From: Rhodothermales bacterium | GTDB taxonomy: Bacteria; Bacteroidota; Rhodothermia; Rhodothermales; JANQRZ01 | Length of the DNA: 64,000 nucleotides | Reading direction: 5' to 3' | NCBI GenBank assembly: GCA_028284265.1 | Contig: JANQRZ010000003.1 | Span: 310,001-374,000 of the forward strand | Shown here: one piece after another, positions 1 through 64,000 of the stretch | Position numbering within the stretch: the first letter of the stretch is position 1 | How the letters are laid out: each line of letters starts with the position of its first letter | Program-made: the position numbers and the translations under genes | Notes under the pieces: generated by a model | The model's input: the letters and a program-made list of their open reading frames with translations, nothing else | What the model was told of the DNA's origin: nothing | Databases searched by the model: none

Positions 1-1962
1 CGCTACGACGCCATCGGCGAGGGTGGGGGCCTCCGTGCGCTCGAAGTGCTGCCGTCCGTTGCCCCGTCAGCGGCGTTCGATGACGGGCCGATCATCCGGG
101 GCAGCCCGAGCGATGCCTTCGAGGTTCGGCTCGACGGGGTGCCGATCTACAACCCGCGCCACCTGTTTGGCCTTGTCGATGCCTTCAACAGCGATGCACT
201 CCGCGCTGTGGCACTCTACACAGGCGTCGCGCCTGCCCGCGTCGCGGTCGCACCGGGCGGGGCGGTGGAGTATGTGACGGCGACAGGATCGCCGCGCGGC
301 CCGATGGTCGAGGCTGGTGTGTCGAGTCTCGCAGCCCGAGGTGCGGTGGCGGCTCCGGTTCGGGCCGGGCGGACGACGGTGCTTGTGGGCGGGCGCACCT
401 CGCTGCTGGGCGTCGGCCTTGGGGTGGGGGATGACCTCGTCGAGCAGGGCCTCGGGGCTACGCGCCGGACGAGTCCGCTTCCCGTAGCCACGGCGGAGGT
501 GCTCTCCCGCGTGCTCGATGTGCAGGAGACGAGCGCATCGTTCTGGGACTTCCACGCCGGGGCGATGGACGAACGGCCCGGCGGCGGACGCATGGCAGTG
601 ACGGTCTATGCCGGTGGCGATGACACGGAACTCAACGCCCTTCGCCTGTTCCGGGGCGAGACCGATGAGGACGATCTCGTACAGCGGCCCGTGGCGACGC
701 AGAACCGCTGGGGCAGCCGCGCCGCCAGCCTGCTCGATCAGCGTCCACTATCGTCGCGCCTCGTCCTCACCACTCGCCTCGGCGGAAGTACCTACGATGC
801 TCGCTTCGCCCAAGACGATTTTACGTTCAACGCCACCCTGCGCGACTTCCTCGACTTTCGCATCGACACGCTCGGGTACGACAACGATCTCGTTGAGGCC
901 GTCGCTGCCCAGCGGCTCGATGCCGTGCTCGGCGATGGGGTGGCGTCCGGTGGCTACAGCTTGCATTTATACCGCCAGCGCTACGAGGAGACTGCGGCCT
1001 TTCGACCTGCCTTCGTGACGGAACAGACAGCGACGCGCCTCGATCTACACGCAGGCTGGGCCGGACGAGCCGTCTCATCGCTCGACATGGACGCGGGGTT
1101 TCGGGCGCACCTCTATTCGGAAGGCGGGCTGCGCTTCAGCCCCCGTCTCCGTGCGCGCTTCGACCTCGCGCCGGGGCTGAGTGTGGCGGCATCGCTCGGG
1201 CGGAGCGCCCAGTTCGTCCACCGCCTCACCCTCGGCGATGCGGTCGGGGCGGCATCGTGGACGCTCTCCGATTCCAGGGAGACGGTTACCGTGGCTGATC
1301 TCGCTGAGGTGACGCTTAGTGCGGGCGTGGGCGGAGTGACGACTCAAATCACGGGGTATCTCAAGAACACACGCGGTCAGTGGCTCCATGTTGAGGACCG
1401 GGCGGCGCGCCGTCTCAACGAGGGCACCGTCCTCACGCGCCCCTGGCTCACCGATGTCGATGCGCGCTCGCAAGGCCTCGAAGCACTCGTTCTCGTTCCT
1501 ATTCGGCCTTGGAGTCTCGGTGTCACCGCAGCACTCGCCCGCGCCGAGTTGCAGCACCCGTTTCTCAACGAGGGCGCGATGTTCCCTGCCGACTGGGACC
1601 GCCTCGCCCGCGTTACCTTCCTCGCCGACGGACCCATCGTAGCCGGGCTTCGCGTGGCCTCGTCGTGGACCCTCGCGTCCGGTGCGCCGAATCCGCTCGC
1701 CGGGTTTCAGACGGAGGACGAGCGGCTCCCCGGCATCTCTCGGCTCGATCTTCGTCTCACTGCCGAGCGCAGGTGGGGCGGTACGACCGCCTCGATCAGC
1801 TTTGCCGTCCGCAACGTGCTCGACCAAGACAACGTGCTCACGAGGGAGCCAACGACCGTCGTGCGCCGCACCTTGCGCGGCGATACCCGGCTAGGCGTTG
1901 CTCTGCTCGATGTCTACGACGCAGGCTTCCTGCCCACCTTCGATCTTGCCTTTCGGTGGTAA
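1..1962 (+). CDS. TonB-dependent outer-membrane receptor, 5' end outside window
   Basis: The reading frame is open from base 1, so the N-terminus (signal peptide and perhaps a carboxypeptidase-like domain) lies upstream of the window. The first residues seen read as a plug domain: an IRGSPSDAFEVRLDGVPIYN stretch followed by HLFGLVDAFNSDALR, the usual plug pattern in which a short loop precedes the beta-barrel. The rest is a long alternating beta pattern ending in LAFRW, an aromatic C-terminus typical of outer-membrane barrels. The protein should import a ligand across the outer membrane using TonB/ExbBD energy. The ligand cannot be told from this part. It converges with the winged-helix gene downstream, 27 bp away. 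Confidence 0.85.
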   Translation, partial: RYDAIGEGGGLRALEVLPSVAPSAAFDDGPIIRGSPSDAFEVRLDGVPIYNPRHLFGLVDAFNSDALRAVALYTGVAPARVAVAPGGAVEYVTATGSPRGPMVEAGVSSLAARGAVAAPVRAGRTTVLVGGRTSLLGVGLGVGDDLVEQGLGATRRTSPLPVATAEVLSRVLDVQETSASFWDFHAGAMDERPGGGRMAVTVYAGGDDTELNALRLFRGETDEDDLVQRPVATQNRWGSRAASLLDQRPLSSRLVLTTRLGGSTYDARFAQDDFTFNATLRDFLDFRIDTLGYDNDLVEAVAAQRLDAVLGDGVASGGYSLHLYRQRYEETAAFRPAFVTEQTATRLDLHAGWAGRAVSSLDMDAGFRAHLYSEGGLRFSPRLRARFDLAPGLSVAASLGRSAQFVHRLTLGDAVGAASWTLSDSRETVTVADLAEVTLSAGVGGVTTQITGYLKNTRGQWLHVEDRAARRLNEGTVLTRPWLTDVDARSQGLEALVLVPIRPWSLGVTAALARAELQHPFLNEGAMFPADWDRLARVTFLADGPIVAGLRVASSWTLASGAPNPLAGFQTEDERLPGISRLDLRLTAERRWGGTTASISFAVRNVLDQDNVLTREPTTVVRRTLRGDTRLGVALLDVYDAGFLPTFDLAFRW

Positions 1963-1989
1963 GCGGCCTGTGCCCGGCTGGCTCGGTTT

Positions 1990-2625
1990 CTATCTCGGCA
2001 ACTGGTCCGGGAGATGCACACGACGACGTACCACCACGGGCGTGCCTTCGGTTGTGCTGAGAAACAGGCTGTCGATCTCGACCATGTCGGTCTCGACCAG
2101 TCGGGTGGCAGCAGTGGAGTCGAGCGGGATGTGATAGCGGATCTGTCGCTGGGCCGGCGTCGGGGTGTCGCGCGTGAGGTAGGCCCACTGCCCGGCCAGG
2201 GCAACAGCGAGTACGACGATGGCGGACCAGAGTGGAGCGAGCCGACGGGTGGTAGGTCGTAGGGTGGGTACCGGCGGGTGCTCCGGTGCCGGAGGAGTAT
2301 AGTTCTGGTACTGGACCGGAGCGACGAGCCGGTACCCTTGCTTGGGGACTGTCTCGATGATGCGTGCCTCACGCGCCGAGTCGCCCAGCGCCCGCCGAAG
2401 TTCGCTGATGGCTTTGGTCAACCCCTCATCGGTGCCGTAGCCCGTCGGCCAGGCGGCATCGAGCAGGTTGGTACGGGTGACGACGGCTCCGGGCTTTGCT
2501 GCGAGACACAGCAGCAACGTCATTAATCGCGGCTCGATGCGTGTATCGAGCCCTTCGCGCTGTACGCGGTGCTGGAGGGGATATACCGTGACCCTGCCGA
2601 TGAGGAAGCGGTCTGGTTGAGGCAT
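1990..2625 (-). CDS. Membrane-anchored winged-helix transcriptional regulator (CadC/ToxR-like)
   Basis: A protein of 211 aa. Residues about 1-105 form an OmpR/PhoB-type winged helix: a conserved stretch around RIEPRLMTLLLCLAAKPG, then the recognition region TDEGLTKAISELRRALGD and the wing IETVPKQGYRLV. A proline-rich linker leads to one hydrophobic segment (about 131-149, LAPLWSAIVVLAVALAGQW) and a short region of about 60 aa that should lie in the periplasm. This is the layout of CadC/ToxR-like one-component regulators that sense in the periplasm and bind DNA from the membrane. There is no receiver domain. The start chosen is ATG at 2625; a GTG at 2634 is also in frame. The target is unknown; the divergent S41 peptidase gene is the nearest candidate. 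Confidence 0.8.
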   Translation of the reverse strand: MPQPDRFLIGRVTVYPLQHRVQREGLDTRIEPRLMTLLLCLAAKPGAVVTRTNLLDAAWPTGYGTDEGLTKAISELRRALGDSAREARIIETVPKQGYRLVAPVQYQNYTPPAPEHPPVPTLRPTTRRLAPLWSAIVVLAVALAGQWAYLTRDTPTPAQRQIRYHIPLDSTAATRLVETDMVEIDSLFLSTTEGTPVVVRRRVHLPDQLPR

Positions 2626-2727
2626 CGTGGGCACGTCTGGAGAAAAAGGGAAGGTTGTCTTCAGGTTAATGCAGCGCCGGGAAATTTATTGTGGGACTTC
2701 TCGATCACACGAGCCAGCTCATCGCCC

Positions 2728-4125
2728 ATGCATGTTTTCGCCTTCCTCCGATGCGCCATTCTCACGAGTCTCGTGGGCCTGTTCAGCAGTAGCGCGCTCG
2801 CCCAGACGCCTGCGCTTTCTGCTGCACAGCAGCGGGAGATCCTGCAAACCCTCGCCGAGCAGGTCGCAGAGGTCTACGTCTTTCCCGATTCGGTAGCCCA
2901 AGTTCAGACATTCCTTCGTGAGCGTGAGGCGAGCGGTGCATATGCTGACGTGACTGCGCCCGAAGCGTTTGGGCGGCATGTAACTGAGGACCTGCGTGCC
3001 TTCACGCGCGACAATCACTTCGCCGTGCAATACAATCCAGCGCAGTACCAGCAGATGGAGACGATGTTTAGCGCGATGGAGGAGGGGGACCGCGCTGGTC
3101 TCCCGCGAGCCTTTCAGATCGATCCGGCTTCGCCGATGGCCCAGCAGTTCCGCTCGGCCAACTACTTCTTCCGTGTTGCTGAGGTGCTGGAAGGCAATGT
3201 CGGCTATCTGAAGATTGACCAGATGCCACCGTTGGACTTGGCTCAGCCCACCGTGGACGCGGCCATGGCATTTCTGGCAAACACGGAGGCGATGATTCTG
3301 GATCTGCGCGGCACGCCGGGCGGCATCGGTGGCTTCATCCCCTACCTGATGAGCTACTTCTTCCCGTCTGAGCCGATGCTGCTCTACACACGCGATTTCG
3401 GTGCGGCGGACTCGATGGCCTCGTTCTACACGCATGACACCATCGGTGGCCCGCGTCGTCCCGAGGTGCCGCTGTTCGTGCTCGCCGACCGCTTCACCGG
3501 CTCGGCTGCCGAAAACCTCGCCTACACGGTGCAGCAGCATGGCCGGGCGACAATCGTAGGAGGCGTGACAGCAGGGGCCGCGCACAGCGCACGGCGCGGA
3601 CTCCTCGCGCACGGGTTTGTTGCGAACATTCCGATGGCGCGTGTCGTGCATCCCGTCAGCCAGACCAACTGGGAGCGGGTAGGTGTGCAACCAGACGTAG
3701 CTGTTGATCCGACCGATGCGCTCACAATGGCCCATCGTCTCGCACTCGATGCGTTGGTGGCCGAGGCGCACGATCCGCAGCAGCGGCACCGCCTCGAAAG
3801 GGTACGAGCGCAAATCGAAGAAGCAGACGGGCCTGCGCCGGACGCTGAGGCCGTTGTTGCTTTGGAGGCCTACGTGGGCAACTATGGCATCCGGCGCGTC
3901 TTCATCGAGGGGGGAGTCTTGATGTTGCAGCGCGAAGGCGGGCTACCACTCCCGCTGCGCCGCACCGAAGGCGAGCGGTTTCAGATCAGCCTGCCGCCGG
4001 GTATGCGTGCCGCGAACTCGCTGCCCGATGTGCTCTTTCGCCGCGATGCCGGAGGTGCCGTGACAGGCTTTGCCTTCGTCCGCGCCGATGGGAGCATTGA
4101 AGAAGAGATTGCGCGAGATAGGTAA
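2728..4125 (+). CDS. Secreted S41-family (IRBP/TSPc-type) peptidase homologue
   Basis: A protein of 465 aa starting at ATG 2728 with a clear signal peptide (hydrophobic run ending SSSALAQ). The middle carries the S41 core: MILDLRGTPGGIGG, then the serine region DRFTGSAAENLAY, and after it GRATIVGGVTAG. Members of the IRBP-like subgroup usually read VGExTAG there; here the acidic residue is Gly, so the active site may be altered. There is no PDZ domain, unlike the CtpA protein at 57.4 kb. The C-terminal 110 aa look like an extra beta domain. It is divergent from the winged-helix gene, sharing about 100 bp of intergenic DNA. The substrate is unknown. Confidence 0.8.
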   Translation: MHVFAFLRCAILTSLVGLFSSSALAQTPALSAAQQREILQTLAEQVAEVYVFPDSVAQVQTFLREREASGAYADVTAPEAFGRHVTEDLRAFTRDNHFAVQYNPAQYQQMETMFSAMEEGDRAGLPRAFQIDPASPMAQQFRSANYFFRVAEVLEGNVGYLKIDQMPPLDLAQPTVDAAMAFLANTEAMILDLRGTPGGIGGFIPYLMSYFFPSEPMLLYTRDFGAADSMASFYTHDTIGGPRRPEVPLFVLADRFTGSAAENLAYTVQQHGRATIVGGVTAGAAHSARRGLLAHGFVANIPMARVVHPVSQTNWERVGVQPDVAVDPTDALTMAHRLALDALVAEAHDPQQRHRLERVRAQIEEADGPAPDAEAVVALEAYVGNYGIRRVFIEGGVLMLQREGGLPLPLRRTEGERFQISLPPGMRAANSLPDVLFRRDAGGAVTGFAFVRADGSIEEEIARDR

Positions 4126-4146
4126 GCAGGAGTCACACCAAGAGAG

Positions 4147-6216
<2,070 letters not shown>

Positions 6217-6388
6217 GAAGCGCGGGAGATGGAAGAGTGGCAACCCCGAAACCTATCCCTCGGGGGTGTCAACAGTGTGACACCTATTTACGCGAACAGC
6301 GATGGGATGCGTTCCCTGACGGGCGTGCATAAACAACCCCGCCCCGGCGACGGCCAGAGCGGGGTCGGTAAAGCTAGGGCGACGCCGA

Positions 6389-7477
6389 TCAGTCGACGAC
6401 CACGTCGGTAGCGTTACCGTCCAAGATGCTTCCGAGCCAGTCGGCGTAGGTGCCGGGGTAGCGATCGGGGAAGCGGAGGAAGGTGTGATCGGTGCCGGGG
6501 GCGAAGTACGTTCCCCAACTGGCGGGTGCCATCGTGTTAAGATCGCCCAGCCCGTTCTCGTACTGCTCACCTGTGATCTCAACAGGTTGCCCGGTCAGCG
6601 GGTCGATGCCGAAGAAGAAGCGGATCGTCTCGTCCTGAAGGTAGGACGAAAGCCCAAACGTCGCGTCGGGGTAGCGCCCGTCGTAGTAGGCATAGACGTT
6701 CTGGAGGCCGTCGGGCTGGAAGAGTGCGGCCGCATCGGCAGGGAACGCCGCGGGGAAGTTGAAGAGCTGGACGAAGGCTCCGCCGAGAGCCGGACTGAAG
6801 ACGGCGTCGTCGAAGAAGACCGGGCCGGAGTCGTTGACGAGCGTGAGGTCCGCGTTGTCGAAGGTGTCAGCGACCTGGGCGAAGTTGACGAGGGTCCCGA
6901 ATCCGCCCGCACTGGAACCCGTGAGGAGGACCTTGTCGGGATCGTCGAACACCGGACGGAGGACGGCAAGGTAGGCCTCAATGTTCTGATGCCCGACGAA
7001 CTGCTGCACGCCGTCTACGCCGGGGACGGTCGCATCGGGCGCGCTGCCGCCGTGGACATCGCCCGTGCAGTAGGGAACATAGACTGCGTTCCAGTCGCCG
7101 ACGGGGTTGGTCGCATCGGTGCTGAAGACACCGAAGCTGCCGCCGAGGCCGACGAAGCCGACGAACTCCTCACCGCCGAAGGAGCCGGGGTTGGTCGCGC
7201 ACGTTTCCGGGCTGAAGCACGCGCCGCCGCCTTCGAGGTAAATGACGAGGTTGTCGGAGTTCTCTTGGAACCGGATGCCGAAGCCAGTGGGGGAGCCGTC
7301 GCGGCAGGCCGCCCCTTCGGTCTCGATGAAGAACCACCGGCCGGGGTTGGCCTCGGCCTCGGCGAGCGGGCCCTCGTCTCCGTTGTCGTCAGGGTCGTCG
7401 GAGTCGCAGGCCGGAAGGGCGAAGAGGAGGGCGCCGAGGCAGAGTACAGTGGCGAAGCGTTGAAGGAGAAGCTGCAT
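6389..7477 (-). CDS. Pectinacetylesterase/Notum-family lipoprotein, paralogue 1
   Basis: A protein of 362 aa. The lipoprotein signal has its lipobox Cys at residue 24 (FALPAC), so it is probably anchored in an envelope membrane. The core is an alpha/beta-hydrolase of the pectinacetylesterase family: LVIYLEGGGACF, a paired-cysteine region, VPYCTGDVHGG, the nucleophile elbow LTGSSAGGFGT and a C-terminal histidine in GTDHTFLRFP. Such enzymes remove acyl groups from polysaccharides (plant PAE) or from a lipidated protein (Notum); the substrate here is unknown. It is the last of three tandem paralogues. ATG 7477 fits the signal peptide; the longer frame upstream has no signal character. Confidence 0.85.
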   Translation of the reverse strand: MQLLLQRFATVLCLGALLFALPACDSDDPDDNGDEGPLAEAEANPGRWFFIETEGAACRDGSPTGFGIRFQENSDNLVIYLEGGGACFSPETCATNPGSFGGEEFVGFVGLGGSFGVFSTDATNPVGDWNAVYVPYCTGDVHGGSAPDATVPGVDGVQQFVGHQNIEAYLAVLRPVFDDPDKVLLTGSSAGGFGTLVNFAQVADTFDNADLTLVNDSGPVFFDDAVFSPALGGAFVQLFNFPAAFPADAAALFQPDGLQNVYAYYDGRYPDATFGLSSYLQDETIRFFFGIDPLTGQPVEITGEQYENGLGDLNTMAPASWGTYFAPGTDHTFLRFPDRYPGTYADWLGSILDGNATDVVVD

Positions 7478-7584
7478 GGAGATCGCGTAGGTGGTGTGGG
7501 ATGACACCGCAAAGCTACTCCCTTCGGCGAGGCCCTCCGAAGAAAACGGCGTGGACATCGCCGCTACGCGAGACGTCTTCCTCG

Positions 7585-8844
7585 CTACGGTCCTCCCGAC
7601 GTGGTATCCTGCTGGGCGGGCATATCGGTACTATTGCCCCCGAAGCTGTTGTATATCCAGTCCGTCAGGGGCAACGTGTCGACCTGTACCTCATAAAAAT
7701 CAGACTGCTGGATGAAGGTATGCCCGTTGCCCTCGGGGTAGAAGGTGATGAAGTTCGTAAGCAGCGAGTCCCGATAATCGAAGAGGGCGTCTTCGTAGAC
7801 TTGGGCGTCGATTCGGAGGTCGGTGGACCCGTCGCAGGTAAGGTCGGTCGTGGTGCAGAACGGGTTGTTCTTGCACAGGAAGCTTCGGTCTACACAGTCT
7901 TCGGTGTAGGAGGTAAAGGCAAACGTTCGGGCGGGGTTAGTCTGCGCGTAGTACGGCAGGACGTACTCCAGCCCGTTGAGGCATTCCACGCAGTCTTCGG
8001 GTATGACACTCGGCGTGATCCGGCGGCTCTCCATGTTCCAGAGGCTGCGCCAGAGGGCTTCTTGGTCGGGGGAGAAGGCGCTGTCGGCGCTCAGGAATGG
8101 CCCGGAGTCGTTCAAGAGGTTGACCGGGGCCGGAGCGAGACGGTCAGCGACCAAGCCATAGGTGTTGATGGTCCCGAAGCCTCCGGCACTGGTTCCGGTG
8201 AGCACGATGTTGTTGGCTGCTCTGGCTCCTCGGTTGGCTAGGATATCAAGGACGATCTCCATGTTGCGGTAGCCCACAAACTGCTGCGGCGTGGGCACAC
8301 CGGACACGACGGCATTGGTCGTATCGCCGCTATGGAGGTCCCCGGTGCAATACGGGACGAAGATGGCAGTCCAGTTCAGGAATGGGTTGTCCGGATTGGT
8401 AGAGGAGAAGAGACCACTCTCGCCGTTCTTGTCTCCAGTCCCGTTGACGAGGTCGTTGAAGAAGGTTTCCTCCGAGAAGTTGGAGGGGTTGCTGAAGCAG
8501 TTCTCGTCGTTGAAGCAGGCCCCACCGCCCATGAGGAAGATCAGAATGTTCCGATTGGACCCGCGTCGAAACCCGAAGCCGGTCGCCGAACTGTCGCGGC
8601 ACATCATCCCGAGGTCCTGAAAGTCGCCGGGCATCGGGTTGGGACCTCGCGGCCCCACCCATTTCCATTCATCGACCCCAGTACGAGCAAGGGGATCTAG
8701 GTTAATGCCGAGTGGATCGATCTCGGCTTGCTGCGTCGCATCAACTTGATCGCAGGCTGAGAGGACGAGGGTGAAGAGAACCAAGCCCGCGAGACAGAGC
8801 AAAAGAGAATGAGTCGCTCGCAGGGAGGAAACAAAGAGGTGCAT
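7585..8844 (-). CDS. Pectinacetylesterase/Notum-family lipoprotein, paralogue 2
   Basis: A protein of 419 aa, the longest of the three. The signal peptide ends at the lipobox LVLSAC (Cys31). It shares with its neighbours MMCRDSSATGFGFRRG, ILIFLMGGGACF, VPYCTGDLHSGD, the nucleophile elbow LTGTSAGGFGTINTYG and the late histidine GNGHTFIQQ. It has an extra cysteine-rich insert (SFLCKNNPFCTTTDLTCDGS) before the C-terminal part, which paralogue 1 lacks and which may form disulfides. A perfect 8+8 bp palindrome lies 21 bp upstream of the start. The preceding gene (paralogue 3) ends 134 bp upstream, so the three may form one transcript or be separately controlled. Confidence 0.85.
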   Translation of the reverse strand: MHLFVSSLRATHSLLLCLAGLVLFTLVLSACDQVDATQQAEIDPLGINLDPLARTGVDEWKWVGPRGPNPMPGDFQDLGMMCRDSSATGFGFRRGSNRNILIFLMGGGACFNDENCFSNPSNFSEETFFNDLVNGTGDKNGESGLFSSTNPDNPFLNWTAIFVPYCTGDLHSGDTTNAVVSGVPTPQQFVGYRNMEIVLDILANRGARAANNIVLTGTSAGGFGTINTYGLVADRLAPAPVNLLNDSGPFLSADSAFSPDQEALWRSLWNMESRRITPSVIPEDCVECLNGLEYVLPYYAQTNPARTFAFTSYTEDCVDRSFLCKNNPFCTTTDLTCDGSTDLRIDAQVYEDALFDYRDSLLTNFITFYPEGNGHTFIQQSDFYEVQVDTLPLTDWIYNSFGGNSTDMPAQQDTTSGGP

Positions 8845-8864
8845 GGTGGAGCCTAGTGGAGAAC

Positions 8865-8881
8865 GCCTTGCGTCGCAAGGC
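8865..8881. promoter_or_regulatory. Perfect inverted repeat upstream of paralogue 2
   Basis: GCCTTGCG and CGCAAGGC are separated by one base, 21-37 bp upstream of the start codon of the middle pectinacetylesterase-like gene. The position fits an operator or a 5'-UTR hairpin. No regulator was identified. Confidence 0.35.
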
Positions 8882-8978
8882 TGGGTTGAAGAGGCGGACC
8901 TAGTCGAAAACTATTCCGAGGCTGGTACAGCGGCCTTTGCCGAGCCAGACCGGGAACAAAAGCGGGACGGATGGGGGG

Positions 8979-10112
8979 TTACTCGGCGTGTGCGACCACG
9001 AGAGATTGGGCAGCGGGGAGATCGCTCGTTTGGCCGTTCAGGAGGGCCGTCACCCAATTTGTGAGCGGCACGCCCTCGACGGTGGTCGAGTAAAAGGTGT
9101 TGCTCAACAGGAACGTATGGTCCTGGCCGTTGACGTAGTACGTTCCGAGGTTCGGTGGGTGGATGGAGCGGAGGTCGAAGAGACCGTTCTCGTAGGCCGA
9201 GGTGCTCACGCCGCCAAAGAATGCACGGATGACGGCGTCGCCTTTGTAGGAGAGGAGGCCGAAATTCCTGTTCGGATTGGTTTGGGCGTAGTACGGGAGC
9301 ACGAACTCCAGCCCATCGCCATCCGCTTGGTTGCAGAATGAATCGGGGCAGCCGGACGGGAGGGCTGTTTCAAGGTTCCAGAGATCGCGCCACCGCTGCT
9401 GTAGGCTGGGGTCGAGCACGTCGTCGTCACGGTGGGCCGGGCCGGAATCATCAAGGAGGTCCACGGGAGCCGGAGCGAGGCGATCGGCGACGAGGCCGTA
9501 AGTACCGATGGTGCCAAACCCGCCCGCACTGATGCCCGAGAGAACGATTTGGTCGGCTTGCCGAGCCGGACCGTCGATCTCGTCCAGAATTGCCTCGATG
9601 TTTCTATACCCGACGAAGTCCTGCCGCCCGACAAAGGGGACGTTCGTGTTGGGGGCGTTCCCAGCGTGGATGTCGCCCGTGCAGTAGGGGACGTAGATGA
9701 CGTTCCAGCCGAGGAACGGGTTGGCCTGCTGGGTAGTGGAGAAGACACCGTTCTCGCCGATGGAGGCGAACTCCTCATTGAAGTCAGCTTGGTTGTAGCT
9801 GCTAGGATTGAGGAGGCAGGTGAAGAAGTCGAAGCACGCCCCGCCGCCTTGGAGGAAGATCAGGAGATCGCGGGAGCCAACCGCCCGGCGCAGGCCAAAG
9901 CCGGTGTTCGATCCGTCGCGGCACTGCATCCCGGCATTGGGCACCCACTGCCAGTTCTCGGCATCGGCGGCCGAGAGCGCAGGGAGCAGGGGGCTGTCAT
10001 CGAACAGGCCCTCGGACACCGTTTCCTCGGGCGCAAAGGCGTCGGTACAGGCAGCGAGGCTAAGGCTGAGGCCGAGGCAGAGCAGCGTCAGCGGGCGGCG
10101 GGACAAGAGCAT
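8979..10112 (-). CDS. Pectinacetylesterase/Notum-family lipoprotein, paralogue 3
   Basis: A protein of 377 aa whose signal peptide ends at the lipobox LSLAAC (Cys22). Family landmarks: GMQCRDGSNTGFGLRRA, LLIFLQGGGACFDFFTC, VPYCTGDIHAGN, the nucleophile elbow LSGISAGGFGTIGTYG, DDSGPAH and the C-terminal QDHTFLLS histidine. It is closest to paralogue 2 (shared TYGLVADRLAPAPV and LEFVLPYYAQTNP), pointing to a recent duplication of these two, with paralogue 1 more distant. The start at ATG 10112 sits directly before the hydrophobic leader; the longer open frame upstream overlaps the divergent restriction gene and is not supported. It is first in the tandem. Confidence 0.85.
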   Translation of the reverse strand: MLLSRRPLTLLCLGLSLSLAACTDAFAPEETVSEGLFDDSPLLPALSAADAENWQWVPNAGMQCRDGSNTGFGLRRAVGSRDLLIFLQGGGACFDFFTCLLNPSSYNQADFNEEFASIGENGVFSTTQQANPFLGWNVIYVPYCTGDIHAGNAPNTNVPFVGRQDFVGYRNIEAILDEIDGPARQADQIVLSGISAGGFGTIGTYGLVADRLAPAPVDLLDDSGPAHRDDDVLDPSLQQRWRDLWNLETALPSGCPDSFCNQADGDGLEFVLPYYAQTNPNRNFGLLSYKGDAVIRAFFGGVSTSAYENGLFDLRSIHPPNLGTYYVNGQDHTFLLSNTFYSTTVEGVPLTNWVTALLNGQTSDLPAAQSLVVAHAE

Positions 10113-10204
10113 GATATTAAACGGGGATGGACAAGGCGAACGGCGAAGATAGAGATAGAGGCTGCCGGTGTCTAGTGCCAACAGGCTTATCCGACTAGCG
10201 CCAA

Positions 10205-10209
10205 AGGAG
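10205..10209 (+). promoter_or_regulatory. Shine-Dalgarno-like AGGAG deciding the EVE-McrB start
   Basis: AGGAG ends eight bases before GTG 10218 and eleven before ATG 10221. The spacing favours GTG, giving a protein starting MMRYWIW. Strong SD sequences are rare in this window. Confidence 0.45.
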
Positions 10210-10217
10210 TATTTTTC

Positions 10218-11912
10218 GTGATGCGCTACTGGATCTGGTCCGTTCGCCCCGAGCACTACCCGGCGTTTGTCCGCACCGGCACGTTCGCCGTGCGACGGGT
10301 GGGGCGCACCGCCGTGCAAGAAGTGCGGCAGGGCGATCGTATCGTGGCCTACTTGTCAGGACGGCGCACCATAGCAGGCGCTTTCGAGGCGACGAGTACG
10401 GCCTTTGAGGATGACACAGCCCTCATCCCCGGAGGGGCGTATGCCCACCGGGTGCGCGTTCGCTCGCTTGTGACCCTGAACGAGGAAGTCCGCGTACCCT
10501 ACGAGGCCTTTGCGGGCAAGCTGACGGTACTCGATGAGTACGCCCACCTCGACGATCCCGACCGGCAGTTCCGCGCCATCGTGCAGCGCGTCGTGCATCC
10601 GCTCCCGCCTGTCGATGGGAAGGTGCTGGAGTTTCTGATCCGCGCCCGCCAAGGGACCGACTTCGAGGCAGTGGTGGCGGCCTACGAGCGCTTTCGGCGG
10701 GCGCAGGACGGTGAGGAGGAGGCCCTGCCGATGGCCGTCCACGAGACACCCGGCGACTATCGCAGGCCATCGCTCGACGGGTGGAACCGAGCCGATGCAC
10801 TGGGGCGACTGATTGAGTCCATCGAAGCGCGAGGGTTCGTCTACCAGCCGTGGCAGGTCGCGGCTTACGTGACGGCGCTCCGAACGAAGCCGTTTGTGAT
10901 CCTCGCGGGCGTCACCGGGGTTGGCAAGAGTCGGTTGCCTGTGCTCGTCGCCGAGGCGACCGGTGGAGCCGCTGGCCTGATTCCCGTTCGCCCCGACTGG
11001 ACGGATAGCGCCGAGGTGCTCGGCTACACGGACTTGCAGGGCACCTTTCGTTCGGGTGCCTTACTTGCCAAGGCCCGCGAGGCGGTGGAACGCCCGAGTC
11101 AATATGCTGTCGCCGTGCTCGATGAGATGAACCTCGCTCGTCCCGAGCATTACCTCGCCGAGGTGCTCAGTCGGATCGAAGGGCGGCAGTCGTCGGCAGG
11201 TGGTGGGTTCGAGAGTCCGCCGCTCATCGCGTCATCTAAGGTGCGGCTCCCGCCAAACCTAGGGATTGTCGGGACGGTGAACATGGACGAGAGCGCGTTC
11301 GGGTTCAGTCGGAAGGTGCTAGACCGAGCCTTCACGCTGGAACTGTCGGACGTGACGCTCGGAACGTGGCATGCGGCATCCGACATCGAGGCAGTGACGC
11401 GCCCTTGGCCGGTGGCGGCGTGGTGGCCCCGTGCCGTCACGCTCGGCGGGCTAGGTGCGCTATCGAAGCAGGAGGCGCGCCTCGTGGAGGAGGTCATTGC
11501 TGTGCTGAACGAGGCCGATGCACTGCTCGCGCCGGCTGGCTTGGGCCTCGGCTATCGGCTGCGCGACGAGGCCGTGCTGTTCGTCCTCCACGCCGCCGAA
11601 ACCCCGGACGCCTTTCGCACCCGCGACGGCACGTCCGTGGACCCGCTCGACCTCGCCCTGTTCATGAAGCTTCTGCCCCGCATCGCGGGCGGGAACCAGA
11701 GCGTGCGCCGCGCCCTCTTCGCGCTCCTCGGCTGGGCAATGGACGGGGCAGCGCTCTCATCGGAAGATGAGGTCCGCGAGGTGCTGGACGAGTGGGATCG
11801 ACAAGCCCGACCGTCGTACCTCACGGGGGCGCGGTACCCTCGCACTGCGGCCCGCCTCGTGCTGATGACAGAGCGTCTGCTTGCAGATGGGTATGCTTCG
11901 TTCTGGGAGTAG
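10218..11912 (+). CDS. EVE domain fused to McrB-type AAA+ ATPase
   Basis: A protein of 564 aa. Residues about 3-140 resemble an EVE domain (YWIWSVRPEHYPAF at the start, then QGDRIVAYLSG and IAGAFEATS). EVE/PUA-like domains bind modified bases in DNA or RNA. After a linker, residues about 205-560 form a McrB-like AAA+ module: Walker A GVTGVGKSR near 230, DSAEVLGYTD, Walker B AVLDEMNLARPEHYLAEVLS near 297, and the sensor/Arg-finger region TVNMDESAFGFSRKVLDRA near 352. It abuts the next gene with no spacer, as mcrB and mcrC do. The inferred role is recognition of modified foreign DNA and motor-driven restriction. Confidence 0.85.
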   Translation: MMRYWIWSVRPEHYPAFVRTGTFAVRRVGRTAVQEVRQGDRIVAYLSGRRTIAGAFEATSTAFEDDTALIPGGAYAHRVRVRSLVTLNEEVRVPYEAFAGKLTVLDEYAHLDDPDRQFRAIVQRVVHPLPPVDGKVLEFLIRARQGTDFEAVVAAYERFRRAQDGEEEALPMAVHETPGDYRRPSLDGWNRADALGRLIESIEARGFVYQPWQVAAYVTALRTKPFVILAGVTGVGKSRLPVLVAEATGGAAGLIPVRPDWTDSAEVLGYTDLQGTFRSGALLAKAREAVERPSQYAVAVLDEMNLARPEHYLAEVLSRIEGRQSSAGGGFESPPLIASSKVRLPPNLGIVGTVNMDESAFGFSRKVLDRAFTLELSDVTLGTWHAASDIEAVTRPWPVAAWWPRAVTLGGLGALSKQEARLVEEVIAVLNEADALLAPAGLGLGYRLRDEAVLFVLHAAETPDAFRTRDGTSVDPLDLALFMKLLPRIAGGNQSVRRALFALLGWAMDGAALSSEDEVREVLDEWDRQARPSYLTGARYPRTAARLVLMTERLLADGYASFWE

Positions 11913-13598
11913 ATGATGGGCACGCTGTTCTCCATCGCGACAGATCGCGTACGACTGACGTTGAGTGGGCCACTCGCACCGCCAGACCCGACGGCACCGG
12001 AAGCACATCTCGTCGTGCATTCGCTTCGGGCAGGTAGCGAGTTGCTGGTCGAATGCGGGGGCGAGAGGGGCTCTTCTGGCGCAGTGCTCCGGCTGGTGGA
12101 GCAGACGCCGTACCGCCTGTTCATGACGAGCCGATCCAGCGAGTCGGTTGCCGTGCAGCACCGCGATCCGGTCATCACCGGCGGGTTGGTGAGCGATGAT
12201 AAGGGGCGAGTCGTCGCCGGGACGGTGGACTTCGGTGGGCAGGTCGGGCGGAGCCGGTTCGTGGTATTGGTCGGTGGGGAAGAGGAGGTTGCCTTCGAGG
12301 TAGACGTGTTTCCGGCGAAGGTGTCGTTCGATGAGATGGAGCGAATGCGGACGGAGATCGACGAGGCGCTCGCAGGGCTGGCGTTCGAGTATCTCCGGGC
12401 GACGCAGACGTTTTCCACCGAGGCCGTCACGCCGCCGCGCCGGGCGACGTGGCTGACGCTCCTCCGCCGCACCCTGCCCGATCTCGAACGTGCCCTCAGT
12501 CAGATAGCGCATCGTCCGCACCGAGACTTGCACCGAGAGGCCGTGCCCGTGCGCGTAGAGCAAGTGCAACGGCCCGACCCATCTGTGCGCCGCGCCATTC
12601 GCCAGGGACGAGGCGGAGGAGCGCTGCATCGACTCCGAACGGGCGTGCCGGTACGGTCGGTCGTCCCCACCCGCTGCGCTCACGCGACGCTTGACACGCC
12701 CGAGCATCGCTGGCTCCGCGCCCGCCTCGCGTCGGCCCACCGCGCCCTTGCCACGCTTCACGCCGATGAAGTTGTGCGCCCGCGTTCTGCTCGTCGCCGC
12801 CGCGTCTTGGACGACTTGGCAGATGCGGACCAGCGCCTCGCCCGGTTGCTCCGCCTTGATCCACTTGCGGCAGCCTCGCCGGGTCCGCCGCCTGCGCCGA
12901 CGCAGCGCCTGCTCGCGGCCCCCGGCTACGCCGAAGCCCACGCCGCCTGCCGAGTGCTCGATCTCAGCCTCGCGCTCGCTGCCGGGCCGGTTCCGCACGC
13001 GACGAAGGACCTTCACCTGCTCTACGAACTGTGGACCTATCTCACGCTTGCCCGACTCGTCGCCGATGCGCTCGGGCAACCAGTTCCACCTTCGGCCTTC
13101 TTTCGGGCCGAGCATCGGGGCATCCGCTTTCTGCTGCGGCGTGGACAGCAGCACGGCGTAACGTTCGAGCACGACGGGCGGCGGGTCCGCCTCGCCTATA
13201 ACCCGCGCTTCTCCGGCCGGGCGGGCCTGATGGCGCAGCGGCCCGACATCCTGATGACCGTCGAGACACCGGGGCGCACGCGGCGGTTCGTGCTCGACGC
13301 GAAGTACCGTCGCGACGAGCGGGCAGGCTATGTCCGCCGATTCGGGGTACCGGGTCCGCCCGAGGACGCACTGGGCGACCTGCACCGATACCGCGACGCG
13401 ATTGTCGAGACGCAGGCGGGTCGGTCCGAGCGGACGATTGAGGAAGCCGTCGCGCTGTTCCCTGGTGTCGGAGGCGAGGTGTTTGCCGGGAGCCGCCTGT
13501 GGACAGCCATCGAGCAGATTGGCGTCGGCGCGATCCCCCTCGTGCCGAGCGAGACGGCCTACCTTGAACGCTGGCTCCGCCGTGTCCTCGAAGCCTAG
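11913..13598 (+). CDS. DUF2357/PD-(D/E)XK nuclease, McrC-like partner
   Basis: A protein of 561 aa. The ATG directly follows the stop of the EVE-McrB gene, so translation is probably coupled. The N-terminal half is a beta-rich then helical region of the DUF2357 kind. The C-terminal third has PD-(D/E)XK nuclease landmarks: LHLLYELWTYLTLARLV, then RPDILMTVETPG and the catalytic-looking VLDAKYRRD near residues 443-470, followed by DLHRYRDAI. McrC-type partners stimulate the McrB NTPase and carry the nuclease. Reading it as the nuclease subunit of a modification-dependent (type IV-like) system is inference from the domains and adjacency. No methyltransferase adjoins the pair. Confidence 0.8.
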   Translation: MMGTLFSIATDRVRLTLSGPLAPPDPTAPEAHLVVHSLRAGSELLVECGGERGSSGAVLRLVEQTPYRLFMTSRSSESVAVQHRDPVITGGLVSDDKGRVVAGTVDFGGQVGRSRFVVLVGGEEEVAFEVDVFPAKVSFDEMERMRTEIDEALAGLAFEYLRATQTFSTEAVTPPRRATWLTLLRRTLPDLERALSQIAHRPHRDLHREAVPVRVEQVQRPDPSVRRAIRQGRGGGALHRLRTGVPVRSVVPTRCAHATLDTPEHRWLRARLASAHRALATLHADEVVRPRSARRRRVLDDLADADQRLARLLRLDPLAAASPGPPPAPTQRLLAAPGYAEAHAACRVLDLSLALAAGPVPHATKDLHLLYELWTYLTLARLVADALGQPVPPSAFFRAEHRGIRFLLRRGQQHGVTFEHDGRRVRLAYNPRFSGRAGLMAQRPDILMTVETPGRTRRFVLDAKYRRDERAGYVRRFGVPGPPEDALGDLHRYRDAIVETQAGRSERTIEEAVALFPGVGGEVFAGSRLWTAIEQIGVGAIPLVPSETAYLERWLRRVLEA

Positions 13599-14014
13599 AA
13601 GTTGGCCGACCGGCGCTCCATGACAATGAGTGCCTCGGTGCCGGGCACCGTCAACGTGAGGAGGTCGCCGTCGACCTCGTAGGCGTACTGGTACGTGCCC
13701 GCGCTGTCGGTGACGGCGATCATCTGCTCGCCATCGAGGCGGAAGCTCGCGTGCTCCGTCATCCCAGACTCGTTGCGGACAACGTAGCTGCCATCGCGCC
13801 CGAGCGTCACGAAGTAGAGGTCTTCGGGAGCCGCGCCGGGCTGCTCGGTGATGACCCACTCGCCGAGAATCTCGTCGGCTCCTTCGATTACGACCTCCGG
13901 CTCGGGGTCTGTAGCTACGGTATCCGGTTCGGTGACCGTGTCCGCCGGATCAGCAGGTTCTGCACACCCACTGAGGGCGAGGGCGGCGAGCAGGAGCGTG
14001 GCGCGGCGACTCAT
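13595..14014 (-). CDS. Small lipoprotein with lipocalin-like fold pattern
   Basis: A protein of 139 aa. The short signal peptide ends in LALSGC (lipobox Cys17). An acidic Thr/Asp/Pro-rich linker follows, then about 85 aa with an EILGEWVITEQ opening and successive beta strands (GRDGSYVVRN, EHASFRLDGEQ, VDGDLLTLTVP), the pattern of lipocalin-like or NlpE-like domains often seen in Bacteroidota. Its start codon overlaps the stop of the upstream lipoprotein gene by 4 bp (ATGA), so the two are co-translated. Its end overlaps the McrC-like gene by 4 bp in a convergent arrangement. Function unknown. Confidence 0.75.
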   Translation of the reverse strand: MSRRATLLLAALALSGCAEPADPADTVTEPDTVATDPEPEVVIEGADEILGEWVITEQPGAAPEDLYFVTLGRDGSYVVRNESGMTEHASFRLDGEQMIAVTDSAGTYQYAYEVDGDLLTLTVPGTEALIVMERRSANF

Positions 14015-14502
14015 GGGGCCGGTGGTTGCGCAGGCGGAAGCTCGTCGAGCGGCGCGTCCGGCGGCGGCGAGTAGACCGAGTCCACGGGCAGCGCGACTGG
14101 AGCCGGCGTGGCCGCCGGTGTTTCGGACGAGACCCGCACGAGCAGCAGTGGGTCGCCCGTTCCGAGCGAGCGAAGTAGGAGCGAGTCGCCGCGCACGATG
14201 GGCAACAGTTGCTCGGAATCGAACTCGGTGCGGATCTGGAGCGTCGAGTCGTTGACGAAGTCGTAGGCCGCGTTGATTGTGGAGGCCGGGCCGAGGGCAC
14301 GGGGGCGGGTGATCTGGAGCACGCCGTCCTCGCCGAAGATGTAGCGCTGGCCGTTGCGGTTGAAGGTGCCCGCTTCGCCGGTGATCTCCCATGTGCCGAC
14401 GAGGGCGGCCGCTGGATTCGGCGGTGGCTCGTTCGTCGCGCAGGCGGCGAGCACGGCAGTGGCAAAGATGACAACGGCCAAGGCGTGAGACAGGCGAGGC
14501 AT
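14011..14502 (-). CDS. Small lipoprotein, beta-rich, proline-rich tail
   Basis: A protein of 163 aa starting at ATG 14502. The signal peptide carries the lipobox AVLAAC. The domain after it opens ALVGTWEITGEAGTFNRNG, the same GTW/GEW lipocalin-like opening as its downstream partner, and continues with alternating strands. The last 30 residues are Pro/Ala rich (PPPDAPLDELPPAQPPAP). It is translationally coupled to the next lipoprotein gene. The pair is divergent from the rhomboid gene across a 138-bp gap. The two probably arose by an old duplication; function unknown. Confidence 0.72.
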   Translation of the reverse strand: MPRLSHALAVVIFATAVLAACATNEPPPNPAAALVGTWEITGEAGTFNRNGQRYIFGEDGVLQITRPRALGPASTINAAYDFVNDSTLQIRTEFDSEQLLPIVRGDSLLLRSLGTGDPLLLVRVSSETPAATPAPVALPVDSVYSPPPDAPLDELPPAQPPAP

Positions 14503-14640
14503 GGGTATGCAGCGAGAGAGGGAAAGGCTCCTGACACGAAGACAGGCGGGGGATGGGTTCCGCCACCCGCGTCGCATCTTCTTCGGAGGCGAACACATCA
14601 GGGTGGTAAGTTACACCGACTCCTCTATTGCCTCGGCCCC

Positions 14641-15243
14641 ATGTTCCTCGAAACGCCCGTCACTTTCATCCTGCTCATTCTCAACGTACTCGTCGGGGTC
14701 TACACCTTCTTCGTGGACCCGTCGATTCTGGAGCGCTGGTCGTTCAAACCCTACCACTTCATGCGGGGCGACTATGCGCGGGCACTCACGGCGGGATTCC
14801 TCCACGTCGGCCTCGCGCACCTCGCCTTCAACATGATCACGCTGTTCTTCTTCGGGCCGCTGATCGAGGGATTGCTCGGGCCAGCGCGGTTTCTGGCGAT
14901 CTATTTCGGCTCGGAGATCGCCGCCAACCTGATGACGCTCGCCAAGCACAAGGACAACCCGGCGTACTCGGCGGTCGGGGCATCAGGAGCGATTTCCGGC
15001 GTGCTGTTCTCGTTTTGCCTCTTCGCGCCGCTGGAGTTTATCTACATCTTCTTCGCCATCCCGATGCCTGCGATTCTCTTCGCGGTGCTCTACGTGGTTG
15101 GGTCGATTTATGCCTCGCAGCAGGGCGGCGGGCGGATCGCGCACGAGGCACACCTCGGCGGGGCACTCGGCGGGGTCGTCCTGACGATTCTCGTCTACCC
15201 AGCGGCAATCACGATTTTTCTTCGCCAGCTTGGGCTAGGCTAA
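14641..15243 (+). CDS. Rhomboid-family intramembrane serine protease
   Basis: A protein of 200 aa with about six hydrophobic segments and no extra domains, the compact bacterial rhomboid form. The catalytic Ser lies in GASGAISG (near residue 117) and the His in IAHEAHLGGALGG (near 169). The helix between them carries the usual AHLAFNM segment early on. It should cleave transmembrane helices in the inner membrane; the substrate is unknown. ATG 14641 was chosen because the hydrophobic helix starts straight after it. Its end overlaps the convergent HAD gene by 9 bp. Confidence 0.9.
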   Translation: MFLETPVTFILLILNVLVGVYTFFVDPSILERWSFKPYHFMRGDYARALTAGFLHVGLAHLAFNMITLFFFGPLIEGLLGPARFLAIYFGSEIAANLMTLAKHKDNPAYSAVGASGAISGVLFSFCLFAPLEFIYIFFAIPMPAILFAVLYVVGSIYASQQGGGRIAHEAHLGGALGGVVLTILVYPAAITIFLRQLGLG

Positions 15244-15933
15244 GTCTAGCGCGTCACGCAACGTCGTCCAGTCGTCGAAGGCGAGGACGCCGTCGCGGTC
15301 ACCGTCGCCTCGGAACCACGCGACCTGCCAGCCTGCGGCGCGTCCGCCCTCGACGTCCGAGTGCAGTGAGTCGCCGACGTAGAGAATCTCGTGTGGTTCG
15401 ACGCCCGCCTGCTCCGTCGCGTGCGCGAAGATCGCCGGATGCGGTTTCATCACGCCGACCTCCTCGCTGATAACGACGGCCTCCGACCGCTCGCGTAGCA
15501 CCGGGAACCGGGCGAGCTTGCCCTGCTGTTGCTCCACGAAGCCATTGGTGAGAAGGCCGACGGGATAGTGGTCGGCGATGGCGTGGAAGGCAGCCTCGGC
15601 CTCCGGTATCCATTGCCAGTGCGCGCCGTAGCGTTCGAGGTAGGTGGTGCCAAGCAGGGTCGCATCGAGGTCGAGCGATAGGGTGGAGCAGAGCCGCTCG
15701 AAGCGGAGCCGCTGCACGTCCTCGCGCCCGATCTCGCCCGCCGCATACTTTCTCCAAAGCGGGACGTTACCCGCGTGGTAGGTATCCTGTATAACGGATA
15801 GCGAATGTCCGTTAAAGTGATGGTTGAAGGTCGCGTGGCAGTCGGCGAGGGCCGCACGCTCGGCCGCCCGGTGGTCGAGGAGCGTGTCGTCGAGATCGAA
15901 AAAGATGAAGGCAACGCCAGATGGATCGATCAT
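15235..15933 (-). CDS. HAD-superfamily phosphatase, YjjG/PynA-like
   Basis: A protein of 232 aa. All four HAD motifs are present: FFDLDDTLLDH (nucleophile Asp) at residues 10-20, LLTNG (motif II), the lysine in GVMKPHPAIF, and VGDSLHSDVEG. The helical cap between motifs I and II fits the YjjG-type nucleotidase group, which dephosphorylates pyrimidine nucleoside monophosphates. The start is ATG 15933 (MIDPSG). The first 14 codons match, with about one third divergence, a broken gene start at 20656-20718 that is coupled to the acyltransferase gene there. So this gene's 5' end and its present neighbour may result from an insertion event. Confidence 0.88.
   Translation of the reverse strand: MIDPSGVAFIFFDLDDTLLDHRAAERAALADCHATFNHHFNGHSLSVIQDTYHAGNVPLWRKYAAGEIGREDVQRLRFERLCSTLSLDLDATLLGTTYLERYGAHWQWIPEAEAAFHAIADHYPVGLLTNGFVEQQQGKLARFPVLRERSEAVVISEEVGVMKPHPAIFAHATEQAGVEPHEILYVGDSLHSDVEGGRAAGWQVAWFRGDGDRDGVLAFDDWTTLRDALDLA
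15892..15909 (+). repeat. Direct repeat within HAD codons 9-14, left copy (att-like)
   Basis: GAGATCGAANNAGATGAA, read on the plus strand, recurs at 20677-20694 in the same orientation with 16 of 18 bases identical. Both copies encode FIxFDL of a HAD start on the minus strand. The copies are 4,785 bp apart and bound the accessory segment. Confidence 0.6.
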
Positions 15934-15982
15934 GGATTTCTGGCGCAAAGAGGGCGATTTGTGCAAGTATCGGATTTCAGCT

Positions 15983-16000
15983 TTACGTACATGTTACGTA
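15983..16000 (+). repeat. TTACGTACATGTTACGTA, left arm repeat
   Basis: It matches 20553-20570 (TTACGTACAGGTTACGTA) at 17 of 18 positions in the same orientation. Each copy contains two TTACGTA units. The copies lie 91 and 107 bp inside the HAD direct repeats, the way arm-type sites flank an integrase core site. It could instead serve as a promoter-region operator for the HAD gene. Confidence 0.5.
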
Positions 16001-16097
16001 TGCCATTGGCCGCGCCTACCTCCTCGGAGTACGAGCCTGAGCGCAGCCTAGAGTGGCACGGGGTTGGATATCCAAGGGGGTATGGAACGAGCGCGAT

Positions 16098-16433
16098 TCA
16101 ATCCTCTGCTTGATCGTCTTGATCTTCTCCGGGTAGGGGAGGCTGTAACTCTATTCCGAGATGTGCAAGCATCACCCCCAACTGAGCGTCCTGCCCGACC
16201 AAACGGCCAAGCATCCGTTCCACCTCCTCTTTCCGCCGCGTTTCAAAGAATGAGAGAATGGCTGACTTACCCGCTTCGTCTGCTCTTTCGGCGATGATAT
16301 GAGCGACAAGCATTTCCATTAGAACCTTTGCGGTTGCATTGGCAAGGATGGAAGACAGGAGTGCCTCTTCCACCAACTCGCGGTCTGTCAGATCAGCCAA
16401 TAGGGGGTGACGCTCCTGCTCGTCGCTGCTCAT
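16098..16433 (-). CDS. Hypothetical helical acidic protein
   Basis: A protein of 111 aa starting at ATG 16433 (MSSDEQ); an in-frame start 30 bp upstream is possible. It is predicted mostly alpha-helical, with a long amphipathic stretch (ELVEEALLSSILANATAKVL and FFETRRKEEVERMLGRLVG) and a strongly acidic tail. There is no signal peptide, membrane segment or domain I recognise. It lies between the HAD gene and the transposon, inside the segment bounded by the HAD direct repeats, and is likely accessory. A cargo or remnant of the inserted element is the simplest reading. Confidence 0.5.
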   Translation of the reverse strand: MSSDEQERHPLLADLTDRELVEEALLSSILANATAKVLMEMLVAHIIAERADEAGKSAILSFFETRRKEEVERMLGRLVGQDAQLGVMLAHLGIELQPPLPGEDQDDQAED

Positions 16434-16829
16434 AGTTTCTGCTCGATTGTTTCCGCCCAACATACCAGCCAGCACAGGCAAAGGGGAACCCCGGCTCGCG
16501 CTCGAACTGCTTGGCGGAAACGCCTGCGGGTATGGCTCATAGTGAACACGACGTGGAGCCACGAAATGAGCTAGGTGCGGGATGGCTCCCTATCGGGCGT
16601 GCGTATCCGGGCAGTCATTTGGCTCCTCCACGAGCCATCGTCGGACTACATCATGGGCTGCGTGGAAATAGGCCCAAAGGCTAATTACTTAACGCGCTTA
16701 TCCCCTTGTTACAGGTGATACGCTAGAAGCTACGATGAAGAGGTCGCCTGCACTATGACTTCATCAAATGTCGGGCGTATTCTGCCAACTCAGCAGACAA
16801 TAGGGTTTGACTGAGTACATCTTCGTCCT
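16434..16829. other. 396-bp non-coding stretch holding the left transposon end
   Basis: No convincing gene is seen. The left terminal inverted repeat of the transposon starts at 16693, and 113 bp separate its inner end from the ParB-like start, enough for a promoter. The outer part (16440-16690) contains short open stretches on both strands without start, length or homology to support them; it may be remnant DNA of an earlier element. Confidence 0.5.
16693..16716 (+). repeat. Left terminal inverted repeat
   Basis: It begins CGCGCTTATCCCC and ends TTGTTACAGGT. All 24 bases are the exact complement of 20447-20470. Confidence 0.9.
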
Positions 16830-18212
16830 ATGACTGGAACCTTCGTTATCGAAACCGCAGCGCTCTCCGAGCTTGTTCCCGACAAGAAGAACCCGCGCCT
16901 GACTGGCTACCCAGAGACGGAGCGCGACACTTATATCCAGATGGCCAAGGCGATTGAGGGCAAACTCGTCACACTAGCTTCGGACATCGTTACTCGTGGT
17001 GGGCTTAACCCGGCAACGGTCTTTATTACGATCCGGGGCGACAGAAACAGCCTCATCGTTCTTGATGGCAACCGACGGCTGACCGCCTTGCGTGCCCTTG
17101 AACAGCCCTCCCTCGTTGAGTCCGCACTTGACCCCTCTTCCTTCAAGAAGCTGAAAGGACTTCACGACGATTATTCCTCCGGTGCTAGGTCTGGGCTTCC
17201 AATTGAAGAGGTTCTCTGTGCTGTATTTGAATCACGCCCGGAAGCGAACAAATGGATCGAACTCATCCACGAGGGGGAGCGGGATGGGGCCGGGCCGGTT
17301 CCTTGGAGTGCACAGCAGAAGGCTCGACACCGTGACAATAACTCGGAGACCAAGGCTTACCATATGCAGGTACTCGACTTCGTGATGCGTGACGGCGAGG
17401 TCGGTGACGTCGCCCGCCAGCGGTACGATGAGGGGAAGTATCCCGTCAGCACACTACAGCGAACGATAAGCACCCCAGAGGTGCGGCATATGCTTGGCAT
17501 TGATGCGGATTCTGGAGAGGTGAAGACTCACTACCCGAAGGATGAAGTGCTCAAAGGCTTGACCCGCCTCGTAGACGAGATTGGTTCGGGTAAGACCAAG
17601 GTGGGGAAGGTGATGGACAAAGGGAAGCGCATCAAGTATATCGAGTCTTTCGGCCCCCACAACCTCCCAGACCCGACGACTAAGGGTGAAATCGCCTACG
17701 AGCTTGATGAGGTGCCTGAACCCGATCCTGCTCCATCAGATCCGACGCCGAAGAGGTCGAAGGACAACAAACACAGCAGTAAGCGAAAGCACCTCATCCC
17801 ATCAGCCTTCACAGTAGAGATTGACGTACCTCGCATCAATGACATCTACCTTGAACTCAAACGTCGCCTCGAACTCAGTTCCCATCCAAACGCTATCGGC
17901 GTACTCCTCCGGGTCTTTCTCGAACTCAGTGTAGACGAGTACATCGAGCGCAACAACGTCTCGGTCGCCGTGAACAAAGACCTCGCGCCCAAAGTCAAGG
18001 GAGTAGCTGACTACATGGTCAAGAAGCGCGTGATGAAGGCGAACAGTCTTAAATCAGTTCGTCAGGCAGTAACGAAGGCTCAGGATGGCAGTGGCACCAT
18101 CATCACGACGCTAAATACCTTCGTTCACAATCGGGAAGGACAGCCTACAGCAAGGGATCTCACGGCAATGTGGGACCGGCTCTCTACCTTCATCGAGAAG
18201 CTTTGGAGCTAA
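16830..18212 (+). CDS. ParB/Srx-fold N-terminal domain protein, transposon cargo
   Basis: A protein of 460 aa. The opening LSELVPDKKNPRLTGYPETE and the motif VLDGNRRLTALRAL (near residue 70) are typical of ParB/sulfiredoxin-like domains, a fold shared by ParB CTPases and by several defence and modification proteins. The ParB helix-turn-helix is not seen. A Lys/Pro-rich linker (about 295-325) leads to a helical C-terminal domain of about 130 aa containing GVLLRVFLELSVDEYIE and NTFVHNREGQPTARDL near the end; the His-Asn pattern recalls HEPN-like domains, but I cannot assign it. It lies 103 bp before the methyltransferase gene, likely co-transcribed. Its role is unknown, perhaps regulating or targeting the methylase. 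Confidence 0.75.
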   Translation: MTGTFVIETAALSELVPDKKNPRLTGYPETERDTYIQMAKAIEGKLVTLASDIVTRGGLNPATVFITIRGDRNSLIVLDGNRRLTALRALEQPSLVESALDPSSFKKLKGLHDDYSSGARSGLPIEEVLCAVFESRPEANKWIELIHEGERDGAGPVPWSAQQKARHRDNNSETKAYHMQVLDFVMRDGEVGDVARQRYDEGKYPVSTLQRTISTPEVRHMLGIDADSGEVKTHYPKDEVLKGLTRLVDEIGSGKTKVGKVMDKGKRIKYIESFGPHNLPDPTTKGEIAYELDEVPEPDPAPSDPTPKRSKDNKHSSKRKHLIPSAFTVEIDVPRINDIYLELKRRLELSSHPNAIGVLLRVFLELSVDEYIERNNVSVAVNKDLAPKVKGVADYMVKKRVMKANSLKSVRQAVTKAQDGSGTIITTLNTFVHNREGQPTARDLTAMWDRLSTFIEKLWS

Positions 18213-18315
18213 GCAGTGGCCAAGACAATTTAGGGTGGCCAAAACAAAGTGTGTGTCGTAAGTTTGCTCTGGCACATATTGTGCTCGCCACACCTTCTGA
18301 CTCACTTGGCCTTGA

Positions 18316-19224
18316 ATGCCCGGCTTCCAATCTCCTCTCCGCTATCCCGGCGGCAAGCGCAAGCTCGCCAATTTTATCAAGCTACTCCTCCGCTCGAATG
18401 ACCTCTTGGATGGGGAGTATGCCGAGGTGTACGCGGGGGGGGCTGCTGTTGCACTTGAACTGCTCTTCGAGCGCTACGTCTCGCACATCCATATCAATGA
18501 CTACGATCCGGGCATCTACGCCTTCTGGTACTCGGCTGTCCATGAGACGGACGCGCTGTGCCAGCGGATCTGGGATGTAGAGGTCAAGATGGATGAGTGG
18601 TATCGCCAGCGTGAGATCCACGAGCAGTTGCATTCCGGTGAGGAAATTGCCCGCTTGGATGCAGCACTTGCTACATTCTTTCTCAACCGTGCGAATAGGT
18701 CGGGAATTATCTCAGGGGGTGTGATCGGCGGCAAGCAGCAGACAGGGGAGTGGGGGATCGGGGCACGATTTAACAAGCCTGAACTCGTGCGACGGATTGA
18801 GAAGATCGGGCGCGAGCGCAACCGGATCAGCGTAACTAGGAATGACGGAGTAGTCTTCTTGAGAGAGGTTGTCTCTACGTTACCGGCACGTTCCTTTACT
18901 TATTTGGACCCCCCCTATTACGTCAAGGGTCAGCAAATGCTCTACGCTAACTACTACAAGCCGGAAGACCACCGGAAAGTAGCTGAATTGGTGAGCAATC
19001 TAGGAATACCTTGGATGGTCTCCTACGATGACGTAAAAGAGATCCGTTCCCTTTATATCGCTCACCGTTCACAGGATTACGACATTCATTACAGCGCGCA
19101 AAAGCGGTACCGAGGCCGCGAAGTAGCGTTCTTCTCTGACGATCTTAACGTCCCAGATGTAGACGACCCTGCCCGCATCAACGGACGCAGCTTTCGGCAT
19201 TTGGAGTTTGAGTTGACGGCTTAG
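18316..19224 (+). CDS. D12-class DNA adenine N6-methyltransferase (Dam-like)
   Basis: A protein of 302 aa. It opens with the family's SAM-binding signature SPLRYPGGKRKL at residues 6-17, has EVYAGGAAVALELLF (motif I-like), and the catalytic motif IV DPPYY near residue 198 preceded by SFTYLD. It ends with SYDDVKEI and a YSAQKRYRGREVAFF region usual for D12 enzymes. It transfers a methyl group from SAM to adenine in a short target that cannot be read from sequence. No restriction endonuclease is adjacent, so it is an orphan methylase riding on the transposon. It could mark element DNA against host restriction or influence transposition. Confidence 0.9.
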   Translation: MPGFQSPLRYPGGKRKLANFIKLLLRSNDLLDGEYAEVYAGGAAVALELLFERYVSHIHINDYDPGIYAFWYSAVHETDALCQRIWDVEVKMDEWYRQREIHEQLHSGEEIARLDAALATFFLNRANRSGIISGGVIGGKQQTGEWGIGARFNKPELVRRIEKIGRERNRISVTRNDGVVFLREVVSTLPARSFTYLDPPYYVKGQQMLYANYYKPEDHRKVAELVSNLGIPWMVSYDDVKEIRSLYIAHRSQDYDIHYSAQKRYRGREVAFFSDDLNVPDVDDPARINGRSFRHLEFELTA

Positions 19225-19259
19225 GAGCCTGCGCCTCGTTTCGTCGTATACTGGCTACG

Positions 19260-19475
19260 ATGAGTTGCTCTGACCAACAACGCGAGAAGCCTCAAGCGGA
19301 CGCACCCGAGCGCCCGCAAGACCGGCCTTTGCCTAACACAGACTTCCCGCCAGCACTTCAGCGTACACTCGCACAGAAGCTCCAAGAAGAGCAGGCGGGT
19401 GATGGTTCTACGCTTTCAGAACCGGAGTTTAAGGAAGCGTTGCAGAAAGTTGCCCGGCAACGGCAATCTGACTGA
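19260..19475 (+). CDS. Small hydrophilic protein, transposon cargo
   Basis: A protein of 71 aa, 35 bp after the methyltransferase and in the same direction. It is strongly hydrophilic (rich in Gln, Glu, Arg, Pro), with an N-terminal disordered-looking part and a short helix (EFKEALQKVARQRQ) at the end. Its last 47 bp overlap the 3' end of the convergent transposase gene. It has no recognised domain. Position suggests the third gene of the cargo operon, but coding status rests only on the open frame and spacing. Confidence 0.45.
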   Translation: MSCSDQQREKPQADAPERPQDRPLPNTDFPPALQRTLAQKLQEEQAGDGSTLSEPEFKEALQKVARQRQSD

Positions 19476-20385
19476 GCATCGCCGTAAACATCGGCGTCTC
19501 CTTCTTGGCGTTGGAGTGCCGGAAAGCGAACTCGTCAACGTAGCGCTGTAGGTATCGCGGGTTGACGCCCTTGTGGACGGCGGTAACGCCCCCTTTGACG
19601 TGGCTCCCAAAGCCCTCGATGGAGTTGGTATGCACCGGGTTGGTGCCCTCCTCAGAGACGATCTCGCCTGTCTCATAATCAACGGCTTCCTTCGCATACT
19701 GCCAGCGGCGGTGCTGTACCCAATCATGCCCGTAGCCCATGTCTCCTAGCGGGCGATACACGCTGTATTCGTCGCTGTAGATCGTCGCACCTTCCTCTAC
19801 GTTGTCGGTGATGAGCGGGAGCACCGTGTCACGCTTGGTATCGTCTACAACGAAGGCGCGAACTCGCTTCACGCTCCCGTCCTCGCCGCGTTCGACTAGG
19901 CCAACCACCGGCTGTTTCCGGGTGCCCCGTCCCCGACGACTCTGGCCTTTGTAGCGCGGCTTCCCGCCGACGTAAGCCTCGTCCACCTCTACGGTCCCTT
20001 CCATCGCGGCGAAGTCGCCCTCGGCAAGCGCAGCGCGCACTAGCTGGCACATCTTCCACGCCGTCTTGTAGGTCACGCCGGTCTGCCGTTCGATCTCTTT
20101 GGCAGAGACGCCGCACCGGGTCTGTGCCATCTGGAAGACGACGTAGAACCAGACCGTAAGCGGGGTGCGGCTCCGGTAGAAGATGGTGCCCTTCGTCGGG
20201 TAGAACTGATTGCCGCATTCCTTGCACTCGTAGCACTTCCGCTTCTCGATCAGGTAGTGCTGTGTGGCGTCCTCACACTTCGGACACTCGATCCCATTGG
20301 GGAAGCGAAGCTCGGCTAGATGGGCGATGCACTTGGCCTCTGTGCTGAACTCTCGGATGAACTGCGCGACGGTATATTTCTGCAT
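19429..20385 (-). CDS. IS1595-family (ISXO2-like) transposase
   Basis: A protein of 318 aa, intact. The N-terminus has a zinc-ribbon with four CxxC cysteines (CPKCEDATQHYL, CYECKECGNQFYP), followed by TIFYRSRTPLTVWF and a helix-turn-helix-like region (GVSAKEIERQTGVTYKTAWK). The DDE core shows VEVDEAYVGGKPR (first Asp), IYSDEYSVYRPL (second Asp) and NSIEGFGSHVKGG (third acidic residue), with the FAFRHSNAK tail common to the family. It catalyses cut-and-paste movement of the element. The start codon lies 61 bp inside the right terminal repeat. The gene looks functional. Confidence 0.93.
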   Translation of the reverse strand: MQKYTVAQFIREFSTEAKCIAHLAELRFPNGIECPKCEDATQHYLIEKRKCYECKECGNQFYPTKGTIFYRSRTPLTVWFYVVFQMAQTRCGVSAKEIERQTGVTYKTAWKMCQLVRAALAEGDFAAMEGTVEVDEAYVGGKPRYKGQSRRGRGTRKQPVVGLVERGEDGSVKRVRAFVVDDTKRDTVLPLITDNVEEGATIYSDEYSVYRPLGDMGYGHDWVQHRRWQYAKEAVDYETGEIVSEEGTNPVHTNSIEGFGSHVKGGVTAVHKGVNPRYLQRYVDEFAFRHSNAKKETPMFTAMLSQIAVAGQLSATLP

Positions 20386-20446
20386 CAGAACGTGCCTTGA
20401 AGTTGGTGCCCAAAGGTACCGACTCCTAGTGCCATCCGCGTGTCAT

Positions 20447-20470
20447 ACCTGTAACAAGGGGATAAGCGCG
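20447..20470 (-). repeat. Right terminal inverted repeat
   Basis: Exact complement of 16693-16716 over 24 bases; it marks the right end of the IS1595-type element, 61 bp upstream of the transposase start. Confidence 0.9.
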
Positions 20471-20552
20471 AATGGTAATCAGGCGACGGCAATTTGCCTG
20501 AGTATCCACGACATTCTGGGGACTCGGCGCTCAACTAGATTGCTGCCATCCG

Positions 20553-20570
20553 TTACGTACAGGTTACGTA
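20553..20570 (+). repeat. TTACGTACAGGTTACGTA, right arm repeat
   Basis: Direct copy of 15983-16000 with one mismatch, outside the transposon but inside the HAD direct repeats. This suggests it belongs to the larger inserted segment rather than to the transposon. Confidence 0.5.
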
Positions 20571-20655
20571 AAGGGCGTCTCGTAGTGTCTCGCGCACCGA
20601 GACAGCCGTAGAGCGAATGTGCTATCAGACCCCTAGAAACGGCGATATTGACTCT

Positions 20656-20718
20656 TTATAGACGGCGCCTGTGTTGGAGATCGAAGTAGATGAACCGGAC
20701 AGCGGCGGGGTCGATCAC
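20656..20718 (-). pseudogene. Broken 5' end of a HAD phosphatase gene
   Basis: A GTG at 20718 overlaps the stop of the acyltransferase gene by four bases (GTGA) and reads VIDPAAVRFIYFDL, clearly the start of a HAD protein ending inside motif I. It then leaves homology and stops after 20 codons. The intact HAD gene at 15235-15933 starts MIDPSGVAFIFFDLDDTLLDH. The original operon was therefore probably acyltransferase then HAD, now split by the accessory segment. The two starts share about 69 % of bases over 42 positions, so this is not a recent simple duplication. Confidence 0.7.
20677..20694 (+). repeat. Direct repeat within HAD codons 9-14, right copy (att-like)
   Basis: Matches 15892-15909 in 16 of 18 bases, including an unbroken GAGATCGAA. 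The identity is highest just where the two reading frames switch from homologous to unrelated, as expected for a recombination core. Confidence 0.6.
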
Positions 20719-21869
20719 AGCGCCCGCTCCATCATCGCATACTCCTTATCGCGGACGGCCCCGAGCTTGTCGAGCGCGTTGACGAGCGGCGTATTCACGT
20801 CGAGCACCCAGCTCATCTCGCAGGCATCGTAGCCCAGCTTGATACCGGTCTGGATCGTGGCATCAATGAGGATGGCGTCGAAGCCGCGCCCGTGGAATTC
20901 GGGGAGGACGCCCATCAGCGGCATCCGCACTTCGTACACCCCGCCGAGCTTGGCGCGGGCCAGTAGCGTCGGCAGGCCGAGCGGGAAGAGGCGACCGCTC
21001 GGAACGTGCTTGAGCGCTTGGTTCAGGTTCGGGATCGTGATCGAGAAGGCGACCAGCTCGCCATCTTTTTCGAGAAAGAAAATCATCTCTGGCTCGATGA
21101 CCTGCTTGAGGTCTTTGGCGAGGTGCTGGAACTCGTGCTCGGTCATCGGGACGTGGCCCCAGTTGTGTGACCACGCCTCGTTGTAGATCCGCAGCACAGC
21201 GGCAGCGTCCTCCCAGAACCGGTCGGTGTCGAGCGTGCGGAGGCTCAGGCCGGGGTTACGGCGGAGGACGATCTCTGCTCCGCGGCGCAGCTTGTCCTTG
21301 TTGACGTAGGCCTCGTGGACGTAATAGGCCCACATCGTCATCGCCCGCTCGAACCCGTAGCGCTCTAGGAAGTCAACGTAGTAGGGCGGGTTGTAGGCCA
21401 TCAGGATCGACGGCTCGCGGTCGAACCCATCGACGAGTAAGCCGGACGTGTCGTTCATCGAAGGGTTCGTCGGGCCACGCACACCGGTCAGTCCGCGCTC
21501 GCGGAGCCAGCCAGTCGCGGCGTCGAGGAGCGCCTCGGTTACGCCGTAGTCCTCGATGCAGTCGAAGAACCCGAAGAAGCCGTTGCCGTCGTCGTATTTC
21601 TGGAGGTGCATCCCATTGAGGATCGCCGCGATTCGACCGACGACCTCGCCTTCTGCATTCTCCGCCAGAAACAGCTCAATCTCGCCGTGCTCGAAGAAGG
21701 GGTTCTTCTTAGGGTTCAGTACCTTCGCTTGGTCCATCCGCAGCGGGGCGACCCAGAACGGGTGTTCTGCGTAGTGCTGGTACGGGAAGTCGATGAACCG
21801 GCTTCTGTCTTTACCTGACGCAACGGGTCGAACGGTGACGCGGGTAGGAGCGGGCGCGACCTCGTTCAT
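20715..21869 (-). CDS. GNAT-like N-acyltransferase, possible bacterial ceramide synthase
   Basis: A protein of 384 aa starting at ATG 21869, 7 bp after the stop of the SPT-like gene. The N-terminal part (SGKDRSRFIDFPYQHYAEHP, then NPFFEHGEIELFLAENAEGEVVGRIA) and C-terminal GVYEVRMPLMGVLPEFHGRGFDAILI are GNAT-type, the latter resembling the acyl-CoA-binding loop. Bacterial ceramide synthases described in Caulobacter are GNAT-type acyltransferases working with a serine palmitoyltransferase. Coupling to an SPT-like gene here supports N-acylation of a sphingoid or capnoid base, but the exact substrate is inference. A HAD gene start overlapped its stop before disruption. Confidence 0.75.
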   Translation of the reverse strand: MNEVAPAPTRVTVRPVASGKDRSRFIDFPYQHYAEHPFWVAPLRMDQAKVLNPKKNPFFEHGEIELFLAENAEGEVVGRIAAILNGMHLQKYDDGNGFFGFFDCIEDYGVTEALLDAATGWLRERGLTGVRGPTNPSMNDTSGLLVDGFDREPSILMAYNPPYYVDFLERYGFERAMTMWAYYVHEAYVNKDKLRRGAEIVLRRNPGLSLRTLDTDRFWEDAAAVLRIYNEAWSHNWGHVPMTEHEFQHLAKDLKQVIEPEMIFFLEKDGELVAFSITIPNLNQALKHVPSGRLFPLGLPTLLARAKLGGVYEVRMPLMGVLPEFHGRGFDAILIDATIQTGIKLGYDACEMSWVLDVNTPLVNALDKLGAVRDKEYAMMERAL

Positions 21870-21876
21870 GGCAGGC

Positions 21877-23205
21877 TCAGTCGTGGTGTCCGTTGCCGGT
21901 ATGTCCGTTCGGGCCGGGTTGGCCGTTCGCACCGATGACGCCGTGGCGGATGCCGACGCGCTTGAAGGCGTCGAGGATGAAATCGAGTTCCTCGTTCGTG
22001 TGGGTCGCCATGTAGCTCGTCCGCATCAGCGATTGGCCCTTCGGGACAGCGGGCGGGACGACGGCGTTGACGAAGACGCCTTCTTCGAGCAGGTCTTTCC
22101 AGAACTGGAAGCACGTCATCATGTCACCCACGACGACCGGGATGATCGGCGTCTGGCTCGTCCACACGTTGAAGCCGAGGTCCCGGAAGCCGTCGCGCAT
22201 ATAGCTCGAAATCTCGTCGAGCCGGTCGAGGCGCTCCGGCTCCTCGATCAGGATGTCGAGGCAAGCGAGGACCGTCGCCACGTTCGCCGGAGGCATCGAG
22301 GCGCTGAAGATGTGGGTGCTCGCGGAGTGGCGGATGTACTCCGTGACTTCGTTCGACCCGACGACGAAGCCGCCGAGCGAGGCGAAGCTCTTCGAGAACG
22401 TGCCCGTGATGAGGTCGATCTCGTCGCGTAGCCCGAACACGTCCGCCGAGCCACGCCCGCCCTCACCGACCACGCCGATGGCATGGGCATCGTCGATCAT
22501 CAGGGCTGCGTCGAACTTGCGGGCGAGGTCAACCAGTTCGGGGATCTTGGCGAGCTTCCCGTTCATCGAGAAGACGCCGTCTGAGACGATCAGCTTGCCT
22601 GCGTCGGGTCGCTCCGCGTCGTACTTCTCCAGCAGGCGTTCGAGGTGGCGGACGTTGTCGTGCCGGTAGCGGACGGTTTCGGAGAGGCTGGTCTGGGTGC
22701 CCGCGACGATGCAGGCATGGTTGTCCTTGTCGCTAAAGACGAGGTCACCCTTGTTGGCGAGGCTCTGGATGACGCCTTGGTTCGTCATGTAGCCCGTCGA
22801 GAACAGCACACAGTTCTCCTTGCCCATGAACGCGGCGAGCTTCTGCTCTAACTCCAAGTGGAGGTCGAGGGTGCCGTTCAGGAAGCGGCTGCCGGTGCAG
22901 CCTGTGCCGTATTCCTCGATGGCCTGCTGCGCAGCCTCGACGACGCGGGGGTGGTTTGTCAGGCCGAGGTAATTGTTCGACCCGGCCATGATGACCTTGC
23001 GGCCCTTAATGACGGCGCGGGTGCCCTCAGCGACTTCAATGGGGCGGAAGTAGGGGTAGAGATCTGCTCCTTTGACGAGCGCGTAGTCGTTGTCCGGCGC
23101 AAAAAACTTGCGCGTCTTGGCGAAGATCGGGCGTCCGGTGCCCGCAGGTGCTGGCGTCTCTTCGCCGTCCGGCGTAGGCCGCTTCGTAAGGTCGGGCAAC
23201 GTCAT
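21877..23205 (-). CDS. spt: Serine palmitoyltransferase-like alpha-oxoamine synthase
   Basis: A protein of 442 aa, a PLP-dependent fold-type I enzyme. The KGADLYPYFRPIE opening is typical of bacterial serine palmitoyltransferases rather than of KBL or BioF. The core shows NNYLGLTNHP, GTGCTGSRFLNGT, the PLP-ring stacking region DKDNHACIVAG, DDAHAIGVVGEGGRG and the Schiff-base lysine in TGTFSKSFASLGG. It condenses serine with a fatty acyl-CoA or acyl-ACP to start sphingolipid synthesis. A closely related cysteate-acyltransferase (sulfonolipid) role, known in Salinibacter relatives, cannot be excluded. The C-terminal 25 residues are Gly/Asn/His-rich and probably disordered. The downstream GNAT-like gene follows within 10 bp. 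Confidence 0.88.
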   Translation of the reverse strand: MTLPDLTKRPTPDGEETPAPAGTGRPIFAKTRKFFAPDNDYALVKGADLYPYFRPIEVAEGTRAVIKGRKVIMAGSNNYLGLTNHPRVVEAAQQAIEEYGTGCTGSRFLNGTLDLHLELEQKLAAFMGKENCVLFSTGYMTNQGVIQSLANKGDLVFSDKDNHACIVAGTQTSLSETVRYRHDNVRHLERLLEKYDAERPDAGKLIVSDGVFSMNGKLAKIPELVDLARKFDAALMIDDAHAIGVVGEGGRGSADVFGLRDEIDLITGTFSKSFASLGGFVVGSNEVTEYIRHSASTHIFSASMPPANVATVLACLDILIEEPERLDRLDEISSYMRDGFRDLGFNVWTSQTPIIPVVVGDMMTCFQFWKDLLEEGVFVNAVVPPAVPKGQSLMRTSYMATHTNEELDFILDAFKRVGIRHGVIGANGQPGPNGHTGNGHHD

Positions 23206-23440
23206 AAGATCTCTCGAATCGCTGGTCCATCAACCGTATAACTCGCACAAGCTACGGTGGGGTGGCGGGGGGACCGGGCAAGATACAGTGAAACGGTGTT
23301 ATGCTACAGAAGCAGCCCTGTCAGCGGCCCGTACGGGGACGATGATCTTGAGTTGCTGTTGTCACAACTATCTTCGATGCGATCCGTGTGGCACAGTTCC
23401 CTCTCGGCCCGACCGCAATGCTGAGTAGCAGAGAGGAGGC

Positions 23441-24088
23441 CTAGAACTGCCAACGTAGAGACGCTGTCGCTCCCGTCGGTGTCGGGGCAATGTGGAGCGA
23501 CAGGTCATCGCTCACGTCGAAGTCGGCGAGTTCAGCACTGATGTAGGCGTCGAGCGCTTGGAGCGCATAGGCGAGGGTGCCGAGGAGGATCGAGAAGTCG
23601 CGGTTGCGGCGGCTCGCGTCGCGTAAGGCCCGGTTCGTCGCTGCCGGAAAGCCGCCCGCCTCCAGCCACTCGTCCACGAACTCCGGGTTCGGGTTGGTCG
23701 GGTCTGGGGTAGCATCGAGCATGATGGTCTCGCCGTCGGCGTAGATCGCAGCGCGGCGGTAGCGCACCGTCCGGTTGTTGTAGAGCACGACGAGTGCGAC
23801 TGCCCCCCCCACGCCAGCCAACACGACAGGCACCTTGAGATAATCCCCATTCGTGATCTGCCCCCAGCCGGGAACCAGCAGGCTACGACGCACGACCATC
23901 CCCGGCGATGGGTAGAAGTGCTCGGTTGGCTGGTCCGACCGCGCGGCCTGGGTGGTATCCACGATCACCAGAGGTGTGGCTACCGAATCCGGTTGCGCAA
24001 CGGCAGCACCGGCCCATAGCACAGCGATGAGTAGGAGGGAGGCTGCCTCTCGTCCGCTCCTAGCGGTCCAGCAGCAGATCGAGGACAC
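23441..24088 (-). CDS. DUF5683-like membrane-associated protein
   Basis: About 215 aa. No ATG is available; the GTG at 24088 overlaps parB by 29 bp and gives a plausible signal peptide (hydrophobic run LLLIAVLWAGAAVAQ). The middle RRSLLVPGWGQITNGDYLKVPVVLAGVGGAVALV is the conserved core of DUF5683, with YNNRTVRYRRAA after it and a later FSILLGTLAYALQALDAYI helix. The end, ASLRWQF, has the alternating aromatic finish of outer-membrane proteins. In Bacteroidota this family commonly follows parA-parB, as it does here. Function unknown. The start position is uncertain. Confidence 0.72.
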   Translation of the reverse strand: MSSICCWTARSGREAASLLLIAVLWAGAAVAQPDSVATPLVIVDTTQAARSDQPTEHFYPSPGMVVRRSLLVPGWGQITNGDYLKVPVVLAGVGGAVALVVLYNNRTVRYRRAAIYADGETIMLDATPDPTNPNPEFVDEWLEAGGFPAATNRALRDASRRNRDFSILLGTLAYALQALDAYISAELADFDVSDDLSLHIAPTPTGATASLRWQF

Positions 24089-25028
24089 GTTCGAGGTCGT
24101 CCTGCGAGTAATAGGTGATCTCGATCTTGCCCGCGCCGCCAGCCTTGTGCCGGATGGCGACTTGGGTGCTGAGGCGGTCGCGGAGCGTGTCGGTGAATTG
24201 TTCGATCTGGAGCGCGTCGCGGCTCGGGGTGGTAACCGCCTCGGCGGCTTCGTCGGCGGCCTTACTCGCAGGCGCGTCGTCGAGCCGCTTGCGGTACTCG
24301 CGGATGAGGGCCTCGACCTGCCGCACGGAAAGCTCATCCGCGACGATCTTGCGGTGGAGTTGAAGCTGCGCGTCGGGGTCTTCGATGGAGACGAGCATCC
24401 GGGCGTGGCCGCCGGTGAGGGTGCCGTCGCGCAGCGAGGCGAGGACCGGCGGCGGGAGGCGGAGCAGCCGGAGCGAGTTCGCCACCGTCGAGCGGTTCTT
24501 GCCGACCTTCTTCGCCACGACCTCCTGCGTCAGTCCGCACTCTTCCATCAGACGGTGGTAGCCGAGCGCGACTTCGACCGGATTGAGGTCGGCGCGCTGG
24601 ATGTTCTCGACGATCGCCATCTCCAGCATCGCCTCGGTATCGGCCTCGCGGACGTAGGCCGGGACGCGGCTCAGTCCGGCGCGCTTGGCTGCCCGGAGGC
24701 GACGCTCGCCCGAGATGATCTCGAACCGCCCTTCGCCGAGGGCACGGACGGTGATGGGCTGGATGATGCCGAGTTGGCGGATCGACCCGGCGAGTTCTTC
24801 AAGGGCTGCTTCCTCGAAGTCCTGACGTGGCTGGTACGGGTTCGGGCGGATGGCCTCCACGTCGAGTTCGGCAACACGCCCCAAGAGGCGGACGCGGTCC
24901 TCGAAGTTGTAAAGCTTCGTCTGGCCGACCCCACTCTCGGGAGCCGACGTAGCGTTGTCTGCCCGCTCCGAGATGGAGGGGATCAGCGCGTTGAGGCCCT
25001 TACCGAGGGCTGCTTTTTTCGTCGCCAT
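24060..25028 (-). CDS. parB: Chromosome-partitioning protein ParB
   Basis: A protein of 322 aa. Domains in order: N-terminal KKAALGKGLNALIPS (ParA-interacting segment), the CTP-binding ParB/Srx domain with IRPNPYQPRQDFEEAALEEL and IISGERRLRAAK, ENIQRADLNPVEVALGYHRL, the helix-turn-helix (LTQEVVAKKVGKNRSTVANS) that recognises parS, and a C-terminal dimerisation domain after an acidic linker. With ParA it segregates replication origins, so the window is likely near oriC. It lies 32 bp after parA. I did not find a clear parS palindrome by eye. Confidence 0.95.
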   Translation of the reverse strand: MATKKAALGKGLNALIPSISERADNATSAPESGVGQTKLYNFEDRVRLLGRVAELDVEAIRPNPYQPRQDFEEAALEELAGSIRQLGIIQPITVRALGEGRFEIISGERRLRAAKRAGLSRVPAYVREADTEAMLEMAIVENIQRADLNPVEVALGYHRLMEECGLTQEVVAKKVGKNRSTVANSLRLLRLPPPVLASLRDGTLTGGHARMLVSIEDPDAQLQLHRKIVADELSVRQVEALIREYRKRLDDAPASKAADEAAEAVTTPSRDALQIEQFTDTLRDRLSTQVAIRHKAGGAGKIEITYYSQDDLERVLDLLLDR

Positions 25029-25060
25029 GATCGTAGAGGTGGACCGTAGGGAAAAGTGCG

Positions 25061-25945
25061 TTAGTGGGTGTCCGGTTCGGAAACGTCGGCGGAGACGGGG
25101 TCGGCGTGGACGCCGTTGCCTGACCGGAGTCCGGCGGCAATCGGGCCGTTCGTGAGCGCCTCGTCGGGCTTGATGAGGTAGGAGCGGTTGGCGTCGATCA
25201 CCTCGCGGGCGAGGCCGATGTAGTTGCGTGCGCCCATGCTCGTCGCCTCGTAGAGCAGCACCGGCTTGCCGAAGCTCGGGGCTTCGCTCAGCCGGACATT
25301 CCGCTGGATGACGGTCTTGAAGACCTTCTCACCGAAATAGCGCCGGACCTCGGCAGCGACCTGCTTCGAGAGGCGCAGCCGCGTGTCGTACATCGTCAGG
25401 AGCACACCCTCGATTTCGAGGTGCGGGTTGAGATGCTGGCGGACGATCTTGATGGTGTTGAGGAGTTGGCCGAGCCCTTCGAGCGCGAAGTATTCGCACT
25501 GCACGGGGACCACGACAGAGTCTGCTCCCGTGAGCGCGTTGAGGGTCAGAAGGCCGAGCGACGGCGGGCAGTCGATGACGATGAAGTCGTACTTCCGGCG
25601 TGCCCCCTTGACGGCGCGCTTGAGCACCCGCTCGCGCTCCATCACGTCGATCATTTCGATCTCGGCCCCGACGAGGTTGATGTGGCTCGGGACCACGTCG
25701 AGGAATGGCATCTCGGTCGGGAGGACGGCCTCTTCGAGCGCGATGTCGCCGGTGAGCACCTCGTAGGTCGAGTACTCGACTTCGCGCTGGTCCACGCCGA
25801 CGGCAGACGAGCCGTTGGCCTGCGGGTCGATGTCGAGGAGCAGCGTCGGGTGCTCCGTCGCGGCGAGCGACGAGGCGAGGTTGACGGCCGTCGTCGTCTT
25901 GCCGACGCCGCCTTTCTGGTTCGCTACGGCGATGACCTTCCCCAT
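25061..25945 (-). CDS. parA: Chromosome-partitioning ATPase ParA (Soj)
   Basis: A protein of 294 aa. It opens [20 protein letters not shown], the deviant Walker A of ParA/MinD ATPases, followed by [32 protein letters not shown] (Walker B) and [16 protein letters not shown]. It lacks the N-terminal DNA-binding extension of plasmid ParAs, fitting a chromosomal copy. The last 30 residues are a variable, probably disordered tail. It is first gene of the parA-parB-DUF5683 operon on this strand. The divergent helicase gene starts about 230 bp away, leaving room for two promoters. Confidence 0.95.
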
Positions 25946-26173
25946 GTCGTCGCTACGTCGTAAAAGTTTGGTCCGTGAGTGGGTGCGCCGAGGTCGCTAA
26001 AAGAGGCCCTGGCAATATACCCGTGCGCCCCCCTCGCCGCAAACGAAGACGGTGAGAGTGGGAGAGGTTGAGGGTGTGAGGGGAGTAGAAAGGTGAAGCT
26101 CGAAACCATCGGCGTGGTCCGCGTACTTTCCCCAAGCCCATACCCTCTTCCACCCATACGCTCACACCCAAAC

Positions 26174-28237
26174 GTGGCCCGCCGCTTCGTCCTCAAAAAA
26201 GAGCCAGCACCCGTTGCCTCGTCGAACCTGACGATCGACTACGCAGGCGAGCTGAACGAGCAGCAGCACGCCGCCGCAACGGCGGGGCCGGGGCCGGTCC
26301 TCATCGTGGCCGGGGCCGGGACGGGTAAGACGCGGACGCTCGTCTACCGTGTGGCCTACCTCATCGAGACGGGTGCACGGCCCGAGGAGATTCTGCTGCT
26401 GACCTTCACCCGGCGAGCCGCACGGGAGATGCTTGGTCGGGCGAGCCTTCTACTCGACGGGCGATGCGAGCGAGTGCGCGGCGGGACGTTCCACGCCTTC
26501 TGCCTCCAGATTCTCCGTCGGTACGCCGAGTCGGTCGGCTACCCCAAGAGCTTTACGATCCTCGATGCGAGCGATGCCGCCGATGTGATCGACCTGCTGC
26601 GGAGTGAGCGTGGGCTGCACCGCTCGAAGAAACGGTTTCCGAAGAAGCGAACCCTGCAAAACCTCTACTCCGCCGCCGCGAACCGGGGCCTCGACCTTGC
26701 CGATGTGCTGGAGCAGACCTATCCGCAGTTCCTCATCCACCTCGACGAGATCGACGACCTCGCCCGTGCCTTCGCGGAGTACAAGCGGCGACACGGGCTG
26801 GTCGATTACGACGATCTGCTTGCGCTTACGGTCGAACTCTTGGAGACGGATGAGGCCGTGCGCAAGAAGGTCGCGGGTGCGTGCCGGTGGGTGCTGGTCG
26901 ATGAGTACCAGGACACCAACCGCTTGCAGGCGCGGCTCGTCGAGTTGTTCGCCAGCGAGCACGGCAACGTCACGGCGGTCGGCGACGACGCGCAGAGCAT
27001 CTACCGTTTCCGCGGGGCCGACGTGGGCAACATCCTCGCCTTCCCCGACACGTTCCCCGGCACGCGCCTCTTCAAGCTCGAACAGAACTACCGCTCGACC
27101 CAGCCGATCCTCGACCTCGCCAACTTTGTCCTCCAACGGGCGAAGCGGAAGTACGAGAAGCACCTCTACACCGAGAAGACGACCGGTGAGAAGCCCGGCC
27201 TCATCGCTGCGCCGGACGACCGCTGGCAGAGCCGGTTCGTGTGCGACATGCTGCTCCAGCTCCGCGAGGAGGGGACCACGCTCAACCAGATGGCGGTCCT
27301 GTTTCGGAGCGGCTACAACTCCTACGACCTCGAAGTCGAGCTCGACCGGCGACGGATTCCGTTCGTCAAGTACGGCGGGCTGAAGCTGACCGAGGCGGCG
27401 CATATCAAAGACGTAGTCGCGCACCTCCGGGTCGCCGAGAACCCGCTCGACGTGGTCGCTTGGAACCGGGTGCTGAAGCTGATCGAAGGGATTGGGCCGA
27501 GGACGGCGCAGGACTTGGTGGAGTGGGTGCTCGCAGCGGAGCAGCCCTATACGCTTGCCGCGCCTGCCGTCTCGCCGCGCTTCGCGGCTCGCCTCCGCCA
27601 ACTCGGCGAGTTGTTACAGCGGATGCGCGCCGACGATATCCCGCTCCCGGCACAGGTCGAGTTGCTGCTTCAGTATTACCAGCCGACGCTGGAGCAGGTC
27701 TACTTTGAGGATCATCCCAAGCGGGCACAGGACCTAGAGAGCTTCGCCGGGATCGTTGAGGGGCATCGCAGCCGCGCCGCCCTGCTCGAATCGCTCGCGC
27801 TCGACCCCATCGACCTGACGGCGACGGACGTGGAGGGGACGCACAAGGACGAAGCCCCGCTCATCCTCTCAACGATCCACAGCGCGAAGGGGCTGGAGTT
27901 CGACACCGTCTTTCTAATTCAGGCGCTCGACGGGATTCTCCCGAGCCAGTATGCGGCCAAGAGCGACGAGGAGTTGGACGAAGAACTCCGGCTCCTCTAC
28001 GTCGCTCTCACCCGCGCCGAGCGCAACCTGTTCGTGAGCTACCCGACGGTGCAGTATCGCCGCCGCGCCGGGGACTTTTTCACCAACCCCAGCCGCTTCC
28101 TCGCCGACGTACCGGAGCGCCTACTGGAGCCGTGGACGCTTGCCGAGGAAGACGAGGCCGAGCCAGCCCAACTCGAAGCGCCTGCCCGCCCTCAACTCCC
28201 GCCCGCCCGCGACACCAGCGATGGCCTTCCGTTCTGA
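26174..28237 (+). CDS. UvrD/Rep-type superfamily 1A DNA helicase
   Basis: About 687 aa from GTG 26174 (a longer frame starts at 26093, but its leader is low-complexity intergenic DNA). SF1A motifs in order: Q motif LNEQQHAAA, Walker A VAGAGTGKTRTL, TFTRRAAREM (Ia), VLVDEYQDTNRLQ (II), VGDDAQSIYRFRGAD (III), LEQNYRSTQPIL (IV), LSTIHSAKGLEFDTVFLI (V) and RLLYVALTRAERNLFV (VI). This is the helicase core of UvrD, PcrA and Rep, used in repair and replication restart. The C-terminal 50 aa are acidic and Pro-rich. At 687 aa it is shorter than typical UvrD; which orthologue it is cannot be settled here. Confidence 0.93.
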   Translation: MARRFVLKKEPAPVASSNLTIDYAGELNEQQHAAATAGPGPVLIVAGAGTGKTRTLVYRVAYLIETGARPEEILLLTFTRRAAREMLGRASLLLDGRCERVRGGTFHAFCLQILRRYAESVGYPKSFTILDASDAADVIDLLRSERGLHRSKKRFPKKRTLQNLYSAAANRGLDLADVLEQTYPQFLIHLDEIDDLARAFAEYKRRHGLVDYDDLLALTVELLETDEAVRKKVAGACRWVLVDEYQDTNRLQARLVELFASEHGNVTAVGDDAQSIYRFRGADVGNILAFPDTFPGTRLFKLEQNYRSTQPILDLANFVLQRAKRKYEKHLYTEKTTGEKPGLIAAPDDRWQSRFVCDMLLQLREEGTTLNQMAVLFRSGYNSYDLEVELDRRRIPFVKYGGLKLTEAAHIKDVVAHLRVAENPLDVVAWNRVLKLIEGIGPRTAQDLVEWVLAAEQPYTLAAPAVSPRFAARLRQLGELLQRMRADDIPLPAQVELLLQYYQPTLEQVYFEDHPKRAQDLESFAGIVEGHRSRAALLESLALDPIDLTATDVEGTHKDEAPLILSTIHSAKGLEFDTVFLIQALDGILPSQYAAKSDEELDEELRLLYVALTRAERNLFVSYPTVQYRRRAGDFFTNPSRFLADVPERLLEPWTLAEEDEAEPAQLEAPARPQLPPARDTSDGLPF

Positions 28238-28246
28238 GCAACGCTT

Positions 28247-28341
28247 TCATTGCGAGAAGCCGAAGGCGACGAAGCAATCTCCTCAGGGTTAGCTACCGTC
28301 AGGAGATTGCCACGTCGGCGCTACGCACCTCCTCGCAATGA
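28247..28341. repeat. Intergenic hairpin repeat, copy A
   Basis: Outer arms TCATTGCGAG and CTCGCAATGA are exact complements, and inner arms CAATCTCCT and AGGAGATTG also pair, giving a long imperfect hairpin of 95 bp. It is related to the copies at 30287 and 61652. Such CATTGCGAG/CATTCCGAG hairpins are dispersed repeats in several bacterial genomes. Confidence 0.7.
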
Positions 28342-28445
28342 CAGGTGGTTTTGAACGAGGTGGTGGCGGTTGTATTCTTCGGGCAGACCCCCTGTCGCGC
28401 TTGCACTTGCTCGGGACGAGTCCCTTCGCAAGAGGTTGCGCGTGA

Positions 28446-28468
28446 CTGTCCCCCTTCGAGGGGGACAG
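28446..28468. terminator. Perfect 9-bp stem hairpin followed by TTTT
   Basis: CTGTCCCCC pairs with GGGGGACAG around a TTCGA loop, followed by CTTTTCG on the plus strand. It could terminate transcription from the helicase gene upstream, or be a small dispersed repeat like the one at 37691. It lies only 24 bp before the GNAT start. Confidence 0.45.
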
Positions 28469-28491
28469 CTTTTCGTGTCTTGAACGGAGTG

Positions 28492-28980
28492 ATGGCACGG
28501 AAAGCGGGGGTACCACGAAACGCGCTCATCGTGCAAACCACAACCGAACCCGGCACTGTCCACGTCGCCCGCGTGGAGATGGACGACTTTCCCACGATCC
28601 GGCGGCTCAACCGCACGATCTTCGGCGAGGCGCGCGTCATCAATCAGCTCGACCGGCGCGACCTGCTGCTGTTCCTCGCGTGGCTCGACGGCGAGCCGGT
28701 CGGGTTCAAGGTGGGCTATGGGTTGAGCGAGTCGATCTACTACAGCGCGAAGGGCGGGGTGCTCGAAGCCTGCCGGGGCAAGGGCATCGCACGGGCGCTG
28801 CTGCACGCGATGGAGCACGAGGCGCGGGTGCTCGGCTACCAGCGCTTCGCCTACGACACCTTCCCCAATATGCACCCCGGCATGACCGTCCTCGGGCTGC
28901 GCGAGGGCTTCGCCGTCACCGCCGCCGGGTACAACGCGACCTACCAGGACTACCGCATCCGGTTCGAAAAGGAGCTTTAG
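28492..28980 (+). CDS. GNAT-family N-acetyltransferase
   Basis: A protein of 162 aa from ATG 28492. The fold is standard: an N-terminal VARVEMDDFPTIRRLNRTIF segment, beta strands LLFLAWLDGEPVGFKVGYG, and the acetyl-CoA pyrophosphate loop ACRGKGIARALLHAM (R/QxxGxG/A pattern), then VLGYQRFAYDTFPNM and a C-terminal strand. The substrate cannot be inferred. The longer open frame upstream (from 28345) consists of the repeat and hairpin region and is rejected as start. The gene is followed by the ABC permease after 68 bp. Confidence 0.8.
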   Translation: MARKAGVPRNALIVQTTTEPGTVHVARVEMDDFPTIRRLNRTIFGEARVINQLDRRDLLLFLAWLDGEPVGFKVGYGLSESIYYSAKGGVLEACRGKGIARALLHAMEHEARVLGYQRFAYDTFPNMHPGMTVLGLREGFAVTAAGYNATYQDYRIRFEKEL

Positions 28981-29048
28981 GGCGCAACTCCGGCTCGGCT
29001 CGGTCGTAGGCGTTTCCATCTGCCAATTCTCGCTCGACCTGCCTGCCG

Positions 29049-30281
29049 TTGCGAACTGCCCTCCTCGAATTCGCCGAAGGTCTCCGCATCGCGCTCCGCG
29101 CGATTTGGGCCAACAAGCTCCGGGCGGTCCTGACCACGCTCGGCATCATCATCGGCATCGTCTCCGTCACGGCGATGTTCACCACCATCAACGGCATCGA
29201 GCGCGGGTTCGACCGCTCGATGGCGATGCTCGGGACCAACACGCTCTCGATCGACAAGAACCCGCAGACGTTCGAGAACGACTGGTGGCGCTACATCAAC
29301 CGCCCGCCGATCACCCGCGACATCGCCGAAGCCATCGAGGAGCAATCGCGCTACGCGGTCGCAGTGGCCCCGGCCGTCGGGACGGTGCGCGGGGTGCAGT
29401 ACCAAGACCGCGAGCTATCGACCGTCTTCATCCGTGGCTCCACGCCGTCCATCGCCGACATCAACAGTCTTAACCTGTCTGCCGGTCGGTTCTATGGCGA
29501 AATTGAGGAGCGGTCGGGGCGGCCCGTGTGCATCATCGGGCAGGACGTAGCCGAAGCGTTGTTCCCAAACGAGACGCCGGTCGGCAAACGCATCCGGGTC
29601 GGTGGAACGCGGATGGAAGTGCTCGGCGTTTTGGAGAAGCAGGGCAAGTTCCTCGGCCTCGTCTCGTTCGACAATCAGGTGACGATGCCGCTCTCAGTCT
29701 TCGAGAACGCCTTTGGTCTCAGCCAGTGGCGGCAGATTTCGGTGCAGGTCAAGGTGGACGAAGCCGAGAACATGGTCGCCGCTGAGGACGAGTTGACAGG
29801 CATCGTCCGCGCCGTGCGCGGCCTTGACCCGATGGAAGAAGACAACTTTGCCATCAACCGCAACGATTCCTTCGCCACGCAAATCTCCGGCGTCAAGGCG
29901 GCGATCTACGGGGTGGGGCTGTTCCTCACGGGCCTCGCGCTGCTCGTGGGTGGGATCGGGGTCATGAACATTATGTTCGTCTCGGTCCGCGAGCGGACGC
30001 GCGAGATTGGCATCCGAAAAGCCGTCGGAGCCAGCCGCCGGGCGATCCTGACGCAGTTCCTCCTCGAAGCCGTCGTGGTGTGTATGATCGGCGGGGTGAT
30101 CGGGGTTGCGCTATCATTCTTGGTGACGCAGGCCATCAATTCCGTCTTTACCGCTGTGCTTTCTCCCGGTACCGTCGCACTCGCCTTCGGCATCTGCGTG
30201 GGCGTCGGCGTGTTCTTCGGGTTTATCCCAGCGTGGGCCGCCGCCCGCAGCCGCCCGATTGAGTCGCTTCGCTATGAATAG
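29049..30281 (+). CDS. MacB-type ABC transporter permease 1
   Basis: A protein of 410 aa starting at a TTG (no closer ATG). Layout: one N-terminal transmembrane helix (LRAVLTTLGIIIGIVSVTAM), a periplasmic MacB_PCD domain of about 220 aa, then three C-terminal helices with the FtsX signature GIGVMNIMFVSVRERTREIGIRKAVGASRRAI. MacB/LolCE-type systems move lipoproteins, peptides or toxins using mechanotransmission without passing substrate through the membrane. No ATP-binding partner is encoded nearby, so it must be supplied from elsewhere. It is paired with a same-length paralogue 111 bp downstream. Confidence 0.85.
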   Translation: MRTALLEFAEGLRIALRAIWANKLRAVLTTLGIIIGIVSVTAMFTTINGIERGFDRSMAMLGTNTLSIDKNPQTFENDWWRYINRPPITRDIAEAIEEQSRYAVAVAPAVGTVRGVQYQDRELSTVFIRGSTPSIADINSLNLSAGRFYGEIEERSGRPVCIIGQDVAEALFPNETPVGKRIRVGGTRMEVLGVLEKQGKFLGLVSFDNQVTMPLSVFENAFGLSQWRQISVQVKVDEAENMVAAEDELTGIVRAVRGLDPMEEDNFAINRNDSFATQISGVKAAIYGVGLFLTGLALLVGGIGVMNIMFVSVRERTREIGIRKAVGASRRAILTQFLLEAVVVCMIGGVIGVALSFLVTQAINSVFTAVLSPGTVALAFGICVGVGVFFGFIPAWAAARSRPIESLRYE

Positions 30282-30286
30282 CACGC

Positions 30287-30374
30287 TGTCACCTCGACGA
30301 CCGAAGGGAGGAGAGGTCTCCTGCGTTCGCAGGCTCTTCGGCGATGGAGATTCCTCGCTGCGCTCGGAATGACA
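30287..30374. repeat. Intergenic hairpin repeat, copy B
   Basis: It fills nearly all the gap between the two ABC permease genes. It starts TGTCACCTCGACGA and ends TCGCTGCGCTCGGAATGACA, with GAGGTCTCC and GGAGATTCC near the centre. Same family as copies A and C. Confidence 0.65.
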
Positions 30375-30392
30375 GGTTAAAACTGGTAGCCG

Positions 30393-31625
30393 ATGCTCCT
30401 ATTTGAATACCTCCGCATGGCGCTCGAATCGCTGAAGAGCAACAAGCTCCGCAGCGCGCTGACGCTCCTCGGCATCGTGATCGGTGTGTTCTCGGTGATC
30501 GCAGCGGTGACAGCGGTGCAGGTAATCGACGTGTATTTCAACGATACCTTCCGCGGGATGGGGGCCAACACATTCTATGTCACCAAGGTGAACCGGAGCG
30601 GGATCAACGTGGGGCCGATGGACCGGAGCCTCCGCAACCGACCCAACCTCACCTATGAAGACATGGAACGGCTCCGCCGCCGCGCCGATCTGCCGCTCTC
30701 GATTGCGCCCGACGGGTGGTTCGGGCAGCACGCCGTGAAGTACGGCGGCGAGGAGACCGACCCGACCATCGGTTTGCGCGGCGTCAATCAGGATTGGGCG
30801 ATCAACAACGGATTCGAGATCGAGGAAGGCCGGTTCCTGACCGAAGACGATGTGCGTTCGGCACGTCCGGTCGTGGTGCTCGGTGCGCCCATCGTCAAGC
30901 GGCTGTTCGACGTGGAGCAGGCCGTTGGCAAGACGGTTCGCATTGACGGGCGGCGCTTCAAGGTGGTCGGCACGTTCGTGGAGAAGGGAGCCTTCCTCGG
31001 TGACACGCCGGACGACCATGTGATGGCTCCCATCACCCGACTGTTCGACATCTACGGCGAGCCGACCCGGAATATCTCCTACGATGTGCGCGCCCCGAGT
31101 GCGCCGATGCTTCAGGCGACTATCGACCAAGTGACGGGCCACCTCCGCGTGATCCGGGGCGTCGCGCCACAGGATGAAGACAACTTCGATGTGGTCACGA
31201 ACGATGCCATGCGCGGGCCGATGGAGTCGTTCACCGCCACGCTCACCATGGGGGGGGCGGCGATTGGGTTGATCGCGCTGCTTGCTGCTGGGATCGGAAT
31301 CATGAACATCATGCTCGTCAGCGTGACCGAGCGGACGCGCGAGATCGGTATCCGCAAGTCGCTCGGCGCGACGCGGCGCGACATCCTGAGTCAGTTTCTT
31401 CTGGAGGCAGTCTTCCTCTGTCAGATCGGGGGCCTCGTCGGGATCGGTCTCGGCATCCTCGGGGGGAATATGCTCGCATTCTCGTTCGACCTGCGGGCGA
31501 CATTCCCGCTGATGTGGGCGATCCTCGGCGTTGTTGGTGTGACGGTGATCGCGCTCATCTTCGGGGTCTACCCGGCCTACAAGGCGGCGCGCCTGAATCC
31601 CATCGAAGCGCTGCGGTATGAGTAG
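30393..31625 (+). CDS. MacB-type ABC transporter permease 2
   Basis: A protein of 410 aa, the same length and layout as its upstream neighbour: an N-terminal helix (LRSALTLLGIVIGVFSVIAAV), a periplasmic MacB_PCD domain and three C-terminal helices with GIGIMNIMLVSVTERTREIGIRKSLGATRRDI. The C-terminal signatures of the two are very alike while the periplasmic domains differ, fitting a duplication that gave a heterodimeric permease, as in LolC/LolE. The ATG at 30393 begins MLLFEYLRMALESL. No ATPase gene is adjacent. The dispersed hairpin between the genes could modulate their relative expression. Confidence 0.85.
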   Translation: MLLFEYLRMALESLKSNKLRSALTLLGIVIGVFSVIAAVTAVQVIDVYFNDTFRGMGANTFYVTKVNRSGINVGPMDRSLRNRPNLTYEDMERLRRRADLPLSIAPDGWFGQHAVKYGGEETDPTIGLRGVNQDWAINNGFEIEEGRFLTEDDVRSARPVVVLGAPIVKRLFDVEQAVGKTVRIDGRRFKVVGTFVEKGAFLGDTPDDHVMAPITRLFDIYGEPTRNISYDVRAPSAPMLQATIDQVTGHLRVIRGVAPQDEDNFDVVTNDAMRGPMESFTATLTMGGAAIGLIALLAAGIGIMNIMLVSVTERTREIGIRKSLGATRRDILSQFLLEAVFLCQIGGLVGIGLGILGGNMLAFSFDLRATFPLMWAILGVVGVTVIALIFGVYPAYKAARLNPIEALRYE

Positions 31626-31640
31626 CGTTTCTCGTTCTTT

Positions 31641-31711
31641 GTTTCTAGTTTCTCGTTGTTCTTTTCAGCGAGGCCGATAGTGGACCAAACGAGAAACGAG
31701 AAACTAGAAAC
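31641..31711. repeat. 17-bp inverted repeat spanning the rpiA start
   Basis: GTTTCTAGTTTCTCGTT (31641-31657) is the exact complement of 31695-31711. The left arm is in the gap, the right arm is inside the first codons of rpiA. Both arms sit in longer GTTTCTCGTT or AACGAGAAAC repeats. It could fold as an mRNA hairpin masking the start codon. Confidence 0.65.
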
Positions 31712-32408
31712 TAGAAACCCGAAGGAAGTCGTTGGAGAAGCCGCCGCTGCGCTAGTCGAGAGTGGGATGCGGCTCGGCCTCGGGACTGGCTCTACGACGG
31801 CGCATGCCCTCCGCGAAATCGGACAGCGCATCGCGGACGAGGGTCTCGGTGTGGTCGGCGTCCCGACCTCGTTCGCTGCCGAACGCCTCGCCCGAGAATA
31901 CAGTATTCCGCTCGTCACGCTCGATGAGGTAGACGCGCTCGACCTCGCGCTCGACGGTGCCGACGAGGTGGCGGTCGATGGCGCTGGGGCGATCCACCTC
32001 ATCAAGGGGCGCGGCGCGGCACACACGCGGGAAAAGGTCGTGGCCTCCGCTGCCGGGCGGTTTGTGGTCCTCATCGACCCGTCGAAGGAAGTAGATCAAC
32101 TTGGGTCGAAGATGCCCGTGCCGGTCGAGGTGCTGCCGTTTGCCATAGCGCCGGTCGAACGAATGCTACGCGACCTCGGCGGCGAGCCGGTGCTGCGGAT
32201 GGGGGAGAAGAAGGACGGCCCGGTCGTGACCGATCAGGGCTTCTGGATTCTCGACACCCGGTTTGCGGGCATTGCCGATCCCGGTGTGCTGAATGCTGCG
32301 ATCCGTGCGATCCCCGGTGTCCTCGACCATGGCCTGTTCATCGGGATGGCGACCGACGTACTCGTCGGCGAGCCAAGCGGCGAGGTGCGGCATCTGAAGG
32401 CTCGGTAA
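31680..32408 (+). CDS. rpiA: Ribose-5-phosphate isomerase A
   Basis: About 242 aa from GTG 31680 (the start is uncertain because the leader is repeat DNA). RpiA landmarks: LGLGTGSTTAHAL (phosphate-binding), GVPTSFAAERLA, DLALDGADEVAVDG (catalytic Asp region), IKGRGAAHTREKVVA with the catalytic acid/lysine segment, and the C-terminal PGVLDHGLFIGMATDVLVG. It interconverts ribose-5-phosphate and ribulose-5-phosphate in the pentose phosphate pathway. The first ~14 residues (RNEKLETRNPK) are encoded by the inverted repeat rather than by family sequence. It is a single gene, with the superoxide dismutase 72 bp downstream. Confidence 0.93.
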   Translation: MDQTRNEKLETRNPKEVVGEAAAALVESGMRLGLGTGSTTAHALREIGQRIADEGLGVVGVPTSFAAERLAREYSIPLVTLDEVDALDLALDGADEVAVDGAGAIHLIKGRGAAHTREKVVASAAGRFVVLIDPSKEVDQLGSKMPVPVEVLPFAIAPVERMLRDLGGEPVLRMGEKKDGPVVTDQGFWILDTRFAGIADPGVLNAAIRAIPGVLDHGLFIGMATDVLVGEPSGEVRHLKAR

Positions 32409-32480
32409 AGGGGAAACGCCGGGGCGCGACGCTCGTACATCCACCGTCCGCAACCGCCAATCACCCAAGCCCTTCTCATC

Positions 32481-33095
32481 ATGGCTCAGTTCTCCCTTCC
32501 CGACCTCCCGTACGACTACGACGCCCTCGAACCGCACATCGACGAGCAGACGATGCGGATTCACCACGGCAAGCACCATCAGGGTTATACCAACAACCTC
32601 AATGCCGCGCTCGAGGGCACCGAGTGGGCCGACAAGCCCATCGAGGAGACCCTCGCCAACCTCGCTACGCTGCCTGCCGACAAGCAAACCGCTGTTCGCA
32701 ACAACGGCGGCGGCTTCTTCAACCACGCCATCTTCTGGACCATCATGTCGCCCAACGGTGGCGGCAGCCCGACCGGCGAACTGGCTGATGCCATCGACAA
32801 AGCATTCGGCTCGTTCGATGCCTTCAAGTCAGCTTTCGAGGCGGCTGCGAAGGGCCAGTTCGGTTCCGGCTGGGCATGGCTCGAAGTCGGCCAAGACGGC
32901 GGCCTTCAGGTTCACGGCCACGCCAACCAAGACAACCCGGTGATGCACGGCGCGAAGCCGATCCTTGGCATCGACGTGTGGGAGCACGCCTACTACCTGA
33001 ACTACCAGAATCGCCGTCCCGACTACGTCAGCGCGTGGTGGAATCTTGTCAACTGGGACGAGGCGAATCGGCGCTACAAGAAGTACGCATCGTAA
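32481..33095 (+). CDS. sodA: Superoxide dismutase, Mn-type by sequence
   Basis: A protein of 204 aa, normal length for Fe/Mn-SOD. Metal ligands: His in [12 protein letters not shown] (near 27), His in [10 protein letters not shown] (near 75), and Asp and His in [14 protein letters not shown] (near 161 and 165). The second-sphere Gln in ANQDNPVM and the GSGWAWL segment point to the Mn rather than the Fe class. There is no signal peptide, so it is cytoplasmic. It converts superoxide to peroxide and oxygen. A strong hairpin terminator follows 22 bp after the stop, so the gene is probably last in its transcript. Confidence 0.95.
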
Positions 33096-33117
33096 GCCGG
33101 ATTCTCAGATCGACTCC

Positions 33118-33152
33118 AAGGGTGGCGGGCCGTGACGCTCGCCACCCTTTTC
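33118..33152 (+). terminator. Rho-independent terminator after sodA
   Basis: AAGGGTGGCG (33118-33127) pairs exactly with CGCCACCCTT (33140-33149) across a 12-base loop, running into TTTTC. Confidence 0.8.
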
Positions 33153-33296
33153 TGGTGGTACCCAATAAATGCCATGCTACGCCGAGGGCATTGAAGATAT
33201 CTCTGGCGTACATTGCGGTTAGAGCACAGCGAAAGCTCTCCCGGCTGTCACCGCCGCGTGCTCCCGTACTTCTCTCCACCAACCCACATACACGCT

Positions 33297-34166
33297 ATGA
33301 ACCGTTTAGCTACGACCGTATTTGCCCTCGCGGCGCTCCTGATGGCGGCTCCGCTCGCCACCGCACAGGACGCTGCCATGAGCAAAGTCACTGACCGGGT
33401 GCCGATGGACTTCGCCGACCGCGGCGCGCCGGAGAACGACAACATGGAAGACGCCACCCTCATCACCAACCCCGACGTCTACGAAAGCACGACCATCAAC
33501 GCCACAAGCGAGGACGGCGAAGAGAACGCCTCTTGCACCTTCGGCAGCCCTGACAACGACTCTGGGTTCTCGGTCTGGTGGTCCTACACGCCGCTCGAAA
33601 ACGGAGAGCTCACGCTCGACACCGATGGATCGCTGCTGCCCGAAGGAGCTGGGTTCACCGACACGATCATCACGATCTACCAGTTGGGTTTTGAGGTAGA
33701 CTGCAACGATGACGATCCGGGCAACACCGAGCCGGGTGACTTTACGTCCCGCATCGAGAACTTCGGCGTGGAGGCCGGTGAGGAGTACCTCATCCGCGTC
33801 TCGACCTACTCCGGTGGCGGGCGCGAAATGGGTCAGGTGCTGCTCGCGGTCGAAGGCCCAGCGGGCGAAGGCGGCGTCGCCAACGAGGCAACGGGTGCAG
33901 CCATCACGCGCCTCAGCCAGCCGTCACCGAACCCGGTCACGGCCCGTGCCGCGCTCGACCTTACCATCGGTCAGGCCCAGCGCGTCACCGTAGCGGTCTA
34001 TGACCTGCTCGGTCGCCGCGTCGCCGACCTCTTCGACGGACAACTCACGGCAGGGCAGACGCTGCCGCTCGTCTTCGAGGCCAAGGCGCTCCCGGCGGGT
34101 CTGTACGTGATCCAAGCGCGGGGCGAGGTGTTCTCCGAGACGCGCCGCGTGACCGTCGTTCGCTAG
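33297..34166 (+). CDS. Secreted protein with PPC-like domain and type IX sorting domain
   Basis: A protein of 289 aa from ATG 33297. The signal peptide ends ATAQ. Residues about 35-195 resemble a bacterial pre-peptidase C-terminal beta domain: ENDNMEDATLITNPDVYEST, WWSYTPLENGELTLDTDGS, DTIITIYQL, acidic VDCNDDDPGN, and EEYLIRVSTYSGG. The last 75 residues are a type A sorting domain (SQPSPNPVTARAALDL, VAVYDLLGRRVADLF, LPAGLYVIQARGEVF, VTVVR), which directs export by the type IX system and surface attachment or release. No enzyme domain is visible; a binding or structural role is likely. A terminator follows 23 bp later. Confidence 0.82.
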   Translation: MNRLATTVFALAALLMAAPLATAQDAAMSKVTDRVPMDFADRGAPENDNMEDATLITNPDVYESTTINATSEDGEENASCTFGSPDNDSGFSVWWSYTPLENGELTLDTDGSLLPEGAGFTDTIITIYQLGFEVDCNDDDPGNTEPGDFTSRIENFGVEAGEEYLIRVSTYSGGGREMGQVLLAVEGPAGEGGVANEATGAAITRLSQPSPNPVTARAALDLTIGQAQRVTVAVYDLLGRRVADLFDGQLTAGQTLPLVFEAKALPAGLYVIQARGEVFSETRRVTVVR

Positions 34167-34189
34167 TCGCGCGCTACGGCGTTTACAGC

Positions 34190-34229
34190 CAACAGGCGGC
34201 ATTCCATCCGGGGTGCCGCCTGTTGTTTT
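34190..34229 (+). terminator. Strong rho-independent terminator
   Basis: CAACAGGCGGCA (34190-34201) is the exact complement of TGCCGCCTGTTG (34214-34225), followed by TTTTG. It ends the sorting-domain gene. Confidence 0.85.
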
Positions 34230-34322
34230 GTAGAGCGAATATTTCTAGTCCGAGGGGGTGTGACACAGGGGTGTCGCCCGCGTGCCGTAGCCTAGGGCAT
34301 CACCCACCAACCGCCGGGTCTC

Positions 34323-34604
34323 ATGAGCTACCTCGTCGTCACCACCCTCGACATCTCCGACACCGACCGCGCCCTCGTTGAGCGCGAATTGGCCTTCCTC
34401 GGACTCCGCAAGCGGGTGGAGGGCGACCGCGAAGAGGCCGACCTTCCGCGCAACGTCTACGCCGGATTCTTCGACGGGCCGACCGCGCACGCGCTTCGCC
34501 GCCATGTGGTCGATGAGATTCGAGCAACGGTTGGGCGTATTGTCGCCGATACGCGCGTGTTGGTTTCGGTCGGTGGGCACGGCGGGCTGCGTCACGCCGC
34601 GTGA
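34323..34604 (+). CDS. Small hypothetical protein
   Basis: A protein of 93 aa from ATG 34323. It has an alpha/beta look (VVTTLDISDTDRALVERELA, then LPRNVYAGFFDGP, and VGRIVADTRVLVSVGG), with no signal or membrane segment. The compact sandwich-like pattern could be an ACT- or ferredoxin-like small domain, but I do not recognise the family. It lies 21 bp before the phosphopantetheinyl transferase gene on the same strand and may share its transcript. Confidence 0.6.
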   Translation: MSYLVVTTLDISDTDRALVERELAFLGLRKRVEGDREEADLPRNVYAGFFDGPTAHALRRHVVDEIRATVGRIVADTRVLVSVGGHGGLRHAA

Positions 34605-34625
34605 TCTCGTCTCGTTATCAGGTGC

Positions 34626-35282
34626 GTGGTACCTTCTGCCGTGCGTCTTCCCGATGACATCCTGCTCCGCTTCGCCGTGTGCGAAGTCACTGCCGACCCC
34701 CCGCTCGATATCCTCTCTGACGAGGAGCGGGCACGGCTCGATGGGTTCGGCAGTGAGAAGCGCCGCCGCGAGTTTGCCCTCGGTCGGGACACGGCGCGGC
34801 GGCTTGTGGCTGGGCACACAGGTGAGGTGCCCGAGGGCGTGTCGCTTCGAGTGGCGGAGGACGGTGCGCCGGAGGTCGACACGCTCTGCCTCTCCATCGC
34901 CCACGCCTCGACGGACACTTTCACGCTAGCAGGAGCTGTGGCCTCGCCGCTGCCCGTGGGCATCGACCTCGAGGTGGTCCGACCTCGCCGCCCCGACCTG
35001 TACCGCTACATCCTCCACCCGGACGAGTACGGGCTGATGCAGACCCTCCCGCACGATCATGACACGACGCAGGTACTGCTTTGGACGTTGAAAGAGGCCG
35101 CGCTCAAAGCGATGCGGACGGGCTTCCGAGTCTCGCCTAAAGCGCTCCGCTTCGTCATGCCCCCGTTCGAGGGTATGGCCGTGCTGAGGCATGAGGACAC
35201 GCTCTGGGACCTCCAGTTCGCGGAGGTCGAAGGCTGCTTCGTCGCCGTAGCGTTCGGGGTTACATCGCCTCCTGCACGGTAG
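34626..35282 (+). CDS. 4'-phosphopantetheinyl transferase, Sfp type
   Basis: About 218 aa from GTG 34626; GTG 34641 is an equally possible start. Two-domain Sfp-type enzyme: SDEERARLDGFGSEKRRREFALGR in the first half, then LSIAHASTDTFTLAGA, the Mg-binding GIDLEVVRPRRPDL and the second signature LLWTLKEAALKAMRTGF. It transfers phosphopantetheine from CoA to carrier proteins (fatty acid ACP, or NRPS/PKS domains), in the cytoplasm. No carrier-protein or NRPS/PKS gene is in this window. The 3' end overlaps the convergent lipoprotein gene by 23 bp. Confidence 0.85.
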   Translation: MVPSAVRLPDDILLRFAVCEVTADPPLDILSDEERARLDGFGSEKRRREFALGRDTARRLVAGHTGEVPEGVSLRVAEDGAPEVDTLCLSIAHASTDTFTLAGAVASPLPVGIDLEVVRPRRPDLYRYILHPDEYGLMQTLPHDHDTTQVLLWTLKEAALKAMRTGFRVSPKALRFVMPPFEGMAVLRHEDTLWDLQFAEVEGCFVAVAFGVTSPPAR

Positions 35283-36135
35283 CGCCCGGCGGCATCACAA
35301 ACAGGCTGTCCGGCGCGTCGGGCACGAAGTGAAGCTCGGTGACCGTGCCTTGCGCGGCCGGGTCGCCCATACCGCTATCGGTCCATGCGAACGAGCGGAA
35401 GCCTTCTTGCAGCGTGATGCCGCTCTCGATCTGGGCACCGTCGTAGAGCATCAGCTTCTCGGGTGTCGCGCCGCCCTCAGGGAAGAAGCCGGGGTAGGAA
35501 ACCACGTAGCGGACGCCGCCTACGCGCCGCGTCTCGGAGTCGAGCAGGAGGTAATAGTAGTCGTCCGGTGCATCGCCCGTGCCCGCGTCGAAGGTGACGT
35601 ACACGAGGTCGTAAGTCGTGCCCTCCGCTTCCATCTGGCCGGCGGGTTCGAGGTTCACGCCAGGGTCGGCGAGGACGAACGGCATGGCGACGAAGTAGTA
35701 GGGCGTGAGCGACCAGAAGCGGGCGTTCATCGCTAGGGAGTCGGTGCCCGCCACCCATGCGTCGCTGCCCGTCCAGCCGAACGCCACGGTGGTGTCGGGC
35801 ATCATCGTGTGGACGGCGCGGCTGCTCCATGTGTCGACGGTCTGCCGGGTATCCGTGGGCGGGGCGTCGCTGCCGACGTTGCCGTAGCGGTAGCGGAAGT
35901 GGACCGGGCCGTTGGCATACCACCGCTCCAGTCCACCGTGCGCTTCGATAGCGGCGAGCACGAGGCGACCGCCCTCGGTCGAGTCGAGCCGGGCGGTTGC
36001 GTCGGCAACGCGGAGGGCAATGGCTTTGTCAGCGGGGCGGGCGAGGGCGGCGGTTGGGTCGTCGCTGGACGGTGCTTCGGGTTCAGCGGCGCAGCCGACG
36101 AGGAGGCAGAGGACGGCGAAAAGGAGCAGGCGCAT
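35260..36135 (-). CDS. Lipoprotein, DUF6503-like
   Basis: A protein of 291 aa from ATG 36135 with a short signal peptide and lipobox LLVGC (Cys14). The mature part has a long helix (IALRVADATARLDSTEGGRL) followed by repeated beta strands: GGLERWYANGPVHFRYRYG, WSSRAVHTMMPDTTVAFGW, ARFWSLTPYYFVAMPFVLAD and VVSYPGFFPEGGATPEKLMLY. The pattern resembles Bacteroidota DUF6503 outer-membrane-anchored proteins related to LolA/LppX-like lipid-binding folds. That link is from memory of the family and not certain. Function unknown; convergent with the PPTase gene. Confidence 0.75.
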   Translation of the reverse strand: MRLLLFAVLCLLVGCAAEPEAPSSDDPTAALARPADKAIALRVADATARLDSTEGGRLVLAAIEAHGGLERWYANGPVHFRYRYGNVGSDAPPTDTRQTVDTWSSRAVHTMMPDTTVAFGWTGSDAWVAGTDSLAMNARFWSLTPYYFVAMPFVLADPGVNLEPAGQMEAEGTTYDLVYVTFDAGTGDAPDDYYYLLLDSETRRVGGVRYVVSYPGFFPEGGATPEKLMLYDGAQIESGITLQEGFRSFAWTDSGMGDPAAQGTVTELHFVPDAPDSLFVMPPGATVQEAM

Positions 36136-36198
36136 GGCGGAAGGGTAGGTGGGTGAGGCACACGAACGTTCGTTGCAACGAACAGGTTCGGGGCGATG

Positions 36199-36233
36199 AA
36201 AAAGGCCCGGACCACCGCGTGGCAGTCCGGGCC
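36199..36233 (-). terminator. Rho-independent terminator (minus strand)
   Basis: GGCCCGGAC (36204-36212) pairs with GTCCGGGCC (36225-36233); on the minus strand the stem is followed by a run of T (36203-36199). It ends the beta-propeller lipoprotein gene. Confidence 0.8.
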
Positions 36234-36255
36234 GGTGAAGCTGCATAATGGTGGG

Positions 36256-37539
36256 CTAGAAAACGGCCACGCCCACCGCCGTCTGCGGCAGGCCGGTCAC
36301 ATCGCCGATCCCGACGAGCGAGCCGTTGGAACGGATGCGGTAGATGCCGATCTCGCGGAAGTCGCGGTTGTGGACGTAGAGGTAGCGTAGCGCGATTCCC
36401 ATATCGAGCGGGCTGCTGCCCTCGCCTGTGAAGGCGGTGACGCCGTCCTCATCAAGCAACTCAAGCGAACCATCGAGGCCAATGCGGTAGCCGGTGATCG
36501 AGCCGCTCCCGGTGTTGGTCACGTAGGCATAGCGCCCGATCACGCGGGTCCAGCACGCAGCGGTTTCCGTAGTGGGTACCGCGCCGTCGAGCACAGTGAA
36601 ACCATCGCCACTCTGCTCGTAGGACGAGAGCGAGCTACCGTTCTCGGCTCCGCCATTGGCCTCGCTCACGAACAGGCGTCCGAACGCATCGAAGTCGAAC
36701 CCGAACGGCGTCACGCCTACCGACGGCGTGATGGTGAAGGCGTCGAGCGTACCGTCCGGCAAGACCGGATAGGAGACGACGACGTTGCTCGGACGATCCG
36801 TCACGACGAGGCTGCGCCCGCCGGGTGCGAAGCCGATTTGCGGGGGAGCCAACGCACTCTCAGGGAGCGCACGGATGCCGTCCTTGAGCGCTACCAACTC
36901 GCCGGTGGGGCGGAGGCGGAAACCGCTCACGTTACCCGGCTCGCCCTCTCGCCCGGCGTTGAGCACATAGACGAGGTCGCCGCTGATTGTGAGACTGATG
37001 GGAAGCGGCCCGCCCGAGGGAATCGTTTCGAGTAGCTCAAGGCTGCGTGCGCCTTTGCGGATGCGGAAAACCGATAGCTCGTCGCTGCCCGCATTGACGG
37101 CGAAGAGGTACGCGCGGTTCGGTGTGATGAGTACGGGGTTGGTCGAGCCGCCGATGCCACCGCCCGAGCCGAGGCCGCCGGTGGCGTAGGTGCCGCCCGG
37201 AGTAAGCTGTCCGTTCTCATCACGCAAGAATCCGATGACGGCGTTGCCGTTGGGGTCGTCCGTGATCGAGAACGCCGCGCCGACGACGCGGTCGCCGAAA
37301 CGGGCGGCGTCCAGTTCGGACGATGCCAGCGCCTCGGCGAGGGGTGCATCGCTGAGGAGCGTGCGCTCCAGCACGTCCGGCGCGAGCATTGCCTCGTCGC
37401 TCATGGTCTGGGTGAGGGTGGCGGGAGCGCCATCGGCAGTCGAGACGGGTGGGGTAGTGGCTGAGTCACAGCCGTTGAGAATGAACGCGACGGCGAAGAG
37501 AGCGGCCGCGAGTCGGAAGGGGATGAACGAGCGAAGCAT
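36256..37539 (-). CDS. Beta-propeller lipoprotein (lactonase/YncE-like)
   Basis: A protein of 427 aa. The lipoprotein signal ends in FILNGC (Cys24). The mature protein is a string of about seven repeats of the kind NAGSDELSVFRIRKGARSLE, NAGREGEPGNVSGFRLRPTG, TGSGSITGYRIGLDGSLELL and NRDFREIGIYRIRSNGSL, typical of the 7-bladed lactonase/YncE propeller group. The family includes 6-phosphogluconolactonase, but a lipid-anchored copy with no catalytic residues I can identify is more likely a binding protein. It is a single gene with a terminator at 36199. Confidence 0.82.
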   Translation of the reverse strand: MLRSFIPFRLAAALFAVAFILNGCDSATTPPVSTADGAPATLTQTMSDEAMLAPDVLERTLLSDAPLAEALASSELDAARFGDRVVGAAFSITDDPNGNAVIGFLRDENGQLTPGGTYATGGLGSGGGIGGSTNPVLITPNRAYLFAVNAGSDELSVFRIRKGARSLELLETIPSGGPLPISLTISGDLVYVLNAGREGEPGNVSGFRLRPTGELVALKDGIRALPESALAPPQIGFAPGGRSLVVTDRPSNVVVSYPVLPDGTLDAFTITPSVGVTPFGFDFDAFGRLFVSEANGGAENGSSLSSYEQSGDGFTVLDGAVPTTETAACWTRVIGRYAYVTNTGSGSITGYRIGLDGSLELLDEDGVTAFTGEGSSPLDMGIALRYLYVHNRDFREIGIYRIRSNGSLVGIGDVTGLPQTAVGVAVF

Positions 37540-37690
37540 GGTGAGAATAGGTTGGATGGAGAGAACGGTGCCGTGGGACCGGAGGCAACGTAGTCCGCTA
37601 CGCTGGGGCTAAGAATCACGGGGTAATGCTCTCGTTCAAACAAATGCGTAACGCTTTCATCACGCCGAGCCGGAAGTGGGAAAACACAGC

Positions 37691-37722
37691 GCGGGGCTGC
37701 CCCCCGAGAGGGACAGCCCCGC
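37691..37722 (-). terminator. GC-rich hairpin after the FG-GAP protein gene
   Basis: GCGGGGCTG (37691-37699) pairs with CAGCCCCGC (37714-37722). On the minus strand, about 20 bp past the 37744 stop, it is followed by GCTGTGTTTTCCC. The T run is short and offset, so termination is plausible but not certain. Confidence 0.55.
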
Positions 37723-37743
37723 TGTCATCTGATAGCTCGATGT

Positions 37744-39303
37744 CTACCGCACGAGCGTAATCCGCTGCGTCTCAAGGCGGCCCTCGGCTTCGAGCCGGAC
37801 GACGTAGCTCCCGGTGGGCAGGGCCGCGCCGTCGAGCGTGACCGTGTGCTCGCCCGCTGCCATCGGCCCGTCGGCAAGCCGTGCTACCTCGCGCCCGAGG
37901 AGATCATACACGACGAGTCGCACGGTTTCAGTTCCGGCAAGCGTGAAGTCGAGCGTCGTGCTTCGGGCGAACGGATTCGGGAAGGCCGGACGCAGCGAGC
38001 GTGTGTTGGTATTCAGTGATGTTGGTTCTGAGGTGACAGGTTTTGGGTTCCCGGAATAGAGATAGGTGCGAGAGGCGCTCCCAATCAGGATATCACTGTG
38101 GCCGTCCCCATTAGTATCAGGCGCGCCACTTATGGACAAGCCGAAGAAGGAAAGCTCGTCATCCGGAGTTTCAGCCTTGAAGATGAGATCGCCCGTGGAG
38201 CCACTGAAGAGATACACCCCTGCATTGTAATCCTCATTGCCGAGGCCAAAGTCTAGGCTATAGTCCGCGATTAGGAGGTCTCCTCGGCCATCACTGTCTG
38301 CGTCGGTCACACCCGAGACGAGGTTGCCGAAGTATTGGTTTCTCTCTTCATCAGGAGCGGCGATCTCAAGAAGAAGCGTTCTGTCGGAGCCTGAGAACAG
38401 ATACGCTCGTCCAGCTAAATCTGGGCTGTCTCCAGGGTTCTCGGCGCGGGCGCCGACAAGAAGGTCGTCGCGTCCGTCTCCGTCCGTGTCTGGCACGCTT
38501 GCTATCGAGGAGCCAAAGGAACTGGGTCCATCCGTATTGGGTGATGCGAGCACATCGACAACACTCCCCGTGGCTCCGCTGTAGAGATAGACTCGACCAG
38601 ATCCACTTTCCTGTGGGGCACCTATGAGAAGATCGCCGCGTCCGTCACCGTCTATGTCAGACACGCCCGCCACGGAAAACCCAAACCGAATGAAGAAGTC
38701 ATTATTGGCTGGCGAGTCGAGTGTGAATAACAACTCGCCTGTAGAGCCTGAATAGAGGTAGGTACGCCCCGCCTCGGGGCTCCCGCCGAAGGGACCATCA
38801 CCAACTTCTTCGTTGGGGTTGCCGACGAGGATGTCACCGTGTCCATCGCCGTTGGTGTCTGGGACTCCTGCCAGACTTAGCGGAAAAGGAAACCCACATT
38901 CTGGGAAGTCCCACCCGAAGAGGTATTCGCCAGTGGCTCCCGAGAAGAGATAGGCACTTCGACAGGCACCGGATTCAGGATTTCCCGCAATGAGAAGGTC
39001 TCCTCGGCCATCACCGTCCGTATCGGGCACTCCGGCTACCACATCTCCGAAGCTATTTCCCCTTGACGCGGGCAATTCGAGTTCTAGGAGGATCTCACGA
39101 GTAGGGCCGCTTAACAAATAGGCACGCCCTTCTGCTCCAACGTTAGGTGCTCCGATGAGAATATCATCTTCTCCATCACCATTTGCATCGGGAACTATTG
39201 AGACAGCCGAACCGGGAGTGATCGTATCTAGCAAGAAAGGTTGGGCCGATACAGTAGGAGCAAGGGAGAGAGAAAGTACGAGGAGGGTCAAATGATGGTG
39301 CAT
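37744..39303 (-). CDS. Secreted FG-GAP/integrin-type beta-propeller with sorting domain
   Basis: A protein of 519 aa. The signal peptide ends APTVSAQ. Seven repeats carry the FG-GAP calcium-loop pattern, for example PDANGDGEDDILIGAP, PDTDGDGRGDLLIAG, PDTNGDGHGDILVG and DADSDGRGDLLIAD, each followed by RxYLFSGxTG. This is the integrin-alpha-type seven-bladed propeller. The C-terminal 80 aa are a type IX sorting domain (LRPAFPNPFARSTTLDFTL, RLVVYDLLGREVARLADG, LPTGSYVVRLEAEG, ITLVR). It is probably displayed or released as an adhesion or carbohydrate-binding protein. There are no catalytic residues to suggest an enzyme. Confidence 0.88.
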   Translation of the reverse strand: MHHHLTLLVLSLSLAPTVSAQPFLLDTITPGSAVSIVPDANGDGEDDILIGAPNVGAEGRAYLLSGPTREILLELELPASRGNSFGDVVAGVPDTDGDGRGDLLIAGNPESGACRSAYLFSGATGEYLFGWDFPECGFPFPLSLAGVPDTNGDGHGDILVGNPNEEVGDGPFGGSPEAGRTYLYSGSTGELLFTLDSPANNDFFIRFGFSVAGVSDIDGDGRGDLLIGAPQESGSGRVYLYSGATGSVVDVLASPNTDGPSSFGSSIASVPDTDGDGRDDLLVGARAENPGDSPDLAGRAYLFSGSDRTLLLEIAAPDEERNQYFGNLVSGVTDADSDGRGDLLIADYSLDFGLGNEDYNAGVYLFSGSTGDLIFKAETPDDELSFFGLSISGAPDTNGDGHSDILIGSASRTYLYSGNPKPVTSEPTSLNTNTRSLRPAFPNPFARSTTLDFTLAGTETVRLVVYDLLGREVARLADGPMAAGEHTVTLDGAALPTGSYVVRLEAEGRLETQRITLVR

Positions 39304-39404
39304 CGCACGAGAGATAGGTTTGTCGTAAGGTACAACTAGACTGAACCCCTTGCTTTCGCAGAGCGTTTATCTTGCCACGTCTCCCGTTAACCTCGCCCGC
39401 TCCC

Positions 39405-42400
39405 ATGGAAACGACGCCGTATTCGCCGACGCACCCCGTCCGCTTCGTCACTGCCGCCAGCCTCTTCGACGGGCATGACGCCTCGATCAACATCATGCGG
39501 CGCATCCTCCAAGCGTCGGGCGCCGAGGTGATCCACCTCGGGCACGACCGCTCGGTCCTCGAAGTCGTCAAGACGGCGGTCGAGGAAGACGCGCACGGGA
39601 TCGCCATCTCTTCCTACCAAGGCGGACACGTCGAGTACTTCAAGTACATGGTCGATCTGCTCCGCGAGCACGACTGCGCGCACATCAAGGTCTTCGGCGG
39701 CGGCGGTGGGGTGATCGTTCCCGAAGAGATCGCTGAATTGGAGGCGTATGGTGTGGCGAAGATTTTCTCGCCCGAGGACGGGATGCGGCTGGGCCTGCAG
39801 GGCATGATCAACCACATGCTTCGGGCGTGCGACTACCAGACGGTCGAGGTGCTCAACGGCGAGGTGGATGAACTGCTCGGAGGGGATGAGGTGAGCTATG
39901 CGCCGCGTGCCCTCGCCCGCGTACTCACCGCTGTCGAGCAGCACATCATCGAGGACGTAGCCGATGTGTTCTACGACGAGGCTTCGGGCGACGGTGCGCC
40001 TGCTGAGGTCTATGCCGAGGCTCCGGTGCTCGGCATCACCGGCACCGGCGGGGCGGGCAAGTCCACGCTCACCGACGAACTCGTGCGCCGCTTCATCACC
40101 GACTTCGACGACATCGAACTCGCTGTTCTCTCGGTGGACCCGACGCGGCGGCGCACAGGAGGTGCGCTTCTCGGCGACCGCATCCGCATGAACTCGATCT
40201 ACGGCGAGCGTGCCGACCGGGTCTATATGCGCTCCTTCGCCACGCGCCAAGCCCATCGCGCTACGAGTCAGGCGCTGCAAGATTCCATTGACGTGTGCCG
40301 CGCCGCCGGGTTCGACCTCATCATCGTCGAGACCGCTGGGATCGGGCAGTCGGACACCGAGGTCAGTGAACTCGTGGACCTCTCGCTCTACGTGATGACC
40401 CACGACTTCGGCGCGCCGACGCAGCTTGAAAAAATCGGGATGCTCGACCACGCCGACCTCATCGCGCTCAATAAGTTCGAGAAGCGCGGCAGCCGCGATG
40501 CCCTGCGCGACATCAAGAAGCAGGTCCAGCGCAACCGCGCCGCCTTCGACCGCTCGCCCGACCAGATGCCGGTCTACCCGACGATGGCGAGCCACTTCAA
40601 CGACCCCGGCGTCAGTCGTCTCTACCTCTCGCTCCTCGATCGGCTGAACACCGACTTCGATTTCGACCGGCAGAGCCGGGTCTACGACGCCGATGCGCTC
40701 CCCGAGCCGGACCCGAGCGAGCAGGCGGTCATCCCGCCTAAGCGCCAGCGTTACCTCGCCGAGATCGCCGACCGTTGCCGCGACTATCGGAGTTGGGCTG
40801 AGGGACAGGTTGAGGTCGCCCGGAAGTGGGGGCAGGCGATGGGTGCCCGCGCTCAAGTCGAGGACTGGCAGCCCGAGGACCAAGCGGTGCTGTCTGGTCG
40901 GCTCGACGAGATGGCGGCGTACTGGTGGGACAAGCTCGACGGGCGAAGCCGCAACATCATCGACAACTGGGACGACCTCGCGGCGCAGTACCGGCAGGAT
41001 GAACTGGTGTACGAAGTGCGCGGCCGCGAAATCCGCCAGCCGCTGACGCAAGAGACCTTATCGGGTACGAAGGTGCCGCGCGTCGCGCTACCTCGGACCG
41101 AGGACCCCGGCGAGCGGCTCCGCTACGCGCTGCTCGAAAACCTCCCCGGCTACTTCCCCTTCACGGCGGGTGTCTTCCCGCTCAAGCGCACCGGCGAGGA
41201 CCCGACCCGGATGTTTGCAGGTGAGGGCACGCCGGAGCGGACCAACAAGCGGTTTCACCTCGTCAGCCTCGGCCTGCCCGCCAAGCGGCTCTCGACGGCG
41301 TTCGACAGCGTCACGCTCTACGGGCGCGATCCCGATGAGCGGCCCGACATCTACGGCAAGGTGGGCAACGCGGGCGTGAGCATCTGCACGCTCGACGACA
41401 TGAAGAAGCTCTACTCCGGCTTCGACCTCGCCGACCCGAAGACGAGCGTGTCGATGACCATCAACGGCCCCGCGCCGACGATCCTCGCCCTGTTCATGAA
41501 CACGGCGGTCGATCAGCAGGTGGAAGCCCATCTGAAAGCTGAAGGGCACTGGGACGAAGCAGGATCTGTTATTGCAAAACAGCTTGGCGACGACCGGCCC
41601 GTCTACACACCCTACGAGGCTACCGACCTTCCCGAAGGACACGATGGCTCTGGCCTTGGCCTCCTCGGCTGCACGGGGCAAGATTTGGTCGATTGGGGTG
41701 TGCTCGACCAGTCGGACTACGACCGCATCCGCGCCGAGACGCTGAAGGTCGTCCGGGGAACCGTGCAGGCGGACATCCTCAAAGAGGACCAGGCTCAGAA
41801 CACCTGCATCTTCTCGACCGAGTTCTCGCTCCGTTCGATGGGCGATGTGCAGCAGTATTTCATCGAGCACGACGTCCGTAACTACTACTCGGTCTCGATC
41901 TCCGGCTACCACATCGCTGAGGCGGGCGCAAACCCGATCACTCAACTCGCGCTGACGCTCTCCAACGGGTTCACGTACGTCGAGTACTACCTCAGCCGGG
42001 GCATGGACATCGACGCCTTCGCGCCGAACCTCTCGTTCTTCTTCTCGAACGGGATGGACGCCGAGTATTCAGTGCTCGGGCGCGTCGCCCGTCGCATTTG
42101 GTCCGTCGCGATGCGGGACCGCTACGGAGCCAACGAGCGGGCGCAGAAGCTGAAGTACCACATCCAGACCTCGGGCCGGAGCCTGCACGCGCAGGAGATC
42201 GCCTTCAACGACATCCGCACGACGCTCCAGGCGCTGATGGCGATCTACGACAACTGCAACTCGCTCCACACCAACGCCTACGACGAGGCCATCACGACGC
42301 CGACCGAGGAGAGTGTCCGCCGCGCAATGGCGATTCAGCTCATCATCAACCGCGAACTCGGCCTCGCCAAAAACGAGAATCCGATCCAGGGGGCCTACAT

Positions 42401-42857
42401 CATCGACGAGCTAACCGATCTCGTGGAGGAGGCCGTGCTGTCGGAGTTCGAGCGGATCAACGACCGGGGTGGCGTGCTCGGGGCGATGGAGACGATGTAC
42501 CAACGCGGCAAGATTCAGGAAGAGTCGCTCTACTACGAGCACAAGAAGCACGCGGGCGACTTGCCGATTATCGGCGTCAACACGTTCACCTCGGGTGACG
42601 GCGTGATGGAGGAGCCGCAGACTGTCCCGCTCATGCGCTCGACGGACGAGGAGAAGCAGCGACAGATCGCCAACCTCCGCGCCTTCCAAGCCCGCAACGC
42701 CAACCGTTCAGGCGAGGCGTTGACGCGCTTGCAGGCCGCGGCCCGTGCTGGTGGCAACGTCTTCGCGGAACTCATGACCACGGCGCAGGTCTGCTCGCTC
42801 GGTCAGATCACGACCGCCCTCTTCGAGGTCGGCGGCCAGTACCGGCGCAACATGTAG
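39405..42857 (+). CDS. icmF: Fused isobutyryl-CoA mutase IcmF
   Basis: A protein of 1,150 aa from ATG 39405. Domains in order: B12-binding ([18 protein letters not shown], residues about 10-140, with the cobalt-ligating His), a MeaB-like GTPase chaperone (Walker [18 protein letters not shown] near 215, [11 protein letters not shown], and [13 protein letters not shown]), a linker, and the mutase TIM barrel with [19 protein letters not shown] and [15 protein letters not shown]. The [12 protein letters not shown] signature is that of IcmF rather than methylmalonyl-CoA mutase. It interconverts isobutyryl-CoA and butyryl-CoA with built-in repair of inactive cobalamin. It stands alone between propeller genes. 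Confidence 0.95.
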
Positions 42858-42872
42858 CTCCGCACACCAATC

Positions 42873-44087
42873 TTACTGATGTACGAAGCGACCGGAGACG
42901 ATCTCGCCATCGGCTTGGAGGCGGTAGATGTACAAGCCCGACGGCAGTGCCGAGGTGTCGTAGTCGGTCGCGTGCTCACCCGCCGGACGACGGGCATTGA
43001 GTGCCGTTGCGACACGCCGACCTAGGACATCGTAGATCGTGAGGCTCACATGGGCTGCCTGCGGTAAGCGAAAGCGGAAACTCACTCGCCCGTGCGATGG
43101 GTTTGGCGCAGCGCTGAGCGCTTCTAGGCGTGGCTTCGACTCCGGCAGCGCCTCGTCCGCCGTGGTGCGCGTGCGGATGATGCGACGGATCGAGCGTGAA
43201 TTGAAGTCGGACACGTAGAGCGTGTCGCCGGTGACCGTTGCTGCGATGCCGTTGGGTGCGTCGAAGCGGGCGCGGTCCCCCGATCCGTCCGTTGTGCCAG
43301 CAACACCCGTGCCCGCGAGTACGCTGACGGAGCCGTCGGTCAGTGATACCTCTTCGATCACGTTCCGGCCAATGGCGGTCGCATAGATCGAGCCCGCAGC
43401 ATAAACGATGAAGCCAGTCGTGTAGTTGGCGGGGCCAGCGAGGTCGGCGATCTCGGTCCGCTCGCCGGTTTCCGAGATGCGGATGATTTCCCCGCTGTTG
43501 AAGTTGGAGACGTAGAGTTGCCCCTCATCGTCCACCGTCATGCCGACGGGTCCGTTGAACGCGGGCTGGGTCCCGTCATTGCTAAAGACCGTCGTGATGG
43601 TACCGTCTTCATTGACGACACCGATGGTATTGTTGGTGTAGTTGGAGACGTAGATGACGCCGGTTTGCGGATGGATGACCAAGCCCGACGTATTGCCCGA
43701 GGGGGCGGTTGCATAGGTCTCCTGCGTGGAGCCATCTGGTGAGATCCGCTCAACGCGGCGGTCGGCATAGCTGAGGGCGAAGAGCGCGCCCGTGTCATCG
43801 AAGCCGAGTCCGTTCGCGTTAACGAAGCCATCGGCGTAGACCGAGGTAGAGCCATCGGTGGGATCGAAACGGGTGACGGTCGTGCCCTGTCCGTTCCCGA
43901 ACTGGCCGAAGCGAGAGCCGTAGAGGGCACCGTCCGGGCCAAAGATCAGCGCGTCGTCGATGGGTCCGCCGCCGGGCAGGACGGTGTCTACGATGACGGT
44001 CTCTGTCTGCGCGTTAGCACGTGGAGCGATGAGCAGCGAGACAGAGAGCAGGAGCACGACAGAGAGGAAGCGTAGCGAACGAGTCAT
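42873..44087 (-). CDS. Secreted NHL-repeat beta-propeller with sorting domain
   Basis: A protein of 404 aa from ATG 44087. The signal peptide ends ARANAQ. Repeats of the NHL kind fill residues 30-320 (DGFVNANGLGFDDTGALFAL, PVGMTVDDEGQLYVSNFNSG, PNGIAATVTGDTLYVSDFNS), giving a six-bladed propeller. A C-terminal sorting domain follows (LSAAPNPSHGRVSFRFRL, LTIYDVLGRRVATALN, LPSGLYIYRLQADGE). It should be exported by the type IX system and act as an extracellular binding protein. It is convergent with icmF, 15 bp apart. A longer open frame upstream has no signal character. Confidence 0.85.
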   Translation of the reverse strand: MTRSLRFLSVVLLLSVSLLIAPRANAQTETVIVDTVLPGGGPIDDALIFGPDGALYGSRFGQFGNGQGTTVTRFDPTDGSTSVYADGFVNANGLGFDDTGALFALSYADRRVERISPDGSTQETYATAPSGNTSGLVIHPQTGVIYVSNYTNNTIGVVNEDGTITTVFSNDGTQPAFNGPVGMTVDDEGQLYVSNFNSGEIIRISETGERTEIADLAGPANYTTGFIVYAAGSIYATAIGRNVIEEVSLTDGSVSVLAGTGVAGTTDGSGDRARFDAPNGIAATVTGDTLYVSDFNSRSIRRIIRTRTTADEALPESKPRLEALSAAPNPSHGRVSFRFRLPQAAHVSLTIYDVLGRRVATALNARRPAGEHATDYDTSALPSGLYIYRLQADGEIVSGRFVHQ

Positions 44088-44302
44088 GAGGAGTCGGCAG
44101 GTGTGTGGGTACGACGTGAGCATGACGAGAGTGATATCAGTGTAGGGTACACAGTGCTCAGAATTACGGGGTGCACACCGAATTGCCCAACCCACGGGGC
44201 GGGGGAGGGAAGGCCCCGCAGCCGAATAGTGCTTGCGAGATCATGCTGATGTAGCGCGGTCGGGTTATATATTCGAGCGGGCAACATCCGGGAAAAAGAC
44301 GA
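44088..44302. other. Intergenic region with possible promoters, no gene seen
   Basis: A GC-rich stretch with TATATATT at about 44263-44271, which could serve as a -10 element for the small frame downstream. No longer open frame with support was found here. Confidence 0.3.
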
Positions 44303-44437
44303 ATGGGCGGTGGACCAGTAGTCATTGAGATCAAGGTTGAAGAGCGTGTCTCACCTTGGGCAAAACGACGGAAAAAGAGGCAATGGCTCGGAGCGTTGAA
44401 ACGAGGGGGCGACAAAGCCGAGGGCTTATTGCCGTAA
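44303..44437 (+). CDS. Possible small basic protein, 44 aa
   Basis: ATG 44303 opens a 44-residue frame ending at TAA 44435-44437. The product is basic (SPWAKRRKKRQWLGALKR in the middle), starts with a short VVIEIKVEERV strand, and has no signal peptide. A TATA-rich element lies about 35 bp upstream. Its composition is unlike the surrounding non-coding DNA, but it is short enough to be chance. It precedes the 158-aa hypothetical gene on the same strand by 71 bp. Function unknown. Confidence 0.3.
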   Translation: MGGGPVVIEIKVEERVSPWAKRRKKRQWLGALKRGGDKAEGLLP

Positions 44438-44508
44438 TCACGGTCCTGCACGGGCTTTGTAGAAGTCGAGCCTGACAGCCTATTTTATAGCTCATCCCGC
44501 CGCTTCTC

Positions 44509-44985
44509 ATGACTCCTTCCGATCGCAAGTCTTCTGCCTACGTTGAGGCCATCGTCCGCGAGGCCGTCGCCCGTGTGCTGCACTCGGTACGCCGCCCCCT
44601 CCGCGATGCTGGCTACGACGGGCCGCGCACGCCGCTCGTCCTCTCCGACGTCCAACACGATTTCTTTGCTGGCTACCTCTACGGTGCCCTCCAGCGCCTG
44701 CTCGAACTCGGCGAACTGAGCGAGGAGGAGGACATCGGTCGGGCTACGCACCGGCTCTACTGTGGCCTCTTCGGGTTCGAGGACAACGAGTACGGCCCGT
44801 GGCACGTTTGGGTGGTCCGCGAAGGCCTGCACAACCTTCAGCGCCCGCACGTCTTCCTCGGTTACTGCACCGGGCGCAACGATGTTGTCAACCAGCTTCG
44901 CCACGGTGGTGCCCACAACGCGCTGGCCGATGCGCTTCAGCACCTCGGCACCGAAGGCGGCGAACCCCTCTTCGGCATAGGCTAA
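44509..44985 (+). CDS. Hypothetical helical protein
   Basis: A protein of 158 aa from ATG 44509. It is mostly helical, with acidic stretches (LSEEEDIGRATHRLYCGLFG) and conserved-looking aromatic positions (DVQHDFFAGYLYGALQRLLE, NEYGPWHVWVVREGLH). There is no signal, membrane span or recognised domain, so it is cytoplasmic. Codon use matches its neighbours. It ends 61 bp before the aminodeoxychorismate synthase gene and may be in the same transcript. I cannot assign a function. Confidence 0.6.
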   Translation: MTPSDRKSSAYVEAIVREAVARVLHSVRRPLRDAGYDGPRTPLVLSDVQHDFFAGYLYGALQRLLELGELSEEEDIGRATHRLYCGLFGFEDNEYGPWHVWVVREGLHNLQRPHVFLGYCTGRNDVVNQLRHGGAHNALADALQHLGTEGGEPLFGIG

Positions 44986-45046
44986 ACGCACAAAGGATCA
45001 CGCGTGCACGTCGGGCGTAGCGGCCTTCCCTTCTGCCGCTACGCCC

Positions 45047-46828
45047 TTGCTGTTTCCGCCCGACTCTGTCCTGCTCGACACCGGCTGGCCCCAGGCCTCG
45101 GGTGCGCTCCTCTTCTCTCGCCCCGGGCGTATCCTCACGGCATATACGCTCGGCGAGATCGCACCCCTGCTTGATGAACTCGACCACGTAGCACAAGCAG
45201 GCGAGTTTGCGGCGGGCTACTTGGCCTACGAAGCGGGCTATGCCCTCGAGACCATCGCCCCTCTCAAACTGCATGACGGACCGCTAGCATGGTTCGGGGT
45301 GTATGACGCGCCCAAGCGCTTAAGCGAAGAGGAAGTCGAGGCGCTGCTGGAGGAGGCAGGAGCTTATCGCCTCACCGAGCCAGTGTTTGCGACTCCTCGC
45401 CCGGAGTACCGGGAGCGCATCGAGCGCATCCGGCACCACATCCGCGAGGGCGATGTCTACCAGATCAACTTCACCGCGCCGTTTCGGTTTGGCGTCGAAG
45501 GCGATCCGGTGGGGCTGTACCGGGCGTTGCGCCGGAAGCAGCAGGTGGGGTACGGCGCGCTGATTCGAGCAGGAGACACCGAGGAGGGGGGTGGACGCTG
45601 GGTACTCTCCCGGTCGCCTGAACTGTTTTTTCAGCGCGAGGGCGAGCGCGTCACGGCACGTCCAATGAAGGGCACTGTCCGGCGCGGCCCCACGACCGAC
45701 GAGGACCTCGGCCAGGCCGCGTGGCTCACCGCCGACGAGAAGAACCGGGCCGAGAACCTGATGATCGTGGATCTCCTCCGCAACGATCTCTCGGTCGTCG
45801 CCGAGCCTGGGTCGGTAGTGGTGCCGTCGCTGTTCGAGGCCGAGCGCTACGACACGCTCTGGCAGATGACCTCGACGGTGGAAGCGCAACTCCGGCCCGA
45901 CGTCGGAGTGGCTGAGGTGGTACGGGCGCTGTTTCCGTGTGGCTCGGTGACGGGAGCACCGAAGATCCGGGCGATGCAGCTCATCCACGAGTTGGAAGAC
46001 GAGCCGCGCGGCGTCTACTGCGGAGCCATCGGATTTGTCGCGCCCGACCGAGCCGTGTTCAACGTGCCAATTCGCACGATCACGCTCCGCGACGAGAAGG
46101 GCACGATGGGGGTCGGTAGCGGCATCGTGTGGGACTCCGATCCGGAGGCCGAGTACGACGAGTGCCTGCTCAAAGCGCGCTTCCTCACCGAGCCGCCCGC
46201 GCCCGACTTCGCCCTCCTCGAAACGATCCGGTGGGAGGGAGGCTACGAGCACCTTGATCGACACTTTGATCGGCTGCGCCGCGCTGCCGCCTATTTTGGC
46301 TATCCGTTCGATGAGATCACACTGCGCGAGGCGTTAGCCAAAGCAGAAGCTGACCTGAACGAGCCACACCGCATCCGTCTCACACTCGACCGGCACAGGC
46401 GGGTCGCAGTCGAGACGATATCCCTTGCCCAAGCTCTGCTCGTGCTCCGCCGGGCCGTCGTCTATCCCGAGCCTGCCAACTCTGGCGACCCTTTTCTCCG
46501 CCATAAGACGACGCACCGGGCGTTCTACGACGACGCGCTCGCATGGGCTGGAGCACAGGGCTTCGACGAGGCGATTCTCGTCAACGAGCGCGGTGAACTC
46601 ACCGAGGGCACGCGCACCAACCTCTTCGTCCAGCAGGGCGACCGACTGTGGACACCGCCCCTCGCCTCGGGCGGTCTCGATGGGGTCTACCGCGCCCATC
46701 TCCTCGCCACCGATCCTACCGCCGGGGAGCGCGTTCTTCAGGTTGCGGACCTCGCAAGCGCCGACGCCGTATATCTTGTCAATGCGCTTCGCGGCAAGCA
46801 GGCCGTCACGGTCGCCGTCGAAGCGTAA
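45047..46828 (+). CDS. pabB: Aminodeoxychorismate synthase component I fused to lyase (PabB-PabC)
   Basis: A protein of 593 aa from TTG 45047; no ATG is available. Residues 1-~375 are a chorismate-binding PabB domain (REGDVYQINFTAPFRFG, MKGTVRRGPT, AENLMIVDLLRNDLSVV, FPCGSVTGAPKIRAMQ and GAIGFVAPDRAVFNVPIRT). From ~380 a PLP-dependent fold-type IV domain follows (LLETIRWEGGYEHLDRH, the lysine segment in DPFLRHKTTHRAFYDD, LVNERGELTEGTRTNLF and LASGGLDGVYR), matching PabC. Together they make p-aminobenzoate for folate. PabA is not adjacent; a shared TrpG-type amidotransferase would be needed. Such fusions are known. Confidence 0.92.
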   Translation: MLFPPDSVLLDTGWPQASGALLFSRPGRILTAYTLGEIAPLLDELDHVAQAGEFAAGYLAYEAGYALETIAPLKLHDGPLAWFGVYDAPKRLSEEEVEALLEEAGAYRLTEPVFATPRPEYRERIERIRHHIREGDVYQINFTAPFRFGVEGDPVGLYRALRRKQQVGYGALIRAGDTEEGGGRWVLSRSPELFFQREGERVTARPMKGTVRRGPTTDEDLGQAAWLTADEKNRAENLMIVDLLRNDLSVVAEPGSVVVPSLFEAERYDTLWQMTSTVEAQLRPDVGVAEVVRALFPCGSVTGAPKIRAMQLIHELEDEPRGVYCGAIGFVAPDRAVFNVPIRTITLRDEKGTMGVGSGIVWDSDPEAEYDECLLKARFLTEPPAPDFALLETIRWEGGYEHLDRHFDRLRRAAAYFGYPFDEITLREALAKAEADLNEPHRIRLTLDRHRRVAVETISLAQALLVLRRAVVYPEPANSGDPFLRHKTTHRAFYDDALAWAGAQGFDEAILVNERGELTEGTRTNLFVQQGDRLWTPPLASGGLDGVYRAHLLATDPTAGERVLQVADLASADAVYLVNALRGKQAVTVAVEA

Positions 46829-46856
46829 CCCTTCCCCGCAATAACCCCTTCCCGTC

Positions 46857-47477
46857 ATGGCTGGAATCCTCGATATGCTCGGCCCCGCACTCAGCGGCGG
46901 CACCCTCCAACAACTCAGCAACGCCGTCGGCACCGACGAGAACACGGCACAGCGCGCCGCGATGGCCGCGCTTCCGGTGATTCTCGGTGCGATGAACCGC
47001 AACACGAACGACCCCCAGCGGGCGCAGTCCCTCGCCAACGCGCTCGACAACGACCACGACGGCGGCATCTTCGACAACCTTGGTGGCTTTCTCGGGATGC
47101 TGACCGGTGGAGACGCTGGCGCGAGCACTGCGGGCCTTAACCCGCGTTCCGCTGACGGAACCGGCATCCTCGGGCACATCTTCGGCAACCAGTTACCACA
47201 GGTCCAGCAGGGCGTCGGCAAGGCGACCGGCCTCGACAGCGGTCAGGTGATGAAGATGATGGTGGCCCTTGCGCCGATGGTGATGGGCTACCTCGGACGC
47301 CAGAAGCGCGAGCAGAACCTCAACGCGGGCGGCCTCTCGGACTTGCTCAACCGCGAAGCCTCGACCGCGCAGCAGGCCGCGCCGAACGACCTGATGGGCA
47401 TGCTCGGCGGCCTCCTCGACCGCGATGGCGACGGCAGTGCCGTGGACGACCTGCTCGGCAGCTTCCTCGGCAGATAG
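46857..47477 (+). CDS. DUF937 protein
   Basis: A protein of 206 aa from ATG 46857, 28 bp after the pabB-pabC stop. It begins MAGILDMLGPALSGGTLQQL, the DUF937 opening, with a second related half (GILGHIFGNQLPQVQQGVG). It is Gly/Leu/Met-rich with repeated helices and no signal peptide. The tail (LLDRDGDGSAVDDLLGSFLG) is the usual DGDG end of the family. The function is unknown in all members. It is probably the last gene of the pab transcript. Confidence 0.85.
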   Translation: MAGILDMLGPALSGGTLQQLSNAVGTDENTAQRAAMAALPVILGAMNRNTNDPQRAQSLANALDNDHDGGIFDNLGGFLGMLTGGDAGASTAGLNPRSADGTGILGHIFGNQLPQVQQGVGKATGLDSGQVMKMMVALAPMVMGYLGRQKREQNLNAGGLSDLLNREASTAQQAAPNDLMGMLGGLLDRDGDGSAVDDLLGSFLGR

Positions 47478-47571
47478 GGTAGAGAAGAGATAGAGGAGAG
47501 GGAAGAGATAGAGAGGAAAGCATCTTTCTCTCCTATCTTTTCTTTCTCCTCCTTCTTTTCTCACACGCCCC
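47478..47571. repeat. Purine-rich then pyrimidine-rich intergenic tract
   Basis: About 45 bases of GAGA/GATAGA on the plus strand switch at CAT to about 45 bases of TTTCTC/CTATCTTTTC, forming an imperfect inverted repeat (AGATAGAGAGGAAAG against CTTTCTCTCCTATCT). It fills the gap between DUF937 and ppk2. Confidence 0.6.
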
Positions 47572-48402
47572 ATGACCATCGACCTTGACCGCTACCGCAT
47601 CGCGCCCGGTGATGCGCCGCACCTCGACGAGCGCGACACCGCCGACACGCAGGGCCTCTCCGAAGAGCAGGACGAGGACCGTGTAGACGAACAGGTCGAG
47701 GACAACCTCGATCAGATCGACGATCTGCAAGAGCGGCTCTACGCCGAGGACAAGCAGTCGCTTCTCGTGGTGCTGCAAGCGATGGACGGGGCTGGGAAGG
47801 ACTCGACGATCCGTAGTGTCTTCGGTCCGCTCAACCCGCAGGGCGTCCGCGTGGCGAGCTTCAAAGCGCCGACCAAAGAGGAACTCGCCCACGACTTTCT
47901 GTGGCGTATCCACAAGCAGGCCCCCGAGGCCGGGCACATCCGCGTCTTCAACCGCTCGCACTATGAGGACGTGCTGATCGTCCGCGTCCACGGCTGGGCG
48001 GCCCCCGAGATCATCGAACGGCGCTACGACCACATCAACCACTTCGAGGCGCTCCTCGCCGACCGGGGCACGCGCATCCTCAAGCTGATGCTCCACGTCT
48101 CACCGGAGTACCAGCTCGAACGGATGCGCCGACGCCTGGAGCGCCCCGACAAGCACTGGAAGTTCAACCCCGGCGACCTCGAAGAGCGCAAGCTATGGGA
48201 CGACTACATGGACGTCTTCGAGATCGCCCTCACGCGCTGTTCGACGGACGTCGCCCCGTGGTACGTCATCCCTGCCGAGGAGCGGTGGTTCCGCGACCTC
48301 GTCGTGAGCCAACTCGTGCTGGAGACGTTACAGGACATGGACCCGCAATACCCCGAGCCGGGCTTCGACCCCGCCGACTACCCGCCGGAGTCGATCTCCT
48401 AG
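47572..48402 (+). CDS. ppk2: Polyphosphate kinase 2 family protein
   Basis: A protein of 276 aa from ATG 47572. PPK2 landmarks: LLVVLQAMDGAGKDSTIRSV (Walker A), VRVASFKAPTKEELAHDFLW, FNRSHYEDVLIVRVHGW (Walker B region), NHFEALLADRGTRILKLMLH, ERMRRRLERPDKHWKF (lid), and the PWYVIPAEERWFRDL finish. It transfers phosphate between polyphosphate and nucleotides, in the cytoplasm. The acidic C-terminal tail (PEPGFDPADYPPESIS) is repeated, in decayed form, at 49744-49791, which bounds the SnoaL/TetR segment. Confidence 0.93.
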   Translation: MTIDLDRYRIAPGDAPHLDERDTADTQGLSEEQDEDRVDEQVEDNLDQIDDLQERLYAEDKQSLLVVLQAMDGAGKDSTIRSVFGPLNPQGVRVASFKAPTKEELAHDFLWRIHKQAPEAGHIRVFNRSHYEDVLIVRVHGWAAPEIIERRYDHINHFEALLADRGTRILKLMLHVSPEYQLERMRRRLERPDKHWKFNPGDLEERKLWDDYMDVFEIALTRCSTDVAPWYVIPAEERWFRDLVVSQLVLETLQDMDPQYPEPGFDPADYPPESIS

Positions 48403-48497
48403 CTTGCCAAAGCCGGGTCGGGAGGCCGTGATGAGCCGCTCGCGGTAGGTCCACTCCAGCCCCGCGCAGGCAGGACTCCGCAGGTTTAGCATGTCCT

Positions 48498-48977
48498 TTA
48501 GAACACGCCGTTCTGATTCCGAATCTTGCCGCCGTTGAGCAAGGCGTAGAAGCGCATAAACCCATCGAGGGGCTGCACGGCATCCCAGTGCTCGACGACC
48601 TGCCCGTCGACGATGCGCCATGTGTCGATAATGTTCAGGCCCTGGCCGTCCTTCCCACGATGCGCTGCTCGCACGGTCGCGTGTGAGTGAAAGGTGACGA
48701 AGTCGTCGTCTGCGAGCACGCGCTTCACGTCGTAGGTATAGTCCGGGAAGCGCTTGGCGAAGGTGCTCACGTAGTCCACCAACGCATCGATCCCGTCCGG
48801 GATATTCCGGTTGTGCTGCACGTACGGATGCGGGCCGTACGTCCGGCGCACGTAGTCGAAGTTGTGCGCGTTCATCAGGTTGTAGACGAAGTCGACGACG
48901 ACGCGCACGTTCGCGTCTTCCGCGTCGGACCATGAGTCCTGACGCTCGATATCAATGGGGAGAACAGACGCTGGCAT
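48498..48977 (-). CDS. SnoaL/NTF2-like ester-cyclase-family protein
   Basis: A protein of 159 aa from ATG 48977. It is a single SnoaL-like domain: VRVVVDFVYNLMNAHNFDYV, YGPHPYVQHNRNIPDGIDAL, FPDYTYDVKRVLADDDFVTF and NIIDTWRIVDGQVVEHWDAV, the last containing the His-Trp-Asp signature. Members act on polyketides or small hydrophobic compounds, or have unknown substrates. No signal peptide. It is divergent from the TetR gene with an operator-like palindrome between them, so it is the likely regulated gene. Confidence 0.85.
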   Translation of the reverse strand: MPASVLPIDIERQDSWSDAEDANVRVVVDFVYNLMNAHNFDYVRRTYGPHPYVQHNRNIPDGIDALVDYVSTFAKRFPDYTYDVKRVLADDDFVTFHSHATVRAAHRGKDGQGLNIIDTWRIVDGQVVEHWDAVQPLDGFMRFYALLNGGKIRNQNGVF

Positions 48978-49115
48978 GATGACTTGGGGTTTGGGTGGGT
49001 TGATTGACGATCTGCATCCGCAGGTGTAAACGAGAGGCCCTTCATGGTCTGGGCTGTGGCAGTACCTTGGTGCGCCCAAGGCGAGGACTGGTGTCCTCCG
49101 GTCTCACTAATAAAA

Positions 49116-49127
49116 TACCAATCGGTA
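49116..49127. promoter_or_regulatory. Palindromic TetR operator candidate
   Basis: TACCAATCGGTA, of form TACCnATnGGTA, ends five bases before the TetR start codon and lies between the divergent SnoaL and TetR genes. Its shape matches the NemR-like class of TetR operators. Autoregulation is the expected arrangement. Confidence 0.55.
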
Positions 49128-49131
49128 CTAA

Positions 49132-49737
49132 ATGTCAACACCAACTTCTTCTAAGCCCCGCGGGCGGCCCCGAACGCTGGACCGCGAGCGCGTTCTCGCC
49201 GCGGCCATGCTGAACTATTGGCAGGACGAGCCGGGGGCCGTAGGCGTCAACGAGATGTGCCGCCGCCTTGGCGTCTCGAAACCGGGCCTCTACCGGGAGT
49301 TCGGCGGCGAGGACGGCCTGATGGTGGCAGTGCTCGACCACTACTGGGAGACAGTCATCCAGCCCAGCTTTCAGCCGCTGACCACAGAGCGTCCGTTCGC
49401 CGAGGTGCTCCGCGGCGTGCTCCTGTGGCTGACCGAAGAGCGGGGGATGCCCGCTGGTTGTCTCTTCGCCAAGATGCGTACTGCGTCGGCCCAACTCGGC
49501 CCGGCCACATCGGCGCGCGTGGTGGTGCTCCGCCGTGACATGCGCGGAGCCTACCAGGCTTGGTTCGAGCGGGGCCTGGCGCGGAGCGAGGTGAACGCGG
49601 CCATCGCTCCAGAACGCGCGGGCTATCTCCTCGATACCCAGCTCAGAACCGTGCAAATGCTCGTGTCTGAGGGGGAGCCGCCGGGGGCCGTCCGCGCGCA
49701 AGCAGAGCTAGCGTTGGCGTGCCTGTTGCCGTCCTGA
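49132..49737 (+). CDS. TetR/AcrR-family transcriptional regulator
   Basis: A protein of 201 aa from ATG 49132. The N-terminal helix-turn-helix is clear (TLDRERVLAAAMLNYWQDEP, then GVNEMCRRLGVSKPGLYREFG), followed by the variable ligand-binding domain. The RGRPRTLDRE opening is usual for the family. It probably represses the divergent SnoaL gene and itself through the palindrome at 49116. The ligand is unknown. Its stop codon is followed, in the same frame, by the decayed ppk2 tail. Confidence 0.88.
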   Translation: MSTPTSSKPRGRPRTLDRERVLAAAMLNYWQDEPGAVGVNEMCRRLGVSKPGLYREFGGEDGLMVAVLDHYWETVIQPSFQPLTTERPFAEVLRGVLLWLTEERGMPAGCLFAKMRTASAQLGPATSARVVVLRRDMRGAYQAWFERGLARSEVNAAIAPERAGYLLDTQLRTVQMLVSEGEPPGAVRAQAELALACLLPS

Positions 49738-49743
49738 ACACGA

Positions 49744-49791
49744 CCCGAGCCGTCGTTCAACCCCGCCGACGACCCGCCGGAGTCAATCTCC
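49744..49791 (+). pseudogene. Decayed copy of the ppk2 3' end
   Basis: Bases 49744-49791 match 48352-48399 at 42 of 48 positions and read PEPSFNPADDPPESIS, against PEPGFDPADYPPESIS in the intact gene. The frame runs on past the former stop. The two copies are 1,392 bp apart and bound the SnoaL/TetR pair. Either a second ppk2 copy was lost except for its tail, or an insertion duplicated the gene end. Confidence 0.7.
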
Positions 49792-49825
49792 GGAGTGCTC
49801 CGCATTTGGTAGAGAGGAGGGCCTG

Positions 49826-50227
49826 CTACGAGACCTCGCTGATCTCCAGGAGGTGTCCGTCGGGGTCGCGGAAGAAGCACCGGATCTCGCCGCCCCGGTC
49901 GTGGGGCGGCGTCAGAAACTCAGCGCCCCGCTTGCGCAGGATCTCGTAGGCGCGCTGGCAGTCCGGCACGCGCATCGTCAGTTGGTGGCTGACGAGGTCG
50001 GGGTCGGGCGGTGGGGCGAAGGTGACGGTGGGTTTGTCCTCCGTCGGCCCGCCGCCCGTCACCAGGAGGAGCCACGCGCCTTGGAACCGGAGCACGCACG
50101 AGGTGCCGCCGTACTCCCGGTAGACCTTGCCCCCTAGCACGTCCCGGTAGAACGTGCGCGACCGGTCGATGTCGCCGACGACCAGCAATTGGGTCAGTTC
50201 GACCTTTTCGTTTGGGAAGGTATCCAT
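49826..50227 (-). CDS. VOC-family (glyoxalase/dioxygenase-like) protein
   Basis: A protein of 133 aa. It has two beta-alpha-beta modules: VELTQLLVVGDIDRSRTFYRDVLGGKVYREY, and SHQLTMRVPDCQRAYEILRKRGAEFL with IRCFFRDPDGHLLEISE at the end. The pattern is that of vicinal-oxygen-chelate proteins (glyoxalase I, bleomycin resistance). His in the second module and the late Glu can be metal ligands; the first module shows few ligands, so dimeric assembly or loss of one site is possible. No signal peptide. The substrate is unknown. Confidence 0.82.
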   Translation of the reverse strand: MDTFPNEKVELTQLLVVGDIDRSRTFYRDVLGGKVYREYGGTSCVLRFQGAWLLLVTGGGPTEDKPTVTFAPPPDPDLVSHQLTMRVPDCQRAYEILRKRGAEFLTPPHDRGGEIRCFFRDPDGHLLEISEVS

Positions 50228-50375
50228 CTATTGACTAATGCTAGCTAACAGTGTGGTGCTTCAGCCGCCCAAAGCTGCGGAACTGAAGCGGTGATCTTAG
50301 CGGAAGCTAGTGCGGAGTAGATCGGTCGCCAGAACGCGGCGGCTTTGGGTCGGCCTGCGAGCGCGGGTTAGGCAT

Positions 50376-51152
50376 CTACTCGCCTCCGAGCTTGTGAAAC
50401 ACACGGACCTCCGGTTCCAAGAGCGTGTAGCTCCGCGCCGTCACCTGCGCTGGTGCTCCCACCGCCACCTCCACGTCGCGGATGATCCCGTCAAGTTGGC
50501 GCGCGAGCGCCGGTTGATCCCAGAAGGGTCGTTCGATCTCCAACACCACGTTGTACCACCCATCCGCGCCTCGCTCGATCTTGGCGGAACGGTCCCCGCC
50601 CGGACTGAAGTACTCTCGTTGTTCCAGCAGTTGGCCGAGAGACACCGCATCTGCTTCGGACGCGAGCCCGCCGTAGTACACTTCGGCTCCGGTGGCCTCT
50701 AGCGTCACGTGCTTCCCGTCGAAGGGCGGAGCCTTGAGAACCAACGGGGCCGCGATAAGGAGGGTAATAATCATGCTGAGGATTGCCACTCCGGCGACAG
50801 CGAGCTTCGACCCCTTCTTTCCTCCAGCGTCAAGGTGAGCCTTGATGGCCTCCTTCTGGTACTTCTCCACAATCCCCGCAGTAGCAGCGCCGAAGAAGGC
50901 CGGGAACAGCGCCTCCGGGATGGAGTCGAGTACTCGCATCGGGAGAGCGTAGAGCACACCGAAAAAGCCGACGGTGAAGGCGACCCCGCCCCATAGCACT
51001 CGCCGTGCTCTTACCGGTTGCCCGAGCATCCGGAAGTTCCGCGAGAGGAGATACGCCCCGGCAAGCGGTCCCGCGAAAGCCGTGGCGACGGAGATCGCAC
51101 CGTTCGTATAGAGGCGGTACGTTGAGACTTCAGTTTCGTCTGCGGAAATCAC
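50376..51152 (-). CDS. Hypothetical membrane protein, N-terminal helices
   Basis: A protein of 258 aa. Four hydrophobic segments are seen: AISVATAFAGPLAGAYLLS, VAFTVGFFGVLYALP, ALFPAFFGAATAGIV and LAVAGVAILSMIITLLIAAPLVL. A soluble C-terminal domain of about 110 aa follows (VTLEATGAEVYYGGLASEAD, REYFSPGGDRSAK, VLEIERPFWDQPALARQLDG). I do not recognise the family; the soluble part could be periplasmic. It is downstream of the sugar-kinase gene on the same strand (150 bp). An operator-like palindrome lies about 60 bp upstream. Confidence 0.6.
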   Translation of the reverse strand: MISADETEVSTYRLYTNGAISVATAFAGPLAGAYLLSRNFRMLGQPVRARRVLWGGVAFTVGFFGVLYALPMRVLDSIPEALFPAFFGAATAGIVEKYQKEAIKAHLDAGGKKGSKLAVAGVAILSMIITLLIAAPLVLKAPPFDGKHVTLEATGAEVYYGGLASEADAVSLGQLLEQREYFSPGGDRSAKIERGADGWYNVVLEIERPFWDQPALARQLDGIIRDVEVAVGAPAQVTARSYTLLEPEVRVFHKLGGE

Positions 51153-51212
51153 AGGCGGGGCGTTTCTGTAGATGCATAACTAATACTTCAGGAGCGCGTG
51201 TGGCTCGGTGCG

Positions 51213-51226
51213 TAATGCCGGCATTA
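51213..51226. promoter_or_regulatory. Perfect 14-bp palindrome
   Basis: TAATGCCGGCATTA, 61-74 bp upstream of the membrane-protein start. It has the size and symmetry of an operator. A larger hairpin (51233-51241 with 51267-51275) lies next to it and may end the kinase transcript. Confidence 0.45.
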
Positions 51227-51301
51227 TACGGTGCGCTCGCTTGCGAAACAGACCATCCCGGCGGTTAGCGAGCGCGGGCGCCTCATAAGGGACAGAAACC
51301 G

Positions 51302-52201
51302 TCACTTCGCACGCTGCGCCCTCGCGAGAGCGCCGTGGACGGGGCGGTGCTCGGGGCGGACGATCCGCCAGCGGGGGAGGTGGCGCAGGAACGCCTCGGC
51401 GAGGCACTCGCGGTAGTACGGCTCCTGCGTCATCCCGCCGGTCAGCACGAGGTGCGGCGTGAGGGTGTCCTCGGCTTGGGCGACGAGCCACCCGGCGCGC
51501 TGCGCGAGGGCGTTGGCCTGCGTCTTGAGAATCCGCGTCCCCACCCAATCGTGGCTCTCCCCAGCGGCGACGGCGAGGGGGGCGAGGGTCTGCACGGCGA
51601 GGCCGTCACCGTAGACGAGTCGGATGAGGTCGGCGGGCGACGTGAGGCCGTGCTGTTCGGCGACAAGGTGACGGAGCGCGGTCGGCTCGCCCCCGTCGAA
51701 GTCGGCGGCGACGGCAGCGAGGACGGCGGTGCCGAGGGCCGTGCCGCTGCCCTCATCGCCAATGCGCGCGCCCCAGCCGCCCGCCCGGAGCAGCGTCCCG
51801 TCTTCCGTCCGCGCCAGCACCAGCGAGCCGGTCCCAACGAGCGCCACCATCCCACTCTCGCCCCCGAACGCCGCTTCGAGCGCGATCAGCCCGTCGTGCT
51901 CAACGACGAGCGGTACGTCGGCAAGCGCAGGGAGTCGGGCGCGCAGCCGGTCGGCCAGATCAGCCTGTTCATTTTCTCGTCCGGCCCCGGCCACGCCAAG
52001 ACAGATACCGCCGACGGTCTCGTAGTCGAGGGACGCGAGCGCATCCGTGAGGAGACCGGCCAGCACCTCGGTGGTGTGCTCGGCTCCGTCGCGTTGCAGG
52101 TTCACCCCGTCGCCACGGCCTTTCGCCTCGGCCTCGCCCGCGCGGGCCAGCCACTCGGTCTTCGTCCCGCCCGCGTCAATGCCGATGTAGAGAGGAGGCA
52201 C
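51302..52201 (-). CDS. N-acetylglucosamine kinase-like ATPase (BadF/BadG/BcrA family)
   Basis: A protein of 299 aa. Actin-like ATPase landmarks: YIGIDAGGTKTEWLA (phosphate 1), GICLGVAGAGR, VPLVVEHDGLIALEAAF with the catalytic Asp, MVALVGTGSLVLAR (phosphate 2) and GGWGARIGDEGSG, then LVLTGGMTQEPYY (adenosine motif). Bacterial members phosphorylate N-acetylglucosamine or muramyl sugars in cell-wall recycling, the likely role here. It starts 3 bp after the stop of the penicillin-acylase-like gene, so the two are tightly coupled; a joint role in peptidoglycan fragment handling is speculative. Confidence 0.85.
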   Translation of the reverse strand: MPPLYIGIDAGGTKTEWLARAGEAEAKGRGDGVNLQRDGAEHTTEVLAGLLTDALASLDYETVGGICLGVAGAGRENEQADLADRLRARLPALADVPLVVEHDGLIALEAAFGGESGMVALVGTGSLVLARTEDGTLLRAGGWGARIGDEGSGTALGTAVLAAVAADFDGGEPTALRHLVAEQHGLTSPADLIRLVYGDGLAVQTLAPLAVAAGESHDWVGTRILKTQANALAQRAGWLVAQAEDTLTPHLVLTGGMTQEPYYRECLAEAFLRHLPRWRIVRPEHRPVHGALARAQRAK

Positions 52202-52204
52202 GGT

Positions 52205-54265
52205 CTAGTCGTCCTGTGGAAGTAGACGAAGGGTATGTGTTGCTTCGCTGGTCCGCTCGACGGGGCGCGGCTCGACGGGGCGCGGCTCGACAGGACGCGC
52301 CGCCGCGAAGGTGCGAGCGCGGACCTCGGTGTCGGTCGGGTTGCGGTGGCGGATGCGAAGGTCCATTGCGCCGGGTATCGTAGCCTGCGCGGACCATACA
52401 GCGCTCGGCTCGGTGCCGGGGAGGGCGGGGGACGGTCCCCACGCGAGCGAAGTCGGGTGGCCGCCGTCGGGCACGAGGACCGGGGCGAAGCGGCGGCCCA
52501 CGTCCATCGTGTCGGTCGTAAAGAGCGGGTAGAGGCGAACGGCGCGCTGGACGTTCTGCCAGCGCCAGAGCGCGCCGTCCGAGCCGTAGGTCGCGTCCAT
52601 TGCCGCCACCGCCTGCCGGAGCGACTCTGTCAGTTCCACGACCGCAGGAGCGGGGACGACGGTCCCAATTGAGTCGGGCGGTGGCGGAGGGGCCGAGACC
52701 GCCGCCGGGTCGGGAAGTGCGCCGGTGCGGGCGCGGTGCGTCGCCATCCACGTCTCGAACACCGAGGCTCCGATGGAGGTCGGTTCGTAGCGGAAGTCCC
52801 AGCCCCGGAGGTAGGCTGCCGCATCGCGGAGGTCGGCGCGGATCTCGTCGGGAGCGCCGAGCGCGTCGATGAGAGGTGGTGCGAGAGTTGCCGCCCATGT
52901 ACTGTAGGCATCAGCGAGCAAGCCGTCCGGCCCGACCCCGGCGCTGTCCGCCGCAAGGAGGGCGATGCGATCAGCGACGTGGCGTGCTTCGGCGCTCGAC
53001 CCAGCAAGGACACCACCCGGCAGCGACCGAGTGACCGCCGGGTTGCCAAGCACCCGCGCCTGCCCACCATCGACCCTAACCCCGGTGCCGGGGAAGAGGG
53101 TAAATGATGTCGTTTCGTCCCGGAGCAGCGCCCGCCACGCGCCGAGGTCCGTCGATGTGCGGAAGCCGCGCCACCGGAGTTGCCACGTCAAGGGCACCGG
53201 CGAGGTTGCCGAGGCTGAATCCTGAACGGCGGGTGCAGGCGTCGCCTCATTCGGCGTGTAGAGATGGAGCGCGGCTGCCGTGCGATAGGTCGTAACGAGG
53301 GTTTCGTCTCCGTTGCGTGCGGTGATCCGGTCGTAGATCGGGGTGAGCGCACTGGAGTCGGTGGGGGCCGAGACGAGGTTGGCGGTACCGTTCAGGAAGA
53401 GGCTCCATGCGGTGTCCTCCCCATAGCCCGCTGGAAAAACGAGCGTGCCGGGGACCGAAGCAATGAGGGTTTGTCGCCCGCCTTGCCGGAGCACGGCCTC
53501 TTGAAAAAGCGGGAGCGCTGACCGACCGTAGACGTGCCGCTGCACCAGCCTCGTTCCGGTGGCGCTCTGCACCGTAAATGCGAGGCTGTGCTCCAGCCCG
53601 CCGACGTGCAGGGTGGCACGAAACGCTGAGTCTGCCACGACGAACCGCTCTAGCGTCGGGCTGGCTCGGTAGGCAGCTTGGGCGACAGAATCAGCGAGGG
53701 CAGGGGCGGGCATGGCGAGGTAGGCGATGAGGCGTTCGACGGCGAGCGCGTCCCATGGCTGCCACGGTCGCGTGTCCACGTTGAGGAGGACAAACTCATC
53801 GCTGCTGCTGAGGCGGTTGTGCGCGAAGGCGCGGTTGACGCCGCGGGCGTAGGCGTCGAGCACCGCCCGGTCTGTCTCGGTCAGTGCATCGTAGGTCGCC
53901 CGGGCGAGGGCACCGAAGCCAAGCATGAGCGCGTGCCGGTCCAATCCGAGGGTCGCTTCGTCGTCGAACCACTCGCTGAGGGAGCCGGTCGCAACCTGTC
54001 GCCGGAGCGCCATCGGCCAGGCGTTGTGGAGCGCGTGTGCGTAGCCCAAGCCCGCGATAAGGTCGGCCTCGCTCTGCGCCGCGACAGTCGCTATCCCGTC
54101 GACACTGTGGGTGATTGTGACTGCTTCGCCGAGACCGGGCACGCGCACCTCACCGTCCAGACTCGGCCCGACGCCGTGAGCGAGATACCACGCCGTCAGC
54201 GACAGCCCAATACCGACGAGCAGGACGACAGCGAGCGTGGTGAGGAGGCGACCTAGCAGGGACAT
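52205..54265 (-). CDS. Penicillin-acylase-family (Ntn hydrolase) protein, nucleophile not seen
   Basis: A protein of 686 aa. An N-terminal anchor helix (LLTTLAVVLLVGIGLSLTAW) leads to the family's alpha region (VTITHSVDGIATVAAQSEAD, GLGYAHALHNAWPMALRRQV, ATGSLSEWF). The C-terminal half has LRGWDFRYEPTSIGASVFETW and later features of the family. The self-processing site normally reads GSNNWxxSG with the Ser becoming the N-terminal nucleophile. The corresponding region here (near residue 285) reads AGYGEDTAWSLFLNG with no Ser in that place. It may be inactive or use another residue. It sits between polX-like and kinase genes. Confidence 0.8.
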   Translation of the reverse strand: MSLLGRLLTTLAVVLLVGIGLSLTAWYLAHGVGPSLDGEVRVPGLGEAVTITHSVDGIATVAAQSEADLIAGLGYAHALHNAWPMALRRQVATGSLSEWFDDEATLGLDRHALMLGFGALARATYDALTETDRAVLDAYARGVNRAFAHNRLSSSDEFVLLNVDTRPWQPWDALAVERLIAYLAMPAPALADSVAQAAYRASPTLERFVVADSAFRATLHVGGLEHSLAFTVQSATGTRLVQRHVYGRSALPLFQEAVLRQGGRQTLIASVPGTLVFPAGYGEDTAWSLFLNGTANLVSAPTDSSALTPIYDRITARNGDETLVTTYRTAAALHLYTPNEATPAPAVQDSASATSPVPLTWQLRWRGFRTSTDLGAWRALLRDETTSFTLFPGTGVRVDGGQARVLGNPAVTRSLPGGVLAGSSAEARHVADRIALLAADSAGVGPDGLLADAYSTWAATLAPPLIDALGAPDEIRADLRDAAAYLRGWDFRYEPTSIGASVFETWMATHRARTGALPDPAAVSAPPPPPDSIGTVVPAPAVVELTESLRQAVAAMDATYGSDGALWRWQNVQRAVRLYPLFTTDTMDVGRRFAPVLVPDGGHPTSLAWGPSPALPGTEPSAVWSAQATIPGAMDLRIRHRNPTDTEVRARTFAAARPVEPRPVEPRPVERTSEATHTLRLLPQDD

Positions 54266-54292
54266 GAGGCGGCGCGAAAAAGAAGAAGCAAG

Positions 54293-55978
54293 CTACGACC
54301 GATCGACTTGTCGCCTCGCCGTGAGCCACGCCGCAAAATCGTCCGCCGACTTCACGTTGAGGCACTGCGATGCCGTCAGCCATCCCTTCCGGACGGCGGC
54401 CACGCCCCACTGCACGTCGTCGAGGCCATCGATGGAGTGTGCGTCCGGGTTGATGGCAATCAGGACGCCGTGCGACGTGGCCTCGCGGACCCAGCGCCAG
54501 TCGAGGTCGAGGCGGTACGGGTTCGCGTTGAGTTCGATGGCGACGCCGTGCGCGGCGCAGGCGTCGATCACAAGGCGGTGGTCGATGGGGTAGCCCTCAC
54601 GCGCCAAGAGTAGGCGGCCCGTCGGATGCCCGAGGATATCGACGTGCGGGTTCGAGACGGCGCGGACGATCCGCTCGGTCGCCTCGTCTTCCGTCATGTT
54701 GAAGTGGGTGTGGACGCTCGCCACGACGAGGTCGAGGTCGGCGAGTACCTCGTCGGGGTAGTCGAGGTCACCGTCGCGGAGGATGTCGCACTCGGAGCCG
54801 TGGAAAAGGCGGAACGACGGGCCGCCGTCCGCCGCAAACTCGGCGTTGAGCGCCCGGACTTCCTCGCCCTGCTCGCGCAGCCGTTCGATAGATAGTCCAT
54901 TGGCGATGACAAGGGATCGGCTGTGGTCGCAGATCCCGAAATACTCCAGGCCCATCGCTCGCGCCGCCTCGGCCATCTGGCGGAGCGTGTGTGCCCCGTC
55001 GCTGTAGGTCGAGTGGTTGTGCAGCGACCCGCGCAGATCGGCGACGGTGATGAGGTCGGGCAGGGCGTCCTCGACAGCAGCTTCGAGTTCGCCATCACCT
55101 TCCCGAAGCTCCGGCACAACGAAGGCGAGGCCCGCCGAGGTGTAGATCGCGTCTTCGGTGGTAGCCTCCGGCTCGCCATGCGCCTCGACGAATGCAGTGA
55201 CGTGCTCCGCCGATCCGGTCTCGCGCCACCACGTCGTCGCAAAGTCGTCGGCTCTGGCGTGGACGACGCGGAGCCGCAGGCCATCGCCTATCGTACCTGT
55301 GAGAAAGCCGTCGACCTCGTCGTCTGGTTCAGCGTGACCCAAAAATATTGTACGGATCGTCTCCTCGTCCCCCGACACCACGAGCACCGCCTCGCCGACC
55401 GTGTCCATCTTACGCCGTATCTCACCCGCGACCTCGGCGCGTTCGACCCCGTCCGCGTCGCGCAGCGCTTCGACGAGCGGGGCAACGGCGTCGAGGGTGG
55501 CATAGTAGCGGCGGCGGGCGCGGTACACCTTCAGTTGCTCAACATTCTTGAGAATCGTTGTCTGCGTCTTGGCCCCGAACCCGCTGAGGCTGGCGATGCG
55601 CCCGGCGACGGCAGCGGCTTCGAGATCGTCGAGCGAGGTTACGCCGAGTTCGGTCCAGAGGGCGCGGACTTTCTTCGAGCCGAGGCCCTTGACGCGGAGC
55701 ACGTCGAGCAGACCGGGTGGCAGCGTCTCCAGGATTTGGTCGAGCGTCTCGAACGAACCCGTCCGAACGAGAGCCTCGATGTCGGCAGCGAGGCCCTTGC
55801 CGATGCCCTGCACGCCGGTCAGGGTGTCGCGTTCGACGAGTTGGAGCACGGCCTCGTCCATCCGGTCCACGGTGCGAGCGGCTCCGGCGTAGGCCCGTGC
55901 CCGGAACGCATTGCCGCCGGTCAGTTCGATCAGGTCTGCAGTTTGCTTGAGGCGGCGTGCGATGTACTTGTTGGTCAT
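54293..55978 (-). CDS. PolX-like protein: degenerate polymerase part, intact PHP domain
   Basis: A protein of 561 aa from ATG 55978. The N-terminal part matches family X polymerases: ARRLKQTADLIELTGGNAFR, helix-hairpin-helix GVQGIGKGLAADIE and LRVKGLGSKKVRALW. The palm should read GSxRR with a following DxD; here it is AGEIRRKMDTVGEAVLVVSG (residues about 180-200), lacking the Asp pair. The C-terminal PHP domain keeps its metal ligands: LHNHSTYSDG (near 320), GICDHS, HGSECDI, VVASVHTHF, DILGHPTGR and NPDAHS. It is likely a phosphoesterase or 3'-5' exonuclease rather than a gap-filling polymerase. It starts the minus-strand operon with the acylase and kinase. Confidence 0.87.
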   Translation of the reverse strand: MTNKYIARRLKQTADLIELTGGNAFRARAYAGAARTVDRMDEAVLQLVERDTLTGVQGIGKGLAADIEALVRTGSFETLDQILETLPPGLLDVLRVKGLGSKKVRALWTELGVTSLDDLEAAAVAGRIASLSGFGAKTQTTILKNVEQLKVYRARRRYYATLDAVAPLVEALRDADGVERAEVAGEIRRKMDTVGEAVLVVSGDEETIRTIFLGHAEPDDEVDGFLTGTIGDGLRLRVVHARADDFATTWWRETGSAEHVTAFVEAHGEPEATTEDAIYTSAGLAFVVPELREGDGELEAAVEDALPDLITVADLRGSLHNHSTYSDGAHTLRQMAEAARAMGLEYFGICDHSRSLVIANGLSIERLREQGEEVRALNAEFAADGGPSFRLFHGSECDILRDGDLDYPDEVLADLDLVVASVHTHFNMTEDEATERIVRAVSNPHVDILGHPTGRLLLAREGYPIDHRLVIDACAAHGVAIELNANPYRLDLDWRWVREATSHGVLIAINPDAHSIDGLDDVQWGVAAVRKGWLTASQCLNVKSADDFAAWLTARRQVDRS

Positions 55979-56033
55979 GCGGGCGAGAGAAAGGGTAGGC
56001 CGGAGAGTAGGGGATGGGCGTAGCTTTGCAGCG

Positions 56034-56840
56034 ATGCACGAGGGTACCGATATCGCCACCGCCGAAGTTCCGCCCGCCGCCGATTCGGCAGGTGGGGCGA
56101 AGCCATCCGTCAGCGTCATCATCCCGACACTCAACGAGGTGGCTCGACTCGGTCCGCTGCTGGAGACGTTCACACCTGCCTGCCGCCGCCGGTTTGGATT
56201 AGAGGTCGTCGTCACCGACGGCGGCTCAACCGACGGCACGCTCCTCGTCGCCGAAACCCACGCCGACCGGGTAGTGGTCCACACCGGTTCTGAGCGCCAG
56301 ACCATCGCGGCAGGCCGCAACGCCGGAGCCGCCGCCGCCGAGGGTCGCATCCTCCTCTTCTTCAACGCCGACGTCAAGTTCCCCGACGACGTGGACGGCT
56401 TCCTTGCCGACCTCATCGCCGCCGCCGAGGGCGGAGCCGCGACGTGTCGCGTTGGGGTCCATCCGTCTGAGGCGACGTGGCCCGACCGTCTCGTGCTCGG
56501 GACGTGCAATGTGCTCTTTTGTGGACTGAACCTCGTCGGGGGCGGGATGGGGCGGGGTGAATGCCACGCGGTGCGTCGTGATGTGTTTGAGGCGCATGGC
56601 GGCTACAACGAAGCCTATGTCGCGGGCGAAGACTTCGACCTGTTCAGCCGGATTGCCCGGGCGCGGCGGCGCGGGGCGACGGCCCGCATCACCTTCCTGT
56701 GGCGGTGGGTGCTCTACGAAGACCCCCGCCGCTACCGGCAGACCGGCTACCTCCGCACGATGGGACAGTGGCTCGCCAACTCAGCCTCCGTCACGTTCCT
56801 CAAACGCTCGCACTCCGAGACGTGGGAGCCGGTGCGATGA
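56034..56840 (+). CDS. Glycosyltransferase family 2
   Basis: A protein of 268 aa from ATG 56034. GT2 landmarks: SVSVIIPTLNEVARLGPLLE, VVVTDGGSTDGTLLVA, AAGRNAGAAAAEGRILLFFNADVKFP (the metal-binding acidic pair is NAD here) and GEDFDLFSRI. The overall reading fits the TIGR04283-type transferases of about 230 aa that accompany some maturation clusters. It is cytoplasmic, with no membrane segments. Its stop overlaps the start of the small membrane protein by 4 bp (ATGA), so they are co-translated. It is divergent from polX, 55 bp away. Confidence 0.85.
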   Translation: MHEGTDIATAEVPPAADSAGGAKPSVSVIIPTLNEVARLGPLLETFTPACRRRFGLEVVVTDGGSTDGTLLVAETHADRVVVHTGSERQTIAAGRNAGAAAAEGRILLFFNADVKFPDDVDGFLADLIAAAEGGAATCRVGVHPSEATWPDRLVLGTCNVLFCGLNLVGGGMGRGECHAVRRDVFEAHGGYNEAYVAGEDFDLFSRIARARRRGATARITFLWRWVLYEDPRRYRQTGYLRTMGQWLANSASVTFLKRSHSETWEPVR

Positions 56841-57184
56841 GATACGTGACCGAACTGCCCGGACAAAAAGCAGGATGGGCTTGGTCAACGTTTGTGTTTG
56901 GGGTGGCTTTTCTGGTCCTATGGGTTTGGAGGGGAATGGAGGCCGCAATCGTAGTTGTAGGATTCTTCGGAGCATTGGCTATCGTAACACGCTTTCTCAC
57001 AGCAGCTTTTCTTTCTCTCATACGGCGAAGGAGTGAGATTCAGGTTGCGGACATACTATGGCTTCTTGTCCCTGCCCTGTTGTTTGTATTCCATACAAGG
57101 CTAATTACGTTCGCGGCGATTGGCTCAGTACCAATGGCCGCCATCTTCGCACTCTACATCCATAGATCAGTTGCGCTGAATTGA
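56837..57184 (+). CDS. Small membrane protein, coupled to the glycosyltransferase
   Basis: A protein of 115 aa with three to four hydrophobic segments (STFVFGVAFLVLWVW, AAIVVVGFFGALAIVTRFL, ILWLLVPALLFVFHTRL, VPMAAIFALYI). GC is visibly lower than in the neighbouring genes, which suggests recent acquisition. The ATGA overlap with the glycosyltransferase argues for co-expression and perhaps a membrane role with its product. No family recognised. Confidence 0.6.
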   Translation: MRYVTELPGQKAGWAWSTFVFGVAFLVLWVWRGMEAAIVVVGFFGALAIVTRFLTAAFLSLIRRRSEIQVADILWLLVPALLFVFHTRLITFAAIGSVPMAAIFALYIHRSVALN

Positions 57185-57377
57185 TGCTTCCCAGGCATAG
57201 GCACAATTCGGCTCTGGCTCTGGCGTTCTACCTCGGCTCGCTCCCGTTCGGTGTCGTATTTGCGACGATCTGCATATCGACGCGCAACGGGCAGAACTCC
57301 CGCGCCGTCTGCGCCTTAAACCTTAGCCGCCGGGCACCGATGCTCGGTATGACGCTCACGCTATCCTCCCAGCCTCG

Positions 57378-59078
57378 ATGAAGCTCAGTAAACCGCTCCT
57401 CGTCCTCCTCGCCGTCGTCCTCGGCGTCGCCATCGGTATGCAGGCCCGCGACGTGGCCTCCAGCAACGCCGAAGCCGACAACCTCCGCAAGATCGAGGAG
57501 GCGTTCAACTACATCGGTCGCAACTACGTCGAGCGTGTGGACTCGGCCAGCCTCTCCGAGGATGCCATCGACGGGATGCTCAAGGGCCTCGATCCGCACT
57601 CGATCTACATCGACGCCTCGGACATGCGCCGCGTGCGTGAGAACTTCGAGGCGTCGTTCGAGGGCATCGGCATCTACTATGAGTTCCTCGAAGGCCCTGA
57701 CGAGCGCGACACGCTCGCGGTGCTCATGCCGATTGCGGGTGGACCGAGCGAAGAGGCGGGCCTCCTCGCAGGTGACCGCATCGTACAGGTCGGGGACACG
57801 ACCGCCATCGGGTGGGAGACGCCCGAGGTCGAGAAATACCTCAAAGGTCCGAAGGGTACCGAGGTGGACGTGACCGTCCGCCGCCAAGGCTTCGACCGGC
57901 CCATCACCTTTACGATCACGCGCGACAAGATTCCGCTCCACACGGTCATCGCGAGTCACATGATCGACGAGACGACGGGCTACATCAAGCTCCAGCGCTT
58001 CGCCCGCACGTCCTACGATGAGTTCATGACGGCGATGCGGAGCCTTGAAGCGCAAGGCATGGAGCGCCTCGTCTTCGACCTCCGCGACAACGCGGGCGGT
58101 CTGATGGAGATGGCGATCCGCATCTCGGACGAGTTCCTGCCGAGCGGCGACATGGTCGTGTACACCCAGAGCCGCCGCGCCGACTTCAACCGCGAGTACC
58201 GCGCCCGCGCGGGTGGCTCCTTCGAGGACCGGCCCGTGATCGTCCTCGTCAACGAGAACTCGGCGAGTGCGTCGGAGATCGTCGCCGGGGCCTTACAGGA
58301 CCACGACCGGGCGCTCGTCGTCGGGCGGCGGACCTTCGGCAAGGGCTTGGTGCAGCAGCAGTTCCAACTCACCGATGGGAGCGTGCTCCAGATGACGATT
58401 TCGCGCTACTACACACCCGCGGGTCGCCTCATCCAGACGCCCTACGAGCGTGGCGAGACCGACGAGGACTACTACGCCTCGAAGGTGGACCTCGTCAAAG
58501 CCGACCGCGAGCTACTCAGCGGGGAACACGGGGCCGTGCTGGCGTCGGCGGTCGTTGGCGACGTGGCAGACTCGCTCCGCTTTACGACGGATTCAGGCCG
58601 GACCGTCTATGGTGGGGGCGGCATCCTGCCGGACTACCTTGTGCCCGTCGATACGATCTCGGCGGCGCTCCGCACCGTCATCGCCCACAGCCTCGACAGC
58701 GAGTTCGCCCGGTCGTACATCGATGGCAACAGCGACATGCGAGCCGCGTGGGACGGACGCGAGAGGGAGTTCATCCGCACCTACGAGGTGACGGACGAGG
58801 TTTTCGCAGCGTTCGAGGACTACGCCCTGAGTCACGATGTCACCATCGTGCGCCAAGCGCCCGAGAATGAAGAGGAGCGCGATCACACGCTCGTCCGCTC
58901 CGAACTCGACGAGGCGCGCCCGCACGTTGAGGCGCGCATCAAGGCCTACCTCGCCCGCCGCCTCTTCGGGATCGAGGCGTTCTACCCGGTGGTCCAAACC
59001 ATCGACCCCACGTTCATGGAAGCGATGGAGCTCTGGTCCCAAGCCTCGGACTTGGCGGTGATGATGGACACCAATTGA
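57378..59078 (+). CDS. ctpA: C-terminal processing peptidase (CtpA/Prc-type, S41A)
   Basis: A protein of 566 aa from ATG 57378. A signal-anchor helix (LLVLLAVVLGVAIGMQ), an N-terminal cap (FNYIGRNYVERVD), a PDZ domain (residues about 90-175, PSEEAGLLAGDRIVQVGDTT), and the S41A core: VFDLRDNAGGLMEMAI, the catalytic Ser in VNENSASASEIVAGAL and the Lys in GRRTFGKGLVQQ. These are the residues missing in the S41 protein at 2.7 kb. It trims C-termini of periplasmic proteins, an envelope quality-control role. The C-terminal extension of about 170 aa is larger than in typical CtpA. A hairpin follows at 59121. Confidence 0.93.
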   Translation: MKLSKPLLVLLAVVLGVAIGMQARDVASSNAEADNLRKIEEAFNYIGRNYVERVDSASLSEDAIDGMLKGLDPHSIYIDASDMRRVRENFEASFEGIGIYYEFLEGPDERDTLAVLMPIAGGPSEEAGLLAGDRIVQVGDTTAIGWETPEVEKYLKGPKGTEVDVTVRRQGFDRPITFTITRDKIPLHTVIASHMIDETTGYIKLQRFARTSYDEFMTAMRSLEAQGMERLVFDLRDNAGGLMEMAIRISDEFLPSGDMVVYTQSRRADFNREYRARAGGSFEDRPVIVLVNENSASASEIVAGALQDHDRALVVGRRTFGKGLVQQQFQLTDGSVLQMTISRYYTPAGRLIQTPYERGETDEDYYASKVDLVKADRELLSGEHGAVLASAVVGDVADSLRFTTDSGRTVYGGGGILPDYLVPVDTISAALRTVIAHSLDSEFARSYIDGNSDMRAAWDGREREFIRTYEVTDEVFAAFEDYALSHDVTIVRQAPENEEERDHTLVRSELDEARPHVEARIKAYLARRLFGIEAFYPVVQTIDPTFMEAMELWSQASDLAVMMDTN

Positions 59079-59120
59079 TAGCGTAGGCGTTACCCTACGT
59101 AGGGCACGTCTTTTTGCAAT

Positions 59121-59151
59121 CAGGGGCGGTGGGGCAACTCCACCGCCCCTG
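59121..59151. terminator. Perfect 12-bp stem hairpin
   Basis: CAGGGGCGGTGG pairs exactly with CCACCGCCCCTG around a 7-base loop. There is no T run after it on the plus strand; a T run precedes it (59111-59115), so on the minus strand it would look like a terminator. Best read as a transcription end or mRNA-stabilising hairpin after ctpA. Confidence 0.5.
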
Positions 59152-59228
59152 CCGTGTCTTGGGGACAGATAACGGTGTCGTCTCGCCTCGGGGAAAGGGG
59201 ATACTGTCAGCATGCCCTGCATGATGCG

Positions 59229-59257
59229 TTGACAATATCATCTGGTTTCGTGATATT
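59229..59257 (+). promoter_or_regulatory. Promoter candidate for the exbB operon
   Basis: TTGACA (59229-59234), a 17-base spacer, and GATATT (59252-59257) make a near-consensus sigma-70-type promoter about 100 bp before exbB. Such a match is unusual here, where Bacteroidota-type promoters (TTTG/TAnnTTTG) are expected, so this is a candidate only. Confidence 0.5.
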
Positions 59258-59346
59258 AGAGGCTGGCCCGCACGCCTCCCTTCGGGGCGCATCCGACATC
59301 CGCGGCCCCGTATCCCCACCCTTCTTCCTCACCCGCATTCTCCTCT

Positions 59347-59355
59347 GGAGGTGAT
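59347..59355 (+). promoter_or_regulatory. Strong Shine-Dalgarno of exbB
   Basis: GGAGGTGAT ends three bases before the ATG at 59359, with GGAGG spaced seven bases. It is the clearest ribosome-binding site in the window, and sets the exbB start. Confidence 0.75.
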
Positions 59356-59358
59356 TCT

Positions 59359-60096
59359 ATGAAGCTCTACTCCCTCGTCCTCTTGCTCCAAGAAACGGCT
59401 GCGGAGACCTCGTTCACGAATGAGCTAGTCCAACGCTTCAACGAAGGCGGTGGCTTCATGTGGCCCGTTCTGATCTGTCTGGTCATCGGCCTCGCCATCG
59501 GCATTGAGCGCATCATCACGCTCAATATGGCCGACACTAACACCCGCAAGTTCCTCGCCCGCGTCAAGGGCGCCCTCGACGAAGGCGGCGTTACCCAGGC
59601 GCTTCAAGTCTGCGAGAACACCCGTGGCCCGGTGGCGAGCGTGTTCCACGCCGGTCTCCTCCGCGCTGACGAAGGCATCAACGCCGTCGAGAAAGCGGTC
59701 GTCTCCTACGGCTCCATCGAGATGAGTTTCTTGGAGCGCGGCCTCGTCTGGCTGAGCCTCTTCATCTCGATTGCCCCGATGCTCGGCTTCCTCGGGACGG
59801 TGTGGGGCATGGTTGAGGCGTTCGACGCCATCGAGCAGGCCGGTGACATCTCGCCGAGCCTCGTCGCCGGTGGTATCAAGGTGGCCCTCCTCACGACGGT
59901 TGGCGGCCTCGTGGTCGCTATCATCCTACAGTTCTTCTACAACTACGCCGTCTCCAAGATCGACCGGATCGTGGTTGAGATGGAAGAGGCCTCGGTTGAG
60001 CTGATCGACTCGCTCGTGCTGATGGAAGGCAGCCGCCCGCTCGCCGAGCCGGCCAGCGCCAAGGCGATCCCGCCGAGCGATGGGGGCAACGCCTAA
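59359..60096 (+). CDS. exbB: MotA/TolQ/ExbB proton-channel protein
   Basis: A protein of 245 aa. Three transmembrane helices: GGFMWPVLICLVIGLAIGIERI, a second around FLERGLVWLSLFISIAPMLGFLGTVWGMVEAF (the conserved glycine-rich ExbB/TolQ signature), and VALLTTVGGLVVAIILQFFYNY. It is the channel subunit that, with ExbD, uses the proton gradient to power TonB-dependent uptake or Tol-Pal. It starts a four-gene operon with strong translation. The TonB-dependent receptor at the start of the window could be a client, but no tonB gene is here. Confidence 0.92.
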   Translation: MKLYSLVLLLQETAAETSFTNELVQRFNEGGGFMWPVLICLVIGLAIGIERIITLNMADTNTRKFLARVKGALDEGGVTQALQVCENTRGPVASVFHAGLLRADEGINAVEKAVVSYGSIEMSFLERGLVWLSLFISIAPMLGFLGTVWGMVEAFDAIEQAGDISPSLVAGGIKVALLTTVGGLVVAIILQFFYNYAVSKIDRIVVEMEEASVELIDSLVLMEGSRPLAEPASAKAIPPSDGGNA

Positions 60097-60157
60097 ATCC
60101 TTTTCGTAGGGGCGGCCTCGTAGTCGCCCCTACGACCACCTTAGAACGGATAGAACT

Positions 60158-60442
60158 ATGGAAGGTCTCGTTCCTATCGCCATCTGGCTGTCGCTGGCCC
60201 TCGTCGCAATCGGCCTCCTCGTCATCGTGGTCTTCGGTATCAAGAGCCTCATGGACGGCAAGCACCGGCTGTGGTCCATCGGTGCGATGGTGCTGCCGCT
60301 GGTCATCTTTGGCATCTGCTATGCGATCAGTCTCGGCACCGCCGAACCGGCCACGACGGCGATGATTCTGACCGCGCTTGTGCTGCTCGCCGGGGGCATC
60401 GTCGCCATCGTCCTGACCGGGATCAAAGGCGTCTTCAACTGA
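60158..60442 (+). CDS. Small three-helix membrane protein between exbB and exbD
   Basis: A protein of 94 aa from ATG 60158. Three hydrophobic segments (PIAIWLSLALVAIGLLVIVV, SIGAMVLPLVIFGICYAISL and ILTALVLLAGGIVAIVL) make nearly all of it. It lies 61 bp after exbB and 41 bp before exbD in the same direction, so it is part of the operon. No recognised domain; an accessory of the proton channel is the simplest guess. It could modulate complex assembly. Confidence 0.7.
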   Translation: MEGLVPIAIWLSLALVAIGLLVIVVFGIKSLMDGKHRLWSIGAMVLPLVIFGICYAISLGTAEPATTAMILTALVLLAGGIVAIVLTGIKGVFN

Positions 60443-60483
60443 TCCTGAGCCGCTGCTCTTTTCGCTTCTAACTCTTCTGTGCT

Positions 60484-61065
60484 ATGGGTCTCCTTAAGCG
60501 CCGCACCAGCCGCGAGGCGGAAATCCCGACCTCGTCGCTCGCCGACATCGCGTTCCTGCTGCTGATCTTCTTCCTCGTCACGACCACCATCGACGTGGAC
60601 ACGGGGATCTACATGGAGCTTCCTCCGCCGCTCGAAGATGAGGTGGAGCCGCCGGAGATTCCCGATCGGAACATTCTCACGGTGCTCGTCAACGCAGCGG
60701 GCAATGTGTTGCTCGAAGGAGAGTTCACGGAGATCTCCCAGATCCGCCCGTCGGTCAAGCGTTTCGTCAGCAATCGAGGCGCGGACCCGACACTCTCGGA
60801 CAGCCCGGACAAGGCCATCGTTTCATTTAAGACCGAGCGGCAGTCCACCTACGCGCAATATGTCAAGGTGCTCGACGAGATCAAGATGGGCTTCAACGAG
60901 CTTCGCGCCGAAGAATCCCGCCGCCTTGGCTACCGTGACTACGACGACTACAAGACGCGGCTGCCCGAGGGCGAGGAGGACGTCGTTGCGGACACCTATC
61001 CGTACCGTATTTCCATCGCCGAGCCGGACGCCACCAACCCCTCCGCCGACGGCTCTGGCAGCTAG
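60484..61065 (+). CDS. exbD: ExbD/TolR-family protein 1
   Basis: A protein of 193 aa. One N-terminal transmembrane helix with the conserved Asp in SSLADIAFLLLIFFLVTTTI (residues 16-35), the proton-carrying residue of ExbD/TolR, followed by a periplasmic domain. The domain is longer than usual (about 155 aa), with an acidic start (PPPLEDEVEPPEIP) and a C-terminal insert (DYKTRLPEGEEDVVADTYPY). It pairs with ExbB for energy transduction. It is followed by a second exbD after 38 bp. Confidence 0.9.
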   Translation: MGLLKRRTSREAEIPTSSLADIAFLLLIFFLVTTTIDVDTGIYMELPPPLEDEVEPPEIPDRNILTVLVNAAGNVLLEGEFTEISQIRPSVKRFVSNRGADPTLSDSPDKAIVSFKTERQSTYAQYVKVLDEIKMGFNELRAEESRRLGYRDYDDYKTRLPEGEEDVVADTYPYRISIAEPDATNPSADGSGS

Positions 61066-61103
61066 CACTCCCGTCTCTCTACTCTCTCGATCCCACGACG
61101 ACC

Positions 61104-61559
61104 ATGTCGGTTCGCTTTAAGAAAAAGTCCGCCAAGACCAAACAGGACATCCCCACGGCGAGTCTGCCGGACATCGTCTTCATGTTGCTCATCTTCTTCA
61201 TGGTCTCGACGGTGCTCCGTGAGGTGGACCTGCAGGTGCGCGTCATTCTGCCGGACGCCGAGGCGATCCAGAAGATTGAGCAGAAGCGGCTCGTCTCCTA
61301 CGTCTACATCGGCCCCGAGAAGCTCGAAGGCACCCGCGTCGGTGACAACCGAGTGCAGATCGACGATGCGCTCGTGCCGGAGATATCAGAAATCCGGCAG
61401 CTCATGTACCGGCGGCTTCAGGACGAGCCGCGCACCATCATCTCGCTGCGCGTGGATGAGGAGTCGGAGACGGGGATTCTCTACGACGTGCAGCAGGAGC
61501 TTCGGGAGGCGGGGACGCTGCGTATCAATTATTCGACAAAGCGCCTCACGCCCTCTTAA
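61104..61559 (+). CDS. exbD: ExbD/TolR-family protein 2
   Basis: A protein of 151 aa. The single helix ASLPDIVFMLLIFFMVSTVL (residues 18-37) carries the essential Asp; a normal-length periplasmic domain follows. Two ExbD-type proteins behind one ExbB occur in several Bacteroidota, where they form mixed pentamer-dimer complexes. Which partner each serves (TonB, Tol or a gliding/type IX system) cannot be told from sequence. The operon ends here with a terminator 31 bp later. Confidence 0.9.
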   Translation: MSVRFKKKSAKTKQDIPTASLPDIVFMLLIFFMVSTVLREVDLQVRVILPDAEAIQKIEQKRLVSYVYIGPEKLEGTRVGDNRVQIDDALVPEISEIRQLMYRRLQDEPRTIISLRVDEESETGILYDVQQELREAGTLRINYSTKRLTPS

Positions 61560-61589
61560 GCGCTGCCACGACCAGCCTATCTTCAGAAC

Positions 61590-61622
61590 CGAAGAAGCCC
61601 TGCCCAGCGCAGGGCTTCTTCG
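61590..61622 (+). terminator. Terminator of the exb operon
   Basis: CGAAGAAGCCCTG (61590-61602) pairs exactly with CAGGGCTTCTTCG (61610-61622) across a 7-base loop, followed by TTGGTTTGGTT. The stem is long though the T run is poor. Confidence 0.7.
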
Positions 61623-61651
61623 TTGGTTTGGTTATCGCCGCGCATTCACTG

Positions 61652-61746
61652 TGTCATTCCGAACGAACGTGAGGAATCTCCTACTCTGAGGTTCTGCACA
61701 GCGACAGCGCCGGAGATTTCTCCTCACTACGCTCGTCGAAATGACA
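61652..61746. repeat. Intergenic hairpin repeat, copy C
   Basis: Starts TGTCATTCCGAACGAACGTG and ends CTCGTCGAAATGACA, with GGAATCTCC and GGAGATTTC inside. Same family as copies at 28247 and 30287. It lies 37 bp before the isocitrate dehydrogenase gene. Confidence 0.65.
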
Positions 61747-61782
61747 TAGGGGCGTCGCCTATCAATTTTTGCTTTCCCCACC

Positions 61783-62802
61783 ATGGTCTACACCATCACT
61801 CTACTTGCTGGCGACGGCATTGGCCCCGAAGTCATAGACGCCACGCTTCAGGTGCTTGACGCCACGGGCGTTGACTTCGACTGGGACGAGCAGACAGCGG
61901 GTATGGCGGCCTATGAGACTGGCGGCGACCCGCTCCCCGAAGCCGTCATTGAGTCGATCCGCCGCAACAAGGTCGCGCTGAAAGGGCCGCTCACGACACC
62001 CGTCGGGACCGGCTTCCGCAGCGCCAACGTCCAGCTTCGGCAGACGCTTGACCTCTACGCCAACGTCCGCCCCTGCGTCTCGCTGCCGAACACGAGGGCG
62101 CGGTACGAGGATATAGACCTGCTCATTTTCCGCGAGAACACCGAGGGGTTGTATGCCGGGATCGAGTACTTCGATGCTCGAAACCAGATTGCCGACTCGA
62201 TTAACCGCATCACGCGCACCGGCTCAGAGAGAATCATCAAATTCGCCTTCGAGCAGGCCACGCAGATGGACCGCGAGCGGCTCACGCTCGTCCACAAAGC
62301 CAATATCCTCAAGGAGACCGGTGGCATGTTCCTCGGTATCGGGCGCGAGATTGCGCCGGACTACCCGGACCTGACCTTCGATGACCGGATCGTGGACAAC
62401 ATGGCAATGCAACTCGTCGTCTATCCTGAGCGCTACGACTGCATCGTGACGACGAACCTGTTCGGCGACATCCTCTCCGACCTCGCGGCAGGTCTCGTCG
62501 GTGGTCTCGGCGTGACAGGCGGTGCGAACATCGGCGATGAGTACGCCGTCTTCGAGGCGGTTCATGGTTCGGCCCCGGACATTGCCGGACAGGGCAAGGC
62601 CAACCCGACGGCGATGATCCGCTCGGCGGAGATGATGCTTCGCTACCTCGGCGAGAAGGATGCCGCCAACGCGGTTCGCACCGCCATCTTTGAGGTCTAC
62701 GCCGAAGGCGAGCACCTTACCGCTGACCTCGGTGGCTCCGCCTCCACGTCCGAGTTCGCCCAGCACCTCGCCAGTACGGTTGCATCGACAATCGCGGCCT
62801 GA
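61783..62802 (+). CDS. NAD-dependent isocitrate dehydrogenase (or related beta-decarboxylating dehydrogenase)
   Basis: A protein of 339 aa. It opens YTITLLAGDGIGPEVI, then KGPLTTPVGTGFRSANVQLR (substrate Arg region), LYANVRPCVSLPN, IFRENTEGLYAGIEY (the isocitrate-type signature), LVHKANILKETGGMF, DNMAMQLVVYPERYDCIVTTNLFGDILSDLAAG (metal-binding Asp) and VHGSAPDIAGQGKANP. The GTGFRSAN loop and length fit NAD-type isocitrate dehydrogenase; homoisocitrate or isopropylmalate enzymes are less likely. The product feeds the TCA cycle. It is cytoplasmic, with no signal. Confidence 0.9.
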   Translation: MVYTITLLAGDGIGPEVIDATLQVLDATGVDFDWDEQTAGMAAYETGGDPLPEAVIESIRRNKVALKGPLTTPVGTGFRSANVQLRQTLDLYANVRPCVSLPNTRARYEDIDLLIFRENTEGLYAGIEYFDARNQIADSINRITRTGSERIIKFAFEQATQMDRERLTLVHKANILKETGGMFLGIGREIAPDYPDLTFDDRIVDNMAMQLVVYPERYDCIVTTNLFGDILSDLAAGLVGGLGVTGGANIGDEYAVFEAVHGSAPDIAGQGKANPTAMIRSAEMMLRYLGEKDAANAVRTAIFEVYAEGEHLTADLGGSASTSEFAQHLASTVASTIAA

Positions 62803-62839
62803 CAAACCCCCCAATCCCGGATTGCCAATCTAAAATCGG

Positions 62840-63262
62840 ATGATTCAGCGTCTTCAATCTCTCTACCTCCTGTTCGCCGCCCTGCTCGTCGTGCTATTTC
62901 TCGTGCTCGGTGAGGCATGGCGTGAGGTCGTCGGGGCGATCTATCCGTGGCTAACGCCGACTTCGCTCGCTCTCGGCGGGTTGACGGCGCTGCTCGCACT
63001 CATGAGCATCTTCTTCTATAAGGACCGGAAGAACCAAGCGAAGGTGGCGCGGGTGGCGCAGGTCGTGAACCTCGCGCTGGTGGGTGTGCTCGTCGGATGC
63101 CTCGTGGCGCTCGGCATGAACGAAGAAGCGGCGGGACTGATTCCGACTTCGCTCTACCTGACGCTGCTGCTGCCCATTGCTGCCTATGCGTTCCTTTTGC
63201 TCGCCAAGCGCGGCATCGACAAAGACATCGCACTCGTCCGCTCGATGGACCGGCTGCGCTAG
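62840..63262 (+). CDS. DUF4293 membrane protein
   Basis: A protein of 140 aa. It begins MIQRLQSLYLLFAALLVVLF, the DUF4293 signature of Bacteroidota, and has four hydrophobic segments (others are ALGGLTALLALMSIFFYK, VAQVVNLALVGVLVGCLVAL and SLYLTLLLPIAAYAFLLLA) ending in an Asp/Arg tail (IDKDIALVRSMDRLR). Function unknown. It is 37 bp after the dehydrogenase stop. Useful as a lineage marker. Confidence 0.9.
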   Translation: MIQRLQSLYLLFAALLVVLFLVLGEAWREVVGAIYPWLTPTSLALGGLTALLALMSIFFYKDRKNQAKVARVAQVVNLALVGVLVGCLVALGMNEEAAGLIPTSLYLTLLLPIAAYAFLLLAKRGIDKDIALVRSMDRLR

Positions 63263-63337
63263 AGCGCCGTTGGTCGTTTGCCTGCGGCGAGGCTTTCAGC
63301 GTTCTCGTTAACCGTTTTTCGTTGACTGCTCCCGACC

Positions 63338-64000
63338 GTGCGTGCTCAACGAGAAACAAGGAATGAGGAAGCGAAAGCTCCGCGCCGAGTCTGGGTCGTG
63401 CTCGCCCTCGGGTTGGTCTCCATCTCGATCAGCGCGATCCTCGTGCGCTACGCCACGTCGGCACCGGGCCTTGCGCTTGCGACGTGGCGGACGACGTTCG
63501 CCGCGCTCCTCCTCGCGCCCGTTGCGCTTCCTCGCATCAAGCCTGACCTCAGCCGATTCACCCGGCGGGATTGGCTCCTGATCGTAGCAGGCGGCGTCTT
63601 CCTCGGGTTCCATTTCATCGCGTGGATCGAGTCGCTCTACCACACGAGTGTGGCGAGCGCGTCGGTGCTGGTGACGACCAGTCCGCTGTTTATCGCTGTC
63701 TCGGGTTTCATCGTCCTGCGCGAGCGGCTGACGGTGCGAACGGTTGGGGCGATTCTGGTCGCGGTCGCGGGGGCTGTGCTCATCGGGCTGGGCGATGCGG
63801 GGGATGAGACGTTCCCGAATGCCTCGTGGGGCAACACACTTGCGCTCTTGGCCTCGCTGCTCGTGTCGGGGTATCTGTTGATCGGGCGAGCAGTGCGGCA
63901 GCGGGTGTCGTTTCTCGCTTACCTCTTCCCGCTTTATACCGTCGCCGCGCTCACGATTCTCGTCGTTGCGCTCGTGACTGGGACCGAACTTGTTCAGCCT
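63338..64000 (+). CDS. EamA/DMT-family transporter, 3' end outside window
   Basis: The frame from GTG 63338 stays open to the window end (221 codons seen). The opening VRAQRETRNEEAKAPRRVW is basic and partly encoded by repeat-like DNA, as in rpiA. Then come hydrophobic helices of about 20 aa each: VVLALGLVSISISAILVRYA, LATWRTTFAALLLAPVALP, LLIVAGGVFLGFHFIAWIES, ASVLVTTSPLFIAVSGFIVL, TVGAILVAVAGAVLIGLG and more. The SISAILVRYA and TSPLFIAVSGFIVLRERLT patterns are those of EamA drug/metabolite transporters with ten helices. The substrate is unknown. Confidence 0.85.
   Translation, partial: MRAQRETRNEEAKAPRRVWVVLALGLVSISISAILVRYATSAPGLALATWRTTFAALLLAPVALPRIKPDLSRFTRRDWLLIVAGGVFLGFHFIAWIESLYHTSVASASVLVTTSPLFIAVSGFIVLRERLTVRTVGAILVAVAGAVLIGLGDAGDETFPNASWGNTLALLASLLVSGYLLIGRAVRQRVSFLAYLFPLYTVAALTILVVALVTGTELVQP

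What the first reader, a model, noticed from the sequence alone, without database searches (positions are those of the whole stretch)
10218..13598. EVE-McrB and DUF2357 nuclease pair as a two-gene restriction system
Seen: N-terminal EVE-like domain joined to a McrB-type AAA+ with TVNMDES and FSRKVLDRA motifs, and an abutting partner with RPDI and VLDAKYR nuclease motifs. Known: EVE domains bind modified bases and McrBC cuts modified DNA. Inferred: a compact modification-dependent defence unit on an ordinary chromosomal stretch. The fusion family is already partly described, so novelty is moderate, but the closeness to a mobile methylase is notable.
Basis: partly seen in the sequence, partly recalled or inferred. 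Interest (0 to 1): 0.55.

Follow-up and report, generated by a model that had tools for sequence, protein, structure and literature searches.

The report
Clade-inherited EVE-McrB / McrC nuclease pair
Two neighbouring bacterial genes encode a motor with a modified-base reader and its partner DNA-cutting enzyme, a known kind of anti-virus system, but here the pair has been handed down as a fixed chromosomal feature within one bacterial group, and both genes are kept even where they no longer sit side by side.

Summary
ORF 10218-11912 is an EVE domain joined to a McrB-type AAA+ motor. ORF 11913-13598 is DUF2357 plus an intact PD-(D/E)XK nuclease whose best structural matches are McrC. The motor has the shortened "NxD" signature, not the classical NxxD. 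The likeliest function is a McrBC-type, modification-dependent (Type IV) restriction nuclease. The modified base is unknown, and the EVE pocket could not be modelled.

(1) The "mobile methylase" is the two-gene PD-lambda-5 defence system. It lies with an IS1595 transposase between perfect 24-bp inverted repeats, is absent at this place in the sister genome, and is unrelated to the pair. (2) The pair is not itself mobile here. Among 114 genomes of the order, 23 hold both genes, one holds the nuclease and an end fragment of the motor, and 90 hold neither. Carriers cluster by family. The motor gene lies near uvrB in 20 of 23. In six genomes the two genes are unlinked (by 423 kb in one chromosome) yet both are kept. 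That is unusual for McrBC, normally one operon, and makes a domesticated role testable, though Type IV defence stays the better bet.

The parts
10218..11912 (+). Gene A: EVE-McrB-like AAA+ protein, 564 aa from GTG 10218 (563 aa from the conserved ATG 10221)
10221..10610 (+). EVE (PUA-like) domain, A residues 1-130; F22 and Y74 align with W22 of PH1033 and with Y82 of 2eve (Y82 named as a pocket residue in PMC7897488)
   Evidence: the model is disordered here
10776..11906 (+). AAA+ motor and C-terminal helical part, A residues 186-562
10908..10931 (+). Walker A, GVTGVGKS (A 230-237; G230, T232, G233, G235, K236 invariant in 23)
11115..11126 (+). Walker B, VLDE (A 299-302; D301, E302 invariant)
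11280..11288 (+). NxD signature, N354-M-D356 (shortened form of McrB NxxD)
11322..11330 (+). DRA (A 368-370); R369 invariant, arginine-finger role inferred
11913..13598 (+). Gene B: McrC-like protein, 561 aa
11913..12317 (+). N-terminal beta-sandwich (B 1-135), Ig/filamin-like in the model
12219..12944 (+). DUF2357 match (B 103-344); the helical part is modelled from about residue 139
13020..13469 (+). PD-(D/E)XK nuclease domain (B 370-519 by Pfam)
13245..13304 (+). Catalytic core D445 ... D462-A-K464; E372 (13026-13028) lies upstream; all invariant in the orthologue alignment and in 5 distant relatives
4147..6216 (-). uvrB: the divergent neighbour of gene A across the carrier clade (context, not part of the system)

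Best explanation
A and B form a McrBC-type, NTP-driven restriction nuclease of the NxD branch, with an EVE domain as its reader. Shown by sequence or fold: the EVE domain, an intact AAA+ motor, a McrC-like partner with an intact PD-(D/E)XK site, and co-inheritance of the two genes. Inferred from McrBC: A assembles into a ring; EVE flips out and binds a modified base in foreign DNA; B docks through DUF2357, stimulates hydrolysis and cuts when translocation stalls. The modified base is unknown. In this order of bacteria the pair was acquired early, next to uvrB, and has since been inherited mainly vertically as a standing, non-mobile Type IV restriction system, with losses and, in some lineages, separation of the two genes.
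For: Domains and active sites. B's best fold matches are McrC: 6ut7_G Z 9.9, 6hz4_M Z 9.2, 6ut6_G Z 8.6. A's motor profile matches E. coli McrB chains (4.6e-4 to 1.1e-3) and its model matches 6hz4_E (2.1e-5). Reader swap: a Planctomycetota motor 52% identical carries MrcB_N (PF12102) instead of EVE, followed by the same McrC-like partner. Vertical inheritance: 23 of 114 genomes hold both genes, G007 holds B plus a 25-residue end of A at a contig end, 90 hold neither. uvrB lies divergently near A in 20 of 23. The A and B trees share 9 and 9 of 16 splits with UvrB and 13 with each other, against about 0.2 by chance. Presence needs 5 changes on a 51-genome UvrB tree, against 13 for C5 methyltransferases present equally often, 21 of 51. 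Purifying selection: dN/dS 0.015-0.52 in every domain and pair with a nonzero estimate.
Against: No phage or enzyme data. Vertical fixation and unlinking of A from B are unusual for McrBC (described as one operon in PMC11090510). The EVE pocket could not be modelled. Carriers do not avoid C5 methyltransferases as a general 5mC target would predict: 7 of 22 carriers against 15 of 38 non-carriers have one. UvrB and A disagree on some deep splits, and the f10 genome sits away from the other carriers on the UvrB tree.
Confidence: 0.68

Rival explanations
1. Domesticated system: the pair no longer mainly fights phages but surveys the cell's own DNA, for example removing or reporting damaged or mis-modified bases, as a fixed clade gene set beside uvrB.
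For: Family-wise presence and joint loss; uvrB neighbour in 20 of 23; unlinked but both kept in six genomes; in some pairs EVE is more conserved than the motor (G004-G028: 97% against 87%), whereas PMC7641849 describes fast-evolving EVE domains as typical of defence contexts; no methylase among 20 flanking proteins scanned in selected relatives. Co-option of an EVE-McrB is known (PcdA).
Against: The nuclease and motor sites are fully intact, unlike PcdA. B evolves fast (34-76% identity to the window protein). It is absent from seven families of the order and from one genus of f12 (both genomes, 88% complete), so it is dispensable. In other pairs EVE is less conserved than the motor (G039-G046: 61% against 74%).
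Confidence: 0.17
2. A split restriction-modification system of the LlaJI/PcaI kind: A-B cut unmodified DNA at a site, and a methyltransferase elsewhere in the genome protects it.
For: Related motors on phage contigs and a plasmid sit beside DNA methyltransferases. LlaJI and PcaI are functional McrBC-like systems with methylases.
Against: None of the 20 flanking proteins scanned around A or B in selected relatives is a methylase (not every neighbour was scanned). C5 methyltransferases are absent from 15 of 22 carriers. Other methylase types were not surveyed.
Confidence: 0.08
3. An RNA-directed nuclease like that predicted for CoCoNuTs, which share the NxD motor; EVE would read modified RNA.
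For: NxD signature and a beta-sandwich N-terminus on B, as described for CoCoNuT McrC proteins.
Against: No cold-shock, HEPN or helicase partner recognised among the proteins scanned; B's closest folds include McrC and the DNA restriction enzyme BsoBI.
Confidence: 0.07

Closest known systems
EVE-McrB fusion systems (Bell et al. 2020, PMC7641849; passages read)
   Same: EVE domain fused to a McrB motor; described there as the commonest EVE architecture in defence systems, in nearly 300 genera.
   Different: Here a vertically inherited clade member; in several genomes motor and nuclease are unlinked.
NxD branch of McrBC, relatives of CoCoNuTs (PMC11090510; passages read)
   Same: NxD signature; McrC with DUF2357, PD-(D/E)XK and a beta-sandwich N-terminus.
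   Different: Only two genes; EVE instead of the coiled-coil and cold-shock domains; no helicase or HEPN partner seen among the proteins scanned.
E. coli and T. gammatolerans McrBC
   Same: Motor plus DUF2357/PD-(D/E)XK partner; T. gammatolerans McrB has a PUA-like (YTH) reader (PMC7641849, PMC7897488 passages).
   Different: NxD not NxxD; EVE not DUF3578; extra N-terminal beta-sandwich on B compared with E. coli McrC.
LlaJI and PcaI (PMC1459862, PMC8989522; passages read)
   Same: McrBC-like two-subunit restriction enzyme.
   Different: Those carry a methyltransferase and cut unmethylated sites; none was seen here, and the reader domain differs.
PcdA of Staphylococcus (PMC10602043; passages read)
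   Same: EVE domain(s) plus McrB motor kept by a clade, co-opted from restriction.
   Different: PcdA has two EVE domains, a degenerate motor and no nuclease partner; here all sites are intact.

Membership tests
McrBC-type (Type IV) restriction | McrB-type AAA+ motor with Walker A/B and N-D signature | tested here: met
   Invariant in 23 orthologues; profile match to McrB chains; NxD variant, not NxxD
McrBC-type (Type IV) restriction | Partner with DUF2357 and an intact PD-(D/E)XK site | tested here: met
McrBC-type (Type IV) restriction | The two genes side by side in one operon (typical rather than strictly defining) | tested here: inconclusive
   Met in the window. Across 23 genomes: direct neighbours in 9, split by an opposite-strand gene in 7, contig break in 1, unlinked in 6.
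McrBC-type (Type IV) restriction | NTP-dependent cleavage of modified DNA | not testable with these tools
   Needs enzyme assays.
McrBC-type (Type IV) restriction | No cognate methyltransferase | tested here: inconclusive
   No methylase among 20 flanking proteins scanned in selected relatives; genome-wide only C5 methyltransferases were surveyed.
EVE domain | Sequence-profile match to EVE | tested here: met
   21 of 23 orthologues match Pfam EVE at E <= 0.1, best 1.8e-6; PH1033 8.6e-8
EVE domain | EVE/PUA fold with an open base pocket | tested here: inconclusive
   Model pLDDT 22-39 over residues 1-140; no usable structure
CoCoNuT | NxD motor | tested here: met
CoCoNuT | N-terminal coiled coils on the motor and tandem nuclease/helicase partners | tested here: inconclusive
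   The N-terminus is EVE. Coiled coils were not predicted as such; not every neighbour was scanned.
LlaJI/PcaI restriction-modification | Cognate methyltransferase in the cluster | tested here: not met
   None among 20 flanking proteins scanned in selected relatives. Of 10 window proteins scanned between 8982 and 23205 the only methylase belongs to PD-lambda-5.
PADLOC candidate system PDC-M26 | Matches to M26A and M26B | tested here: inconclusive
   A matches PDC-M26A at 6.9e-36 (best stretch 203-325); B matches M26B only at 0.079.
PD-lambda-5 (16830-19224, neighbour) | Both genes A and B | tested here: met
   2.3e-115 and 1.7e-114

The most novel reading that the evidence does not exclude
A complete, catalytically intact EVE-McrBC nuclease has become a resident genome-surveillance system of a bacterial clade: fixed beside uvrB, kept as two genes even after they were separated, with a conserved reader whose ligand is a constant modified or damaged base, possibly the cell's own.
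Probability: 0.17. Interest if true: 0.75.

Novelty: new member of a known kind. Interest (0 to 1): 0.42.

Why it matters
McrBC systems are usually treated as operon-encoded, often mobile defence. A pair that has stayed put across several families, and keeps both genes intact after they drift apart, lets one ask what a restriction system does for a host when it is not being swapped in and out, and whether EVE ligands can stay constant over long times. It also shows that a census requiring McrB and McrC to be neighbours (a filter used in PMC11090510) can miss unlinked pairs.

Tried and rejected
Foldseek alone gave no match at E <= 0.001 for B; the McrC matches come from the second look by VIA-align, where rows below Z 8 are at common-arrangement level.

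C5 methyltransferase as the ligand-maker: no difference between carriers (7 of 22) and non-carriers (15 of 38). Residue 74 (aromatic in 16, leucine in 7 orthologues) goes with C5 methyltransferases: 6 of 7 with leucine against 2 of 16 aromatic, Fisher p 0.0017. Two genomes examined afterwards, G070 and G072, fit. I do not count it as evidence: five of 273 residue states scanned over residues 1-130 have lower p-values, the states follow family lines, and the absence in G070 rests on an 88% complete genome. It is a lead only.

Methylase closeness as meaningful: rejected, see full report. A search of viral contigs with the B alignment found no relatives. PDC-M26 is named in no paper of the library. 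Literature on vertically inherited, domesticated or unlinked McrBC: searches gave no paper that I recognised from its listing as describing this pair; subscription papers are not held.
Full report
What is there. Gene A (10218-11912, +; start at GTG 10218 or, by conservation, ATG 10221) and gene B (11913-13598, +) are real and directly adjacent. A is EVE plus a McrB-like AAA+ motor; B is DUF2357 plus PD-(D/E)XK. On the window protein alone the EVE match is below Pfam's cut-off (0.0019), but 21 of 23 orthologues match EVE, best 1.8e-6, and their N-terminal profile finds the solved EVE protein PH1033 at 8.6e-8. In 23 orthologues the Walker A and B residues, the NxD signature and the conserved arginine are invariant in A. 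E372, D445, D462 and K464 are invariant in B (23 rows, of which L036 is a fragment that starts after residue 248) and also in five distant relatives. A predicted model of B (mean pLDDT 73.9) has McrC as its three best structural matches, 6ut7_G Z 9.9, 6hz4_M Z 9.2, 6ut6_G Z 8.6, with an Ig/filamin-like sandwich in front and restriction-enzyme folds at the C-terminus; Foldseek alone gave no significant match for it. The model of A is usable only for the motor, which resembles McrB, dynein and NorQ motors.

Branch. A carries N-M-D where E. coli McrB has NxxD. The census of McrBC (PMC11090510, passages read) names this the NxD branch, says that no NxD motor had been characterised, and describes McrC proteins with an N-terminal beta-sandwich in the related CoCoNuTs. 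LlaJI and PcaI (passages read) are McrBC-like enzymes that work with a methyltransferase; relatives of our motor on phage contigs and a Mycobacteroides plasmid likewise sit next to DNA methyltransferases (the C5 type on the phage contigs is my reading of the translations). A Planctomycetota relative (L029) shares the motor at 52% identity but has MrcB_N in place of EVE. The N-terminus is thus an exchangeable reader on a shared motor.

Distribution. In the order, 114 genomes were searched (for A; together for B). A is full length in 23; B is present in these 23 and in G007, where A shows only 25 of its last residues at a contig end; 90 genomes have neither, apart from weak motor matches (25-31% identity) in G015, G016, G056 and G069. 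By family: f1 3 of 3, f3 7 of 7, f6 1 of 1 (partial A), f7 2 of 2, f8 1 of 1, f10 1 of 1, f11 2 of 2, f12 7 of 9 (both g32 genomes lack both genes), and none in f2, f4, f5, f9, f13, f14, f15. Outside the order, 11 further genomes of the class (of 244 searched, order included) and 7 further genomes of the phylum sample (394, class included) have matches at E <= 1e-10, all at 37% identity or less and without the EVE part. So there is a sharp step between this clade's orthologues and the patchy rest. On plasmids the best motor match is 42.8% identical and starts after EVE; on phages there are 2 weak records.

Vertical inheritance. uvrB lies divergently from A within about 10 kb in 20 of 23 A loci; not seen for G008, G011 and G023, the last on a 7-kb contig. 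In the window three pectinacetylesterase-like genes lie between. In 20 genomes without the pair (19 of other families, plus G059 of f12) no A or B remnant was found around uvrB. Trees of A, B and UvrB for 19 genomes: A shares 9 of 16 splits with UvrB, B 9 of 16, A and B 13 of 16; random labels give about 0.2 and at most 3. On a UvrB tree of 51 genomes, presence of the pair (21 of 51) needs 5 changes; C5 methyltransferases (also 21 of 51) need 13; one carrier clade including G059 is not rejected (p-AU 0.087). Against this: A and UvrB differ in placing f1 with f12 (100 in UvrB, absent in A, recovered by B), and f10 stands apart on the UvrB tree. UvrB is a neighbour of A, so it is not a fully independent marker.

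Linkage. Direct neighbours in 9 of 23 (window, all seven f3, G013). In 7 (G001, G002, G032, G039, G046, G053, G072) an acetyltransferase-like gene on the opposite strand lies between (only the copy in L055 was scanned, Acetyltransf_3 at 1.6e-4, below the cut-off), so A and B cannot share one simple operon there. G070 is cut by contig ends. In 6 they are unlinked: G012, 423 kb apart on one contig; G009, 11.5 kb apart; G008, G011, G021 and G023 on different contigs, with no B within the stretch held downstream of A (1.8 kb in G023, 3.6 kb in G021, more in the others). Yet no genome of the order has one complete gene without at least part of the other. Twenty proteins flanking A or B in selected relatives include glycosyltransferases, FecR, a D-Ala ligase, a peptidase and a transporter; eight had no Pfam match at 1e-5, and none matched a methylase or nuclease. 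One glycosyltransferase also had a weaker match to a 'conflict systems' family.

Selection. dN/dS is 0.015-0.52 wherever a nonzero value was estimated, in all domains of twelve genome pairs; some dS values are near saturation. EVE is not the fast part: in G004-G028 it is 97% identical against 87% for the motor and 77% for DUF2357; in other pairs (G039-G046: 61% against 74%) it is less conserved than the motor. Bell et al. (PMC7641849, abstract and passages) describe fast-evolving EVE domains as typical of defence contexts.

The methylase. 16830-18212 and 18316-19224 are PD-lambda-5 A and B (2.3e-115 and 1.7e-114), a phage-defence system found by functional selection (PMC9519451, passages read). 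With an IS1595 transposase (19429-20385) they lie between perfect 24-bp inverted repeats at 16693-16716 and 20447-20470. The sister genome G001 has the genes on both sides (lipoprotein-like 85%, rhomboid-like 86%, HAD 73%, then GNAT 82% and SPT-like 88% identical) but nothing of this between them. PD-lambda-5 A occurs in 3 of 60 relatives, one each in three families. I found no target-site duplication by eye. The insertion is therefore later than, and independent of, the A-B pair.

Judgement. Best reading: a Type IV-like, modification-dependent McrBC nuclease, resident in this clade. The mechanism steps (ring assembly, base flipping, translocation, cleavage) are inferred from McrBC and EVE literature; none is shown here. 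The unusual part is evolutionary: family-wise inheritance, joint loss, retention after unlinking. A domesticated role is open but not needed. The C5 survey and the position-74 lead are told under Tried and rejected because they do not hold up against family structure.

Noticed in passing
16681-20482: PD-lambda-5 A/B plus an IS1595 transposase between perfect 24-bp inverted repeats (16693-16716, 20447-20470): looks like a transporter IS with a defence system as cargo; no target-site duplication seen.
   Followed up: partly
15983-16000 and 20553-20570: Near-identical, palindrome-like 18-mers TTACGTACA[T/G]GTTACGTA flank the whole inserted stretch, outside the IS inverted repeats.
   Followed up: no
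L041 about 4843-6446; also L043, L045, and G040: uvrB is interrupted by a roughly 1.6-kb insert near residues 48-58 in some genomes of the order but not in the window; intein-like, not analysed.
   Followed up: no
6389-10229: Three pectinacetylesterase-like paralogues in tandem between uvrB and gene A; at least one copy at the same place in several f12 genomes, G002 and G021. Only the third was scanned against Pfam (PAE, 2e-26).
   Followed up: partly
L055 10714-11361 (and L041, L042, L048, L053, L057, L058, L060): Acetyltransferase-like gene on the opposite strand between A and B (or beside A) in relatives, absent from the window.
   Followed up: partly
A residue 74 (window 10440-10442): Aromatic in 16 and leucine in 7 orthologues; the leucine genomes mostly have C5 methyltransferases (6 of 7 against 2 of 16). 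Confounded by family.
   Followed up: partly

Follow-up and report, generated by a model that had tools for sequence, protein, structure and literature searches.

A PD-Lambda-5 anti-phage pair as cargo of a Rhodothermia transposon of the IS1595 family

Most known defence systems are carried by prophages, plasmids and integrase islands. In a 64,000-nucleotide stretch of a Rhodothermia genome (contig JANQRZ010000003.1), hereafter called the window, a ParB-like gene and a DNA adenine methyltransferase gene lie instead between the ends of an insertion sequence. This raises the question of what the segment is, how it came to its present site and what its cargo would do for the cell. The explanation that we consider probable overall is a passenger-gene IS1595 transposon that bears the anti-phage system PD-Lambda-5, for which both movement and defence are predicted.

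The transposon and its cargo

The IS1595-family transposon occupies positions 16693-20470 (3,778 bp); its transposase is intact and is accompanied by three cargo ORFs. It is bounded by perfectly matching 24-bp inverted repeats, the left one (CGCGCTTATCCCCTTGTTACAGGT) at 16693-16716 on the plus strand and the right one at 20447-20470 on the minus strand. Their scores are 21.6 and 22.3 bits, respectively, against a terminal-repeat profile of 57 related elements (114 ends), which is subject to selection bias because these elements were picked for having an exact duplication. Away from the ends, none of the roughly 128,000 window positions scores above 4.8 bits, so the terminal-repeat match is not due to chance. 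The 19-bp core of the repeat, with up to three mismatches allowed, is found at two sites in the whole 3.69-Mb genome, both of them ends of the transposon; copies of the repeats standing elsewhere without transposase or cargo, the search for which had been suggested from the sequence, do not occur in the genome. The transposase (318 aa, 19429-20385, minus strand) consists of a zinc ribbon and a DDE domain (Pfam Zn_ribbon_IS1595, E 2e-12; DDE_Tnp_IS1595, E 4e-37), and it is the only IS1595-type transposase in the genome. The sequence-only reading had recognised an IS1595-type transposon with passenger genes, and its view is borne out by the perfect repeats, the intact transposase and the fit of the ends to the profile.

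The three cargo ORFs (460, 302 and 71 aa) all run on the plus strand, and the GC content of the transposon is 55.9% versus 64.2% in the native flanks, as had also been noticed at the outset. The first, protein A (460 aa, 16830-18212), matches the PADLOC model PD-Lambda-5_A over residues 10-459 (E 2.3e-115). The second, protein B (302 aa, 18316-19224), matches PD-Lambda-5_B over nearly its full length (E 1.7e-114) and is a D12-class DNA adenine methyltransferase (Pfam MethyltransfD12, E 2.8e-18) with intact YPGGK and DPPY motifs. A is followed directly by B, in the order and strand known from PD-Lambda-5. Of 23 viral contigs, 19 have both genes at one locus, with B almost always directly downstream, and their adjacency is also seen in plasmids and integrase-bearing islands. 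The earlier proposal that the ParB-like protein and the methyltransferase belong together therefore stands, whereas the description of the latter as an orphan has to be dropped, since A and B form a recognised two-gene anti-phage system (PMC9519451). Searches of genome contigs with a single A sequence, and of viral contigs with a single transposase or A sequence, gave no match; relatives of both proteins were recovered by alignment-based searches.

The 71-aa ORF (19260-19475, plus strand) overlaps the transposase tail-to-tail. Small ORFs adjoining the transposases of four sister elements have a like position and weak similarity to it, and it also weakly resembles the C-terminal tail of a restriction-modification (R-M)-like protein in locus L038. 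From position and similarity, it is probably an accessory gene of the transposon rather than a member of the defence pair. Taken as a whole, the element is almost certainly an IS1595-family passenger-gene transposon, or transporter IS, with a complete PD-Lambda-5 system as cargo. By cutting or joining at the 24-bp ends, the transposase would mobilise the 3.8-kb unit, and transcription of A and B would run toward the convergent transposase.

An insertion nested in a larger insertion

The transposon does not stand alone at its site. It is nested in a larger insertion of 4.8 kb (about 15.9-20.7 kb), by which a HAD gene was cut at its 5' end and given a rebuilt one. At the left junction (15892-15933, minus strand) lies the replacement HAD 5' end, in which MIDPSGVAFIFFDL leads into DDTLLDH; at the right junction (20677-20718, minus strand) lies the cut-off native 5' end, whose GTG start overlaps the GNAT stop and which reads MIDPAAVRFIYFDL before it is broken. 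The replacement and native starts are identical at 29 of 42 positions (30 of 45 observed versus at most 25 of 45 in shuffles). Near the outer junctions, an 18-bp direct repeat is present as a left copy (TTACGTACATGTTACGTA, 15983-16000) and a right copy (TTACGTACAGGTTACGTA, 20553-20570), both on the plus strand and found only at this locus. Outside the transposon, the outer insertion also carries a 154-aa ORF (16098-16562, minus strand) with no relatives in 114 genomes of the order. The low GC content extends beyond the inverted repeats (55.9% at 15970-16692 and 52.9% at 20471-20676) because the transposon sits within this larger foreign insertion.

In relatives, HAD and GNAT are adjacent and the whole 4.8-kb stretch, including the A-B pair, is absent, that is, the site is empty; two genomes (G032 and G039) have no HAD within 20 kb of GNAT and are thus uninformative. 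Conservation of the pair in place in relatives, which had been named as evidence against a transposon, was accordingly not found, and the transposon is not refuted.

These observations raise the alternative that the transposon is dead or a mere passenger, and that what moved was the outer insertion, which would have entered the HAD 5' end by site-specific recombination. Relatives lack the entire 4.8-kb stretch and not the transposon alone, the cut native HAD start lies on the right and the divergent replacement on the left, and the 18-bp repeats near both outer ends are confined to this locus. In addition, no target-site duplication is present at the transposon ends (flanks TTACTTAA and AATGGTAA), nor was one found there in a shifted-frame search. 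A single IS copy can lose its target duplication, however, and neither the transposase nor the two ends are damaged, all in accord with the family consensus, whereas no integrase is encoded among the ORFs between the outer junctions. We therefore regard this alternative as doubtful, and the two layers can both be true together.

Predicted action of the pair

Protein A was modelled with AlphaFold (pLDDT 86 for the full protein) and compared with solved structures. Its layout comprises a ParB/sulfiredoxin-fold N-domain (residues 1 to about 170), a helical middle and a HEPN-like C-domain (about 330-460). The N-domain resembles ParB 7bnr (VIA Z 9.6, rmsd 2.0 over 93 residues) and contains an NPR motif and an invariant GNRR at residues 80-83, instead of GERR. 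By sequence, A has no Pfam ParB match and no matching solved structure, and its alignment with the genome's own ParB by hhalign is weak; the term ParB-like is supported by the modelled fold and the motifs. Protein A also resembles HepT 6m6u (VIA Z 8.4), and when the C-domain is modelled alone (pLDDT 92), HEPN or HEPN-like proteins make up most of the top 20 rows at Z 6.2-8.6, where values below 13 are modest for helical bundles. Of the HEPN RNase motif Rx4-6H in its canonical form, A retains an invariant histidine (H433), but the arginine at the expected place is variable. R361, E365 and H433 are invariant in all 19 complete C-domains. The helical C-terminal domain left unassigned by the sequence-only reading may thus be called HEPN-like on structural comparison.

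The broad phage protection given by PD-Lambda-5 in E. coli (Vassallo et al. 2022, PMC9519451) makes it likely, by analogy, that the pair in the window acts in phage defence. In the mechanism that we propose, B would methylate adenines of host DNA as a self mark, and A, a ParB-fold nucleotide- or DNA-binding protein with a HEPN-like domain, would stay silent on marked DNA. Unmarked or damaged DNA would release A, whose HEPN domain would then arrest the infected cell or the phage. That A is such a methylation-gated HEPN effector is in our judgement an evenly balanced proposition. Against our overall explanation speak the missing target duplication at this copy, the unconserved RNase motif at the H433 position, the modest Z values of the helical bundle and the result that no restriction nuclease was identified. 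No mechanistic study of PD-Lambda-5 was found in the literature; the ParB-HEPN assignment offers residues at which the system can be tested.

Among the other ways to read the pair, an R-M pair of type II-like design, with A as the restriction nuclease (a ParB-like DNase), B as its cognate methyltransferase and a purely structural HEPN-like domain, would fit the tight linkage of the two genes and the DNase activity described for ParB-fold proteins in R-M contexts (PMC3710099). We consider it unlikely, because the ParB-fold match of A is to CTP-binding ParB/Noc proteins and GNRR replaces GERR, and because the conservation of R361, E365 and H433 matches that of the N-domain, which argues for an active C-domain. 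Less likely still is an additional role as an addiction module that stabilises the transposon: once the element was lost, B methylation would lapse and the HEPN toxin in A would be set free. On that reading, the recurrent capture by IS1595 elements described below and the shared order of genes (A, B, small ORF, convergent transposase) would reflect selection and not chance.

It had also been proposed that the cargo is a methylation module that shields the transposon DNA from host restriction. This proposal drew on the methyltransferase in the cargo and on a McrBC-like pair about 3 kb away, which is composed of an EVE-McrB and a DUF2357/PDDEXK McrC. McrBC-type enzymes cleave modified DNA, so methylation would be a liability for the transposon rather than a protection. 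Moreover, modified cytosines are the known targets of the EVE-McrB/McrC type, whereas B, with its DPPY motif, methylates adenine. The A-B pair also occurs in phages, plasmids and islands and provides phage defence in E. coli (PMC9519451). The shielding role is therefore highly improbable, and the methylation-gated defence outlined above is retained as the working model.

Comparison with known systems

A second transposon of this kind is present in Mesorhizobium sp. AR07, on plasmid pMspAR07d (NZ_CP080528.1; L136, 3869-7684). This 3,816-bp IS1595-family element carries PD-Lambda-5 A and B in the same layout as in the window (inverted repeat, A, B, small ORF, convergent transposase, inverted repeat) and is flanked by 8-bp target duplications (GAAAAATT). 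The inverted repeats differ in sequence, the small ORFs appear unrelated by eye, and the identities are 29% for A, 48% for B and 28% for the transposase. In trees, A and B of the plasmid are sister to a phage copy and not to those of the window. Given the low identities and this phage-side placement, the two captures look independent, with the same system in the same layout captured twice in different phyla. In the remaining PD-Lambda-5 loci examined, no IS1595 transposase lies near A, and none of four further Hyphomicrobiales loci is within an IS1595 element. An IS1595 element beside an A-like gene in Azospirillum ramasamyi was rejected, as the 24-bp repeats of that IS are its own and leave A outside. 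The two cases suggest that small IS1595 transposons are a repeatable route by which PD-Lambda-5 is carried between bacteria. Such a 3.8-kb unit would need no more than its transposase and its two ends to pass among prophages, plasmids and integrase islands.

Among the IS1595 relatives, 8-bp duplications flank 62 of the 72 with both ends delimited, as well as four sister elements. In nearly all relatives a passenger gene lies tail-to-tail with the transposase, and neither A nor B occurs in the 80 IS1595 loci examined. The passenger proteins of the relatives include dozens that are uncharacterised, among which new defence genes could be sought; our literature search found no paper on IS1595 elements with anti-phage cargo. 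Transporter IS of this family, e.g., ISNha5, have been described (Siguier et al. 2009, as cited in PMC11891212), and the window transposon shares with them the zinc-ribbon transposase, the inverted repeats and the passenger genes. It is larger than most of the relatives (3.8 kb versus a median of 2.0 kb), has a two-gene defence cargo and lacks the duplication at this copy.

Anantharaman et al. 2013 (PMC3710099) predicted that fusions of HEPN to ParB, and HEPN genes sharing operons with genes for ParB and DNA methylases, are suicide RNases coupled to R-M. When likened by description, PD-Lambda-5 agrees with these systems (Saro_3948, MAE_28990) in the kinds of domains and in the suicide-RNase logic. 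The E. coli system, cloned in a strain without the mrr region and termed a compacted RM+Abi system, is described as prophage-borne (PMC9519451), and the other copies examined reside in phages, plasmids and integrase-bearing islands, whereas the copy in the window lies inside an IS1595-family transposon of a Rhodothermia genome.

Anatomy of the transposon and its insertion site

The IS1595-family transposon at window positions 16693-20470 (3,778 bp) is delimited by 24-bp perfect inverted repeats and encodes a 318-aa transposase with a DDE_Tnp_IS1595 domain and the IS1595 zinc ribbon, the sole transposase of its kind in this genome. Against the terminal-repeat consensus of relatives, its ends score 21.6 and 22.3 bits (runner-up position in the window, 4.8). 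The ends, the transposase and the consensus fit bear out what a sequence-only reading had proposed, and so does the cargo of three ORFs, all on the plus strand, in DNA of lower GC (55.9% for the transposon vs 64.2% for neighbouring native DNA). Copies of the repeats elsewhere without transposase or cargo were looked for, and the 19-bp repeat core, with up to 3 mismatches, has no further occurrence in the whole genome. The window copy lacks a target duplication, its flanks being TTACTTAA and AATGGTAA.

The flanking HAD and GNAT genes are adjacent in relatives (comparison genomes G001, G002 and others), with a gap of 3 to ~260 bp, which provides the empty site that the sequence-only reading had suggested seeking. 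In the window this gap is 4.8 kb, exceeding the length of the transposon. The cut-off native HAD start lies at 20677-20718 (minus strand, MIDPAAVRFIYFDL), where its GTG overlaps the GNAT stop and the gene is then broken, and the working HAD gene has a divergent replacement start at 15892-15933 (minus strand, MIDPSGVAFIFFDL); such an arrangement is what site-specific integration into a gene's 5' end leaves behind. Near both ends of this outer insertion are 18-bp direct repeats (15983-16000 and 20553-20570), 17/18 identical and unique to this place in the genome. Since no integrase is present within the outer insertion, the element is a remnant or was mobilised in trans. As a speculation, adjacent deletion by the transposon would account for both the absent integrase and the absent duplication.

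The PD-Lambda-5 cargo and its McrBC-like neighbour

The 460-aa protein (A, 16830-18212, plus strand) matches PD-Lambda-5_A (E 2.3e-115), and the 302-aa D12-class protein (B, 18316-19224, plus strand) matches PD-Lambda-5_B (E 1.7e-114). PD-Lambda-5 was discovered in E. coli via functional selection, and a strain without the mrr region served for its cloning; it affected nearly all tested phages and was termed a compacted prophage form of an RM+Abi system (PMC9519451). Relatives of A are located in phages, plasmids and islands, and of the 23 viral contigs having an A gene, 19 also have a B gene at that locus. Two same-order genomes have the A-B pair within ~1-4 kb of a tyrosine recombinase, and IS1595 transposase is absent at these loci. 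A-like genes without nearby B (L172 6340-7629 and L173 5671-6975; Brevundimonas, Azospirillum argentinense) may represent a branch of the A family that lacks B.

An AlphaFold model of A, built with a 20-sequence alignment, is confident (pLDDT 86). Residues 1 to ~170 match ParB with a CTP analogue bound (7bnr; Z 9.6, rmsd 2.0, 93 residues), and the NPR and GNRR motifs are conserved in this domain, in agreement with the ParB-like protein initially recognized. The C-terminal domain (pLDDT 92 when modelled alone) is helical as described, and probably HEPN-like: its top structural matches, consistent in kind, are headed by HEPN proteins (HepT 8.6, 4nqf 8.4, YutE 8.3, sacsin 8.1 and Csm6 7.7), at Z values modest for helical bundles. 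R361, E365 and H433 are retained in 19/19 complete C-domains, among which the canonical Rx4-6H motif is not conserved. Fusions of HEPN with ParB have been described previously, as have operons in which HEPN genes accompany genes for ParB and a DNA methylase, and such HEPN domains were proposed as suicide RNases held back by the modification system (PMC3710099).

A modification-dependent restriction pair, consisting of an EVE-domain McrB-like AAA protein and a DUF2357/PDDEXK_7 McrC-like protein, is located at 10218-13598. McrBC-type enzymes cut modified DNA, and the known targets of the EVE-McrB/McrC type are modified cytosines, whereas B is an adenine methyltransferase; the earlier idea that methylation protects the element against this pair is therefore unsupported. 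Also in the window (6389-10319, minus strand) are three tandem paralogous secreted hydrolase-like genes with GGGACF and GTSAGGFG motifs, judged by eye to be probably pectinacetylesterase/Notum-like.

Passenger genes in related elements

Transposase relatives were gathered from GTDB species genomes, and 57 elements were delimited by inverted repeats and an exact 8-bp duplication (1.5-3.9 kb, median 2.0 kb; common terminal consensus GGgAatTATCCCCTTgcgACAtGTAa). Within the same phylum, 8-bp duplications border the sister elements of genomes G032 (TCGCCCGA), G127 (TAAAATTT) and G002 (TTAGTTTT). A target duplication is present in 62 of the 72 elements having both ends located, so the window copy is unusual in this respect, not unique. 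A passenger gene is the norm for this IS1595 group: nearly all delimited relatives have one tail-to-tail with the transposase, the encoded proteins being mostly mutually unrelated and uncharacterised. Several have N-terminal membrane helices in the cargo alignment, and five-member passenger families recur among Sphingomonadales elements.

In genome G002, from the same family, the element (L038 391-4311) encodes a 957-aa protein that combines HSDR_N_2, N6_Mtase and Methylase_S domains and resembles a single-chain restriction-modification enzyme and MADS2. The G032 element (L037 6104-9620, 8-bp duplications) includes a small, weakly Cas2-like protein (PADLOC E 1e-4). Sister elements repeatedly have a short ORF that meets the transposase tail-to-tail, and in the G002 protein it forms the C-terminal tail; because the sequences resemble one another weakly (E 0.002 for L038), the 71-aa ORF of the window is labelled an accessory gene only tentatively.

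A second PD-Lambda-5 transposon

Among ~44 inspected PD-Lambda-5 A loci, only the window copy and one other are within IS1595 elements. The latter, on the conjugative plasmid pMspAR07d of Mesorhizobium sp. AR07 (L136 3869-7684, NZ_CP080528.1; 3,816 bp), has 28-bp repeats that are 93% complementary, 8-bp duplications GAAAAATT on either side, and the gene order A, B, 92-aa ORF and convergent transposase. The A and B proteins of this element score as PD-Lambda-5 with E values of 1e-124 and 2e-117, and identities to the window proteins are 29% for A, 48% for B and 28% for the transposase. Phylogenies of both A and B place the Mesorhizobium protein as the fully supported sister of a phage copy, and the window proteins group with copies from their own order (support 92-94, under the 95 mark), so two separate captures of PD-Lambda-5 are the better reading. 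In Azospirillum ramasamyi (L175 2571-6753, NZ_CP029831.1), an A-like gene with no B nearby is split by an IS5-like element, and a separate IS1595-family IS lies just upstream.

This kind of IS1595 transposon and the PD-Lambda-5 defence system are each already known. Their combination was not met in the literature searched, whose coverage mostly excludes subscription journals; here it is seen twice, independently.
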